From Moniliella sp. 'wahieum' (Eukaryota > Basidiomycota > Moniliellomycetes > Moniliellales > Moniliellaceae), in the NCBI GenBank assembly GCA_003971905.1, contig RSEE01000087.1, positions 229,328 through 293,327 of the forward strand: a DNA stretch of 64,000 nt. The letters are read 5' to 3'. The first letter of the stretch is position 1; every line of letters begins with the position of its first letter. The notes under the pieces were generated by a model. It was not told the DNA's origin and searched no databases. It was given only the letters and a program-made list of their open reading frames with translations. The position numbers and the translations under genes are program-made. Below are positions 1-64,000 of this stretch, piece by piece.

Positions 1-65
1 TCGTCGGCTGGGGGTCCCTTGTGTTGCTGTGTCGCTAGTGCCGCGCTGCGCTTCTCTGCGTGTTG

Positions 66-100
66 CTTTGCTTTGCTTTGCTTTGCTTTGCTTTGCTTTG
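66..100. repeat. (CTTTG)7 pentanucleotide microsatellite
   Basis: Seven perfect CTTTG units follow one another without interruption. A shorter CTA trinucleotide run lies at about 166-192. No gene is associated with either. Confidence 0.9.
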
Positions 101-1728
101 GGCTGCTACAGCCAGTAGCTTAAGTTCCGTCCGGCGCGGTCTGGCTGCACTGGCCCTCTTCTTAGCCCTACTCCTACTACTACTACTAGACTACTAACCG
201 CCGAGTGCACTGGTGCAAGCATAATCCGTCGGAGATACCGTCCCGTTCCCAGGCGCCACGGGCCGGCGCTGCGTCCGTATAAGCTTTAGGGGCTTCTAGT
301 ACACGCACGTAGGTGGGAACTTTGGCCTATTGGGGTTGAACGGTGAACGGTGAACCCCACCACACCTGCAGGTACTTCCACCCCTGAGCATTTCTATACG
401 TTCGTATGGATGGCCAGTGACTAGTGACTAGTGACCAGCGGTTGTATATATGCGTTCTGGATGCATATGCCATGAAAGCACAACGTCTGGCACCGTTCAA
501 CGCGCAAATGGCCATCATTGCACAGCCAGTCGTCAATTGCAGTAGAAAGGAGAAAGGGGTACATTAATAGTGCTGTAGCGATACACAGAGAACGTACATT
601 CTATAATGCAAACCCCAATCCGTTCCAGCCGCGTTTTCTCCGCCTCGATCAGGTGGATCGGGTGGGACGAGCGGCCTCCCTTGAGCTTGACTGGCTCACC
701 CATCCTGAGTTCCTATAGAAGTATGGACTGGTGACTGTCCTGCATGTACTTGTTTGTCGGCTGGCAACCTACTGTATAAAACTATATCCTATTGTTACAC
801 TATATCTTGCGCCTGAGTTGTAGCGCACTGTATATAATACAGGGAATGAGAAGGCACCGTGGCTGTGCAAACCGGATAGCTCGAGCGGATCAGGCGGGTG
901 TGGGTGGTCCACAGGGCGGAGGCGGAGAGAGGGTGTTGCATATATCTCTCCACAGTGGTGAGTTGTTTTCGATCACTAGGATTCGTGAGCTCGGCACAAC
1001 CACAGAAGGGTTACTTTTGCCACGAAAGCCGCTCTAGCGGTGTCTATACGGTGTCTGTCGGCCCGGAGCTCTGGGGATGCGGGGCGGGGCTGGTCTGTAT
1101 CCACACCGACGTAGGCGGTGCCGGTGATGCTTATATAGAGGCCCGAGCGCCGGCGGGATTGGGGTGGCAGCTGTGACTGGCGGTGAATATGTGCAACAGA
1201 CGTTAGTTCGTAGTTGGTGTGTCTGTGCGTGGTGGATTATGCAACTAAGGCGAAAGTGATCCACAGGACGCCCCAACCGCAAAAACAAGACTCGAGCGAT
1301 GGCTGTAGCGCTGGCCTGTCCAAAGTCCGAGCCCCACCAACTGTCTCTCATGGCGCCCTCTGGCCTGTCGCCTGTCGGAGTCCCGAAGAGGACCGAGGGC
1401 GGATGGGGAAACCGTATTATGGTTTCGAGTCATATATGCCAGACACCGTTCCTACTCTTCCTCTTCGGCAACTCTCCGCAACAAGGCCCCCACAACCGCA
1501 CCGTTGCCACACCGGCACTTTTTGGGGCTGCACCACCACATGCAATCCTCTCACCGCTTCTGCTCCATGGCCTCTGTCGTGGCACTCCCACGGAATTGCA
1601 ACACCACAAGTCCTCCACCAAGATGAACACCCCCAATTCTACGCGGCAGAAGAATACAGCCGTCAGGGAGGCCCTAACCTTCCCCCGCCATTGACCAGCA
1701 CCCATCAGAGGCGGGCGCATGTGGCTGC
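101..1728. other. Region with no supported gene
   Basis: Only short frames are open on either strand and none resembles a known protein. Apart from the CTA run at 166-192, the one recognisable element is a GTGACTAGTGACCAG-type array at 411-440, of a kind that recurs at 23.3, 41.5 and 53.6 kb. The right part may hold upstream exons of the receiver protein that follows, but I cannot define them. Confidence 0.5.
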
Positions 1729-2870
1729 TTGCGTACCAGCTCCATCAGCTCTGGCTCTAGCTGCAGCACAGGCCACTCTTCCTCCTCCACCCTCGACAGC
1801 AGCAGCACCTCATCCCCCACCCTGCTGCGCCTTCCTCAGGTACCCCTCCCCTGCTCCGGAAGAAACTCCATTCCCCTTCTCTGGAACGCCTATTCAATCC
1901 ACAAAGTTTATACTACACCACCCGTCCATCCCAGGGGTCCGGGGCTGACGGTCTTGGTGGTCGACGACAATGTGGTCCAATTGGCTGGTACGTGCCCCCC
2001 CCCTCGTATCTCTTTGTTTGATTATGTATACACGAGCGTCCTGGTCCGCTTTCCTGCAGTGAGCTCGAGAAAAAGAAAGAGGGAAAGGAATCTGATTTGG
2101 TTGCTTTTGCTTTTTCCTCATCGTCTTGTTTGTACAGTGACCATGCGCATCCTCCACCTTCATTTCTCTCCTCCTTTGCGCATCACGTGCACTTTACGCC
2201 CACTTCCGGCGCATCCGCCTTAGCTCTCGCTGCTATGCAACGCTTTGATCTGATCCTGATGGACATTCACATGCCCCCCCCGCTGGGCCCGACGGACTGC
2301 TCTGCACCCGCACCATTCGAGCCGGTCTTCTCTCTCCGCCGGCCCGGCAACCCACATCAACCAGCACGCGCCCATTGTCGCCTTAACCACGGAAGCCGGA
2401 CAAGACACTTGGCCTAGGTACCGCCAAGCCCAACTAGATGGCCTCATCCCCAAGCCGTGCGCCCGACCCACCTCCGACCGCTGCTGCAGACGCTCCACCG
2501 TGCCCTCTTCCCCCCACCCATCCCACCGGGGCACTCGGAGATGCCCCTCCCTATTCTCCCCGGCAGCGTCGCTCCAATGACTCCTCTCACGCCCACGCGG
2601 GACCAACCGCCGGCACTCACGAGACCCAGCCACTCCTCGTGCCACGCCCCCGTATTTTTTCCAGAAGGGAAACTGATGTTGACTCCTGCTGGCCTACCTT
2701 ATCTTCTTCTGCCCCAACCTCAAGGACCAGCCCCCCGATCATCCTCCTCCCACGGCCGCCCCCGTCCCTGCCGCCATCGCCATCGCCCTCTCCATCGCTC
2801 TCGCCCTCGCCCTCGCACCACCGCCTGCTCTCCTGCCTGTTCTGCATCCCGCCCTACCCCCCCTCCCTAG
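1729..2870 (+). CDS. Response-regulator receiver-domain protein
   Basis: This encodes a phospho-acceptor receiver domain of the fungal two-component type. A Ser-rich linker (1729-1940) leads into strand 1, VLVVDDN at 1951-1971, with the acidic Asp pair. The phospho-acceptor Asp is in LILMDIHMP (Asp codon 2262-2264). The switch Thr lies in APIVALTTEAG (about 2370-2400) and the conserved Lys in LIPKP (about 2440-2455), followed by a helix RPTHLRPLLQTLHRAL. A probable intron starts at GTACGT 1988 and ends near the AG at 2136-2137, but the phases do not join cleanly, so an indel or second intron is likely. Further frame changes fall near 2275, 2340 and 2456, the first beside an eight-C run. No HisKA, ATPase or HSF DNA-binding domain is visible, so the choice between an Ssk1/Mcs4-type, Skn7-type or hybrid-kinase origin is open. 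The true N-terminus is not determined. Confidence 0.72.
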
Positions 2871-3698
2871 TACGGCTCCCAATTCCAGCGGCGCTCGGCT
2901 CCCCCCACAGGCACCGACACTGTACGCCTGGGCCCGCTTAGCCTACCGAGCGGGCCAGGAGGCGGCGGCGAAGGGCAACTCGGGACCGGGGCCGGAAGGG
3001 CGTGCTCGTGAAGCGTCCCACTGGGTGGGGCGGAGCTGGGCTGGTGCGCGCTTGGATTGGCCGCAGCAGGCAGCCCGGGGGCGATGGACGAGACGCAGGG
3101 AGGGAAGCGAGTGGGGACACGGAACGTGTGACGGGCGGAGGAGGACGCGGTGGGTGCGGTGGGACGCTTGAATGGTCGCGGACGCAGCACGAGGGGCCAG
3201 AAACGGAGGGACGCGGACAGGGACAGATGGGCTGAGTGCGATTGGAGGACACGCAGAACTGGAAATGACATGGCGATGACAGCACAGAGCCGAGGCCGAG
3301 AGGCGATCCATAGATTAGGCCGCGGTGCCTAGTGATTACCTGGCGAGGAGGCGACTGTGAATGTGACATGTGTGATGTGGGATGTGACAGGTGACGAGCA
3401 GCCTGGGAGCTTAAGCGTGTTAAGCTTTCTGGCCGAATGGCGGCACGTGATGCCGTCCACATGCTGAGGCAGCAGCAGTGGCTGGCGCCGTGCCTGCGCT
3501 GCTGCCAGCCCTGCTGAGCTCAGCATCGCCGCGCCTCGCATCTGCGTTGCCGTTGCCGTTGCCGTTGCCATCGCCATCGCCATCGCCATCGCCATCGCCA
3601 TCGCCATCGCCATCGCCATCGCCATCGCCACGCCATCGCATCGCATCGCCATCGTCCCCACCGCCTCCACCGCCTCCATCCCTCCCCCCCCCCCCTCC
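2871..3698. other. Intergenic region with a TGTGACAT array
   Basis: No credible gene is seen; the long frames on both strands are products of GC-rich, repetitive DNA. A cluster of TGTGACAT/TGATGTGG repeats lies at 3361-3395 and is echoed in inverted form at 25653-25734. The 3' part is the promoter or 5' UTR of the Bem3-type gene. Confidence 0.5.
3541..3645. repeat. GCCGTT/GCCATC hexanucleotide repeat upstream of the RhoGAP gene
   Basis: Several GCCGTT units are followed by about a dozen GCCATC units, ending roughly 50 bp before the proposed ATG at 3699. In translation it gives dipeptide runs in several frames on both strands; these are not proteins. Confidence 0.9.
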
Positions 3699-6600
3699 AT
3701 GCCCGACGGCGACCCCGACTCCGACTCGCGGCCGACGGGCTGGCGGCGGTGCGCGCCGAGCGGGATGCGCTGGCCGCCGACAATGCCACCCTCCGCGCCC
3801 GCCTCGCCCGCCCTCGCCCCACCCATGCCGCCCCCCCGCCCACCACTCCTCCCTCCCCTCCCTCGCCGCCCCCGCCGGCCGCCACTTCCTCCCTCCCCCT
3901 CCTCCGTCCTCCCTCCGCGTCGGCCCTGCCCCCCTGGTCCATCGCGTGCCCTCCGGCGTCTTGCTCACCACCTCGCCCGGCCCCCACACCTACGTCTACA
4001 TGTCCGCGTCTCCGTCCCCTCCCAGTGGCTCATCCGCAAAACTGGTCCGACCTCGTCCGCCTCCATGCCCAAAGCCACCCCGCCACCTCCCCGCCCCTCC
4101 GCCTCCCCTCGCTTTCTTCCCTCCCCTCCTCCGCCCTCTTCATCGACCACAGTCCTGCCCGTATCGCGGCACGCAAGGTACGCTCCCCCTCGCTTCCCCT
4201 CGCCCTCCATTGACCATCCTCTGCCCCAGCACGCCGTCCAGGCTTCCTGGATGCGCTGCAGCGCGTTGCGCCCGAGAACATCATGCATGCCTTCCTCACC
4301 GCCAACTTGGTGTCTCCCGACCAACCACCCGCCTGGATTGCCCGACGCGACCGGCACCCCGACTGTGCGAAGCTTCCTGGGCCGCGCTCCCACTTTTTTT
4401 CCCCGAGCTGTTTGTCTTGCGTACCGACCGTCTGGACCGCTATGGCCCCGATTGCCGCTTCCTCGACTCCATCTCTCTGGTAGGTGCGGCGGCCACGAGC
4501 GAGGAGCATCCCAAACCGGACGTCCATGGCTTTGTCCCTCCCTTTTGCATCCGCCTCACCGTACCTACCATACCCGGCGGCCCTCATCTGTTCAGCGCCG
4601 ACAATGGGCTGAGCGCGACGCTTGGATCACCGCCTTGACCGAGACGGGTCCCGTCTTGCCTCTCGCCCATCCCCATCCCGATCCCGCGTCTGCACCCGTC
4701 CCGCATCCTTCGCCGCGCCTCCAGGCCATGTCCACCAGTACCAGCACAAGCGCGCTGGCTACGTTGCTCGCGCACCGGTCCCCCGCACCTGCTGCCACCC
4801 CCTCACTCCCACACCCTTCCTCCCCTCCCCCTCCCCCTCTTCCTCCCGCGCACCACCCTAACGCCACCACCCAGCGTTCCGCACGCGCTCCCCTTCTTAC
4901 TCCCGCACCTCTACCGCCTCCACGCCGCCGCAGTCCCCTGGACGCGTCAACACTCCACCAGCTTCAGCCGTCGGGTACGGGCCCTGGCGCTTGGTGAGCC
5001 TTCTCCCGCCCCTGCCTTACCCGCCGCCCCGGCTACCGCCCCTCCGGGCGTCTCCGCACTGCCCCCCATCTCGGCACATTCCCCGCTGGCGCAAAGCGAG
5101 GGCGTTGGTCCATGTCACCCCCTTCTGTCGGTGCAGATCCATGGGCGATCCCGACCAGGCGACAGGACGAGGTGCTGGGTCGGGAACGGGAACAGGCTCC
5201 CTACCCGGCCCGGCGGCAGGATGAGATTTTGAGTGCGGATGTCAATAAAGAGTTCCACCGCCTTCCTCCTACTCTTCCACTCCTCTTCGCGGTGGGGGGT
5301 TGCCTCTCCACCACCTCGTCTGCGTGACGTCCCGGTTGCGCCCGCGGGCGCCAGTGGCCCCGCCCCTGGGACAGCGCCCACGGCCCCCCTGTCTCCGCGA
5401 TTGCTCTCTAGTCCACGTACGATTAGTGGCAGCCGTTGCGGGACCGGTTGTACGGGTGGGAGTATCGACGCACTCCCTTGGAACGGGCGGAGCTAACGCT
5501 GCCACCGCTGTCAACACCGTACCCCCGCCACCGCCCACATCCGTCCCACCCCTTCCGGTGCGCGGTGATCCTGCTGGCTGGATGATGGATGGAGAATCAA
5601 GTCCTTCCTTGGCCGCACCAGGTTCGTCAAGTGTCTTATCCTCCTCTGCCCCCCACTGCGTTTGGTACCGCTATCGTTTCGGCTGCTGCAACAAGCGCCG
5701 GGCGGATAGCCTCGCTTCTCAGTCACTCGGCCAGCTTGTCAACGGCCTTGACGTTGCATGGAGCACGGGCATGGCTGCTACCCATGAGGGCCTGCCTTCG
5801 CACCCGAGCAATGCCACTTGTCCCTCCGCCGCAGGAGGAAGGGCCGACTCGTCGGAGGTTCTGGCACCGCAATCGTGCCGACAAGACAAAGACAGGGACA
5901 AAGACAAAGACAAGGATAAGGATAGGGACCCGCGTCCCGCTGATCCCCCTGCGCATCATCTTCCCTCTCGCCTTCCTTTTCGCATGCACGCCAACGCTCC
6001 CACTCGCGCGCTTCGCATTTCCGTTCGCTGTCTCATGGTGGAACGATACCCGAGGCGCATGCGGTGATGGGCGTCCCTCTGTCGACCTCTGTCGCACGAG
6101 CCGCTGTGCTGATCGACTTGCGTGCTCCTTTGTGTCAGGGGGGGGCGACGGCTCTGCCCTACGTGACACAAGGGCACGGCGCCAGCCCGGACGAGTACGC
6201 TGTGCCGGCGTTGGTGTTCCGATGCATAGAATACTTGGAGCGCCGTAAGGCTCAGTACGAGGAAGGTATCTATCGTCAATCCGGCTCGGCCGAACTGATC
6301 AAATCGTTGCAAGCGTATTTCGATACGTTTTGGCGACGCGTCCCTGCTCGGCCCCTCTTCGCATGTGGTCCAAGCTTGGATTAGGGAGCGGTCGCACGCC
6401 CCGGCGGGTCTACTGTGCCGCCGGCCGAAGAAGATGATGCGGCGACGCCAAGGAAAGAGTTTTCTCTTCGTCCTGCCAAGTTGCGACAACCAGTCGCCTC
6501 GTTTGCGCAACGTATCCCCCGCCGTCGCCCCTACCGCTCTCGTGCCGCCTGGGCTGCCGCTTCCACCCCCTGGCTCGTCCGCGAAGATGAACGCTCTTTG

Positions 6601-8440
6601 CCGTCGTTGCCTTCTTCCCCCCCACCACACCATGGACAGGGTCCTCCTCACACTTTTCCCCGCCCGCGGTGGAGGAGACGGACGAGCGACTGGATACCTC
6701 GGCGGGACTGGGGTTCTATTGGGACGTACTGCTATTGCGGGACTTTTGAAGGCGTTTCTGCTGCGCTCCCTTCCTGAAGGACAGGGCGTGTTAACGCCAT
6801 CTGCCTCGTCAGCCTTGGCCGCCTTACCGCCCGAAGAAGACGAGGAGGAACGACGAAGGGGACGAAGAGAAGGAAGGAGAGGAAGAAGACGAGGACAGCA
6901 CCATGAGGCAAGACGAAGAACAACCCGGCTGTTCAGCCCTGCCCTGGGTTGGCCATGGCGGCGGCTCATCTGCTTTGCGCCACTCGGCGGTGCGTCCTCG
7001 TGTGCGCGGCACCATGGCCCGCGCCCGTCTGGTGGGCGAGATCCTCCGTGCCAACCTCCCGCCGGCGAACTACGCGCTGCTCCGCACGCTGGCCGCACAC
7101 CTCGCCCTGTGCTGGCGGCAAGCAGGTGAACCGGATGACGATGCAGAACTTGATGATTGTGTGGTCGGTCGGGCTGCCCGTGCCGCGGATGTGTTTCCTC
7201 TGCTGCTGACCCACACCGCCCTGGTCTTCCCGGTGCCGACGTTGGGCGCGCCGTTGGCGTCGCCGTGGACGGGCTTCCCGTCGCTCGATGGCAGCCTCAG
7301 TTTCCCCTCCCCTCCCCGACCCTCCCTCCTACGCAGCCCTTCTCGGGGCTCGGATTAGGGCCTCCGCCCGAGCCCGACCCGTGCCCACTACCGTACCCCC
7401 ACCCATCCCCCTGTTGCCCTCGGGACGGTGCGGCCATCGCGCGTGTCGCAACCCAGCCTTCCGCCGCCCACGCCGCTGCCCTCTCGCTCCACTCGCCTCC
7501 GTCCGCGTATGCCTCGGCCGTGCCGTCGGGCTTTGCCCCCACGCGCTCGGCCGCAAGAGGGGCCGCCCGCCGCCCTCACGTCCGCTCTCGCTTCGGCCTC
7601 CCTTCGGGACACACCGACCCACTCCACGACTGCCTCCTCACCGCGGGATGGACATGCGTTTGCTCCCGCGCTTGCCTCGGCTGCTCCTGGCCTCACCACC
7701 TCGCCCCAACCGAGCACCGACATGTGCATCTCCCACCTAGCTTGCCCTCGTCCGGACGGATCTGTCGCGGGCGTCCCGGGGCTCACGCCTGGGCTCGGCT
7801 CTCTTCGTCGGGCTTTGCGACGCCTACTTCGGCCCTGGTCCGCTTCGGCGGCTTGGTCCTACGCGTATTCCTCCTATACCTCCGCGTCGGCGCCTTGGAT
7901 CGGCCTGGGCCTCTGCCTCCCGCAACCTGTCCCGCTGAGCAACACCCTAGCCGAGCCGTGGCGGACTGGATTGGGCCAGTCGTGGAGCCCGGTTGGGTCG
8001 CCGCTCCCTTCCTCCTCGTCTGCCTCCCATTCCTCCCTCTCCCACCTGTCCTCCGCTGCGGCCGTCGCTGACGTCCCACGCGCCTTCCTCGCCCACCCAC
8101 CTGGCTCGGTCTGGCCGGGACCAGCACCGGAGCCAGCGCCGGTCAAATGTACCCTGGCCTGCCCGATTCCGGGGTGGAGGCGGCCTTGTCTCCCACCCAC
8201 CGCTCTCTCCCGCCCGCTCCCGCTCCCGCTCCCGCTCCGCTCCCCCTCCTCCGCACGCAAGCTCCCACACGGCCTCAACCTCGACCTCGACCTCGATCTC
8301 GAGTGCCGGAGCAGCTTACGCCCCGCTGCCTTCCTCGGCCTATGCGGGCGCCCCCGCCCGTCCGCGGCACGCAGAGCCCACTTCCGATCCCCACCCCGCT
8401 CACATTGGGCAAGGCAGGCAATTGGGTGGCGAACCAGTAG
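3699..8440 (+). CDS. BEM3: PX-PH-RhoGAP protein, Bem3-type Cdc42/Rho GTPase-activating protein
   Basis: A GTPase-activating protein for Cdc42/Rho-type GTPases with the PX-PH-RhoGAP order of yeast Bem3. The N-terminus (3699) has a short acidic stretch and a coiled coil (LAAVRAERDALAADNATLRA). The PX domain spans about 4030-4330 (WSDLVRLH, LFIDHSPARIAARK, then FLDALQRVAPENIMHAFLT) and is split by a 52-nt intron at 4178-4229. The PH domain follows (LFVLRTDRLDRYG to ERDAWITAL, about 4400-4645). After a long disordered linker, RhoGAP runs from about 6065 to 7225: GVPL, VPALVFRCIEYLE, EEGIYRQSGSAELIKSL (the Arg of IYR is the finger), IAGLLKAFL, MTMQNLMIVWS, VFPLLLTH. The frame changes at least near 3735, 4245, 4610, 6700, 7120 and 7190, two of these restoring each other inside RhoGAP. 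The Pro/Ser-rich tail end is uncertain. The domain calls are firm; the exact ortholog is an inference. Confidence 0.85.
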
Positions 8441-8775
8441 GCGCCCTCTCACCCCTCGCCCTCCGGCCTACCCCGCTCTCACCCGCCAGCTCGGCAGCCC
8501 CCCATGCCGTCGACTGTGCCGTTACGCGTACGTTTTGTCCCTCGCTTCGCTGTTTCTTTTCTGTCGTGGTTACCTACCCTTTTTTCATTTTTCCTTCACG
8601 AGCGCCCTCTGCTTCCGCCTTTTACCATCCGTCGATTGTCGTTGCTATGCATACTATGACTGTCAAGGTGGAATGTGAGAACGATGGTGGTGGTGGTAGG
8701 TACACCTTGATAGATGCCAGACCGTCGCGCCCCGACAGCCGGAGCGGCGCGTGGGGTTTCGACGTGTGTTGCATG
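8441..8775. other. Short convergent intergenic region
   Basis: This separates the 3' ends of the RhoGAP gene (+) and the ZW10 gene (-). It is pyrimidine-rich with T runs around 8560-8600, consistent with 3' UTR sequence. No further gene is seen. Confidence 0.45.
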
Positions 8776-11700
8776 TTAGCTGCGCTCGATGCGCGCAATC
8801 AGTTCGGCCCGCTTGGCCGAATCGGAAAAGAGGGCACGGAGGAGCTGGGTGAGCTCAGCGGGAGCAAAGTCGCGCAACGCGCCCGCTTCGCCCCAGAGAA
8901 AGGCAATGTCGGCCAACGAGCCGGTAAGCACATCGGCCAAGTAGGTCGCCTTGAACCAGGTAGGCACAAACGGCGCGGCCACCGCCGACGCCCGTTCGTC
9001 CGTCACCCCGGCCGCCTCGGCTTGGGCCGCGTCGGCGGCCGCGCCCGCGTCCACGCCCAGCGCCGCCGCGGCCACCATGCGCCCCAGCGGGCGACGCAGC
9101 TGGGAACACAGCTGCTCCAAGCGCCGGCTCTCGTTGTCCGAGATGTCCTCCAGCGCTTCGATCTGGCCCACAACGCTGGCCAGCGCCAGGTTGGCCAGGC
9201 GGCCCAGCGCACGCGCCGTCGCGCTCGCCGGCACAACGCCTTGCCATGCACGTGCCAGCGACGCCAGTGTGCCCACCACCTGCGCCACCGCCTCTCCGCC
9301 GCTCCGAACCGATGCACATTCGCCAGCCCCAAAAAGCCCCCGGCCGAGAGCAAGCTGCGGGACACGAGGCCTTCTTGCACACGCTGTCATTCCATTCGCA
9401 CAGGGAGCGGAGGTGGTTAGTCAGTCCGCTCAGTCGCAACAAGAAGGACAGGATGAATCGATGAGTGGATGAGTCGGCGATCGCAACGTACCAATTGATG
9501 CTCAAAGCATTCGTGACCCATCATGCCCAGGCGCTCGGCTCGTTCGTGCAGCTCCTCCTGCACCGCCTCGCCCATGCGCATCGCAGCCGCTTGCACCCAC
9601 GCGGCCATCGTCGCACAGTCGTTGCGTACTGCCCGGCCAGCGCAGGCACACTGCTCGCCTCGGCCCCATACGTGGCGGGCAGCGTGGCAATGTACACGTC
9701 CACCGCGTCCACCACGCTGGCTTGCACTAGGGCGGGAAGCGAGCTGCCAGACGGCACGGATTCGTGCGCACCAGCCAGTTCCATAACCTCCTTCACTTCT
9801 TCCAGTCCTGCCAGCTCGGCGAGCTCGGCCAGGTCAAGCCCACCTCCCGCACCACTACCATCCGCCGCGGTAGCACGTTCGTACAGCGCAACCAGCTCCT
9901 CCAGCTGCGCCCGCACCGACTCGGTACGGACCGAGATCTGACACGCCTCTTCCGCCGGCAGCGCGGGTGCGAGCGGGGGTGGGCTGGGCGAGAGCGCACC
10001 TGCGACGATGATGGTATACCCGCCGTTGCCATTGACCCGTCACCCTCTTCGCCCCACCCCCACATATCCTCCTCTTCCGCGGCGGCGGCGGCAGGCGCGA
10101 CAGTCAACAACGGCACCCCTCTTTCACGTGCCTCAGTGGCAGCCGCAGAAGGGGCATGTGCTTCCGCCTCGGCACCCGCCGTTCGACTCAAGGCCGCATG
10201 CGCAAGGTCTGGGGGAGGGTGGGCGGGAGGCGCCACATGCGGTTGGTCCGCTGCGCGGGCGGGGCGAGACCCAAGGAGCGTGTCCACCTCGCCCTCCTCC
10301 TCCTTATCATTCTCGTCGTTGCTGTGCGCCCGCGAGGGAGAAGAGGAAAGGTCCCACGGATCCGAACTGCCTTCGCCGCTTGGGTACGGCGGCTCGGCCC
10401 CAGACCCTACCCCCGGCCCTTCTCCTCCACAACAGCAAGGGGAGCATCTGCCTCGGGCGGCGGCGGGTTGGCAGCGGGGGACGCGCTTGCATGGCGCACC
10501 TCCCGCCCTGACCCCGGCCGTACCGAAGGAGGCGATGCGTGCACAAAGGGGGAGGAATTGCGACTGAGCGCGTCCCACGAACTGCCAGACGTGCCCTCGC
10601 TCCCCTTGGGTGGGGGGGCAACAGCCGTGTGGTTGGCGTAGGAGTCTGAGCGACCCGGTGACTGGACACCCTCCTCCTGCTCTGCGTCCGGCGGTTGGGG
10701 GGCGCGGCAGGACTCGAAGCATCGTCATCCGCATCGAGATCCAGATCCCAGGCGTCTTCTGCCATCGCACTCGATTCAGGTCCGGCACGCGGTTCTTCTT
10801 CGTGCAACGTAAAGGACGCTTGTTCGGCTTGATCAGGTGCAGGCGCCGTCGGTCCAGGACTTGCCTCGAACCGCTCGGGTACCACGTCAGCTGCTGCCCC
10901 CATCGGGGCAGCATCAACGCTGGGCTCTCTCTCAGCGTGTAGTGGCGGTGAGCGTGTTTGGTTGGGTAGAGGTGGGTGCTGGAGATGAATAGGCCCAGTT
11001 TCAGGAAGCATGCTCGAGGGCGGCGAGGGTGCACCAACGAGCGGGGGGGACAAGTCCCACGCATTCGTGTCCTGCGGTTGAGGAAGGGGTTGAAGGTCAG
11101 GACTCGAACGCAAGTCGAGAGGCTGCCCTTCCTGGGTTCCCGCCAGCGGATCCGTCTCAAAGTCCCACTCGTCCGCTTGTGCGTCCTCATCCATCAGGGA
11201 GCTTTGGGCCGGGTTTGCCACAGCTGAGGGAGAAGAAGCAGGTGCAGGAGCAGGAGGAAGAGCAGAAACGGGGGCAGGTGCAGGAGCAGGAGCAAGAACA
11301 GGGGAGAGATCCCAACCATCCGTGTCGAGCTCAGCATCCGCCTGACTGACGACCGTATCCGAAACGCCGTGAAGCGGGGGTGTCCTCGTAGATGCTGTCA
11401 TGTCTGCAAATGACCGCGTTGGCAGATTGGTGTCAAATGTAGAGGCAGGCTCGGCTTCGTTAAGAAGAAGGCCAGCCTGAGTTTTGCCATCAGATCCTTG
11501 TGGAGGTAAGGGGGCCCAATCGTCTTCATGTTCGGTCGTGTTTTCTGAGAGCATTCCACAGTCAGTCTCAAGATGCACCACAAGGAAGTCCAAACGCACC
11601 CGTCAAGCGAGGTAGATCCACCCCTTCATGACCTGTATGTCCGTGCGGCTCTGTCAAGCCAGCGAAAGAAGGCTCCTGGTCGGCATGAGCATGAGAGGGA

Positions 11701-14700
11701 ATGGACGCAAGTATTTTGGGTGACAAGTCCCACCTCCTCGCCTGCCGTGTCCAGGGGCTGTCCTTCTTCGGTGCCAGCAGCCGGACCAGCCAGATGCTCA
11801 TCCGTGGCGGTGAAGGAGTGGATCTCGGTCTCGGGCACAAATACGCGGCCATTGTCCAGATCCAATGGCTGGCCCTCGTCTGTTCCGGCTTGGACATCAT
11901 CCCGAGGAAGGGCCTCAGGTGGAACGTCTTGAGAAAAGCCCCATCCATCATCACCTCCCACATCGAGGGGCTGCCCTTCCTCCGTCCCAGCGCCAAGATC
12001 AGTAACAAGACCCTCTCCAGCGACAAATGGCCTTGTCTCTGACACACCAGCATGGCCAACGTCCTTGCTGGGCAGCTGGATCGTCTCCGCTGCTCGACAG
12101 GGGTCGGGAGGGAGGGCCACTGGTGCTATCTCCGGCGAGAAGCCCCATCCGTCATCACCAGCCACGTTGGAGACGGCCCTTCTTCGGTCGCAACGCCAGA
12201 CGCGTGCAGCGCCTTGTCGTCGACCATGAAATCGGTTGGCAGAAATGCTTGGTCCATATTCATGTCCCGGAGCTGTTCCTCCTCTGCTCCTGCGTGCGCT
12301 TCGGTGGGGAGCAGGGGCGCGGGTGCCAGCGGCGGGGACAAATCCCACCCATCATCGCTGGCAATGTCGAGCGCCTTTTCTTCCGCTCCAGTACCAGAGA
12401 CGGGCAGAGGCGCATCGGCAGAAGGGGGTGAGAGCGGTGCTGTGGCAGGTCCCGCAGGCTCCAACAGCGTCGCCTCCTTCGTCGCGCCGGCTTCGCTGTG
12501 GCTGGGCAGATGCGGGGTAGCGGCCAGCACCGGCGACAAGTCCCACGCATCCTCTGCGTCAGCACCGACTTGCCGACTCTCTCTCCCTATCGGCACTGGG
12601 AACAGCTTCATCAGGCGCCGGGGCGGACGAAGCGCCAGGGGCAAAGGCAAGGCCAACATCCACATCCAGCGGTTGGCCTTCCTGGGTACCTGCTTGGGTG
12701 TCTAGAGCAAGATCCGCGGGGGCCATCTCGGGCGAAAATCCCCATCCATCGTCCTCAGCAGTATCAAGAACATGCGCCTGCTCCGTCCCAGCGTCGGGAG
12801 CTACCAATGGCACGCTCGCTGCGCCGAAGGACGGCAGATCATGCGGACCAACAGGCACATTCAGCGGTAGCCCCTCCTGCGTACCTGCCTCAGTGGGTAG
12901 AGGAAGAGGCGCAGGCGCCAGCTCGGGCGAGAAGTCCCATGCAGCATCGCCAGGGATGTCCTGAACTTTCTCTTCTCGGCCTCAACGCCGGAAGAGGCAA
13001 TGTGCTTGTTCTGGGCCGTCACGAGCTCAGGCTCAGGTGCCTCGGTCGGGTCCGCCTGGCCAACGTTCACGTTCACGTCCAGTGCTTGCCTCTCCTGCGT
13101 ACCTGCTTGCGAGGTCAGAGGAAGAGGCGCAGGTTCCAGCTCGGGCGAGAAACCCCATGCATCATCGCCCGTATCGTTTAGAGGCTGCTCCTGTTCGGCT
13201 GGAGTGCCTACCTGGGCCGCCTCGGTACCCGCGTGAGTGGGGAAAGCCAGGGGCGGAGACGCCGCCTTGGGCGACAAGTCCCACGCATCCTCCCCGTCCG
13301 TGTCGATATGCGCATCATCCCCCCTATGAGGTGGAGCAGACGACAGAGGCTCATCCTGCATGGCAAGGGTCTCCGGTTCCCGTTCCAAGACATGGCCTAC
13401 CTCCCCATTCTCCACATCCTCCACATCCAGCGGCTGGCCTTCCTGCGTACCCGCTCGCGTGTCGAGATCAAGAGGCGCCGATGCCAGGTCGGGCGACGCC
13501 CCCCATGCACCATGCTGATCCACGTTCAGAGGTTGACCTTCCCGGTCCCGGCGCCCGGGGGGAGAAGGAGAACGGGGGGGATGCGGTCGGGCCAGGCAAG
13601 GAATGCGCCTCATGGGGACCATGCTGATGCAGCGGTTGGCTTCCTCCGTACCTGCTCTGGCGAGAGGAAGAGGCGCAGGCGCCTCTTGGGGCGAAAAGTC
13701 CCATCCGTCGTCCTCGGTGATGTCTAGCGGCTGGCCTTCCTCCGTCCCTGGATGGGGGGGGCGGAAGGGACGTGCGCCGCCGAGGGTTGGGTCGTCAGAG
13801 GCGGCAAGACATGTGCCTCCTCAGCACCCGCGTCCACCACCTGCCCCGCATCCGTATCCACCAGCGTATCTGGCAATGGCGCCGGCGCCAGCTCAGGCGA
13901 AAGGTCCCATCCTTCGTCCTCAACAGGCAGAGACGAAGTGAGCGCCGGCGGCCCTTCGGTCGGCCCTGGCACAGTATCGCCGTCAGGGGTCTGGTGTGTC
14001 GAGAAGTCCCATCTCGTTGGGCCGGCGGGTTCCATCGGTTCGGATGTCCCATGCTCCGGCAGGCTCGCTTCCAAGGGTGGAGAAAGGGCGTTTTGCGTAG
14101 ACGCAGGCACTGGCGGGAGAAGCGCACTGGCCAGATCAGGGGCCGGAAGGGGCTCCCCTTGCTCCAGGTTGAGACCGGCCGGGTGGGTGGGAGGCAAGGC
14201 AGACGGCAGGGGCCCAGCGGCGTCGACGGCGGCTACCCCTCCGTCCGAAACTAACGAGCCCACCTCACCATCCTTCGCGCTCAGCGGTGCTTCCTCGTCG
14301 GGCACGGGCGCAACAGTGTCCGAGCCACGACGGACAGCCGCGTGACTGTCGATATCGACAGGATGGCCCTCCGCCGTGCCGTCATAGGAATCCAGAGCGT
14401 CATCCGACGGAAAGTCCCACCCTTGCGTGCCGTTGTCCCACCCGCCCAGCGCGGGGCCTGCCTGCGTGCCAGTGTCGTCGTGCCCAGCGGGGAGGGTGAG
14501 ATGCGCGTTGTGCGCAGCGGCAGACGACCGGGGTGGCTCCGGCATCGCGTTCTCCAAGAACGGTACGAGCGTAGCTGGCACGACCGAATCGTCCGTCGCA
14601 GCAGGGCGCGTAGGGGAAGAGAGGTCCCATCCGCCCGCCTCGCTTCCTTGGTCCGCCAGGGCAGACGGGGCCAGTGGCGGTGTAGAAAGAGCAGTAGAGG

Positions 14701-17700
14701 GCTGGACTAGCCCCTCGGGCGGGCGGGGGGTTCGGGCGCCCTCTTGATCGTCCGTGGTCAGAGGGGGGAGAGGCCAAGCTAGCTTGGTCAGCCAGCTGCG
14801 GGTTCACAACGAGCGTGTTGGCCGCTGTGGTCGGGGGGGAGGCCAGACCCAGACCAGGCCTAGCAGGACTGGGCGACCCGGCGTGGTCAGGAGATGCCAC
14901 GGCATCCATGCTGGCGACAGAGCCGGGGCGGGAAGTAGGCAAGGCAGTTTCCGAGGACAACGGCAGGACGGGCAAGGCTCGGGAAGACGGGGCAGCCGGG
15001 ATGGAGGGCGGAGGCGAAGAAGCTCGAGGCGCCGACGATGAGGGCAGCTCGAGATCCCATGCGCCATGCTGCAACGGCGATGGCGACGGAGGAGCCTCGT
15101 GCTTCCACCCACCCTGCTGAGATGGCGACGGCGTGACCAGCTCCAGCTCGTTAGCCGTCCGCGAGAAGCTTTCGTCAGCAGGAACAGGAGGCGTACGCAG
15201 ACGCTCGACCGGCTCTGGCGCAAGCACTGCCGCAGATGACTCCCCTGAGACATCCCACTCGTCCGCCGTGGTCGCAAGAGCGCCCGACGGAGTCGTAGAG
15301 GTTGGTACGCCGGCCTTCTCAGTCGCAGGCGGGGCGCGAAACAGCTGGCTCCTTCGGGCGGAACGTGTCGTCGCCCAAGTCCCAGGCATCCTCGCCAGGC
15401 GAACTATGATCAGCAGGCGCTGCAGATGCAGCAGGCGTCGCAGAACCAAGCGCATCCAACTCCTCGGCTCGCTCGCCTTGCCCAGGGGCTGGGGAAGGGG
15501 CGGTAGGCGGAGGCGGGGGCGAGGCAATGGGGGGCAAAGACACGACGCGCGTGGGAGCAGCACTCGCGCTCTCTGAGGGAACCAACTCTGGAGCCAAGTC
15601 CCAAGCGTCCCCTAACCCACGTTCTTCCCGGCGGTACCGACGCTTGTGACGACGTGCGCGACAGACTCGAGGTGGGCCGCGGGGGAGGGACATGTGGGAG
15701 CTCAGCGTCGCACTGGGCCGCCGCGGGGCCGATGAGGGGGATGCGCGGTGCGCTTGCGCGGCAGCGCGAGGCTAAAGGGGGAATAGGCCGGCGCGGGGAC
15801 AGGGCGAGCGCAGGTGCCTGCGGCGGGCTGGTGGCGGCCGAAGCGAGTCCTGCCCATGACGAGCCCGCCAGAGGGCCAGGGAGCGGCGGGGACGCCAAGG
15901 AAGGACTGGGCGCCGAGGCCAAGGCAGGGCTGTGCCCCAACGTAGACAGCGTGCTGGGCAACGGAGGAGGACTGGCCACCACCGGGCGCGGCGACGAGGG
16001 CAACGCGCTGGAGCCCAGATCGGACCCCAGCACGGGCACGGGCACCGGGCTGGGCGACGGGCGCAACGGAGGACTCCCGCCGCGCTGCCCGCAACGCTGC
16101 CCGCGACACTGCCCGACACGCTGCCGGCCATGCTGCCGCCCAAGCTGGTGCCAGCGAGGCCCAGGCCGGACCCAAGCGCGCGCGCGCCTGTGCCTGCGCC
16201 TGCACTCGCGCCGCGCCGAGGAGGAGCGGACTTGGCCCAGCCGCGAGGGCAGGGCGCGGCTGGACAGGGCGCTGGACGAGCGAACGGACGAGGCTTGGCC
16301 GGGACCGGAAGCGGAGGTTCTTCCAGCCCCCACGCATCTTCGTCCGAAGGGAACGGGCCCGAACCCAACTGGGCCTGCGCTGGGATTCGGCGCGCCGCCA
16401 GTTTTTCCGTCCTCCCCGCGCCATCCCCGTTCCGATGGAGTTGGATGGGGCCAGGCTCGCTGCCGGCGTCGGCGAGGCGCGGGAGACCATGCGTCCGCTA
16501 CGGGCAATGCCACCTGCTGCCGAAAGGGGCTGGGATCCTCCACGCCCGCAGGGTGGTGGGCTGAGCCAAGGGCGTTGCAAAATCTTGGTTGCTGCTCGTG
16601 TCAAACTCTGAGCCGGGGAGCGCCAGAGGCGGAGCACCGATCGATGCGTACACAGCCGTCGAAGTAGACAGCATTGAGGGACTGTCGCCCACCGATCCGG
16701 TGGCGCCCCAGGTACCTGGCCACTAGCGGCATCGCGCACACGGGCCACCTGGGCCGCCAGCACGGCTTTGCGCATGGCCGTGGGTGTGTCGCGGGCGGCG
16801 ATAAGGAGGCGTGCAAGCGTCGTGCGTGCCTCGGTCGCTTGCGCTTGGCCCTTGGCCATCAAGGGTTCCGACATTGACAAACGCTTCCATGCCTTGAGGA
16901 GTTGAAGTGCCTCCTCCCGGGCCACCGACGCTTCCTCGGCCGGGAGCGAGTGCAGGTCGATCGCGGCCAATTGAGCGCGGTGCCAGGCCAAGAGGACGTC
17001 GACAGTGCGCTTGCGCAACAACCGCACCTCCTCATCCTGGGGCGCAGGAAGGTCCTCCTGACTATGAGGTGAGCTCAGTGTTGCCGTTGCTACGGCCGCG
17101 ATCAGCTCAGTCACTCGGACCAGGGTTTCGGATGCGGGGCCCGGAGGCCAAGTCAAAGTCACGGCATAGCGAGATACGGCTTGGAGGTCCAAGCGAGGGT
17201 CCAGTGGGGGAGGCTCTAGGGCAACCCTTGTGGCAGGCGCAACCTGTTCGGCGGCATGCCAAGAGGTGTGAAGAGAACGTTCTCAAGGGTGGTCAGGAGG
17301 GCAGAGAACACAGTAGGGTGAAACGAAAGGAGCAACGGGACCAAGTCGGAGGTTAGATCAAGCGAATGCGCCGGGCCATCACGCAGAGCGGCAACCGAGA
17401 TGGACGAAGCCAAGGCCAAATGGACCGTAGTCGGCTTGGCTGGCTCGTTCGGCTCGGTTGACTCGGTGGTCACTTGGACCGCGCCATGCCAGGCAGCAAG
17501 CGTGAGCGCGCTTGCTTGCTCCATCACCTTGTCGGCGCGGGCGGCGATGGCATGGACAAAGCCAATGCCAGGAGAAGACAGGGCCCAGGCTTGCGGGCCT
17601 TGCGCCAGCTCCTGGACGGCCGCTTGGGCCTTGGGGCCGCTGACGCAGAGGACGTTGGAGAGGTCGCCACTGGCCCAGGCGAGCTCGGCTTGCTCCACCG

Positions 17701-18243
17701 CCTGAAGCGGCGCAACCAGCGCTTGACACAGCTCTGTCAGTGCCCGGAGGCGGGTGTGTTGGCCGACCAGACCGGTGTGACCGCGGCGGGGACAGAGATG
17801 GGCTGTGCAGAGCCAGCAAGTGCCAACACGACCAACCAAACAAACAAACAAACACGAGTCAGTAAGGGAAGGGCAGGGGCCAGTCTGGCCCGACCTAGAC
17901 GTACGTCGTGAGCAGCATCGATCGGCGCAAGCGAAGGAGCGGCGCGAAGACGGGCAAGGCGGGCGCGCAGCTCGTCGACCCGCGCAGGCAGGGAATCGGC
18001 GGTTTCAGCATGGTGGGTAAGCTGCTGGGCATGCTGGCGGAGATGGGCAAGGAGGCGGGTCTGGTGGGCATGGATCTGCGCATCGAGCAGGGTGGCCTTT
18101 GCGCTGGGCGGCAGCACGGGCAGGGCGGCGGCGGAGCCCGGCGTGGCGGAGGAAGCGGGCGCGGGCGGGGCAAGCGACACGCCGGCGTTGATGGCGACCA
18201 GCACCGAGCGGACATCCGTCGGCGGGCCAGCAGGGGCCGACAT
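8776..18243 (-). CDS. ZW10/Dsl1-family tethering subunit with a giant Trp-motif lasso
   Basis: This looks like a subunit of the Dsl1/NRZ complex, which tethers COPI vesicles at the ER. Exon 1 (18243-17905, 113 codons, MSAPAGPP start) carries helical heptads; its donor GTACGT starts at 17904 and the acceptor AG is at 17804-17803. Helical N-terminal sequence continues to about 16600. The middle (about 16500-10050) is disordered, acidic and Pro/Ala-rich, with about 31 Trp motifs. The C-terminal part (about 9950-8776) matches ZW10: QIEALEDIS, RLEQLCSQL, VPTWFKATYLADVLTGSLAD, then FAPAELTQLLRALFSDS near the stop. Total length is about 3,100 codons, several times the usual 700-900, nearly all of the excess in the middle. 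The frame changes about a dozen times, but WD(F/L)SP motifs reappear in the frame that is open next, so I treat it as one gene with assembly indels. Mitotic ZW10 functions are not implied. Confidence 0.82.
10054..16489 (-). repeat. Array of about 31 Trp-acidic motifs in the ZW10/Dsl1 lasso
   Basis: The typical motif is acidic-(D/E)(G/A)W(D/G)(F/L)SPE, often followed by LAPAPLP and a linker ending GT(Q/E)EGQPLD. Trp codons (minus strand) fall near 16488, 16331, 15601, 15383, 15256, 15106, 15058, 14628, 14439, 14418, 14010, 13908, 13701, 13504, 13281, 13156, 12938, 12743, 12544, 12346, 12145, 11942, 11731, 11517, 11313, 11166, 11058, 10749, 10575 and 10355. The last element is a WGW pair at 10054-10062 in a setting EEEDMWGWGEE. 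From 13.9 to 11.3 kb the spacing is close to 200 bp (about 66 codons). Yeast Dsl1 binds the coatomer subunits alpha- and delta-COP through Trp motifs in an acidic central loop; the multivalent role here is inferred. Confidence 0.85.
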
Positions 18244-18743
18244 GGCGTGGGCGGTGCGATGCGATGCGGGCGAGGGGGCGAGGGGGCGAGGGGGGCGATG
18301 GAGATGGTGGGCGCGATGGAGGCGATGATGGGCGCGATGGAGGCGATGGAGGCGATGGAGACGAGGGGGCAGGCGAGGCAGGTGGCTGCCATGCCACGTC
18401 AATATCAATCGCCTTCAAGCTTCAATAGCCCCGCCCTGCCCACCGCCTGTTCCGCCCGCAGCGGAACGGAGTGGAGTCACCGGCCGCCAGCTGCCTGTCT
18501 GCGCCCCCGGGGGCCTACGATGGGCTACGACGTGCTCTGCATGGCCGGCGCCATGGCGGGCATGCAGTCTGCGGCGGGATGGGATGGGACGAGATGAGAT
18601 CAACTGGGACGAGGCGCAGCGGGAGCAGAGCAGAGCAGGAGCTATGGCGGCGGCTAGCGCAAATGTGCCCCGGCCGAGCCGGCCCCGTCGGGCCCAGCAC
18701 ACACACAGCCGCGCGGCGCGTCCATCGCCACGGCGGGCGAGCG
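18244..18743. other. ZW10 5' flank and DPM3 3' flank, with a GATGGAGGC-type repeat
   Basis: An imperfect purine-rich repeat of GCGATGGAG/GCGATGGGC units lies at about 18298-18363, just upstream of the ZW10 start. The remainder up to the DPM3 stop holds GC-rich sequence without a supported gene. Confidence 0.5.
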
Positions 18744-19165
18744 CTACGAGTCGACGTCGACGCCTCGTTGGCGGAGGTAGTCCTTGGCCTCTTTGATTTC
18801 CTGCACAACGGGGCTGCCCGTGTTAGCCCAGCACCGCACACCGCCAGCACCGCCGCTGCCGCCGCCAACGACGCGACTGGGGACGGGGGAGGGAGCCAGC
18901 GGACAAAGGAGAGCAAGAGCAAGCAACGTACGACCAGCAGTTCTTCGTATGCCTTGGGCGTGTCGTTGAAGTAGTACAGGCCCTTGCCCAGCTCGTACAT
19001 CAGGTGGCAGCCCACCGCAATCAGCGCCCACCACGGCAGCGCGGCCAGCACAGCGTCCGCCGTGGCCTGCGGCACGAGCGGGACGGGGAGGAGGTGGAGC
19101 CAGAAGACGAGGTATGCGCTGGCGACGAGCGCCAGCTTGGTGGCAAAGCGGGTGGCGCGGGTCAT
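18744..19165 (-). CDS. DPM3: Dolichol-phosphate mannosyltransferase subunit 3
   Basis: DPM3 anchors the catalytic Dpm1 subunit in the ER membrane so that dolichol-phosphate-mannose can be made for N-glycans, O-mannosylation and GPI anchors. Exon 1 (19165-18932) encodes 78 residues from MTRATRFATKLALV; exon 2 (18800-18744) encodes EIKEAKDYLRQRGVDVDS and the stop. The 131-nt intron (18931-18801) has a GTACGT donor and CAG acceptor and joins in phase 0. The 96-residue product has two hydrophobic segments (about 8-28 and 42-60), the conserved ELGKGLYYFNDTPKAYEEL stretch, and the C-terminal amphipathic EIKEAKDYLR helix that binds Dpm1. The length matches the family and the frame is intact, which makes this one of the cleanest genes in the window. 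Confidence 0.95.
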
Positions 19166-19370
19166 GGCGGGCAGGAAAGGGCAGGGCAGCGAGAGGCAGC
19201 GCCGATGGTTAGATGGTCGTCGTCTCCGCCCAGACAGACCCCCGTCGCCCACCACCACCCCAGCGTCTGACGTAAGCGCTGCCACGTCTGTCACCCCATG
19301 CGCACCACCCCCACGCCATGCGCACCACCGTCCCCACCACCACCAGCTGAATGCATTCGTTTCCCGCCCC

Positions 19371-22300
19371 TCATCGCCCCGGCGGCACCATGTCCTCCAC
19401 CGCATACGGAGCCAGCATCGAGATGAGCGTCGCCCAATCCTCCCGCGATCCATCCCCATCCCATTCGCCGCGCCGGGCCCTACGTCAGCCCCTGGCGGCG
19501 CCGGCCACAGCCCATCGGGCTCAAATGCCGCCACACCGGCCCCCAGCGACGACGATGGCGAGAACGTGGGCTGGATGGGCGGGATGGGGCCTGGCGCAGA
19601 CGCAGATGCAGGCCTAGGCTTGGGCACCGACCCCGACGCAGAGGCCGAGGCAGAAGCAGGAACGGGAGCAGGCACAGGAACGGGGGCAGGCACAGGCACC
19701 GGCACCGGCACAGGGGCAAAGGCACTTTCCATCCAAGCCCCTGGCCAATTGCTCGTAGGCGCATCCAAATGCTCGTTCATCCCGCTCAAGATGGGCGCCG
19801 CCAAGGCATTGTAGATGTGTTGGGGGTTGAGTTTGCGTGGCGAGGCGGCGGTCAGGTTGGAGGGCAAGGTAGATGTAGGCGACAGCGTCACTTCCATCCC
19901 CATGGGCGCAGGGGGACAGGCGCAGGGGGACCGCCCCAAGAAGAAGGCAGCGCACTCGCTCGGCTGCCCCGTCGGTTGCCTGGCGGTTCGGGCCCCGGCC
20001 CCGCCGCTGGGCCGGGAGCAGGCGCAATCAAGGTGCGGTCCATGTGCGACGCAGCTCGGGCTCGGGCCGCCCTGACGTCCGGTCCGGGCCACAGGGACGG
20101 ATCGGGATCGGGATCGGGATCGGGACCGGGATCAGGATCGGGGTCGGAGGCCGCGGCGCCGTTGGGGTGCGCGCCGAACCGAAGCGGGTTGTTGAGCTCG
20201 GCCCAACCGAGGCGGGACAGAACGGGCGCGGACGGTCCCATGGCCACTGGGAGCGGTAACCGTCCCGTCGTCGCATCGGAGCCGCGAGCGGGAGCTAGCA
20301 GGTCCCTTGCAGTGGGACCAGCCTCTTCGGACACCGGTGGTACCGCCTCAAAACGCGCGCCCAACCCCCCTTTCGCCCGCGAGTCTGCCAGAGACGGCGA
20401 CGAGGACGGATGCGCGGTACGCGTATCGCTGTAGGGTAGTCGCGGCCATAGTCGGCAGGCACCGGCGCGGGTGCTGGCACCGACGTTGGTACCGACGTTG
20501 GTGCCGACGTCGGGGCCGATGGCATGCTAGATCCGCCCTCCGAGGCCCGATGGCCCATGGCGGGGACCGAGGGCATGGGGGGCACGAATTGCGCGTCGGC
20601 CATTTCCTTGACTTTGATGAACATCTCTACGATGCGGATTTCGCGATCGACCACGCGACCGGCGCCGGCGATGTGGTCCTGGGCCTGGGCGCGCGCAGCG
20701 GCAACAAATTCGTGCAGGTAGCCAAGGTACTGGCTCGCATGCCGGCCACGCGGATCTTGCACCAACGCCAAGCCAAACACCGTCGTCGCATTAAAGTGCC
20801 GGAACAGGCCGGCGAGGAAGTTGGTCCGGGGCAGGTCGGGGGTCCAGTGCGACTCTTGCGCAAACACCATCCGCGCTGGACGACGCAATATCCAACCAAA
20901 CCAACCAAACCAACAAACCGACACAGAAAGAACAAACAATGTAAACCAAACCAAACGACACGACACGAGTCAGCAACACTCTGGTAGAAAGACCAACAAG
21001 GAGGGAAGGGGGGGAGGGGGGGAGGAGGCGTACCGCGCCGATCCCATAGTGCCGAGTCGATGGCCGCTGTGCGGGAGCGGCTGAAGAGCGGGCTGTCGCG
21101 GAGGATGTAAGGCTGGTGGAGGGAGATGCGGACAAAGGCGAATTCCATGTTGAGCAAGTAGCGGTGGCAAGCCAGTGTGTTGAGGTTGGTGTAGGTCAAG
21201 CGGGAACAAATTTCTTGTGCTTCGGGTCAGGGTGCGCGCCCAACGCAGGCGCCGTCGTGGCCTCCTCCTTGAGCTGGGCCATCAACCGCGGACCAAAGTC
21301 CAGCGTATACACCAGCGGCAGCGAATCTTGGAACTGCACCAGCTCCGAGTCCAGCATGCACACTTGATCGTACGACCGAGGCGTGTGAAAGTCATGAAAG
21401 TGAGCCAGCACCTTGCCCGTCAACAGGGCGAATTTTTGCCGCAGCGCCAAAAACGTCGCCACGCCGTAGCGCGCCGTCGGGCTCCAGGGGTTGCTTATCC
21501 GCAGCAACTCGTGGCGTTGGTGGGACCCGTGGCTCCTCTCCGTCCCAGCTGGCGAGGGGGCCGTGTCGCTGGATGAAGCCGAAGCCAGCTCCGAGGGGAG
21601 AGCAGTGTCCATATACGCCGTATTGACCGTCGGAGGCCGGCCCATCAACACCCCATTGGTCCGGTCCATGTAAAACAGATGGCTCCAGATTCTTCGTCGC
21701 TGCTCCGTCTCGATAGCGTCGAGCTTCAGACGGGTTCCATCAATGTTGAGCTTGTTCATGTACGCCGTGCGGATGGCCGAGCCAAGGTAGAACCACGATA
21801 GGTCCGCCTGGCGCCCAATCACATACCATCGCGACAGCAGCAGCCAGACTGCACCACGTTCAGGTCCGGTCGGTCCACCGCGAGCAGCAGGCGGATGATG
21901 GCACGGCACGAGGCGGCCAAATTGGAGGAACGAGCGGCGCCTTCCTGTTCCGTGCCCATGGACGGAGGCAGACATCGGTATACAAACGTGAGCACAATCA
22001 GCAGAAGCGACAAGGACGAAAGTTGAGGGATCAAGTCTTCTGTAGCCGGTCGTTTGCGTACGAAGCCTTCTGCTGCAGCCACGCCCAGAGCGCTGGCCGG
22101 CGAAGAAGTTTCCCATACCACAGGCGCAAGTCGTTGGAAGCACCGGCGGAAACTTGCCTCGTCGATGGGAAAGACCGTGTTGTTGATGTGGTCAAAATAC
22201 AATGTGATCAGATGGTTGGTTTCCCCCAACGAAGGCAGCTGCCCCAGCACACGCATCAGCTCCGCCGAGCTGTATTGACCATGTTGGAGCATATTGTTGT

Positions 22301-23079
22301 AGTTGACAATACAGGAAGAGTGTGACATGTTGACGCCAAACTTCCAGCTGCGGCCTTGCGCTTGGGTCTCGATCGCTCGGGACGTGGCAGAGGATACCCC
22401 CTCGACCAGCGGCATGTCGTCGGGGGAGGCGGGCGATGCCGAGGAGGAAGAGGCAAAAGGTTCTGTCCCGCGTGCGGTAGGTCGGGACACTGGTTCCGAG
22501 ACGAGGGAGGCGGAGGCGGGTTGCCAGGGGCTGCCGGCCACGGGGTCGCCCGAGGGAACAACCGAGGGCGCTTGGGTCGGCGGAGGACTGTCGCGATTGC
22601 GCTTGCGGCGGCGCTTGCCAGGAGGCGGGTTATGAGAGCGGTCGAGGATGCGGGAAATAAGACCTTCAAGCCGCTTGGCATGTTCGTAAATGTCCACATC
22701 AAAGTCCTCGCACGGGCGGCAGGCGTCGGGGATGCCGCGCTCGACGCAGGACGAACACGGCATCTGCCGGTCACATTTGGCGCGGCGGCGGTGGCACTCG
22801 GAGCAGCTGTAGCGCACACGCTTGCGGCGGCGGCGTTGGCCAATGAGTCCAAGCGCCTCGTCGACCAGGTCGTCGTCCAGCTCCAGCTCCACGCCGCCGC
22901 CGACCGAGGCCTTCATCTTTTTGCGGGGGGCAGGGTCGGAGCGGCGGGGGCTGGGCGCGCAGCAGGCGCCGTGGCGGGGGCGGGGAGGCGGAGGTGGAGC
23001 CCCGGGTGCTCGAGGCCGGAGGAGGGGCAGGCTGGGCACGCGCCGGGGCGGAGGCGCTGTTGGCAGAGGCGCGCACCAT
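19371..23079 (-). CDS. Zn2Cys6 transcription factor with fungal TF middle domain
   Basis: A nuclear binuclear-zinc-cluster regulator. The proposed start (23079, MVRASANSA) leads through a Pro/Ser-rich segment, with a frame change near the G and T runs at about 22920. The zinc cluster has the spacing CSECHRRRAKC, then PCSSC and a final Cys in GIPDAC: six Cys with a basic core. A basic linker KRRRKRNR follows. The fungal-specific TF domain is recognisable from LITLYFDHINNTVFPID through FYLGSAIRTAYMNKLNI, EQRRRIWSHLFYMDR and LACHRYLLNMEFAFVRI. A 158-nt intron (21033-20876) has a GTACGC donor. The C-terminal part is Pro/Ala-rich and ends WATLISMLAPYAVEDMVPP, with the stop at 19371-19373. Target genes and effector are unknown. 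Confidence 0.88.
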
Positions 23080-24672
23080 GATGGTGGTGGGGTGGGGGGG
23101 GGGGCGGGGTTAATGCGGCGCGGCGGTACTCCGCCTGTCCTGGGCCCAACACACTCTCCATCACAGGAACATCACAGTGTGATGTGGCCCAAGGCGGTGT
23201 CTGTGCGTGGGAGTGCAGTGTGCTCACGCAGGCCAACGTCTAACCCTACCCCTGCGGAGCCGACCAGCCACCGGCCATCGGCTGCCGCTGCTACCGGTCA
23301 CCGGTCACTGGCCACTGGTCACGCGTTCCTCGTCACTGGCTCTGGGCTACAGCACAGCCGCACCATCAGTCTGCCCACTCCAGCCTGCTCCATCCGCTTC
23401 AGACCCATTCCATCCTCAGCGCCTCAGCAACCTCAAACAGAGAGTTCCCTGTGGGAACCCCCGCAGAGAGGATCCGCTCTCGGTAATGGCAGTTGATTTG
23501 TATTGTATCACCGCAGGGGACATTCCTGTCCCCCAGGAAGGAACATTCTCAGAAGGAATGCACCTCAAGGAACCCCCCCAGGCTTGCCATGAAGGGCTGC
23601 TGGTGCCACTACGCCCGGGTGTGGTGGTACCAGATTTCCTTGAGCTAGCTACTCATGTACAGCCTTTTAGAGGATAGTGTCTCCTGTGATGATGTTACCG
23701 GTTCCCGCCCGTTGCCTTTTCGCCTCAACATCACATGTGGAAGCGAACAAGTTGGGCGAAATAAAAATGGGGTTATCACGGGCCTAGTAATAGCTAGCGA
23801 TGTGGGAGATGGACAATGCAGATGGTATTCCAGAACGACGAATAAGGAGAACTAACGTGGGGGACCCGCGGTCCAGTACATAGGCTAAGGCGCCTTATCA
23901 CCCTTTGCCTCTCTTATTTGACTTCCGAAGCCTCCACGTGTATCCTCAGGCTTGTTGGAACCCCTGTCTCCTCTAGGTGGCCTAAGGCTTAGACCTTAAC
24001 CCTTACCCACCACCATCGCGATTGCGTTGCTCTTGATCACCAGAGGTTCATAGCCCAAAACCCCTTGGGTTCTGCCGGTCTTACAACTAGAAAAATGGAC
24101 TGTGATAGGCACCCGGCTCAGAGGCCAGTCGAAGCTCGTGGAATGTCCGGGACGCGCGGCCCCACCGATGCACTGTGTGTATCGCGCCAGTGCGTGTCAC
24201 TGAAGGCCGATGGGCTCTGGACAACTGGCGGTCACCAGGGGATCCAAAGGCATACCCGATCACAGCAGCGCCCAATCCTGGAGATTTGACGGTACCATTT
24301 CCTCGCATCTATATCCGCCCCTACATCACCGCATGCAAGAGGCAATGTGAGTATCCAACAGTCAATCACGATGAGAAGGTAGAAGATCATTAGGTTGACA
24401 TTGTCCGGTACGGCGTCTAAACTGTCGCGAAAGCAAAAACGGAACGAAAAGCGACTCAAAACCACTCCGAACCAACAGATGAATGAATCCAACCGAGGTT
24501 CCAAGATGATCAGTCATGTAATAGGGAATGGGAACGGGGGGGCATAGCCCGCAGGCAGCCATCCGTCCAGATCACATACCCCACAACCGTGTAAGGAGCA
24601 AGCGGGGTGGGATCTGTTGAGAATCATTAATCACAACAAAAAACGGCTACAGCTCAACCCATATTGGGGAGC
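23080..24672. other. Promoter side of the TF gene and a gene-poor stretch
   Basis: A direct/inverted array built from ACCGGTCACTGG units lies at 23292-23322, about 210 bp upstream of the TF start. One frame at about 23485-23677 (MAVDLYCITAGDIPVPQE) is open and not of low complexity, but I recognise nothing in it. Otherwise no gene is visible and the sequence is less GC-rich than the coding blocks. Confidence 0.5.
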
Positions 24673-25016
24673 TTAGTGCCTGCGTTCGGCAGCCTTGATC
24701 CGCTCTTGCAGCGTAGTGGAGCGGTACATCTCGCTGGCCGATTGCTTGCTGTTGCCAGTTTGGGTGCGCTGCTGGGCCTCCCCCTCAGGCACTCGGAACG
24801 GCGTGGTGTGTGCGCCATCGTACGACGAGTGGGTGCGGGTCAACGGTTGGGCCGACGACGAGGTCTTCTTGGGACGCAGGAGCGACGTGAACGAGAATCC
24901 CTTCTGTTGAAGCGAGGCATGTGGGGGTCAGTACTCAGTAAGCATGCGGGCAGAAAGGTGCGGTGACGGGTTGGGGGATAAGAGCGAAGAAGGCAAAAGA
25001 GACAAGAACGCACCAT
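24673..25016 (-). CDS. Small Ser/Thr-rich protein, ATG-only first coding exon
   Basis: I do not recognise this protein. The model has a first coding exon of only the ATG (25016-25014), directly followed by donor GTGCGT, a 110-nt intron (25013-24904, ending TTCAACAG), and a second exon (24903-24673) that is open in one frame from AAG to the TAA stop. The product is 77 residues, beginning MKGFSFTSLLRPKKTSSS and ending in a charged helix QERIKAAERRH. It has no signal peptide or membrane segment. A TATATATA box lies about 130 bp upstream. Support comes from the clean splice signals, intact frame and upstream box; there is no homology support. An alternative is a start further upstream with a different first exon. 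Confidence 0.5.
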
Positions 25017-28000
25017 GATAGAAAATGGTAAACTGTTGTGGGTAGGGCAACAAGGTAGGACGGGTGTTGGTGTTTGTGTAGCGCTGATAGTGCGGTGGTG
25101 GATGGGGATGAGGATGAGGCAGGGGGCGGACAGGGGGGGGGGGTTATATATAGCAACAGAGGAGGGGGGCGGGGCATGGTCGGATGGGTCGCACAGACCG
25201 TCTTGCTGGGGTGCCAGCCCAGCCAAGCAGGTGACTCACTCCCTAGTGACGCTGTCACACGGTGTGCGCTGGATCCCTGTGCTGGGTGGTGTAGTGCGTA
25301 GGGCGTCGACACCCTTTGCCGCGTCGGGCGTCTACGCGTCTGTCTACCTGCGCTACCCCAGAGGGAAGTCACGCCACCTCGTCCGGGCGGCTGAGCAGTG
25401 TCCGCCTCACGCCATTGCCGGCGAGTACGGGGGGACTGTCCGACATACGTCCGCGCGGGCCCAGTGCCTAGCGCTGCCTGCCCCTGCCTGCCCCCACACT
25501 TTCAGGCCACCTGTTTCAGGCGCTCCACGGGCGCAGCCGGTGCGCAGCAGCAGCAGAACGCAGCAGAACACCGCAGAACACCCCCAACACCGGCCAGCGC
25601 ACCAGGCCACAGTACGCCACACCTCACGTCGCAGCACTGGGGCGCAGTCACTCCATGTCACATGTCACATGTATTACATGCCCTCCCCGATCTCACACGT
25701 CACATGTCACATCCCACCTCTTACACATCACATTGGCACTGCCCGGGCTCTTTCTCGCCCGCGTTCCATGTCACACGCTCACATCGCCATTACCTCGGCT
25801 TGGCCGCCAAGCTGCCTAGACACCGCCAAGTCACTTGTCAAACGCCGCCAAGCCAGACGTCGAGGCTGAGCTTGGCCATAAACTCTACGGTGGGACGCGC
25901 ATGTCCGCGGCCCAGCGGAGCGAACAGATCCCGGCGGGCTGGCTCGCTCTCAGCGCCATCTCGTGCAAAAGAACATCTCTTCTGTACAGTATACGCTACA
26001 GAGGAACATTAAACAGTCATCCCAGTCACTCGAGACCTGGTTGCAGAACAGGGACGGCCGAAGCGAAAAAACTGCGGATCTCCTAGGTCGAAGCAGGGGA
26101 AAAAGCAACTTGTGTCAGTGGGCTGAACGCACGAGCCACCTGTGGTGACTCAGTATCCCAGCCTCCCACGTCCAATTCACAGCAGTGAGGGTAGAAAAAG
26201 GCCGCCGCGGAACGAGGGTTATCCACAGGGAGTTTGCTGCGCACTGCGCAGTTCTACGCATGTGGTTGTGGGTAACCACTGCCGCGTTCAGGCAGACCTC
26301 CCTGCTCCACCCTCGCGACAGTCACTACCCCTCCCAACGGGCAACACGTTCCGCGGAGGAGACAGACCCACGGGACGGGCATCTTCCTGGGGAGGATCCA
26401 CCCGGGGAACAAGTGTTGCCGGTACGATGACCGCGCGGCTTCGAAAGGAGAAAGGAGAAACTGACGGCATGCAACGAACCATAGAGTAGTGATTTGCCAT
26501 ACAAAGCGTCAAGAGTTCCCCGTAATATGTTTTGCCGCCATGGGAGACCAACATGCCGCTTTCCTCTAACACTTGAATTACCACCGCCCCACGGAAAATG
26601 GTGGTGCACAGAGGAAGGAGAGCCTCGAGTTGGTTTTATGAACCAGCTGACGACGGTGCTCGATAAGCTTGGTATTTTCCCGTTCTTGCGTCCAGCAATC
26701 GCACGAAACACGTCTCAAGTCATCCCCACCCCTCGCGATCCCGTCCTAATCTCACGCCCGATTGCGTCACCACTGGCTCCCATCGTGGAAACAATTTCGT
26801 GCGCAACCTCAAAAGTTCTCCTCCCATCGATCCTGCAATCATGACCACGCATACTGCGATCAGTTGCTGCATATCTGTGGATCGTCTCCTGCACCGGTGG
26901 GCTGCTAACGTGATGGCGTATCAGCTGCTATATGGCGGTTCTGGAGAAATCCATATCCAGTTATATAGGCCAGACGTCCCCCCTCTTGCCCCATCTAACT
27001 TCATCCGGGTATCTGTGGATGAAGGTGTGCACTCATACTTTCACACCTTGGCTGACGGAGGAATGCGTGGGAGCCACAGCTTCATGGATATACCATTCGA
27101 GTCTATGGTCGAGATATTGGACCTCGCGCTCAAACGGCTTTGTTCCACAGTGACTCGGTGACGCAGACAGGGATCTCGAGATATAGTGTCCCTGTCACGA
27201 CCATGACCACGACTTTGGCCAAAGACGTGGAGTTCGATGCCGGATAGCATGTCTGGTAATTCGCCAGCGTGTTTGTGCTATGGACTGGGCCATTGAAGGG
27301 GCAGAGTAAGTTGTTCAACATGGTTCTGCCGGTACGCACAACAAGAAACCTCCGGCCTAGACAGCCAGCTCTTTTCGAACCCCTTTACGTCTGACTCCAC
27401 CGTACAATCCACACGACTCGTTCCATGACAGTGAGACGTAGAGTCTCGGGCATCGTCCCATTTTGCTCTCTTCCAGGAACGCTTCCGTCACATGAGAGTC
27501 CGTTGGAGAACACATTGGTTGAATTGAAGTGCGACTACACAGACTCTTGGGAGGATCGATGGATCGCGGGGTACTCGCTTAATATCTGGTTCACCGGCCA
27601 TTGTCATGATCTTCTGGTTGAGTGATTAGAATGGGATCGAGATATATACTTTGTCGGTGGTACTGGAACTCGCGAAAACGGCTGTCGCCTTTGTGGCATA
27701 TATACTAGGTGTCCGGTGCCCGTCAAGAACATGATATCGAAGATTGAGTTTGGTGTTAGTTGGCCGAGCTGATCCTTGGAGGTGTGCAGGCGCGAGAAGT
27801 ACGTTCGAATGGTGAGAGTCCTTTTGTTCGGTTGGAAAAGGAGGGAAGATGGGATTCCATCCAGTCCGGGTTCGAAAGGTAAGGAGTAGAGTGCGGAATG
27901 GCGCTCATATATTGTTGACGACATACGCCCAGCGAAGGGAGAATGGGAATGGGGGGCGTGCTGGGCGATCTGTCACTCTGATGTTGAGTTCTGGAGATTC

Positions 28001-29079
28001 TGATGACCCTCTTCGAGGGTGACGCCATCTCACTTATGGTGGTGATGTTGGTGGTCTAAGCCAGCCTACAACAGGGATATCAAGCAGCCAGTTGCCACCG
28101 GGATTAGCTGCTGCATACAGGAAAGACAGAAGCGAGAGAAGACCCTGGTAGAACTTCTACGCCTGAGAAGGGACTGAAGGAACTACCCTGTGGCCAAAAA
28201 TGCACGAGCCACCAGGTGGCTCACCTCCGGTTCAACATCATAAGAGGCGGGTGAGAACCTCAGGGAAAACAGCACAATGCAACGACCATTATGTGTGGTG
28301 TTGGTTGAAGCGGCCGGGAGCATCGTACTACACCTGGAAGAGACGGGCGGTCGAACAAGCCGGCGATACTATGATACAAAAGAGAGATTATGTGGGTTCG
28401 CATATCATTAGGCCCGAGAGGTCACAGCATCCGAACAGGTGGGGGAAGATGTTGGTATATGGAGAAGAGGCGAGATGCAGCGTAGTGGTCGGGTTAGAGA
28501 AGGTGACAAGAAGGAGATTAACCCAAGGGTCCTGCCTGTTGTCTTGTTGGGAAGAGGAGCGGAAGAGGAGGAGGAAGAGTGCCAGAATGGGACAGACTAA
28601 AGAGCGGACAAAATGGAAAATGATTCTAAGGGCCAAGGACCGCGATAGCCGCACACCGAGAGTTGCACTTGTGGTTCAATGGGTACGGTGGTGTCTGGCA
28701 AATCCGCAAGACCAAAGGTACTGGTCCGTCTTGCTGCCACCCATGCCTTTGCGGAAACTGAAATCCGAAGCACCCCAAACTCCATTCGGGACCAGCATGA
28801 CCAAATGCGAGACGGAGGAGAGCAACCGCCACCTCAAAACGATCTGCGCGGGGAAGAACTGAGGCCGCTGCTGTCCCAACAGGGCGTGTGATACGACCGA
28901 GATGCATCGCTGAGAGGTGGATCCCACCCTACTCACCTGTACGTTTTTATAGCGCTACACTCTCGGCGTCTCATCCCCTGCTACCACGGATTCTTCTCGT
29001 CCAATGGGTCCATATATCCAGTGTATTCCATTACGAGCAAGCAGCCAGCGTCTCTCGGGCCCAGGAGGAACGGGCGGGG
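25017..29079. other. Gene-poor block
   Basis: No recognisable gene is seen over about 4 kb. The block contains a TGTGACAT array in inverted orientation (25653-25734) and lower-GC sequence with scattered short frames. The longest, at 28200-28862 (+, 220 codons, Lys/Arg-rich), has no motif I recognise and is probably fortuitous or a relic. No LTR, terminal inverted repeat, transposase or reverse-transcriptase motif was found by eye. Confidence 0.5.
25145..25152 (-). promoter_or_regulatory. TATA box candidate for the small 77-aa gene
   Basis: TATATATA stands in otherwise G-rich sequence, about 130 bp upstream of the proposed ATG at 25016. The position suits a TATA element with a 5' leader of roughly 100 nt. 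Confidence 0.5.
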
Positions 29080-30264
29080 TTAGGGCGCCAAGAACTGGGC
29101 GCTGGTGTGGGCGCTGTACACCTGACCTTGGCGTAGGAGCGTGTCGGTGCCGGCCTGTTGGGCGAGGTGCGGGTGAAGAAAGGTGGCGTGGGGGGCACCA
29201 AACTCGATCATAGCTGAGCAACGTTGCTGGTTGCCGAGCTGCTGCCACCGGGCCCGGTCAGCACCATGGTCGAGCGCTTGCATTCGTGCGCCGCCCGTTT
29301 GGCTCGCCGGCGCCGGGTAGGCCGGTTGACCATTGGTCGTGTACAGTTGCGCTCCTACTTGGTCCGACCGCAGCACCACCTCCATCCCCGTCGAGGCAGC
29401 GGCCAAGCGCACGAGCCCAGCCTGCTCCGGCCCCCAAAAGTAGTAGTGGTCGTACCCGCCCGCAGGCATCTTGTCCCCCAGCGTCTTGCCCTTGGTAAAG
29501 TCGTGTGCGTCGCCGCTCGCAATGGGCAGCAGCTCGCCGGTCGGCAAACCCTGCGCGTCCGTCTCGAGCAACGTACTAGGCGGGAGCGTCAACGTGTGCG
29601 CATCAATTTGTCCGTGCTCCTCCAGCGCCGCAGGCAGCGACGAGCCGGCGGTGAGATTGAACCCCCAGTGGTGAGTGAGGTTGAGTGGCGTGACAGGGGT
29701 TGCATCTAGGATCTTGGCGCGGTAGAGCAGATGCACAGCGCCCTTGTCCTTGGGGTCAGTCGCGGTGGCCGGGGCCGTAAGGGCGACAAGGACTTCAACG
29801 CGAAGGTGGCCGGGGTAGCCTTGGTCGCCGTCGGGCGATTCGAGCGCAAACAGGGCCGAGGCCACCGTGTCGGCAGGCGCATCGGCAAGGCGGAAGAGGG
29901 TGGCGTCAGCGAGCGGGAGATGAGTCCAGATGCACTGGTCAAACGGCCCGTGCTGGAGCAAGCCCGGAGCAAGATGGTCCGGAGCGGGACCGCCGTGGTG
30001 GGAGATGCCGGGCGCACTGAACTCGAGCAGATGCGCCACCGAGGGCGGCGGACCAAAGGGGACCGCCCCGGCCGGCAGGCGGTTGGCAAAGCGGCCGACG
30101 ATGGGTGCGAAAAACGCGCGGTTGGGGGGCCGTGGAGCGCGGGTCCTCGTACGAGGGCAGCACCTCCTGGCCGGCGACCTGGATGGACTGGATGGTGAGG
30201 CCAAAGGGCAGCAGGGCGACCTGGAGCGTGGCGAGGCGAGAAGGATGGGCGTGAAGGCAGACAT
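29080..30264 (-). CDS. Aldose 1-epimerase (galactose mutarotase) family protein
   Basis: Cytosolic enzyme interconverting alpha and beta anomers of aldoses such as galactose and glucose, feeding the Leloir pathway. From MSAFTPILLA (start 30264) it shows LLPFGLTIQSIQVAGQ, FAPIVGRFANRLPAG, the catalytic-His region TPLNLTHHWGFNLTAG, GYDHYYFW, LYTTNGQ, and the segment MIEFGAPHATFLHPH whose Glu corresponds to the catalytic base. About 390 residues fits the family. The first 60 codons leave the frame near 30225 and return near 30130 beside a six-C run; read this way the N-terminal strands match the family, which favours assembly indels over a broken gene. From about 30120 to the stop the frame is open. 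The exact sugar preference, including glucose-6-phosphate 1-epimerase activity, cannot be decided. Confidence 0.88.
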   Translation of the reverse strand: MSAFTPILLASPRSRSPCCPLASPSSPSRSPARRCCPRTRTRAPRPPNRAFFAPIVGRFANRLPAGAVPFGPPPSVAHLLEFSAPGISHHGGPAPDHLAPGLLQHGPFDQCIWTHLPLADATLFRLADAPADTVASALFALESPDGDQGYPGHLRVEVLVALTAPATATDPKDKGAVHLLYRAKILDATPVTPLNLTHHWGFNLTAGSSLPAALEEHGQIDAHTLTLPPSTLLETDAQGLPTGELLPIASGDAHDFTKGKTLGDKMPAGGYDHYYFWGPEQAGLVRLAAASTGMEVVLRSDQVGAQLYTTNGQPAYPAPASQTGGARMQALDHGADRARWQQLGNQQRCSAMIEFGAPHATFLHPHLAQQAGTDTLLRQGQVYSAHTSAQFLAP

Positions 30265-30625
30265 GGTAGCCGCGAGGCGTACTGGTAAGGTGGGGGTAGC
30301 CGCCCCGACGAAGACACGCGCGTGGCTTTTATTCTGCACGCTCGCTCGGCCGAGTTGCGACAGGCGGTGCACGATGCGTCGCCCGCACAGACACACCGGT
30401 GCAATTCCGAATACGCACGCCCCCCCCAGCCCGACCTAATGTAACGTAATGCGACTGTGGGGTAATCTGCCCGGCGCTGTCTTGTGCTCTCTGGTTTCTA
30501 TAGCAGCGAGGAACTGCCGACCGTCGCCCCCCATCCGGATCATCCAGGAACAGACATGGCTGCGACTGCCATTCGAGCACCGCCGCTTGCAACACCCGCG
30601 CGGCCTCAGGCCTGAGCCTCACGCC
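30265..30625. other. Intergenic region, aldose epimerase promoter side
   Basis: GC-rich and without a supported gene. It contains the 5' flank of the epimerase gene and the 3' flank of the PPCDC gene, which is also on the minus strand. No clear core promoter element is visible. Confidence 0.4.
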
Positions 30626-31873
30626 TCACCCAGCAGCCGGTGCATCGCTCGCGGCCTCCGCAAGCGACGCAGGAACGAAGGCCGCGACGGCAGCCGCGGC
30701 GGCTGGTGCTCCCCGCTGCCCCTCCGCCCCATGCGCGGCATTGTGGGCATTGTGGGCATCGTGCGCATCGTGCGCATCATGCGCATGGTGGCCATGGTGG
30801 CCATGGTGGGCATCCAGGTGAGAAGGCGGCGGGGGCAGCGGGATGCGCTCCAGTGCAAATCTGCGCACACCACTTGCACAAATCGCGCCACTCGGCCATG
30901 GCGCCCTGGCCTACATCGCCACAGGCCAGGCGCTTCTCAATTGGGCCCACCACCTCGTACCCCAGCACCGACGACACGAAGCTAATGTGCTGTGCGGTGA
31001 GCGGGTGCATCCACATCAGCGTGTTCATCGCCGGGAAGAGGTAAGTTGGTGTGGTAGGCGACAGAGCACGCAGGAAGCTCGTCTGGACAGCCCCAAAGCA
31101 CATGGGAAATAAAGACAAGCAAAACGACAGTCAGCCAGATCTGAAGGTAGCAAGGGGTGTGGGGAGAGGGAGGGGGGGGGGGGAGTACACCAATATCGCA
31201 CAGCCCGGCGTTCAGTTGGCCAACAATCGGCCGAGCACGGTGCGATGAGCACCACGTCGCCCAGCGCCTTAGCTCAATGTGCAGGATCGGATCGCGGACG
31301 CGTTTCCACTGCGTCCACTCGTCCTCGTCGGTCCAGAGATGAAGACGGGGCCGCGTGGCGGCCAGACGTGCATCCCGTCGTGTCGCAGCTAAATTTTCCA
31401 TGGCCAAGTCAGCCGGTATAGTAGTCGCTATGCACCTCACTGGCTGCCTGCGCCTGCAGGGCCGCCGAGACAGGCGATCCCGATCGCCTTGGCTGGAGGG
31501 ACTGGTACTGGGACTGGGACTGGATCTGCCTCTGCCTCAGCCTCGGCCTCGGCCTCCTCGGCCTCGGGCGGGTCCTCGCCCAGGCCAAAGTCGAGCGTGG
31601 GGTTGGGCATCGGCCGACCGGCGGCAGTCCATGCCATGAGCTCAATCTGCCGATCGAAAAAATGCAACGAGGCCGGCGTGGCCACTACTTGAACGCGCAC
31701 ATTGCGATGCGCCAGCAAGCCCGACACGATATGTGGCATTTCAAGCTGGCACCGAGCCCGAGCACGCAAGCACCAATGGACTGGCCGTTTGCTCGACGGC
31801 GGCCGGTGCAGCGGCGGGTACGGCGACAGCAGCGAGGGAGGCACGTCGACTTCGCGCGCTGCAGCGGGCGCAT
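30626..31873 (-). CDS. Phosphopantothenoylcysteine decarboxylase (Hal3/Cab3 family)
   Basis: A flavoprotein that decarboxylates 4'-phosphopantothenoylcysteine in coenzyme A biosynthesis. Visible signatures in order: PLVLACSGSVPA (FMN-binding start), VVATPASLHFF, the catalytic His in DPILHIELRRW, PAMNTLMWMHPLTAQ with the conserved Asn, GYEVVGPIEKRLACGD with the catalytic Cys, and GQGAM. All three key residues occur on one chain. An acidic insert (EEAEAEAEAEADP and VPVPVPVP) lies between the first two strands. The intron 31190-31083 (GTGTACT donor, CCAG acceptor) interrupts after GLCD. Frame changes occur near 31770, 31250 and 30880. If the last is an indel, the protein ends in a His/Asp-rich tail (HHGHHAHDAHDAHD) with the stop at 30626; otherwise it stops near 30777. 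The start at 31873 is uncertain. Confidence 0.85.
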
Positions 31874-31910
31874 GCCCCAGTCGGCGGACGCGCACCCGCG
31901 CCGAGCCGGT

Positions 31911-34503
31911 TCACACGGGTAGCGCAGCCAGTCGTTCCGACAAACTGGCCCGGGGCGCCTCAGCCGCCTCTTCTCGATCTTCGGCCACGGCGACCAAACT
32001 ACCTTGCGCTCGCGCTTGGGCCGCTCCGGTTCCCCAGCCGCCGTGGACAAGAGGGGCGGCGCAGGACAGCCCTTCGAACGGCAGCGGGCGGAGAGTGGGG
32101 TCGGGGGGTCAGGTGCGGCTCTGCCTCGTGCGCTGCGGGCACCGAAGTAGCAAGGGAAGTATCAGGCGTGGACCCGCTAGGAGGGGTACCAAGGATGCGG
32201 CCAAAAGCCGTCAAAGAGCTACCGAGTACGCCCGCAACCACCTTGTTGGACGCGCCGGCAATGTCGCCCAAGTCGGAGGCAAGGCGTGTGCGCACACGAT
32301 TGCCAATCGCCAAGGCGGAAAACGACTCGTCCTCCCTCTGTCTCGTAGGAGCAGATTGCGCAGGCAGCATCGCCGGCGGTGGCAGAACCGATTCGGCGTC
32401 CTTAAAGCCCAAGGCCGAAGGCGACACGTTCTCAATAAACGCAACTGCGGCTTGAAGATTGACCAGTGCGTAGCTTTCTTCTCCGACGGATAGGCCCTGG
32501 GCACGGAACCGCTCGGTGAACAGTAGTTGGCTCACCAAATCGCGCGGGTTGGACTTGACAATGCTGTAAATCAGCAGCGGGAGGATCAAATCGGCCGAGG
32601 CGGCGCCCTGGGTCGGCGCGCGGGCGCCCGGAACGTCAACAGGAGCAGTGGGCTCGTCTCCTAGTACGGTTGTTGCCGGCTCTGCCCCGACGGCATCAAT
32701 CGCCGGCTCGTCACGCAGTTCAATGGGCGGCAAGCGTGCTACGCCTTCGGCCAACAAATGGTGGGCTTGGACCAGGACAGCAAGCTTGTCGTGCGGCGTG
32801 CGGCAATCCATCGCATCCAGGCTCGTCAGTAACGCGCCGCACTGGCGCACCAGCGTACCCAGCGTCTCGTTCACTTGCGCTCCAGCCTCGGAATCGGCGG
32901 GCGGAAGGACGGGCCCAAGTGGGGCAGATCGAGACCGAGCAGGTTCAGTGCAGCGATGCGCGAGGCCAACGTTGCGTCCAACTCGCGGTCGTCGAGTGGT
33001 ACGGCGCAAACAGGCGGTCGTACAGTTCGGTCGTCACCACCTCCTCGACCACATGCAGTTTGCCTGTGCACGGTGGCAAGAGCGGGGCTTCATCGTCTTG
33101 GACTCGCCCAGCTCGGGAGCAAGTTGAACAGCCACACTAGCATACAGAGATTGCACCGTCTCTGCCATCTCCTCCACGGACGCTTGGTAGGCAAGGGAGC
33201 AGGCCTCCGTGTCCGACTCGGAGCGGGAGCGGGACAGGGGCCCCAGGGGGGGCAGTGTGTGGGATCCGCTGTGGTTGGAACCAAGCGAGGCAACGCTTGT
33301 CCTGTCCGGTTTCCCGCACTGCTGCTTGAGCCTGTGGCAGGATTGGAGGGCATCTGCGGATAGAAGGCGGCGGCAAAGCTGGTTACTACATCGATCACTG
33401 CAGGGGGAATGTTGGCTTGAGCAAGGAGGTGGCCGATGCGCTTTTGCATGGCCGCCGCCATGGCCGCAAGGAGATCCGACTTGGAGAGAGCCTGCTCGGT
33501 GGGCCAGACGGGGCAGGTGATGGCGGCACGGCCAACTACCTGTACAAAGGAGACATTGTTTTCTTCGGTCGGCCCTATTGACATGATCGCGCAAGCCGGG
33601 CCCGAAGAGCGAGGAGGACGCGAGCCGGCAAACAGCCGTTCAAACGTGGAGCTCGGCCGGGGGCGGGACGCTGGGCGGGCGGTGGCGCGGCGTACAATAG
33701 CCGGGGCCAGGGTGAACTGATCGTCGGAAGCAGACTTGGGGTGGTGTGGGGTGGGGGGGCAGGGGGAGGGTGATGTGCGGGTTGGGGGGTCGGTCGCCAG
33801 GGCGGCAGAGGGCGGAAGGGCGGAGAGGAGCACAATATCGGCCAGGCGGGCTGGGTCGGTGTGGAGGGTGAAGCGGGGGTTGGGGACAAAGGCGCAGAAG
33901 ACGAGGGCGGGCGGGGCAGAGTCGGTGGCGGCGGTGTACGTGGCGCGCAGGCCCGAGAGGGTGACCAGGGGGCGCCGGCCTGGCGCAAGGGGGGGGTGAG
34001 CACGAGATGGTCGAGGACGAGGGCGAGGGGGATTTCCTGGCCCGGGGGCCACGGGGCGCGCGGGAGCAGCAGCGTGGCATGTCCGCCAGCCAGCAGGGCC
34101 AAGACGCGGCCCCAGTCGTTGGGGGGCCGAGCACGGGCACGGCGGCGAGCTTGTCGGCGAGGGCGGCGCCGAGGGAGGTGGGCGGGAGCGCCAGCTGCGC
34201 CAGACGGGTGGCCATGGCGTGCTGGGCGGCCTGGGCGGCAGCGAGGGGTGAGGTGGTGGTGGGGGTGGGCGGCGGGGACAGTGCGGCGGGGACTGGGGCA
34301 GGGGCAGGGGCGGGCGCTGGGGCGGGTGCGGGCGCGGGCGATGGGGAGGACGAGGGCGAGGGCGAGGACGCGGCCGAGGGCGATGGGGATGGGGAGGACG
34401 GCGACGGCGACGAGGGCGAGGGCGATGGGGCGGGGCGCGGGGGTGGGCGTGCGCGGCGGGGCGCATACGCCAGCGGCGCGTCGTACTCGCCGGCGGCGGG
34501 CAT
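31911..34503 (-). CDS. VPS9-domain protein, Rab5-type GEF
   Basis: Guanine-nucleotide exchange factor for Rab5/Vps21-type GTPases on early endosomes. From MPAAGEYDAPLAYAP (34503) it has a Pro/Ser/Ala low-complexity stretch, then sequence such as GLRATYTAATDSAPPALVFCAFVPNP that I do not recognise as a named domain, and MQKRIGHLLAQANIPPAVIDVV. The helical bundle plus VPS9 domain spans about 33080-32400: VVTTELYDRLFAP, LASRIAALNLLGLDL, DKLAVLVQAHHLL, ASADLILPLLIYSIVKSNPR, then YALVNLQAAVAFIENVSPSALGF with the conserved TNLQAA-type loop. The tail ends LSERLAALPV, stop 31911-31913. Frame changes occur near 34130, 33940, 33100, 32880 and 32080. It is closer to Muk1/Vps9-type fungal GEFs than to RIN proteins, since no SH2, RA or CUE domain is seen. 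The next gene starts about 37 bp downstream. Confidence 0.83.
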
Positions 34504-34698
34504 GGCGGTGGTGGGGGGGGGGGGGGGGGCGCATCACAACCGCTGCCCCTAACCCCCTGCATGCAACCCCTGCATGTGGGCGGCTGGGCGGCTGGGCGGC
34601 TGACGTCGCAGGGAGGGGTGTGCGCAGTCAGTCAATCGGCGTTTCTAGTTTACCCTTTCCAGCCAACCCAACCGCTCCCCCCCCCCCCCAGCAGCCCC
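34504..34698. promoter_or_regulatory. Divergent promoter between VPS9 gene and 34.7-kb gene
   Basis: 195 bp separate two divergent starts. A near-perfect CRE site TGACGTCG lies at 34601-34608. G and C homopolymers of about 10 lie next to both start codons (34509-34530 and 34678-34689). Confidence 0.45.
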
Positions 34699-36880
34699 AT
34701 GGCGCCCAAGGCGGTTGCCTTCGTCGGCTTCGTCGACGTCATCAACGGCCACCACCCGCGCGCCCACCCCTACCGCCCGCCCGACCGCCCCGAGCTCAAG
34801 GCCCGCCCGCCCCTCCGCCCGCCCGCGGCCGCCCGCGCGCCCGCCGCCTCCGCCCTCGCGCCCTCGCCCGCCGCCACGCCGCCCTCGCCCGCGAGCATGC
34901 CGTGCAGAACTCGGAGCTCGGCCGCGGCCTCGGCTATGCACTCACCGTCCACAACACCAGAACGCCGCCGGCATGGGCCTCGTCCCCGACCCCCCCGACG
35001 GCGACGACCAGGACCCCGTCGCCCAGCTGGAGCGCGACTGTGCCCCGCCCGCCAGCTCGTCGCTGCAGGCTCCCTCGCCGGCACGTCCGGCCCCGGCTGG
35101 CATCGCCGCGGCCCTGCTCCCGCTGCCGTGTATGCGCTGCCCACGCGCAGCCCACCCCGCGCATCATTACCCCTGCCGCGGCCCTCGCCTCTGACACCGA
35201 CGACGACCATCCCAACCACCACCACCATAACCACCACCACCACCCCGACCACGACGGCCGCAATCTCTCCATCCCCGCCAGCGGCCATCGCCCCACCCCA
35301 GTCCGTCTCTTTTGACCCCCAAGCCCGTCATGCAGGCCCTCAATCTCGGCGGGGCGACGAGTCAGAGGAGGAAGGCTCGACCCCGATGGCACCGAGGACT
35401 CGGAGGATGCGTCCCCCTTTCCCAGCATGGGCAACCCGCCCACCGCCTCCACAGCCCCGCCCCGGCGGCCCCGCCGGAGCCCAACCAGACCCCTGTGCCC
35501 ATCGAGACCCAGGTACGCGGCATGGTGGGCCCGTCGGTGCAACCGCTGCCTGCGAGTGGAACGAGCCGGTGGGCCCTCCTGTCCGCGCTGCTCCGCCGCC
35601 TGCGCCCGTGCCGCCGCCCGTTTCCCCGCCGCCTGCACCGGGCAAGGCAAAGCGCTTGTCGATGCGGGTGCTCTGGCCCGCATTCGCTCCGTCACGGCGC
35701 CGGTCGAACTGCCGGAGCCCGTGCTTCCCGAACGAAAATGGCCCTGCGCGAGCGACTCAACCCAGCCTGTGCGTGCGGCAAGTGTGTGCCGATGTTGGAG
35801 CGCGCGCAGCAGCCCGACTATTCCCCGCCCTGGTCGCCCAGCGCGGCGCGAAAACATCAAAAGGACAAGACCTTGGCCGCGAGACAGTTGCCCTCCTCCC
35901 GTCTGTACCAGCCCCACCACGAAACGCCGGTGCCTTTTGGCGCGGTCCGCTCCCCGCCCCCCCGGGGCCGGCGCGGTACGCGTCCCCGCTGGTACGCATC
36001 TCCAGCGCTTCCCGCCACGAGCCACCACGTGACGACGTGGTACGCACCGAGTCGCCATGTGTTTGTCCAGGCCGCGGAGACCGAGGCCGAGGCAGCTCGC
36101 GCCGCAGCGCGCGCCGCCGCTCGTGCCAAGGGACGCCAAGGAGGCGCGAGGGAGATGCTGCGCCAATTGGAGGAACCAAGCCGCGTCCTAGCTCCATCCC
36201 GTCGCCCACGCTGTTGCAAGGTTCGGCGGGGTGGAACCCGCGCCAATCCTGGGACCGCTCTCCGTCGCTCGAACGGTCCTGGTCGATGGGCCCCCGCATT
36301 AGCACTTCTTCTTCCCTCTTGCCCCCGCCCCAGCCAAGTCCCTTGGGACCTAGCTCACCATCTTCCCCCGTTGCCGCCCATGCAACCAGTCCCACTGCGG
36401 ATCCCGGCTTGGACTCACCCATGTCCCCGCCAAGGGGGAAGAAGCACGGAACCCCCCCAACCCCCTCCTTTGGCCCCTTCCGCATCCACCACTCCAGCCC
36501 CCCGGCCCAGCCCCAGCCCAGCCCCCCGGCCGCGGCCTGCCTCCGCCTCCACCCCCCCACCTTCTTCTACCCCGACCGCCCGCAATGGTGCGGTGGCAGC
36601 CAAACCTCTTCTCAACGGCCCCGGCTCTAGTGTGACTCCTACTCGACCGTGCCGGCCCCGCGCCGTTCTTCTTCTCCCCACCACCGTTCTTCTTCTACTC
36701 ACCACCCACTCTCCTTCTACCCCTCACCGTTCTTCTTCTACCCACCACCGCTCTCCTTCTGTCCCCCAACGTCCGTCTTCCACCCAGCCCCGCTCTCCTT
36801 CGACCCACCGCCCACCACCTTGGCTGCCCCCCAGCGCCGGCCGATCCGGCACCACGACCGAGCTTACTGGGCAGCCTTAA
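34699..36880 (+). CDS. Unrecognised low-complexity protein
   Basis: I do not recognise this protein. The proposed start at 34699 reads MAPKAVAFVGFVDVINGHHP and moves into a Pro/Ala/Arg-rich segment with a helical piece LARRHAALAREHAVQNSELG, a His-rich run (about 35215-35260), and a central region from about 35640 with GALARIRSVTAPVELPEPVL, ALRERLNPACACGKCVPMLE and a charged helix TEAEAARAAARAAARAKG near 36090. The C-terminal part is Ser/Pro/Arg-rich and ends with repeated RSSSTHH/RSPS-type units (about 36660-36810) and GTTTELTGQP, stop at 36880. Reading frames switch several times, so the boundaries and even single-gene status are uncertain. Confidence 0.4.
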
Positions 36881-37495
36881 GCGCCACGTTTTCACTTTCT
36901 CTGCGTCCGCGACCCTGAGGCCCGACCGGTGGTCTCCACTGGCGTGGCTGCCAGATCAAAATGCATACCTTTTGGCTGGTTTCCACACGAGAGGCGAGAG
37001 GTAGGGTAGATGGTACAGGGCAGAGAGAGGGAACCACAGCGGGCACCATGGGAACATGGGAGCGACCCCACCGAGGGCCCGATGGTGCTGCGCGTCGCCC
37101 AGGACAGCGGCATGACTTATTGGAGTGGCCAGCGGGCGCGCGAAGCGGGGGCGCGACGGGACGCACCGGCGATGGACTGACTGACCTGGTCTGGCCACCT
37201 GGCCAGTGTAGCTTTAATCATGTCACGTGCATGTCACGCCGCTGGGAAGCTGGGTGGCTGGCCCTGGGCTCGGGTGCCCGGCGGGGGAATTGGTGGGAAT
37301 TGCGCGCCGTGGCATTCCGCTCGCATTAACATTCCCAATTGGGTCTAAGATCTAAGGTCGGCATGCATTACTTCAGCTTTCATCCTGCGTCCCCGATGGA
37401 TGACGTCAGTGCTCAGCCGGCGGCCCGCCACTAGCCACTGCCGCGCGGGACGGACACGCTTGCTGGTCCTCCACCATCGCCACCGTGTGCCCAGC
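36881..37495. promoter_or_regulatory. Intergenic region upstream of PBDC1 with a CRE site
   Basis: No gene is seen over about 600 bp. A perfect palindromic CRE octamer TGACGTCA lies at 37401-37408, 88 bp before the PBDC1 start, and a CACTAGCCACTG element lies just after it. The position suggests an ATF/CREB-type bZIP input; this is an inference. Confidence 0.5.
37401..37408. promoter_or_regulatory. CRE octamer TGACGTCA
   Basis: A perfect palindrome in the PBDC1 promoter, identical to the two sites in the F-box/TVP38 divergent promoter. Confidence 0.5.
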
Positions 37496-38248
37496 ATGTC
37501 CTCCACTGTCGCTGGCATGAACCCCGAGGACGTCCAGAACGCCGAGGCGTTCGAGATGCAGATGCTGTCCAGGCCGTGGAGCAGTCCGAGACCTACTGGA
37601 GCCTGCTCACCAAGATCAAGGGCAGCAAGCTCCGTCTGACCAAGTATGTTGTGTGCCTCCCCTGACCTGTCCTCTTTGTTGGCGTCTGTATCTGCGTCTG
37701 CGTCTGCATCTGCGTCTGCATCTGCATCTGCGTTTGCGTCTTGAGTGCACCATCTAACCATTGCCCGCATTCCGTCCCCTCTAGACTGGACGACGACATG
37801 ATGCCACTTCCTCCAGGTCTTCCCCGAGTACACCTCGGCCGAGCGCGTGCAGAAGCTGGACGAGGACGAGATCAAGTCGGCGCAGAACAAGCCGCGTTGG
37901 CGCGAGTGGATCAGAGTACGAAAAGAAAGGTATGTCGTGCTTGTACCCGGACCAAGTCCACCTGGGCCCAACAAGGAAATACTGACCATGATGCCTCTCA
38001 TTCACTTTTTTTTGTTTGCCTGGCGCACCCCGTGCAGTGGCCGACTTAACCTGGCCTCGCTCCTGCGCGTGGACAGCCGCGACGAGTACACGCAGACCAA
38101 CACCATCTTTGTGCCCAAGATGCAGTTCTACATTTTTGAGATTGCGCGTAACCGCCATGGGCTGAACGACTGGGTGTTTGACAAGGCCGTCGAAGAGAGA
38201 AAGGCTGCCAAGGCCAAGGCCACCGCCGACGCCCCTGCTCAGTCATAA
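37496..38248 (+). CDS. PBDC1/Chp1-family protein (DUF757)
   Basis: Homolog of human PBDC1 and yeast YPL225W (Chp1), reported as a ribosome-associated chaperone for eEF1A. Exon 1 starts at 37496 (MSSTVAGMNPEDVQNAEAFE) and continues AVEQSETYWSLLTKIKGSKL. Intron 1 (37644-37784, GTATGT donor, CTAG acceptor) rejoins precisely to give LTKLDDDM. Exon 2 carries FPEYTSAERVQKLDEDEIKS and PRWREW, with a second GTATGT donor near 37931 and a CAG acceptor near 38037. Exon 3 has FASLLRVDSRDEYTQ-like sequence, then TNTIFVPKMQFYIFEIARNR, GLNDWVFDKAVEERKA, and a Lys/Ala-rich tail ending APAQS. Single-base frame changes occur near 37560, 37805, 37915 and 38046, each repaired at once by the family alignment. This gene is the clearest evidence for assembly indels. 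Confidence 0.9.
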
Positions 38249-38715
38249 CACATCCATTCTGTCCCCCCTCCCTCGCCGCCACCGGTCTGAACGACTGATA
38301 TCGTTTGTAGCCAGCGTGCACTTGCATGCGTGTGTACTTGTTTGCGCTGCAGGATCAGACGAAGAGCCCGACAACTGCCGTCAGCCGAGAGAACAGGCGA
38401 GCAGTAGTGGCGATTGGCGACATGGGGCGTAGCGGCGACTGCGCGGAATGAGGCTGAAAAAAAATAGTCACGGCGGAAAGGCACTGGCGGGGTAAACTGC
38501 GGGGCTCCTCTGGGCCGCACGCTCAGCCGCACCAGCGAAGCCCATTCAATATTCAGCGCCTGCCTCTCGTCTCTTCCACGCCAACTTCTCCCACCTCCTT
38601 TCGGATGTTGTTGCTCTCGGGCCCATACATGTAAATACCATTCCTATTCCCAATCAAGCCGTTGCCCTGCTTCTCGGCGCGGGACCAACCAAGTAATAAG
38701 TGATCAGGGAACCCC
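38249..38715. other. Convergent intergenic region
   Basis: This lies between the 3' ends of PBDC1 (+) and the F-box-like gene (-). It contains an A-run at 38457-38465 and no supported gene, although the minus-strand gene could extend into it. Confidence 0.45.
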
Positions 38716-41120
38716 TCAAGCGCGTCCGGAGCGTTCGTGCCGGCCGGTGCGAGCGGAGCGTTTGCGTTGGGCTTGTGCTTCGCCCAGGTACACTTCCTGC
38801 GCGGGGGACAGGGGATGTGAGTCCGCTTGCCCAAGACCGATGCGGCTTTGGGCGGGGCAAGAGATAAGAGCGCCGAGGTGGTCAGGTCCCAACACCGTAC
38901 AAAAGTGCACCAGTTGGATCCCGAGTGGGCCGGGAGTAGAAATGCCCATGACGTAGGCGGCCGAACTGGTCAGTTGCGCGTTGCCCGTGTACTTGGTCTC
39001 CCCCTCGATCGCACGTCGGATCCACGCCGTTTGACTCGCTAGGTACCCGTCCATCTCCCGTCCTGCACTGTCCCTCTTGCACCCACGCATGCGCATCATA
39101 AAAGTCGGCGTGGGGCGCGTTGGACGTGCCGACCGCTCCAGCTCCCGCTGCACTTCGAAAGGACTAGGGTGCCGTGGACCGCCTAGCCCAATCACGCGAA
39201 TGTCGCGGGGCCGCTGGGCCGAGGTATAGTCCACCAAGACGGGCAGCGTGTTCGGGGTTGCCCCAAAACACCGGCCCCCAGCAGCCGAGCAAAATGAATT
39301 GACAGAGACAAAATCCGAACCGGTACGGATCGAACGTTGCTGCCGCAGTTTCAACATGGTCGCCCACCAAACTCGGTTGCTTCCTTCTTCTCTGCCTTTT
39401 GCTGGAATGGTGGTTGGTGTTGCCCTTTCCCACCCTTGGTCTCTTTCGTCTTGCCCCTGTTGACCCTCGGCTGTCGCACGGGCCGAGGGATGGTCCCAGC
39501 CGCTTGGGGTACCGGGCGAACATCATCAAGATCGATCGGCATAGAAGGCGATCGCAACCGGTCTCCCGGTCGAGAGTGACACAGGCGCGATCGTCCGATG
39601 CCCGCGGGTCGTTCGTGTTCGGGATGGGAGAGGGGACCAGGCACCCCTGTACCGCCCGAGGCAAGGGTCGTCCATTGTAACCACGCACGACCGAAGGGTG
39701 CGGGGCTAGGTCTCGCTGCTGGATGGGGCTGAGTTCGCTGGGACACAGAAAGGGGTTGCATGGGTACGGCCCGGTTGTTCGACCCGATGCGCCAAGGGCA
39801 TAAACACATCGTACACTTTTTGGTGCACCATCTTTGCCGGCAGAGGGTCCGGCGTAAAATCGCGAAGGACAAACCACTTGCGCTGCCCCGTCAGACGATC
39901 GCAACACACTGCCGCCATTGTCCGCTGGCTCACCAAACCAGATAAGCGACACGAGCAGGTACATTTCATCCGTGGCCGCATTGACGTCATATGCCAAGAT
40001 GGACCGTGGCTGTGCGTAGGCGTACCTCCCCGAATCGTCGCGGTCCCGGTTGGCACGCGCATCGCGCAGGTGAGCAGGAACGGTGGTTATCTCGTTACTT
40101 TCATCTTTTGGATCGAGCCACCAGTGCAGATCCGGGGTGGTAGTGCAAGCCAACTGTTGGGTCTCGAGGTCATAGTACTCAAATGTAAACTTGCGCCACA
40201 CTACCAGCCAGGGCAGAACCAGTTTGGCGTTCGTTACTGATTGCTCCAGTTCGATCACACCGAGCAGTCGATAGAGCCCGCGTCCGCCTCGGGCGGCGAA
40301 GACGAGGATGAATGCTTGGTGGCATCGTCGTGGACTTGACCGACATCGTAGGACAGAGTGTTGTTGGAGGAAGAGGACGGCGGGAGAGCACAGCTGGCGC
40401 GTGAGGGTGTAGATGTGGGTCACGGCCTGCGAGTAAGGCGGTAGGTGAAGTGGGGTTAGTGCCGACTGGGGCGACGGCGCAGGTATGACGGAAAACATAA
40501 AGTATCTCAGCAGCCTTCCTTCTGCCTGACTGACATGGGCCACCAGGTAATCTCCCTCGGCCGACACCGTTTCCAGCGCAAGGGAGCGTCGGGCGCTTGG
40601 GTCGGTTGGGTCGGTTGGGTGGGCAGGAGGCAGGCGCCAGGACCATCGACGCTGGTGGGTGGATAGCCGTACGCCATGATCGTTTCGGAAAGCCGCACGA
40701 CGAGGAGATCATGCGACGGAACAACAATCATGCCATGCACTGCCTCCTCCAAGGCAAGTGGGAAAAATGTTGCACGGTGGGAAAGGGGGCTGGACAGGGG
40801 AGGCGGCGGCGGGCCGAGGGTGCGGCCGCATTGGCGAGCCGAGTGTTCGTAGAGGAGCACCGCGTCGCGCCACGAGCGGACGGTGGACCAGCTGCCAGTC
40901 TCGTCGGTGGCGCGCGGGTGGCGAGGAAGCGGTCGAGCGTGGGCATGGGGCCGTCGAGATCGAGGCACCACTGGCGGGCGAGGCGGGCCCAGAGGCGGTC
41001 GTCGTGGAGCAGGGCATGGAAGCGGCGGTTGAGTACGCCGAGGTACACAATCTCGCGCACGTCCAGCACGCCGGCGCAAATGACGTCGATCACCACATCG
41101 AGCAGCAGACGGCTGAGCAT
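38716..41120 (-). CDS. F-box-like protein
   Basis: The N-terminus from 41120 reads MLSRLLLDVVIDVICAGVLD, then VREIVYLGVLNRRFHALLHDDRLWARLARQW, which has the pattern of an F-box (hydrophobic helix, L-x-VNRxF-like core, DxxLW). This would make it a substrate adaptor of an SCF ubiquitin ligase. Downstream are strands spaced like a beta-propeller: HGMIVVPSHDLLVVRLSET, SAEGDYLVAHVSQAEGRLL, VVWRKFTFEYYDLETQQLAC, SILAYDVNAATDEMYLLVS. The C-terminal part (VHFCTVLGPDHLGALISCPA and neighbours) is not recognised. Frame changes occur near 40870, 40570, 40060 and 39200. An in-frame ATG at 41189 is an alternative start. The F-box call is by pattern only. Confidence 0.5.
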
Positions 41121-41701
41121 GGGCGTAGGGGGAGATGGAGGCGGTGGACAGAGGTGGAGGCGGCGGCGAAGAAAGGCGGCGGCGAACACCAGGCAGGGGG
41201 GGCAGGGCGCAGTGTGTTAGTGTGTTACGCACTAAAGCACCCCTGCGGCTGCTGTGCCTGTCCGCACCCCAACGAGATAACCTCGTGGCGCTAGGGTTGC
41301 CTGTGGGGTGCTCGCTGACGCTGACGTCAGATGGCCCTGCTGCTTATGTGAGCCAGGGCGCCTGGCGCTGTGACGTCAGTGTGACATGCGGTGACGTGGC
41401 GGGTGATGTGCGGTGCAGCGGGGGGGCAGGGCGCCTGTGGGGCGGGCGCTCAGGCTGCGCGCTGGAACGCCGCGCAGCCGCAGCGGTCGATGCGTAACCG
41501 GTGACCAGTGGCCAGTGACCAGTGAGGCTCCCCGCCGAGTGCACCGCACCGGGTGCGTCACGTGAGCCAGCAAACTCGGGCCGAGGCGCTGCGGGTCGGC
41601 TGCCTGCCGCTGCTACTTAACCCAGGTCGCCCGCGCCACACCCGCGCCAGCCAGCGCGCAGCCGCCCCCACCAGCCCCACCCCCCCCACCTCCACCTCCC
41701 C
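41121..41701. promoter_or_regulatory. Divergent promoter, F-box-like gene / TVP38, with two CRE sites
   Basis: This holds perfect CRE octamers TGACGTCA at 41322-41329 and 41371-41378 and a related TGACGTGG at 41392-41399. It also carries an ACCGGTGACCAGTGGCCAGT array at 41497-41525, which shares a 20-bp identical stretch (opposite orientation) with the array upstream of the Zn2Cys6 gene. No gene is seen inside. Confidence 0.5.
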
Positions 41702-43402
41702 ATGAATGCCAACGCGGCTGCTGGCTGCCGCCAGCGCCGCCCTCAACACCGCCCGCCCCGCCCCCTCCGCCCCGCCCCCGCCCCCCGCCGCATACACCGA
41801 CGACGACCTTGCCTTTGGCTACCACACCCAGCCGCCCCCTCCCCGCCCGACGCCTACCCAGCCCCCTACCCCGAGCCCGACCGCTATGCGCTCGACGACG
41901 ACGACCCCTTTGCGCTCCACGCCGACCCCGCCAAGGCCAAGTCATCCGACGAGCCCAAGCCCTATGACCAGTACGCCTACAACGGCGCCTACCCGCCCAG
42001 CCCCGACCTCAGGCCACGACGCTTCCGACGAGGAGGACGCCTTGCCCTCGAGCCTGCTGGCCCCGCCGTGCCCTCGGGCTATGGCGACGTGGGCTTTGAC
42101 GACGCCGAGCCCAAGGACGGCGTCTACCCGCCTTCGATGGGCAGGCCGGTGGACCGCGCCCGCCTCAACGACGCACAACGACGTGTCTTTGACGCCTTCC
42201 CCAAAGACCTGGACCAGGCCCCAAAGCGTCTGCGCCACAAGGCCCGCGACCTCGCCCGCAACTGGCGTGCATACGTCCAGTGGAAGTACTGGTGTATGTT
42301 CCCCCTCCGCCCACTCCCATATGCCCCCCTCCGCGCCTCCCTAATGGCTGACCCTTCCCCCCGCACCTTCCAGATTGGTACTTGATCATCACCCTCATCA
42401 TTGTCCTCACCATTCTCATGACCGTCTTCCACAGCCAAATTGTCAAGTGGCTCACCCCCTTGACCACCAAGATGCGCGATTTGACCGCTGGCTGGCTCAT
42501 CCCGGTCGCACTGCTCTTCATCATCTCCTTCCCACCCTTGTTTGGACACGAAATTGTGGGTGTGCTGGTGGGCCTTGTGTGGGGGCTGTGGAAAGGGTTT
42601 GGCATCCTGGCCTTGGGCACGCTGCTCGGAGAAATTGGCAACTACTATGCGTTCAAAACGTTCCTCTCGGGTCATGCACGCAAGTTTGAGCGCAAGAGCC
42701 TCGACTATGCCTGTATGGCCCACATTGTCCGCGAGGGCGGGCTGTGGATCATTGTCCTTGCTCGTCTCTCTGCCACCCAGGGCACTTTACCACTGCCGTT
42801 TTTGCCACTGTCGGCATGGGATTCTGGATCTTCCTCGTGGGCTGTATCCTGTCGTTGCCCAAACAGCTCGAGGTGGTCTACCTTGGCTACGTGATGCAGC
42901 AGACCAACGGCGAGAGACGACGTCCAGCAAAGTGGTCAAGTACATTGTCCTGCTTTCGGCCTGGCGCTGACGTTAGGCTCGATGTGGTACATCTACCACC
43001 ATGGCCAAGGTACGACCGCTGGTCCAGGCCACGATGCGCGACCGGCGGTACCGACTGCTTCAAGGCACGCACCTCGGACCCGCTCGCCGACCCCAAAGTA
43101 AAGATGGACGAGATCGACCCCGAAGGCGCGCCACCCCGCCGCGACCACACCCTCAGCATGGGACAACGGTTCAAGCGCTTCCTCTCGTCGGCCACAAGTC
43201 CACCCCGCATGCCGTTTTGCCCAGCGCCAACGAGTACCCTGCCCATGCCTTTGCCCCCGCCGGAAGCTTTCCCGGGCGAGGAGGTCACTACTACCTACGC
43301 CCCTGTGCCCGACTGATTGTCCACTCCCCCGACTCCAACCCCCGCGGCGGGGGGGAGGCGCCTACAATGCCCCCCGCCCGGTTTGGACCCCCGCAATATT
43401 AA
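41702..43402 (+). CDS. TVP38/TMEM64-family membrane protein
   Basis: Golgi/ER membrane protein of the VTT (SNARE-associated, DedA-like) family, now linked to lipid scrambling and vesicle function. An acidic cytosolic N-terminus (about 41800-42230, ending LRHKARDLARNWRAYVQWKYW) leads to intron 42294-42373 (GTATGT donor, CCAG acceptor), which joins as YWYLIITL. Membrane segments follow: LIITLIIVLTILMTVF, WLIPVALLFIISFPPLFG, then the VTT core GVLVGLVWGLWKGFGILALG with GEIGNYYAFKTFL, HIVREGGLWIIVLARLS, IPGHFTTAVFATVGMGFW-like sequence, FLVGCILSLPKQLEVVYLGY. The C-terminus is Pro-rich and ends PPARFGPPQY, stop at 43402. Frame changes occur near 41850, 42020, 42775, 42915, 42960 and 43280. Starts at 41702 or 41706 are both possible. 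Confidence 0.88.
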
Positions 43403-43831
43403 GCTTGCATCAAGCCTCGGGTACTCTGCACGCCCGTTGTAGAACCCTGCTTTCATACCCTCTTTCTCCCCCTCCCCCTCCCTAACTCTTATCTTCTCTT
43501 TCTGTCCCCATTCCCATTCCCGTTCCCGTTCCTGCTCCCCTCCCTTCCCTTCCCTACGCGCCCCAGAGACGTTTACTATCACTGGTATACAGATATTGTC
43601 CCTGCCTTGACCTACCTTGGCTGCGTAGCCGCACTGCAGACCAGACTAGACATGTGAACACATTGATGAACTGATTATGCCTTGTCCCCATGCCACCTTT
43701 AGACCATGGGGCCGACAAGCCATCTGCTCGTATTGTCCTGGTCTCGTCCGTCTGTCGCATCGATGTGATCGGTGGCCGATGACCAACTGCTTCCCTCTTG
43801 TTCTTCTCTCCTGCCTCATCCAGTGAGCGCC
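43403..43831. other. Convergent 3' region with pyrimidine-rich tract
   Basis: A CT-rich tract (about 43450-43555) with CCATTCCCATTCCCGTTCC-like short repeats lies between the TVP38 and RasGEF 3' ends. No gene is seen. Confidence 0.5.
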
Positions 43832-46536
43832 TCAACGAGTTGTTGTAGTCGATCCCGCTACAGAAGGTGAACATGTACATGTGCCATGCGCTAGCTTGCC
43901 TGCTCGGTCACGCTGCAGGGCAGGCACGGCCACAGCGCAGGGCCAGCACCCCAGTGACCCCACCGACCGCACGTCCAAGGAGAACATCCGTGGAGAGAAA
44001 TTGGTATTATAAGAAACCACTATGTAAGAGCAACTCGCGATCCGGTCGTCGCCTTGGTCCCGCGGCTCGAGCTGAAGCGAGCGCTCATACAGTGCCTCTT
44101 CTTCGGGCAAATCGCGCATCGAGGCCTGCAGGAACGCTTGGACGCCCTGGTGCGCCGGGAAGGGGTACCTGTGCGCAGCAGGTCAGTTCAGCTCAGGGCA
44201 CAGGGCGGAAGAGGAGAGGGAGGATACGTACTGAGTTTGCTGCGCCGAGAGGAGATGGTGGATGACCTGGGTGGTGCGCAGGCACTTGGTGAAGTTGACC
44301 TTGCCGTCGGGGAGGTAGGTGGGATTGCCATCGGCCAGGAAGGTGAGGTCGGTGAGGTGGACGCCGAGGAAGGGCAGGCCGCCCTGCTCCAGACGGCGGT
44401 AGCGCTGAAAGTTTTTGCTCGAGTCCATCTCGGTTTGGAGCGTATGGAGTTGGGTGAGCGCGCGCGGGTTGACTTTGGCCCAGGTGCGACGCAGCCGCGC
44501 GAGCGGCGACGCCGACAGGCCACTGAGCAGCGACATGACCGAGCCGTAGTTGCGCAGCTCAAAGCAGTGCGTCGCCATGGCGATCAGGTGGCGCACCAAC
44601 AGCGCCCGCCCTTGCGTCGCATCGCTGCTGAGCACCGTGTGGATCACCCAGGCCCCCACCGCGTTGGAAAAGGCAATGCACCGCCGCACCCCGCTCTCCC
44701 CGTCCCCCGACCACGCCTTGTCCACACACTCGCGCGGCTGGATTTGCGCATACAGCTCGTGTTCCAGCAAGGTCAGTTGGCGCGCCAACTGCTGCGGGTC
44801 AACGTCCAGCAGCCGTATCCCCTCGGGCGCGGTGGCCAGCGCAACCGGCGCAGCAGGCGGGTCGAGCGGCAACGGACCCAGCGCTGCCTCTAGCAATCCA
44901 CTCACACCATCCTCCTCGCGCTGATAGGGGAGAAAGACTTCCAACAACTTACGCACCTGCCGCCGTACCCGCCAGCCCAGGTCGTGGTGAGCAAGCAGGC
45001 CGCGCACCATTTCCTCGGGCGAGAGGAAGGCACGGAACGTGAGAAAAAAGGCATGGACAAACCGCTCGTCTTGCCCGTCCACAAGGTAGGCCAACAACGC
45101 CGCGGGCGTGCCCCCGCGCACCTCCCCTTCTTGCAGAATCAGGTCCGCGGGTGGGACGGGAACGAGCGGCGAGTCGGGCGGTGGAAAGGAGGGCGAATCG
45201 GGAACGACCGAAGCAGGTGTCAGCGTTCCCTCCCGTGGGGTTAAGGCCAGACGCAAAGAGAGGTCCGGAGAGGGAGAACGGGTTTCGTCCATATCTGGTT
45301 CCAGTTCTTCCTGCTCCAACTCTCGCTCCTGTTCCTCCTGCCCTTGTTCTTGTTCTTGCTCCTGCTCCTGTTTTTCCTGTTCCTGCTCTGGTTCCTGGTT
45401 GGACACTTGAGATTGCTGCTCCACCACACATCCCTCCGCCATCCATGGCTCTTCCACCATCGCCTCCTCCTCCACTCGTACTGCGACGGCCGCTCTTGCT
45501 TTGACCACAAGCCCCGTCCCGGGACCGGCTCCGACGTCCACACCCACGCCCGTGCCGCTATCCTTGTTGATTACCAACCCGTACTGGCCCAGAGCATAGT
45601 CCAACGCACTGCTGAGCCGGCTGGTTGCCCGTAGGAGAAGGGTGTGGTGCTTGAGATGGCCGAACAGCCCAGCCGCTTCGATCGTATCGACGTCCACCCC
45701 TGTTCCCGACAAGAGAAAGTGGTGCACAGAGAGATGGAGGTGAGTCAGTGCGCGGTCCACCTCGGCACACAATAGCGCCAGACCCGCCCAGACTCCGTCC
45801 CCGAGACCGGGTTGCACGCGCTTGGCCTGCTCGGCCGCGGCAAAGAGGTGGGTGAGGGAGTGGGTAACGCTGGTCAGCGCCGCGCCCAACTCGCCACCAC
45901 CACCGTTGAGGTAGTAGACAAAGTTCGCCATGGCGTGGGCCACCGTATCTTGAGCCTCCGCCAGCCGGGTGATCGATTCCGGATTGGTGTGGTTGCTGTT
46001 GGGCTGTATGAGGGCATGCGGAGCCAGCGAATGGTGAGATACTTCTTGGGATCGGTCGAGGCCGTGAGTGTTGTCGTGATTGGGGAATTGATGACGTTGG
46101 GTGGGGTCGTGTTCTTGTTCTTGTTCTTGCACGCGAGGCTGGGATGGGGATGGTGATAGAGATGGTGATGGTGATGGTGATGAGGATGAGGATGATGATG
46201 AGGATAAGGATAAGGATGGGGATCGTTCATGGCCGTGGTCTTGGGCGTGCTCTTCTTGGGCCTCTTCTTGAGCTGAACAGGGGGTGGGGAGAGAAGGTGG
46301 TCTGCTCCCTCGGTTGGCTCCTCTAGCTCGTAGAGTGGAGATACATAGCTCTTGGGGACCCAGCCGCGCATTGCGCCTTCGGGACGGGGGAAGACCACAT
46401 CCCACCATCCCGAAGAAAGGCAGAACAGCACTTCGCCCTGCTCGCCGGGCACAACGTTGATCCCGTCGGCAGCATAGGGGTACAAAACTTGGACAAAAAA
46501 GGGTGGCTGCATCTTCACTTGCTCATCGTCGCGCAT
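43832..46536 (-). CDS. CDC25: SH3-domain RasGEF, Cdc25 type
   Basis: Exchange factor that activates Ras and so the cAMP/PKA pathway. Start 46536 (MRDDEQVKMQPPFF). An N-terminal SH3 domain is clear: VQVLYPYAADGINVVPGEQG, GWWDVVFPRP, GWVPKSYV. A low-complexity linker (poly-His or poly-Ser depending on frame, about 46140-46210) contains a frame change. A helical region follows, then a Gln/Glu-rich run (about 45300-45400), RasGEF_N (LILQEGEVRGGTPAALLAYL, FLLTFRAFLSPEEM-like), and the catalytic domain: LLDVDPQQLARQLTLLEHEL, AFSNAVGAWVIHTVLS, FELRNYGSVMSLLSGLSASP, RYRRLEQGGLPFLGVHLTDL, GKVNFTKCLRTTQVIHHL. An intron near 44232-44168 (GTACGT donor, CACAG acceptor) leads to YPFPAHQGVQAFLQASMRDL. The exact stop lies between about 44040 and 43832. 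Confidence 0.9.
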
Positions 46537-49500
46537 GGCAGGGACGCTGGGAGAGGCGAGGCTGACGGATGGTGGGACGCGAAAAGGACGGAAGTGGGGG
46601 GGGGTATAAGTTTGTGAGAGACGCTAACTCATTGCTCTGCGAGACGGCAGCGGCTGTGGGGAATTTGGACAAGGCCCGCTGGCTCAGCGGGTGTCAGGCA
46701 GGCGCCTAGCGTTCTCTTCTGGAACATGGAAGCGGCTGAAACTCCGTGGAGACTATGTATGTACCAGTGCTGCCCAGTGCTGCCCAGTGCTGCCCTGTGC
46801 TGGCCCACATGCTGCCAGCTACGGCTCAGGCTGAGTCCTGAGCAGCAGCTGAGTGCCGCTCTTGAGCTCCGTTAAGCCCTAGCCCACTGCACCCCCACGC
46901 ACCCCCCACGGCCGCTCCAGCCGCCCCCACCCGCACACCCAGACTCATCCTCGGCCGCCTCGCCTCATCGTTCATCATCCATCGTCCGCTGCAGTCGCTG
47001 GAATGGCGGCTGTAATTTTGGGTCTGGCCGACGGAGAGTACCCATCTATCGATTGCCACAATCTCATTGAGATGCCGATTCTCGTTCATTGATGGTTAAC
47101 TGTCCGGGCCTCGTCCTGCTACGTGCAGTGGACAGAAAGCGAGCTTGGAAAACTTTTAAGGCGGTGCTTGCGTGCTGTCCCTGCTGCTTGTCAGGTCTTG
47201 CCACCAGGTCTTCACCCTTCTCCATCCCGTTGGATGCCACATCTGCCGACGATTCCGGCGTTCAGCGCTGAGGCTCAGCGCTCAGCGCTCAGCATCGGCG
47301 TCTCTAGCTGTTCAAAAACTTCAAGCGACTGATCAGAACGACATTGTTCAACGTTCAAAACGTGAGATCTTTTTCAGTCTTCTCGCCCCCTCTTTTTTTG
47401 TACCCCGACTATCCCCACCGACAGCCACATTCCCATCGGCCATCCAACCAAGCATCGGCATCCTGAGGACGGTGGCTTGCACGCAATGGTTGATGCAAGT
47501 GGGCCGGAGCACTCAGTCTGAGTACTCACCGGCTCATCCTCCTGTTCGTCCATTATGCATTCTGGATTCCCCCTGAACAAATCGGAAGCCCATCACGTCA
47601 GTGTAGTGACCAGTCACATGCTCACTGAGGGCGTCTCCGAGGTGTCCCACGGTATCGACGGTATCACTGGTGTCCCCTGTTGCAGCCATGTGCATATCTG
47701 ACCCCTCCTTCTAATACCCTGCATGGCTGACCAACGTCCAACATGGGCATGTGAGCGTGTTTTGACAGAACAGAGGCAGATCGCAACAGTACGTTGGAAA
47801 ACGCCGGCTTGGCAGAGCACTATAGGGACTACTGTGTCAGATCCTCGAAGATAGTAAATCCTTACTCTCCCATCGATTGATCAATGATCTGAAGCCTGAG
47901 GCTGACCCTGGCCACACAGGGCCAACCTGGCCCACTCCGGCGTCGGCACAATATACTACAGAAACGCGCAACCGCGGCTCAGGTGATGGCTGGTACAGTG
48001 GCTGGAGTGGCTACTTCGTAGATACGATGATCGCTAGACCTATCGTATACCAGGCTCAGGCGCTCAGGCGCTCAGGACCTATCGACTATCCTTAACGTCT
48101 TAACCCCGACGGACGGTGGTCTGCGGTGGCCGGTGGTCTGCGGTGGTCTGCGGTGGCTTGAGACGGGCGGCTAGGGTCTCCAGGCGACCCTGGGAACTTG
48201 CACGAAAAGAGAAGAGCAGGCCAGAGCCCGGGGCGGGCCGGCGGGTTTGCAGTATGGGAACCGCAGACCCTGCGCCGAACGGGTCCATAACACCTACGTA
48301 CAATTGCCGATCTCATTAATTCAATTAATCACTTCACATTCTCTCACCCCGCAGCTACGTTTTAATTTTGCCACAGCGCTCTTCGACAAGCCGTGTGGCG
48401 CAGCGCTAGAGGGAGTACCAACCGTACCCTGCGCTAGCAGGCGGTTGCCGCTGCGACAGGGTCGGCTTTGGCCGGCCGCGTGCGCCACGCCACGTGTGCA
48501 TGACCTGAATCGACTTGAGGCTTGAGGCCTAAGGTGCTTAAGGCTTACTATTAGGGCCTAAGGCCTAAGGCCTAAGGGCAGGCCAAATCATTATTCAAAC
48601 CCCACTAGTCGATCATCTCGATCATCTATCTAATTGATCTAATCGAATCGATAACGCCTAACGAGTAACAAGCGCTTCAATCCCACTTGTTGATAAGATG
48701 ATTCTCTCGGTTGTCGACGTCCTTAATCCTTAGCAATCATTAATCAGGACCTTCTGCCTTGGGCAAGGCCCACAAAGACATGGTCACAGAAAAGCAACGT
48801 GTTTTCAATTTGGGCTTCCGCCCCTTTCAGGCCCTCAAGCCTTACTTCACCTAAACTCCTAAAACCGCAGGGCCGTAGGCCTGGTGGGGCCGGTCCGTTA
48901 TAACGTGAGCCCTGGTTCACTCCCTCTCCAAGCTTGACGATGGCCAATGGGGCATGATGCATGATGAGACCTATACTAGTAGAGTCCTGTGGCCCTGAAG
49001 GGCATATGCACAATCGCACCAATGGTGGTGGTAGTGGTCTAAACGCGTTAAACGGTAAAAGTACGTAAAACGACTTCAACGAAGATCTAGCCCACAGCCA
49101 ACGATGCGAGAGGCGTCATGCATCAAGCTTCAAGCAACCAGTCATCCAGTCCTGGCAACGGAAGACGGAAGCGCAGTGGAAACAGCGTGGGCTTATACTA
49201 TACGCCGGAGTCCTGTAGCAGGACTCCAGCTTCAAGAGGCCAAACAATTTCGGATTCGGACACGAACCAACACACTGTGGCTTGTCAGAGAACGACTTGA
49301 CGCTTGAAGCTTGACGCTTGAAGCTTGACGCTTGGTGCTTGACGCTTGACGCGGACGCGCAGCCTCTGGGGTCCTCTGGGGTCCTGGGGCCTGAACGCGT
49401 GGCACACGGGTGCTGATGTGGTGATGACTGTTACGGGTTGCATGTCGCACACGATCCACTCCACACATTTCCGTGCTTTGGGGCGAAGTTTAGTAGGACC

Positions 49501-51845
49501 CGTGACTTCAATACAGTAAAACGGGATTTGCTTCGCAAGGGTTCGATAACCGCCATTCTATACAGGGGTTAGCGCGTCAGCGACACGGATGCGGGACCGC
49601 GGGGATGAGAGGCACAGAAAACAGGGTGCTACGGAGAGTGTTGTATAGAAGTGCTCGATAAGATGGATAATCGAGATAATCGATAATCGATAAGCTTATT
49701 CATAAGAATGGACAAGGTGGCGGATAGCCAGGGCCGTGCAATGGGTATGCGTGAATGAAGCTTGAAGATGATTAATGGTTCCGAAATGAAGACTCCGATA
49801 TGTCACATAGAAAGAGATTGAGATCTGAGAAGAGGTGTTATCTAGTTATCGATGATATATAAAAGCGAGCCCGAGCGTTGATTACAGCAGCACACTTAGT
49901 CTTCAAGGACAAACGCCGCGGGTGGAAACCCCCGATTGAGGAGATAGCGGTGCTGTGATATGTGATAGGCCTTAGGCCTGTATCTGCACCAGGAACCAGC
50001 AGGAACGACGCAAAAGATAAAGGATGCACCGGATGTGGCATCCAAGGCGTGTATTTTACGCGTTACGGGTTATGCGGGAGGGAAGACGCGGAACGAGAGT
50101 GTGTCTACTAAGCGTGCTACTAAGGTTGTATAACCCAGATACTACAGCGTCCCCTAAAGTATTTGATTGGTGAAGCGAACCAAAATGTCGTTTTACACTC
50201 CGCCTCCTTCTGAGGCCCGAAGAACTCAGTGGCACCCTGAATATACGAGTTTCGGGCCAAAGAACACAGAGTGGCTTAACTCCTAAAAACTCATAACATT
50301 TGGCAGAACTTCAAGATGCAGTAACGGAGGGTTGAAGAAGCGGGCTGCGTCTAATACCAACCGGCTTGCTCATCCGGGTTGTGCTAGGTTGTGCTCCCTT
50401 CAATATCGAGGCCAATGGGGTCGCCAGCAGGTCAGGTCCCTCTGGCTGCCGCCATTCACCTCCAAATCGGACGAAGGCCAATTAAAAGGAGAGATACTAA
50501 GGAGTATAGACTTATCATGTGAGTGATGGACCATCTTCGTTGAGACTTCTTGTCAGCAGTAGCATTCTTCCATTATAGTGCTCAAACATCTTGTTGGCAG
50601 TCTTCTCGGTGGTATAGTACCGCCTTGTCGTCATGGCCAGGTGAAAGAATAGCTCATAGAAAATGCTTCCCTAGCCTGAGTATAGCAGGCCCGAGCCCGA
50701 TTTCACCTTGAATATAAAGCCAGCTCCTTCCGATTCTTGGAAGAACGAGGCGACACACGAGACTCACAAAGGGGCGCAAAGACTCCACTGGGCATTGAGC
50801 CGTACAATGCGGGCGTGCCTTAAGTCAGAGGTTGACCCCGTCCCTCTGGATCTTGCTCCCGGCCCAGCAAGTAGCCTCCTTTTGCGTCATCCTGCTCCTG
50901 CTCATCGTTGGATGAGATGACGGCCGTGGCCAAGATGGCACGTCTCACACCCGAGATTCCAGTCCTGAGGTACTACGGATGCTGTTGACTAACCACATTC
51001 CGGTTCTGCTAGAAGAGGGGTAAAGCATCTTCTGGAGGTCGACTGGCACGGCCGGCATCATTGCCCGTATCGCTCCCCAGCCGTGTATCACAGATTTGTG
51101 CGACGCTCATTCCCATTTTTGTGCTTTTGCTGTTGGAGCATCTGTGCTGTGTGGCTTATAATTACGGTCAGCTGCAGTTGGTCAGCGTCTGTAAGATTAT
51201 CGACGACCCCAGCCAGCGGCAGGTTGATGGGAAACACCTCCTGGAGTCATGATGGCTATTGGCCGATATTATGCCACCGCACTATATATGTAGCGGTGTG
51301 GTGGTGCTTATGGACCCGCCCAACCACCCAAAACGGTAATTAAAAGGAGTAGGCCACATTCGGTCATCGATCATTGATCATCCTGAAGATCACTGATCGC
51401 CCACGTCATGCTGACCAATCACTCACGATTATCGATTATCGATTACGAGGGCGCGTTGCTTTGCTCGTGCCAATCAATCGAAACGAAGGTGCGCCTGGCT
51501 GGGGCGGCCAGTGGTTTGGGCCGATTGCCCCCCTGACGGGGTATGACGCACCGGGCGTTCCCACCACCGCTTCCCACTTCTGGACTCGCAACTCGGAACC
51601 CCAGATCTGAGCAGCAGGACGGCTGGATCGCCTGCGATTCTCGGTTGACGCTCTGATACCAACACTCTGGTGGAAGGGCTATTGGGCAGCTGGCCACTCC
51701 CTTCCCCACCCATCCATGTCGCCTGCCACTTCCGCCTCACCTGCCTCCCCGTGGACCTACTTCTTTCCCGCTCCGGGAGCGTTCCCCGCGCTTTGGGGCA
51801 GATCACCACCCATCCGCTTAGCCCCAGAGCGTGTCCGCCTTCTAC
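46537..51845. other. Gene-poor, lower-GC block
   Basis: About 5.3 kb with no recognisable gene. It contains simple motifs: TGCCCAGTGC triplication (46766-46800), GCGCTCAGC runs (47265-47290), CGGTGGTCTG repeats (48112-48160), CCTAAGG repeats (48525-48580), CTTGAAG/CTTGACG repeats (49295-49350), and ATCGAT/GATAATCGA clusters (48600-48660, 49650-49700, 51360-51450). No transposase, integrase or reverse-transcriptase motif is visible, but degraded elements cannot be excluded. Confidence 0.5.
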
Positions 51846-53220
51846 ATGGCTGATCCGATCAACGGCTTTGTCCTTCTCCAGCTGGCGGTGATGTGTCTGG
51901 GTTTACGCAGCCCAGCAACTCTCAGGCAATGCAAGTCAGGTCGACCGCCTCTGGACCTTTCTTCCCGGTCCGTCTTCCCCTTGATCTTTAGCGCTGCAGC
52001 TCGCCTAACTCGATACCCAGTTGTCTTCACTGCACACTTTGTGCTGTTTCCGTGGCTCGAAGGTGCGGGCCTGAAGCCCCGTCTGGCGCTGATCCTTCTT
52101 TGCACCATTCTTTGGTCGGCACGTCTCACCCACACAATGCAATCCGCAGGGGCATGTTCAACCCGTACGTCCCCATTTTATGACAACGGCGCCTTCTGAC
52201 CCTCCCCTTCTCCCTCCTAATTCTTCTTTGGTACAGAGGAGAAGAAGATTACCGGTGCCCGTGCTCAGAAAACAAATGACCACGTGGCAGTGGCACCTCT
52301 CCCTCTTCTTCATTGCCATTGCCCAGATCTCCTCTTGAGCGCAACAGGTGTATGTCGTCCTTTCCTCTCTTCTCTCCTTATCAAGAATGTTTTGCGCGAG
52401 CTGACGTGTTGTTTGCATGCATGCCGGCTTACTTACTCTTAACTGCTGCCCTTTCCCCAACCCCCCGTCTGCGTCTTCTTTACTTTAGGGCTTGGGGGAC
52501 GCCTTGCTGGCCTTGCTCTTTTTGTTCAACTTGGCGCGGCAAGCGCGGGCAGACAAGGAACAGTGGTGTACCAGAACTACAAACGCAACCAGGATCCTCA
52601 GGGACATCCCTTCACCCCGTCCCGCCGCGCGCAGATCGAAACTCAGTGGCAATTAACCCCAGCTGACGCGGCCAGGGGATTTCCAGCCACAGGCCTCTTC
52701 CTTCCTCACGGCACCCCAACTTCGCCTGCGAGCAAGCCAACTGGTACGCACCCCCCCCCCGCCTGCCGCCGAGCTCCCATAACCCCTCTTACGTGCGCCT
52801 CCGCTGCCCTTAAGAGCCCTGCCGCTGACCCAATCCTAGGTGGATTCTCTATCTCTGGGTACCTATTCGCTGCACACGACTTGGACTTATGCTTTGGTCT
52901 CGCCAGTGGGGATGACGCTCCTCTTTCTCGCTTCCACCCCGTTTACCGAGGACGATTGCGCGAGGCAAGTACGGGGAAGCGTATGTGGCGTACCAAACGC
53001 GGGTGGACAGTTCCTCCCCCCGCTCACCTGGGTCCGCACCAAGCTCCTCTCTCTCCTTTGGGGTCGGCCTACGTCCACCGCCTCGAGGCCCAAATCTGGC
53101 CGCTGCCGTCTTCTCGTGCTGAGGGTTCCCAGGAATGAGATAGTTGCTACGAGTGCCAACGTGCAGGCCAACTGTATACCTCGCTTGCGCAGGGCTTCAG
53201 TGAAGTTAGCTACGCATTGA
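51846..53220 (+). CDS. DUF1295 / steroid-reductase-like membrane enzyme
   Basis: A multi-pass membrane protein of the DUF1295 family, related to 3-oxo-5-alpha-steroid 4-dehydrogenase C-terminal domains; the substrate is unknown. From MADPINGFVLLQLAVMCLGL it has membrane segments near VFTAHFVLF and LALILLCTILWSARL, then RGMFNP joined across intron 52165-52236 (GTACGT...ACAG) to GEEDYRWPVLRKQM. Intron 52348-52488 and intron 52744-52839 also have clean GT/AG ends; the last rejoins as ANWWILYLW. Exon 3 carries GDALLALLFLFNLARQARAD and QNYKRNQDPQGHPFTP. The NADPH-side signature is present as GLFSLTRHPNFACEQANWW if one frame change near 52690 is allowed, followed by GMTLLFLASTPFTE and YGEAYVAYQTRV. 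Frame changes also occur near 52150, 52250 and 52945. The end is uncertain. Confidence 0.75.
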
Positions 53221-53965
53221 GGAAGGGAGAGAGGAGAGAGTGAAGCTGCAGTGGGTCAATAAGAGGCCGAAGAGGCACCGATGCTTCCGAGCCGCCGTTG
53301 CCCTGGGGGGCATCGGCTTGGCCTAGTCCTCGTTGAACGCAGCGGCAGTGGAGGTAAGGAGGTGGGGGATGCGGAGTTGGCGGCAAGCGATGCGCTCGGC
53401 ATGCCGCCCTGTCATATATGCGGCCTAAGGCCTAAGAGCCATGGACGAGGAGGTTGGCTGGAGGTCGCTGGGATGTGGGCTGGTATGGCCTGGTATGGGC
53501 GGTGGGATGCGGGGATCATCTGGGCAATTTGCAATCAGGCGATCATCGATCATCGATCTAGTCACGCGCACTAGTCACTGGTCACCGGTCAGCTAACCGC
53601 TCAGCCGCCCAGCCGTGCCATCACCCATCACGCATGCCGCGTGCCGCGTCGGTGACCACGCACATCCAACACACGTCCTCCGTGCTGGCGCCTACACTCG
53701 CCTGCGCGTGGCATGTGACGCACCCCCACACTCCCCCGTGCCCTCCTGCCCCGCCGATCATGCACTCGCCGCATTGATCATCGATCACCACATCGCCATC
53801 CTATAATCCATCCGTCGTTCACCAAGTCGCGCGGGGACGGTCAGGCTTCAGGCGAAGCTTTGAAGGCAGCGCCATCCACACCACCTTCTTTTCCGCCGTC
53901 ACCATCAACGCCTCCGTGCACGGCAACACTCCCTCCGCGTGTCCCTCCCCCCCCCCCCCAACACC
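53221..53965. promoter_or_regulatory. Intergenic region upstream of the RlpA-like gene
   Basis: No gene is seen. It contains a CTAGTCACTGGTCACCGGTCAG array (53570-53591), GATCATCGAT repeats (53540-53560) and a 14-C-type run just before the RlpA start (53947-53960). Confidence 0.45.
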
Positions 53966-54985
53966 ATGCGCTCGTCCGTCCTGCTCGGCTCCGTTGTCCT
54001 CCCGCTCTTGGCCCAGGCCCACACTCCCCACAGCTCCCCCCATGCGCATGGCCTCCGCCATCGGGGAGCCGCTCGGCATGACACCTCCGGTACCTTCTAC
54101 CACATTCAGCAGGGCGACCTTGGGGCCTGCGGCGGCGCCCTCTCCCCTGATGGTTTCACCGTCGCCTTAGCCCACCCATGTACGGCAACCTCGATTCCCA
54201 GTCGCAGTATTGCGGCCAGACCATCACTATCTACGCAAATGGCAAGTCCCACACTGCCACCATCGCCGATGCCTGTCCCACTGGCCAGGGCAACTGGGTG
54301 GCTCCGACCTCGACATGACCAAAGCCCTTTCTCCTACTTCTCTCCTCTCAGTGCCGGTAAGATCCCCATCACTTGGGTCTTTGGCGATGCCGAGGCGGCC
54401 TCCTCTCTGCTGCTGCATCCCAGTCGGCCGCAGCTGCCTCCTCTCTGCTGCTGCATCCCAGTCGGCCGCAGCTGCCTCCCTGCGGCTGCGGCTTCCGCAT
54501 CCCACGCTTCCGAAGTGTCCGCCTGGCTTGCTCACGCTTCCTCCATGTCGGCATCCAAGGCATCTGCTCCAGTGCTTCTGCCGCCTCCGCGTGGCGTGCC
54601 TACGCTTCGTCCATGTCAGCGTCCAAGGCGTCTGCTTCGGCCGCTTCTGCCGCGTCGGCTTCGGCCGCTTCTGCCTCTTCGGCTTCGTCGTTCTGTCTCT
54701 TCGGCTTCGGCCGCTTCGGCGTCTTCGGCTTCGGCCGCTTCGGCGTCTTCGGCTTCCGCCGCTTCCGCTTCTTCGGTTGCCGCTGCTTCCCTGGCATCCA
54801 TGCAGAGCTTGCTTCTGCTGCCTCCGCCAGCTTGGCTTCCGTTGCTTCGGCCTCTTCCGCCGCAGCCCTGCAGGTCGGGGTTTCAGAGTTGTCAGAGGAG
54901 GCTACGACCATCTTCCCCTTTTCAGCTGTGCCAACCAAGCCTTCCTGTGCCTAGCTCGAGTGCCATCGCATCCTCTACGCCGTAG
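53966..54985 (+). CDS. Secreted RlpA-like double-psi beta-barrel protein with Ala/Ser-rich tail
   Basis: The protein begins with a signal peptide MRSSVLLGSVVLPLLAQAHT (start 53966). The expansin/barwin-like double-psi barrel follows: GTFYHIQQGDLGACGG, FTVALAHPMYGNLDS-like sequence, QYCGQTITIYANGKSHTATI, ADACPTGQGNWV, LDMTKAL, AGKIPITWVFG. Such fungal proteins are extracellular and often induced during host interaction or development; the role here is unknown. The second Cys of the usual CPxC pair is absent. The tail (54395-54900) is Ala/Ser-rich when followed across frame changes (SAAASQSAAAAS, SASAASAASASAASASS) and contains a 38-bp tandem duplication. Frame changes near 54178, 54295 and 54325 lie inside the barrel. 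The true stop may be beyond 54985, since GVINNAFVQIANNAHQA is open to about 55055. Confidence 0.78.
   Translation: MRSSVLLGSVVLPLLAQAHTPHSSPHAHGLRHRGAARHDTSGTFYHIQQGDLGACGGALSPDGFTVALAHPCTATSIPSRSIAARPSLSTQMASPTLPPSPMPVPLARATGWLRPRHDQSPFSYFSPLSAGKIPITWVFGDAEAASSLLLHPSRPQLPPLCCCIPVGRSCLPAAAASASHASEVSAWLAHASSMSASKASAPVLLPPPRGVPTLRPCQRPRRLLRPLLPRRLRPLLPLRLRRSVSSASAASASSASAASASSASAASASSVAAASLASMQSLLLLPPPAWLPLLRPLPPQPCRSGFQSCQRRLRPSSPFQLCQPSLPVPSSSAIASSTP
54401..54476. repeat. 38-bp tandem duplication in the RlpA-like tail
   Basis: Two head-to-tail copies start with TCCTCTCTGCTGCTGCATCC at 54401 and 54439. Because 38 is not a multiple of three, a true duplication shifts the frame once. Confidence 0.85.
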
Positions 54986-55292
54986 GTAACGTGAACCGGG
55001 TGGGTGTTATCAATAATGCCTTTGTCCAAATCGCCAACAACGCACACCAGGCTTGAGGCTTAACTCGCCATCCCTCTTCCCCGCCCCCCACCCCCCACAG
55101 CTTGTTACGGACATCACGCTCTTTGCCTTCTTGCTTTGTGACCCCATGCCGGCAGCTGCGTTTTGATTGGCCTCCTCTCTTTTGGTCTGCTGAACCTTCC
55201 TCTTTGCGGGTCATCAAGAGTATTCATTGTATGGCAGCCAGTTTCTGGTTTGCTCTGTATATTCCCTCCTCAGCTGGTCACCAAAAGTATCT

Positions 55293-56237
55293 TCATTGCA
55301 TGCTCGCCAGTTTATTGAGTACCGGCAAGGCCTCCGTCCATGTGGGCGTATGAACAAAAACTTTGGCCCTCTCAGGCAGAGGCTGGGACCAAAACTGCCA
55401 CTTGGTACACTGGGATAGCGGGCATCCAGCCGTTTCCCATTGGATAGGCGTATAGACCGAGCCAGGAAAGAGCGTGGTCAATGCAGTTTTTAGCTTGGCA
55501 GCTGGGCCCAGCAGCAGGCCCACCTGCACCCTTAACAGAGCCTCGATGTCAGTCAAGCTGTCACCCGCATATACCGAGATGGCATTGGCGGGCAGAAGGG
55601 CATCCAGAGCGCGCCGCTTGTCTCTCGCCACCCGGATGCCGCTTCGGCCTTGGGGCTCGTCGCGCGCCTTGGTCAGACGGCCCGTTCCTTCCCACACCCC
55701 ATCAACACATTGCATCTCCACCTCATTCGCAGTGATACTCTCCGGCTTAATAGATCCCCCCGAGGGGCTTGCTAGCGCCAGGGCCATTAGCCGTGCACTC
55801 CATCCCACCGAGACGAGATGAAGGGGGACATGATTTTGCTGCAGCCAGGCTGCGACTTGTTGCCAACCGGGACGGAAAGTCACTTCCTGCGCTCGTTCGT
55901 CCAGTTCGTCGCGCTTCATGTGAAGAAACAGGCCGGAGGCTTCTACCCGCGCTTGGCTCCGCAGTTCTACCTCGTCCAGCGCGGCCAAGTGGGCAAGGAG
56001 CGGGTCCAGTCCATCGGTGAGGGCGGGAGCCGGAGGGATCAGCCACATACGCCGCAGAAAGCTGTTGAAACAGCGCGGCCTTGGTCGGGGGCGCAATGAG
56101 GGCGAGCGTATCGGCCGACGTGATGGTCTCATCCCAGTCGCTGACAGGACGAGCATGAGGTGGGAGCCTAGTGGAGAGACGATCGAGATGCCGGGGTGGT
56201 AGAGACAGGTAGAACGGATGGCACGAGGGACCGTCAT
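55293..56237 (-). CDS. HAD-superfamily phosphatase, TH2/thiamin-phosphate-phosphatase-like
   Basis: A haloacid-dehalogenase phosphohydrolase. Motif I is SDWDETIT (about 56118-56142), with the nucleophile Asp and the DxD/T pattern. Then come TLALIAPPTKAALFQQLSAA, motif II in HLVSVGWSARLMALAL, a Lys in ARDKRRALDAL (motif III) and motif IV YAGDSLTDIEALL, followed by GLLLGPAAKLKTALTTLFP. The overall order, including SITANEVEMQ and GTGRL, resembles the HAD part of plant TH2 and fungal relatives that dephosphorylate thiamin monophosphate; this substrate is a suggestion only. Frame changes occur near 56143 and 56030. Starts at 56237 (MTVPRAIRST) and 56156 (MLVLS) are both possible; the second starts directly before motif I and is attractive. 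Confidence 0.78.
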   Translation of the reverse strand: MTVPRAIRSTCLYHPGISIVSPLGSHLMLVLSATGMRPSRRPIRSPSLRPRPRPRCFNSFLRRMWLIPPAPALTDGLDPLLAHLAALDEVELRSQARVEASGLFLHMKRDELDERAQEVTFRPGWQQVAAWLQQNHVPLHLVSVGWSARLMALALASPSGGSIKPESITANEVEMQCVDGVWEGTGRLTKARDEPQGRSGIRVARDKRRALDALLPANAISVYAGDSLTDIEALLRVQVGLLLGPAAKLKTALTTLFPGSVYTPIQWETAGCPLSQCTKWQFWSQPLPERAKVFVHTPTWTEALPVLNKLASMQ

Positions 56238-57186
56238 GTCGTCATACCCTCCTCTGATTTCAAATTGCAATACCTAGCCGAAATTGTGATGGACACGTGA
56301 TTCGGCCCATTGGTATCCAACGCATGCATCATCACCATCACTCTCTCGCGAGCGCCACAGGCGCTTGGCCCTACTACATGGCCCCTAAACAGTCGGAGCG
56401 AAACGAGGGAGATCAAGGTCCAAATTAATCAAACAAGAGACGAGATGACATCAATGGCAAGAATGCTCAACGTTCAACCAACGTTCATGCTCATAGCCGG
56501 AAACAGGAGGAGGCGTCGGACAGGGAACAAGCGCAAAAGGGAGAGGGAAGAGAGTGAGATGCAAGGATGGCACTCTTGTGAGAATTGGAAACTGGAGCGA
56601 TAAGCGCCTAAGCCGACCCGCTCATCCGGGGTTTCCCGCCATCCGTTGATTTACTATCGCTCCCCATCAAGACAGTACTGTGGCGCCTAAGAGAAATTTA
56701 TAATCATCAGGGCCTCTTCTCTTCGAATGCATAGAGTTGTTGTCTCAGAGTTATGGGATCAGGCCTGAGCCTCAGGTTTTATCTACGCAGCCGCACGACA
56801 GCCGCCATTCAACCTAGTCACGTTGGACACTGATCGCTAGCTGCCCCACACGCAAGGCACGCGGTCAGTGCCTGGTCGGGTCTGGTGGTGCGGTGCTGCG
56901 TTGCGACCGCAGTGAGCGCCTAGGCGGCGCTCGAAGGGCGCAGCGAGGGGCGCAGAGCAATTAATTAGCCCCACGCGACGGCGTTATAAGAAGGCAGTGC
57001 TTCATCCAGCTGCGCCAACCGGGCGAATCTATCGCAGCGGCTGACATCATATATCATCGACTAGTAACCAGTCGCTCCCCCTCCCTCCTTCATCACCACA
57101 ATCCCCTGCCACCACCACTACCACCACCACCACCACTGCCACCCCATCTCGCCACACCCTTATCCTCACCGCGCACCACATATAGA
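56238..57186. promoter_or_regulatory. Divergent promoter region, HAD gene / RhoGEF gene
   Basis: No gene is supported over about 950 bp. A TTATAAG element at 56983-56990 lies about 195 bp before the RhoGEF start, and a CACCAC-rich tract (57110-57145) and CACATATAG precede the ATG at 57187. Confidence 0.45.
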
Positions 57187-60100
57187 ATGGACAACTTCAC
57201 TGTGCCTTCCCATCTGCGCACGCGGAATGCGGGCTCTTCCTTCTCGTATCTCAGATCTTCACGGCCACCGCAACTCCACCGGCTTCACGCTCAGACGTCA
57301 CTGCCAGATCTGGAGCATTCCCCTTTCCCCTTCCGGGCTCTTCCCCCCGTCAATCCAGGCCTTCTTTCCTCCTTGGCACAGCACCTTTTTTATACCTCTA
57401 GTTTGAGGTCAGGAAAGTTCACCCCCAAGCAGCTCGGCGACACTCTACTTTGAACTCATCCTTCCTCGCATCCGCTGCTTTTACGCCGTTGCACCTGCCC
57501 AGAATCGCTCCGGGTTCGGCCACCGCTCGATCGATCCCTGGAACGAAACAGCCATCCAAGAAACAGGCCGCCAAATGACCATTGCTATTGCGTCTGCTCT
57601 ACAACAGCAACGGCTGATCGTGTCAGTGTTCACCGACAAGCGGCACGTGGCAGACCGTCTACAGGCAGCCCAGTTCGATCGTGTGCCAAATGGCGACGCA
57701 CAGGCACACGAAGACGCCAATGACCTTTGGTTTATGCCCTCCTTCATCCTCATCGGCACCACTTTGAACCCTGAGTTTATCCCGCACGGCGTATTCCCCA
57801 AATTGACTCATTGTTACGCCTACAGCTGTCCTACCTCCAGACCTGGAAATCAGGGATGTTATGCGCCCACCTGCCCCTCCTGCTTGCCGGCTGGAGGAGC
57901 GGCGCCCTGGTCCCAGCCAATCCCGACGGTAAGGTCTTCATCCCACATCCCATCCATTTCCGCTCTTTTCCAACAGACTTCCCCCCTGCTGCTGCTGACC
58001 CACGTCCACTGCTCCCCTGCATATAGCCACGCCGCACTCCTATGTGCCTGTTTGCGCTACTGTCCATTCCATGCCGTCAACACGTCTCTCTCCGCCAGTA
58101 CCTCCGCCCGAGCAGTTGAGACGACAGTACCCCCTCGGGAACAACTGCAGCTCCAGGAGCAAGAGAGCCAACACCTGATTCCTTCCACCCTTACACACCC
58201 CGATACGGCGGCCTTGTTCGTCAGTGATGCTCCACCGGCAAACGAGCGGCTGGACGCAGCCTTGGAGGCCCTCTTGCACTACGAGATTCCAGGCAACCAC
58301 ATACCGGCATGGGCGGAATTGGTCTTAAATACCCAGTCTGCGCTGTCCACGCTGCCCACGGATCCAACAGAGGTTCAAAGGCAAAATCATTTGTTCGAGT
58401 TCTGCACTTATCATACCTCGCTCGTGGCGGAGTTCCGACTGCTCACCGTAATTCTTCCTGCGGTGGAGCAAGGGCTCCGTCTTCAATCACCCAGCAGCCC
58501 TCCGGTTATATCTGTGCAAAGAAGCTCGGCTTCCATCAACTCACCACCAGCCAATCACCGCTACGAACGCAGTGGTGTAGAGACCTCATGGCCTCGGTAA
58601 ACGACCTATTGAAGGTCGCTGAATTTTTTTTGGCCAAACTGCGACAACGCGTGCTTGCATCGGGGCCGCTTGGCTACATGTCGCGGCTAGGCGATCTGGT
58701 GCTGGAGTATGTGGAAGATGAGTTGCTGGAGAGGGCGGCGCTGCGCTACATGGAAGGGTTCTCGATGACAAAGGTGATGCTGGACCTTGAAAGTGCGCGC
58801 AACCCCCGTTTGAACAGCTCACAACAGATATATGCCACAAAGATGTGTCAAAAAAAGTCCAGCGGGATCTCAAAGGTCTGATCGATAAAGGCCGCACTTT
58901 CTTGGGCCGGTACAGCCTCTTGCTCGGTCCGTTAATCAGTAATGATTCCCGCTACTTGTCGGGAGAGGAAGCTCAGAGGGAGGCAGTGCAATTGGACCGC
59001 GCTCGACAGATCATCGACCAACTGGCGGGCCGGATTAACAAAGAATTGCTGCCCCTGACAACTGCCAGGGCCGACGCGTTCCTTTTGCACCATACTCTCC
59101 TGTGGAAGGGCACCCCGTCCCTCGGCGACACAATGACTATGCAAAGTGTCGGATTATACCAACGGGATGCAAGGGTGGTGGCCGACTACCCCGTCAAATC
59201 TTTCACCGATGGTGCGAGGAAGCTGCGTTTGGTCGTGACTCACTCGTACATGCTCATACTCGAGGTATTCAGGTTTCTCGCAAAACGTTTTTCAATGAGT
59301 CAGGCTTGCCGGGCGAGGCGAACCGTGAATTTTACCAAACATCCTTTCCACTCGATGATCCTGACCTTGAAAACTACGGCACAACCAAGGGATCCCGACT
59401 ATACAAACGCGTACGTCTACTTCGTCCTCCCTCTGCACATTTGTCGTCGGAATGACTGCAAAAAGAGACTGACGCACTGCGCAAAGCCCATCCCTCTCGA
59501 GGTGGTCGGGATGGGTTTATTCATTAACCCGCCGAGACGCACGAGGGGAAGAAATGGTATCCCTTTTCCGTGGGCCATGCCGCACATCCTCTGTTAACGC
59601 TGTACATTTATCACGATCAACATCGGAAAGATTTGTATACTAAGCTGAGATACCACCCAATGAACCGCGGGCATGACACCTTCAGCGCCAGGGGTGGGCC
59701 AATGTGTCTCAACCTCCTGTCCAAGGAACCGTTTATTGCTGCCTGTGCAGGCCAGGACGAAGCTCCAGCCCTGACCTCAACTAGCGGTATGCACTTGTCT
59801 GGCGATTTGGTCAAGGCCATTGTGTTTCGCACCCACGACGATCGCGAGTTCTTGGCGGTGGCTGCACGCTTGGGGGTGGGTTGGGGAACGTGCGAACGGG
59901 AAGATGAGTCAAGTTCTCCATGTGGCAACTGTGGAAGACATCGCCTTGTTTACTTCGCGAGTAGGGGCACTTATCAAGGTACACTTTTGCTCCAGTCGGA
60001 CGGCAACCTGCACGCCCATGCCATTGCCTCCCTTATACCCTCAAGCGTGTCCCCATTCGAAGAGAGGGTTGAGGCGCTGCAGTTGAACTCGAGAAAGAAA

Positions 60101-60940
60101 GAGGTGGCGCAGATGACTGTTGGCACGGTGGATCATACGCCAACCCTGGTTTGGCAGCAAAAGGGAATATTACAAGCAAAATGGAAAATTGAGCTTCCGT
60201 CAAGTGCGACTCGCATTCGTGAAGGGGCCCGCAGATGGAGGAGATAAATGGGTTCGTACGCACCGACAGCCGGTCGGCACAGCCAAATCATAAGATTCCT
60301 GTTGTGACGCGATGTTTTTTGCAGAGGAAAATCCTTCGTGACGGCCAAAGCACCGGCTCTTTCCGCATCTCGTTTGACGACACTGATGGCTTGATCATCG
60401 TCCATGACGCTGGAGTGGATATGATTGATGTGATGGAACAGACCAAGTGGCCCATCGCTTTTCCCAACTTTCGCCTCTCGTCTGACTGGGCTGAAGCCCG
60501 GGCTGGGTTAACCAACATGAAACCATGAACCAGGGAACGCCCGACATGAGGGAAGCGCACAAAGAGTTGGAAAAAAGTAGGTACTCGGGATATTTTCCGT
60601 GCCATCCTACCCCGGTCCAAGCCGGGGGAAAACAAGATCCTCCTCGCTTATCGCGACTATGGCCTTTTCGTCGAATCCACGCCCCATGCCTTTGTCGTTA
60701 TGCCCGACAGCCTGCAAAAACATTCCGGTGGGAATGTAGCCGGTGAGTGTGGTGCAGCAGGGCGAGCACCTGATCGGGATCAGTCCGCGCTTCATTGAGA
60801 TCCGCAGTGTCTATGGAAAGTTGGAGCAGGTCATCAGAGGGCACAACTTCTCCCTCGTCTCAGGGCAAGCGGTGCGGGTGATGCTCGCGGGAGAGCAGAG
60901 AGACGACTTGACCGACCCCCCGCTTCTCCTCCCGTGCTGA
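57187..60940 (+). CDS. DH-PH-CNH Rho1 guanine-nucleotide exchange factor (Rom2 type)
   Basis: Exchange factor for Rho1, upstream of cell-wall integrity signalling and glucan synthase. Start 57187 (MDNFTVPSHLRTRNAG). An N-terminal region (KFTPKQLGDTLL, YFELILPRIRCFYAVAP, MTIAIASALQQQRLIVSVF) may be a divergent DEP-like domain. A 49-nt intron lies at 57928-57976. The DH domain starts RQNHLFEFCTYHTSLVAEFR (about 58380) and continues through MSRLGDLVLEYVEDELLERA, FLGRYSLLLGPLI and RARQIIDQLAGRINKE. The PH domain has RADAFLLHHTLLWKG, KLRLVVTHSYMLIL and AKPIPLEVVGM, then WYPFSVGHAAHPLLTLYIYH-like sequence. The CNH domain (about 59700-60930) shows LVKAIVFRTHDDREFLAV, SQVLHVATVEDIALF, RISFDDTDGLIIVHDAGVDM, KILLAYRDYGLFVEST and ISPRFIEIRSVYGKLEQVI. 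Several further introns or frame changes (about 58510, 58850, 59290, 59560, 59910, 60235, 60570, 60735) are unresolved. Confidence 0.85.
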
Positions 60941-62608
60941 TCAGCGAGCGGCGTCCGTCCGCCAAAAATCCGGGGTACGATGAGCAGAAAGTTTATGAAT
61001 TGGCTCTGGGCTCTTCTTAACGGTATTTCGGATTTGGGTGAGCAATGTGACGCATCGCATCTGTTTTTGGAACCGTCCGTGTATTACAGCCATAAGAGCG
61101 CTGATCCTTTACCTACTACTTCTCACCATCTACTTCCAAGTTTTTCTTACAAGGCCTAGACGTATGTTCAAAGATTCAATAGTCCCCTGGCGCATAACAA
61201 TCGAGGCAGAGGTCACGCCACCGGGCTAGCCCGTATGTGTTAAACGAGGACAAAGGCCTACGGAGAGAGAAGAGAGAGAGAGGAGGTGATGGATCTATTC
61301 CAAGAGAGGAGCCCATTAGGGGCAGAACTAGACATATGTTGTCAGCATCAATTGGTGATTTTCAATTTGAAATCGGCACCCACCTTGTTCCAAAAACCAC
61401 TAGGTGAAAAAAAGCGAGCCCGGTTGGTGAAAATCGTACAAGCTCTGTCTGACCGCGCGGCCGCGCATGCATCGGTGCAATTCAAAATAGTAGGGTTAGC
61501 CAGCGGCGGTTGAATGCAGTGGCCTGGCGTGATCTGGTTGGTTTCTTACCACCACCACCCCACCCCGGTTGGCATTGCCCGCCCCCCAAGGTCTGTTGCC
61601 TCGTTTAACCCCTCGTTCTGAGCTTCCAATCTTCCACTTCACGCTCCCGCGCCTCATCTGCCACCCCCAGGCCTCCGCTGACCCACACACTTCTGTGCCG
61701 TCTGTCCAGCTTCTGTGTCTCTGCAGCCACCTCCCACCGTCCCTGGCCGGCTTTCTCACGTCCACCTGCCTCCCCACCCGCCCCAGCGCCGCGCTCCACC
61801 TCCCACGCACGCCCAGGCCATCCCCGCCTCTGACTCGGCCATCCCCACCGTTGACTCGGCCACCACCGCCATTCATTCGACCATCGCCACCGTCGGGTCG
61901 GTCAGCGAAAGCAGGGAATGGTGCAAGGGATGGTGCATGGCGTTGTGCATGCCTGCTGGCCTCACGATGGCGCCCTGGCCGTCCGTCGTCACTGGCTCGC
62001 CTGCCGCCCCACCGCGTTGAGTTGGCCTTCTGGGTGTTCGGCTTGCCCATCTTGATCCTCGTCTCGGCCCTCTCCACTTTGCCTCGCCCGTGTCCAAGCA
62101 GACCGTGCAGCTCCCCATGCCGCTCCATGCCATTTCATTCCACCTTGCCTCATTCTGACCCGCTCTTTCTCCAGACTCTGCCCCTCACCACGTCGCTCTT
62201 GGCCACGCATTGCCACGGTTGTGTCGCCCACCTCGGCCCTCGTTACGGCCATGCTCCAACGCTTGTGTCGACTCTGTCTTGCCTTCTGCCCACCGTCTCC
62301 AAGCCTGCACTCGTCATCCCCAAGCCTGCTCCTCGTTACCAGCCTTGCTCGCCATCCCCAAGCCTGTGCTCGCCATCTCCACGCCTCTGCTCCCTGTCTT
62401 CAACACCAAGCATGTATAGGAACATAGCAATGCATACCATCATCCAGCCTAGCTCTCCATGCCCTCTAGTACATGCACCACAGAAGCATCCGAGCACCTG
62501 TCATAGATGTTGAAGTGTACAATGACGACGACCGTCGTGGGTCTTTGAGGCCAACCTAACAACGACTGTCCCCCTTTGTCAAGCGCATCATTGGATAGAT
62601 GATCAACA
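60941..62608. other. Subtelomere-like region, no firm gene
   Basis: After the RhoGEF stop there is lower-GC sequence to about 61500, then Pro/Ser/Leu-coding low-complexity DNA. One frame is open for 314 codons (61569-62513, +), built partly of repeats such as RPSPPLTRPSPPLTRP and of CATCCCCAAGCCTG-type units (62310-62370). I do not regard it as a proven gene. Confidence 0.45.
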
Positions 62609-62647
62609 GGTTGGGTTGGGTCGGGTTGGGTAGGGTTAGGGATGGGG
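62609..62647. repeat. Degenerate telomere-like G-rich tract
   Basis: A run of GGGTTGGG, TCGGG, TTGGG and one GTAGGGTTAGGG unit, with the G-rich strand running 5'->3' towards the right end of the window. This is the orientation expected for a right-hand telomere with TTAGGG-type repeats. It sits about 65 bp before the satellite. Confidence 0.6.
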
Positions 62648-62713
62648 GTGTAACTTTTGAACGGGTGGTCCAATCGAGAAACGGAGGGCATATGCTGCAA
62701 AGACGACGATTTC

Positions 62714-64000
62714 CTAGCGAGCTATCGCCTCGGCATAACTCTCTCTCCCTTCGGGTAGCGAGCTATCGCCTCGGCATAACTCTCTCTCCCTTCGGGTAGC
62801 GAGCTATCGCCTCGGCATAACTCTCTCCCTTCGGGTAGCGAGCTATCGCCTCGGCATAACTCTCTCCCCTTCGGGTAGCGAGCTATCGCCTCGGCATAAC
62901 TCTCTCCCCTTCGGGTAGCGAGCTATCGCTCGGCATAACTCTCTCCCCTTCGGTAGCGAGCTATCGCCTCGGCATAACTCTCTCCCCTTCGGGTAGCGAG
63001 CTATCGCCTCGGCATAACTTCTCTCCCCTTCGGGTAGCGAGCTATCGCCTCGCATAACTCTCTCCCCTTCGGGTAGCGAGCTATCGCCTCGGCATAACTC
63101 TCTCCCCTTCGGGTAGCGAGCTATCGCCTCGGCAAACTCTCTCCCCTTCGGTAGCGAGCTATCGCCTCGGCATAACTCTCTCCCCTTCGCCCTTCGGGTA
63201 GCGAGCTATCGCCTCGGCATAACTCTCTCCCCTTCGGGTAGCGAGCTATCGCCTCGGCATAACTCTCTCCCCTTCGGTAGCGAGCTATCGCCTCGGCATA
63301 CTCTCTCCCCTTCGGGTAGCGAGCTATCGCCTCGGCATAACTCTCTCCCCTTCGGGTAGCGAGCTATCGCCTCGGCATAACTCTCTCCCCTTCGGGTAGA
63401 GCTATCGCCTCGGCATAACTCTCTCCCCTTCGGGTAGCGAGCTATCGCCTCGGCATAACTCTCTCTCCCCTTCGGGTAGCGAGCTATCGCCTCGGCATAA
63501 CTCTCTCCCCTTCGGGTAGCGAGCTATCGCCTCGGCATAACTCTCTCCCCTTCGGTAGCAGCTATCGCCTCGCATAACTCCTCTCCCCTTCGGTAGCGAG
63601 CTATCGCCTCGGCATAACTCTCTCCCCTTCGGGTAGCGAGCTATCGCCTCGGCATAACTCTCTCCCCCTTCGGGTAGCGAGCTATCGCCTCGGCATAACT
63701 CTCTCCCCTTCGGGTAGCGAGCTATCCGCCTCGGCATAACTCTCTCTCTCCCCTTCGTGAGCGAGCTATCGCCTCGCATAACTCTCTCCCCTTCGGGTAG
63801 CGAGCTATCGCCTCGGCATAACTCTCTCCCCTTCGGGTAGCGAGCTATCGCCTCGGCATAACTCTCTCCCCTTCGGGTAGCGAGCTATCGCCTCGGCATA
63901 ACTCTCTCCCCTTCGGTAGCGACTATCGCCTCGGCATAACTCTCTCCCCTTCTGGTAGCGAGCTATCGCCTCGGCATAACTCTCCTCCCCTTCGGGTAGC
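62714..64000. repeat. 40-bp tandem satellite, about 32 copies, open at window end
   Basis: The unit begins GGTAGCGAGCTATCGCCTCG and ends GCATAACTCTCTCCCCTTCG, 40 bp. About 32 copies follow without spacers up to the last base of the window. Copies differ mostly by loss of one G in GG or GGG, by one-base changes in the C run, and by occasional CT insertions; the first copies carry a longer CTCTCTCT stretch. One copy (63185) has a duplicated CCCTTCG. Since 40 is not divisible by three, each strand encodes a 40-residue periodic peptide, which I consider fortuitous. It is not a CRISPR array because there are no variable spacers. Confidence 0.95.

Follow-up and report, generated by a model that had tools for sequence, protein, structure and literature searches.

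In yeast Dsl1, an acidic region known as the lasso is placed between the N- and carboxyl-terminal halves of the protein. This lasso is short and carries few Trp motifs. In the accessible text of two papers, it is described as a COPI-binding region (PMC7145657), and as an unstructured region that binds δ- and α-COP via Trp-containing motifs (PMC4868844). The latter, a review, lists in its accessible text aquatic fungi, plants, and metazoans as having Dsl1 homologs without a lasso. Metazoan ZW10 (NRZ, RZZ) is reported, in the available parts of two reviews, to be without an acidic COPI-binding region (PMC4206994, PMC4868844), and the first of these asks how ZW10 tethers without it.

Ligands of δ-COP (Gcs1, insect FAM114A, and ELM LIG_deltaCOP1_diTrp_1) share an acidic Trp motif, for which the consensus W-x(1-6)-[W/F] is given in the accessible part of the source (PMC11441981). 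Eps15 works alike without kinship: fifteen DPF motifs in one region are described for mu-homology domains in the available text (PMC4731787). No expanded Dsl1/ZW10 lasso was found in the literature searched, which was largely without subscription papers and included the accessible part of PMC8290106. The origin of contacts between coats and tethers is a question touched by the locus presented here, which is predicted to encode a ZW10-type protein with a huge Trp-bearing lasso in a poorly sampled fungus.

Gene anatomy and ZW10 identity

The gene lies on the minus strand of the window (the whole stretch of DNA analyzed, 64,000 nucleotides), from 18243 to 8776, and its approximately 3,070 codons encode an N-terminal part, a low-complexity array, and a ZW10 carboxyl-terminal part (N-part, array, and C-part). 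All features given below are on this strand. The N-part begins in exon 1 (17905–18243), which is open from a putative start ATG (18243–18241) to a GTACGT donor at 17904. As read from the sequence, this donor opens a probable intron 1 (17803–17904), near which the related protein P0002 starts; with the candidate acceptor, CACAG ending at 17803, the phase is not kept in this assembly. The remainder of the N-part (16674–17802) is conserved with P0002. It is followed by the array, or lasso, of about 2,200 amino acids (10018–16673), to which an orthologous array in P0002 corresponds. Near its end lies the terminal di-Trp motif EEEDMWGWGEE (10045–10077), with DADETWGWGEE as its counterpart in P0002. 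The C-part (8776–10017, stop codon at 8778–8776) was assigned from matches to PF22766 and human ZW10, and is read as containing intron 2, of 108 nt and phase 0 (9384–9491; GTACGT...CTAAC...ACAG). P0002 ends three codons beyond the point of this intron.

ZW10 carboxyl-terminal helical domains are present in the C-part. ZW10_C2 (PF22766) was matched with an E-value of 9.9e-22 (window 8776–9420), and the likeness to metazoan ZW10 consists of a match between human ZW10 (7qpg_W) and a profile of the C-part (A5), with an E-value of 3.9e-21. No Dsl1 chains matched this profile up to E 10. ZW10_C (PF20666) was matched in the C-part of P0002 (E 4e-4) and gave no match in the C-part encoded here, and no match to Zw10_middle turned up in the genome, where its control was likewise silent. 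The N-part, of approximately 470 amino acids, is 43% identical to that of P0002. It gave no Pfam matches over the cut-off and no PDB matches; its best Pfam score, to COG5_N (E 0.0046, under the cut-off), came from a reading running through intron 1, and hhalign returned a probability of 0.2%. From its position and size, the N-part may represent the rod half of a tether.

A first-pass annotation of this locus had described a ZW10-like N-terminal part, which by Pfam, PDB, and hhalign is not recognizable as ZW10. Its strand, coordinates, very long stretch rich in Pro, Ala, Ser, and acidic residues, final EEEDMWGWGEE pair, and ZW10 carboxyl-terminal domain were all retained, while its single open frame and its motif count were not. 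That the two ends belong to one gene was borne out by P0002, in which 2,932 amino acids in one frame cover an N-part, an array of 2,373 amino acids with 31 Trp residues, and the start of the C-part. This argues strongly against separate genes for the two ends, a candidate that was ruled out because P0002 reads across the array unbroken. An intron-rich reading, with AG|GT in each repeat, was ruled out by the same unbroken array.

Frame and Trp motif of the array

No single frame stays open across the array in this assembly: the 13 copies of the strict motif, W[DGNE][LFV]S[PQ], are spread over all three minus frames (3, 4, and 6; none in the plus frames). The path through the gene contains 25 frame changes, 6 of which were assigned to introns or end effects. 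Among the remaining 19 breaks, 16 fall no more than 20 nt away from a non-triplet indel relative to a second syntenic copy of the gene (random mean 7.0; none of 5,000 draws reached 16), and for this reason the breaks look like consensus errors. The second copy preserves Trp at 42 of the 44 Trp codons aligned over the whole gene; of the other two, one is displaced in the alignment where 2 nt are deleted, and one reads Phe.

In a hand-adjusted path, with two joins moved along the repeat, the array (2,229 letters, including about 15 X's at junctions) contains 34 Trp residues, 29 copies of W[DNG], and 24 copies of W[DNGE][LFV]. On the automatic path, the counts are 33 Trp residues and 22 copies of the latter, and for copy B 32 and 19. 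Shuffled arrays contained W[DNGE][LFV] on average 1.2 times, with a maximum of 6, compared with a mean of 0.9 and a maximum of 4 for P0002, where the motif occurs 14 times (500 shuffles each). The earlier figure of about 31 acidic-(G/A)-W-(D/G)-(F/L)-S-P motifs was a loose count, since the strict form has 13 copies. At least 2 acidic residues are found among the five preceding Trp at 18 sites here (shuffle maximum 14) and at 13 in P0002, which equals the shuffle maximum. The composition of the array (P 15.3%, A 15.0%, S 9.7%, D+E 14.8%, Y 0.2%) suggests that it is disordered; by composition and position, it is an acidic region with Trp residues that separates the N and C halves.

One DNA form of the motif, scanned against the whole genome, gave 14 matches, all of them inside the two arrays, while the reversed-pattern control gave 2. 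A unit profile built from 15 copies of this array listed 5 of 11 P0002 stretches at E <0.003 (best 1.5e-5), where the best E was 0.0092 among 17 shuffles listed of 20. Against the whole P0002 sequence, its score was no better than that of shuffled sequences, so that its units and those of P0002 appear to have at most weak kinship.

The nearest named relative found was ZW10 of Coemansia reversa (P0001; E 6.6e-5, 28% identity). No relatives beyond P0001 and P0002 were found among the 8,000 candidates scored per protein search, nor did a permuted three-sequence alignment reveal further orthologs among 8,000 candidates scored. As far as these sequences go, the array is conserved in one relative, P0002; C. 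reversa ZW10 measures 795 amino acids and has no array. The insertion point of the lasso tolerates some thirty motifs, and keeps them in at least 2 genomes.

Proposed coatomer binding and alternative readings

Our best reading of the sequence is that of a giant-array variant on the known ZW10/Dsl1 lasso theme, with a mainly single-Trp motif. Compared with the short yeast lasso, this one is far extended, at about 2,200 amino acids with 34 Trp residues. The ZW10/Dsl1-type C-part and the presumably unstructured acidic Trp-bearing region are shared with Dsl1 (accessible parts of PMC4868844 and PMC4206994). The lasso probably binds COPI. Of the COPI-capturing Trp lasso proposed in the first pass, the single gene, the ZW10-type C-part, the Dsl1-lasso position, the Trp motif above chance and kept in a relative, and the matches to RINT1/Tip20, Sec39, and the δ-COP mu-homology domain are all in its favor, but the δ-COP consensus is not general. 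Wx(1-6)[WF] occurs at 12 sites in this array, about twice the level of chance (shuffle mean 5.5, maximum 12), and at 5 sites in P0002, which is at chance (mean 4.5, maximum 10); binding of all motifs to this domain is not supported. Known δ-COP ligands carry a second aromatic residue, whereas Leu is found at position +2 from Trp in 14 of 34 cases here and 13 of 31 in P0002 (Phe in 9 of 34 here). The only aligned site fitting the consensus in both species is the terminal WGW pair, WGWGEE, in an acidic setting.

These observations raise the alternative that the array binds a partner other than coatomer, with the single-Trp acidic SP motif acting as a docking and phosphorylation site (for another coat or adaptor appendage, an ER/Golgi scaffold, or a mitotic partner) and only WGW serving COPI. 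We consider this unlikely, even though in most copies the residue that follows is Leu or another one rather than Trp or Phe, and the consensus does not exceed chance in P0002. The form W[DNG][LF]S(S)P, with 13 copies here and 7 in P0002, also speaks for this alternative. The array occupies the position of the COPI-binding lasso of Dsl1, and known COPI ligands, in the accessible sources, also have an acidic Trp setting. We know of no other partner for the exact single-Trp motif.

It is more doubtful still that the array is mostly a passive spacer, made of divergent tandem units some 67 amino acids long whose Trp is kept through recent common descent and not for binding. In its core, 12 of 13 consecutive Trp gaps measure 65–74 amino acids, its units align as one repeat family within this genome, and its spacers diverge fast, in line with this explanation. 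However, Tandem Repeats Finder detected no period >30 in the gene, fifteen motif copies differ in synonymous codons, and P0002 retains its 31 Trp residues and 14 W[DNGE][LFV] copies though the middle is not alignable position by position. That the giant protein is only apparent, produced by a pair of genes, by a pseudogene, or by a faulty assembly, is highly implausible. The many frame changes required within the array (15 in copy A, 39 in copy B) would fit such an artifact, but the 107 indels between the copies across the gene, 91 of which are of 1–2 nt, form the pattern of a noisy assembly, and P0002 is open for 2,932 codons over all junctions except the last exon. Moreover, pN/pS between the copies is below 1 in every part (0.35 in the N-part, 0.19 in the C-part, and 0.32 in W±4 windows against 0.49 in the rest of the array, the last comparison resting on few changes: 13 N + 11 S vs 94 N + 72 S).

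Returning to the coatomer-binding lasso, we hold the odds to be even that the protein is a ZW10/Dsl1-type ER tether subunit whose lasso, expanded to an arm of about 2,200 residues that joins the N and C halves, acts as a multivalent catcher of COPI vesicles. Its motif unit, roughly [DE]x-W-[DNG]-[LF]-S-(S)-P, would be present in some thirty copies, along with one canonical di-Trp WGWGEE. With the tethering complex sitting on the ER, the arm would range through a large volume, and avidity could arise from numerous weak contacts between its Trp residues and the coatomer subunits of a single vesicle; the terminal WGW may contact δ-COP, and the WD[LF]SP motifs δ-COP or α-COP. The ER location, the coatomer binding, the avidity, and the tether identity of the N-part are all presumptive. 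A tentative extension, which we rate as possible, is a polyvalent coat trap: some thirty new single-Trp coatomer motifs on one chain would engage many coatomers of one or several vesicles and gather COPI carriers at the ER, with a C-part that resembles animal ZW10 more closely than it does yeast Dsl1. Eps15 differs from such a protein in being endocytic and unrelated, in its DPF motif, and in having about half the number of motifs. Valency would become a natural variable for asking whether tethers work by avidity.

Both partner subunits of the Dsl1 complex were matched in the same genome: RINT1/Tip20 (PF04437, E 8.9e-19) and Sec39 (PF08314, E 2e-6, over the cut-off, in one stretch near the model end). 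The δ-COP mu-homology domain was matched as well (E 1e-14 to 4o8q). No matches to Nbas_N, Zwilch, or IFT57 were obtained from the genome, with the controls (for IFT57, a eukaryote control) likewise silent. A search for a local δ-COP ligand among ArfGAPs yielded 12 matches, and none of the 10 loci inspected was clearly ArfGAP1/Gcs1-like. The genome contains at least 100 Zn2Cys6 matches (150 of 164 candidates scored), which supports the fungal origin assigned to this DNA.

Anatomy and duplication of the tether gene

On the minus strand, the ORF listing and a reading of the sequence place the tether gene at about 18243 to 8776, with coding pieces in all three frames of that strand. We read it along a codon-usage path in which frame changes were penalised, setting the joins at introns and at two repeat copies by hand. 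Counting junction X's, the result is 3,088 letters long and runs from an N-terminal part through the Trp-rich array (16673-10018) to a C-terminal part, with 2,229 letters and 34 Trp in the array under these hand-set joins. Two short GT-AG introns were read from the sequence: a putative intron 1 (donor at 17904, acceptor provisional) and intron 2 (9491-9384), both on the minus strand. Just upstream, on the same strand, lies a match to DPM3, dolichol-phosphate mannosyltransferase subunit 3 (18935-19165; PF08285, E 4.1e-16).

Both ends of the protein had been described as ZW10-like in the first-pass annotation. This held for the C-terminal part, which by sequence is ZW10: it matches PF22766 as well as human ZW10, over residues 481-689 and more weakly over 715-778. 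For the N-terminal part, sequence and profile comparisons gave no detectable match; its length, about 470 aa, appears near that of human ZW10 preceding residue 481.

The genome assembly (69.5 Mb in 223 contigs) contains a second copy of the gene on contig C86, with 95% DNA identity to the window copy. As its flanks match the window across 5.1 kb (94%) and 9.0 kb (92%), the two copies are, on sequence grounds, allelic or homeologous. Across the gene they differ by 107 indels, of which 91 are 1-2 nt long, and among the 98 non-triplet indels the gap is on the C86 side in 74 and on the window side in 24. The path through the window copy has 25 frame changes, 6 of which were assigned by judgement to intron or end effects; 16 of the remaining 19 lie within 20 nt of a non-triplet indel, a count reached in 0 of 5,000 random draws (mean 7.0). 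Within the array, 39 frame changes are needed in the C86 copy and 15 in the window copy. Assembly noise is the simplest account of these breaks.

The region shared by C86 and C87, the contig of the window, is present twice in the assembly at about 92-95% identity with numerous 1-2 nt indels, and gene models built on it would come out broken. Beside each gene copy there is also a Zn2Cys6 match, at corresponding places (window 22716-22811, minus strand, equal to C87:252043-252138; C86:56549-56644), in agreement with the synteny of the two contigs.

A Trp motif array shared with a related protein

With the final 501 residues from a piece of 1,900 aa as the query, one protein, the independent relative P0002, was found among 8,000 candidates scored (E 2.2e-30, 42% identity, 39% of the query covered). 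P0002 (2,932 aa) spans the N-terminal part and a 2,373-aa array, then enters the C-terminal part, ending three codons beyond the position of the window intron 2 donor. The P0002 array contains 31 Trp, against 34 in the window array. The array ends align and keep GSGPFPS...DDAWGL[DE]EP-like, SSDPWDLS, and WGWGEEGD motifs; the middle fails to align position by position, yet retains the Trp motif.

Motif counts were compared with 500 shuffles of the arrays. W[DNGE][LFV] occurs 24 times in the window array (shuffle mean 1.2, maximum 6) and 14 times in P0002 (0.9, 4); the window array has 13 copies of W[DNG][LF]S(S)P and P0002 has 7 (mean 0.01 each). An acidic residue at most three places ahead of Trp gave 39 overlapping matches in the window array (maximum 27) and 31 in P0002 (25). 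At least two acidic residues in the five preceding positions were found 18 times in the window array (maximum 14); the 13 cases in P0002 did not exceed its maximum of 13. Position -2 is acidic for 20 of 34 Trp in the window array and 13 of 31 in P0002, while position +2 is Leu (14/34) or Phe (9/34) in the former and Leu in 13/31 in the latter. Successive Trp are 65-74 aa apart in 12 of the 13 gaps in the core of the window array; taken over all gaps, the median spacing is 66 aa in that array and 69 aa in P0002. The Trp motif takes turns with another repeated element, GTEEGQPLD and its variants; [GS]Q[PR][LF] occurs 8 times in the window array (maximum 3) and twice, inside the shuffle range, in P0002.

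Codon choice varies among fifteen W[DG][LF]S[PQS] copies (for Ser, TCG 8, TCC 4, TCT 2, TCA 1). A genome-wide scan for one DNA form of the motif gave 14 matches, every one of them inside the two arrays (reversed pattern, 2); as it covers TCN serines only, copies with other codons may occur outside the arrays.

Between the two gene copies, excluding codons close to indels, pN/pS was 0.35 in the N-terminal part (15 N / 16 S changes), 0.32 within four residues of array Trp (13/11), 0.49 in the rest of the array (94/72), and 0.19 in the C-terminal part (5/10). Trp was retained at 42 of 44 aligned Trp codons; of the exceptions, one is a place where the alignment shifts at a 2-nt deletion and the other reads Phe in the C86 copy.

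Candidate partners of the array

The yeast Dsl1 complex stands about 20 nm high, and the lasso at its tip is described as binding delta- and alpha-COP through Trp motifs (PMC4868844, PMC4206994). By analogy, the giant arm would capture COPI vesicles through multiple weak contacts; low-micromolar affinities are given for delta-COP peptides bearing a Trp motif (PMC6737914), a setting in which avidity would matter. The same genome contains matches for RINT1/Tip20, Sec39, and the delta-COP MHD. However, delta-COP ligands are described as following a Wx(1-6)[W/F] rule (PMC11441981), which the array motif does not generally follow, and this bounds the analogy with Dsl1. For this reason we give a multivalent, coatomer-binding catcher roughly even chances, and consider it rather unlikely, though plausible, that the array serves a different partner.

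Neither the tether nor the lasso is new in itself, and the acidic Trp principle is likewise known. A review states that Dsl1 homologues in aquatic fungi, plants, and metazoans are without a lasso (PMC4868844), and the partial literature surveyed contained no tether with an array this large; within it, the array scale, the motif form, and the pairing with an animal-like ZW10 C-terminal part appear new.

Elsewhere in the genome, two ArfGAP-domain loci (L039 on C9 and L040 on C6), ArfGAP2/3-like by judgement, are followed by open readings that carry an acidic di-Trp stretch, EDEWHS[VT]DNGWSNGD, a candidate coat-binding motif.
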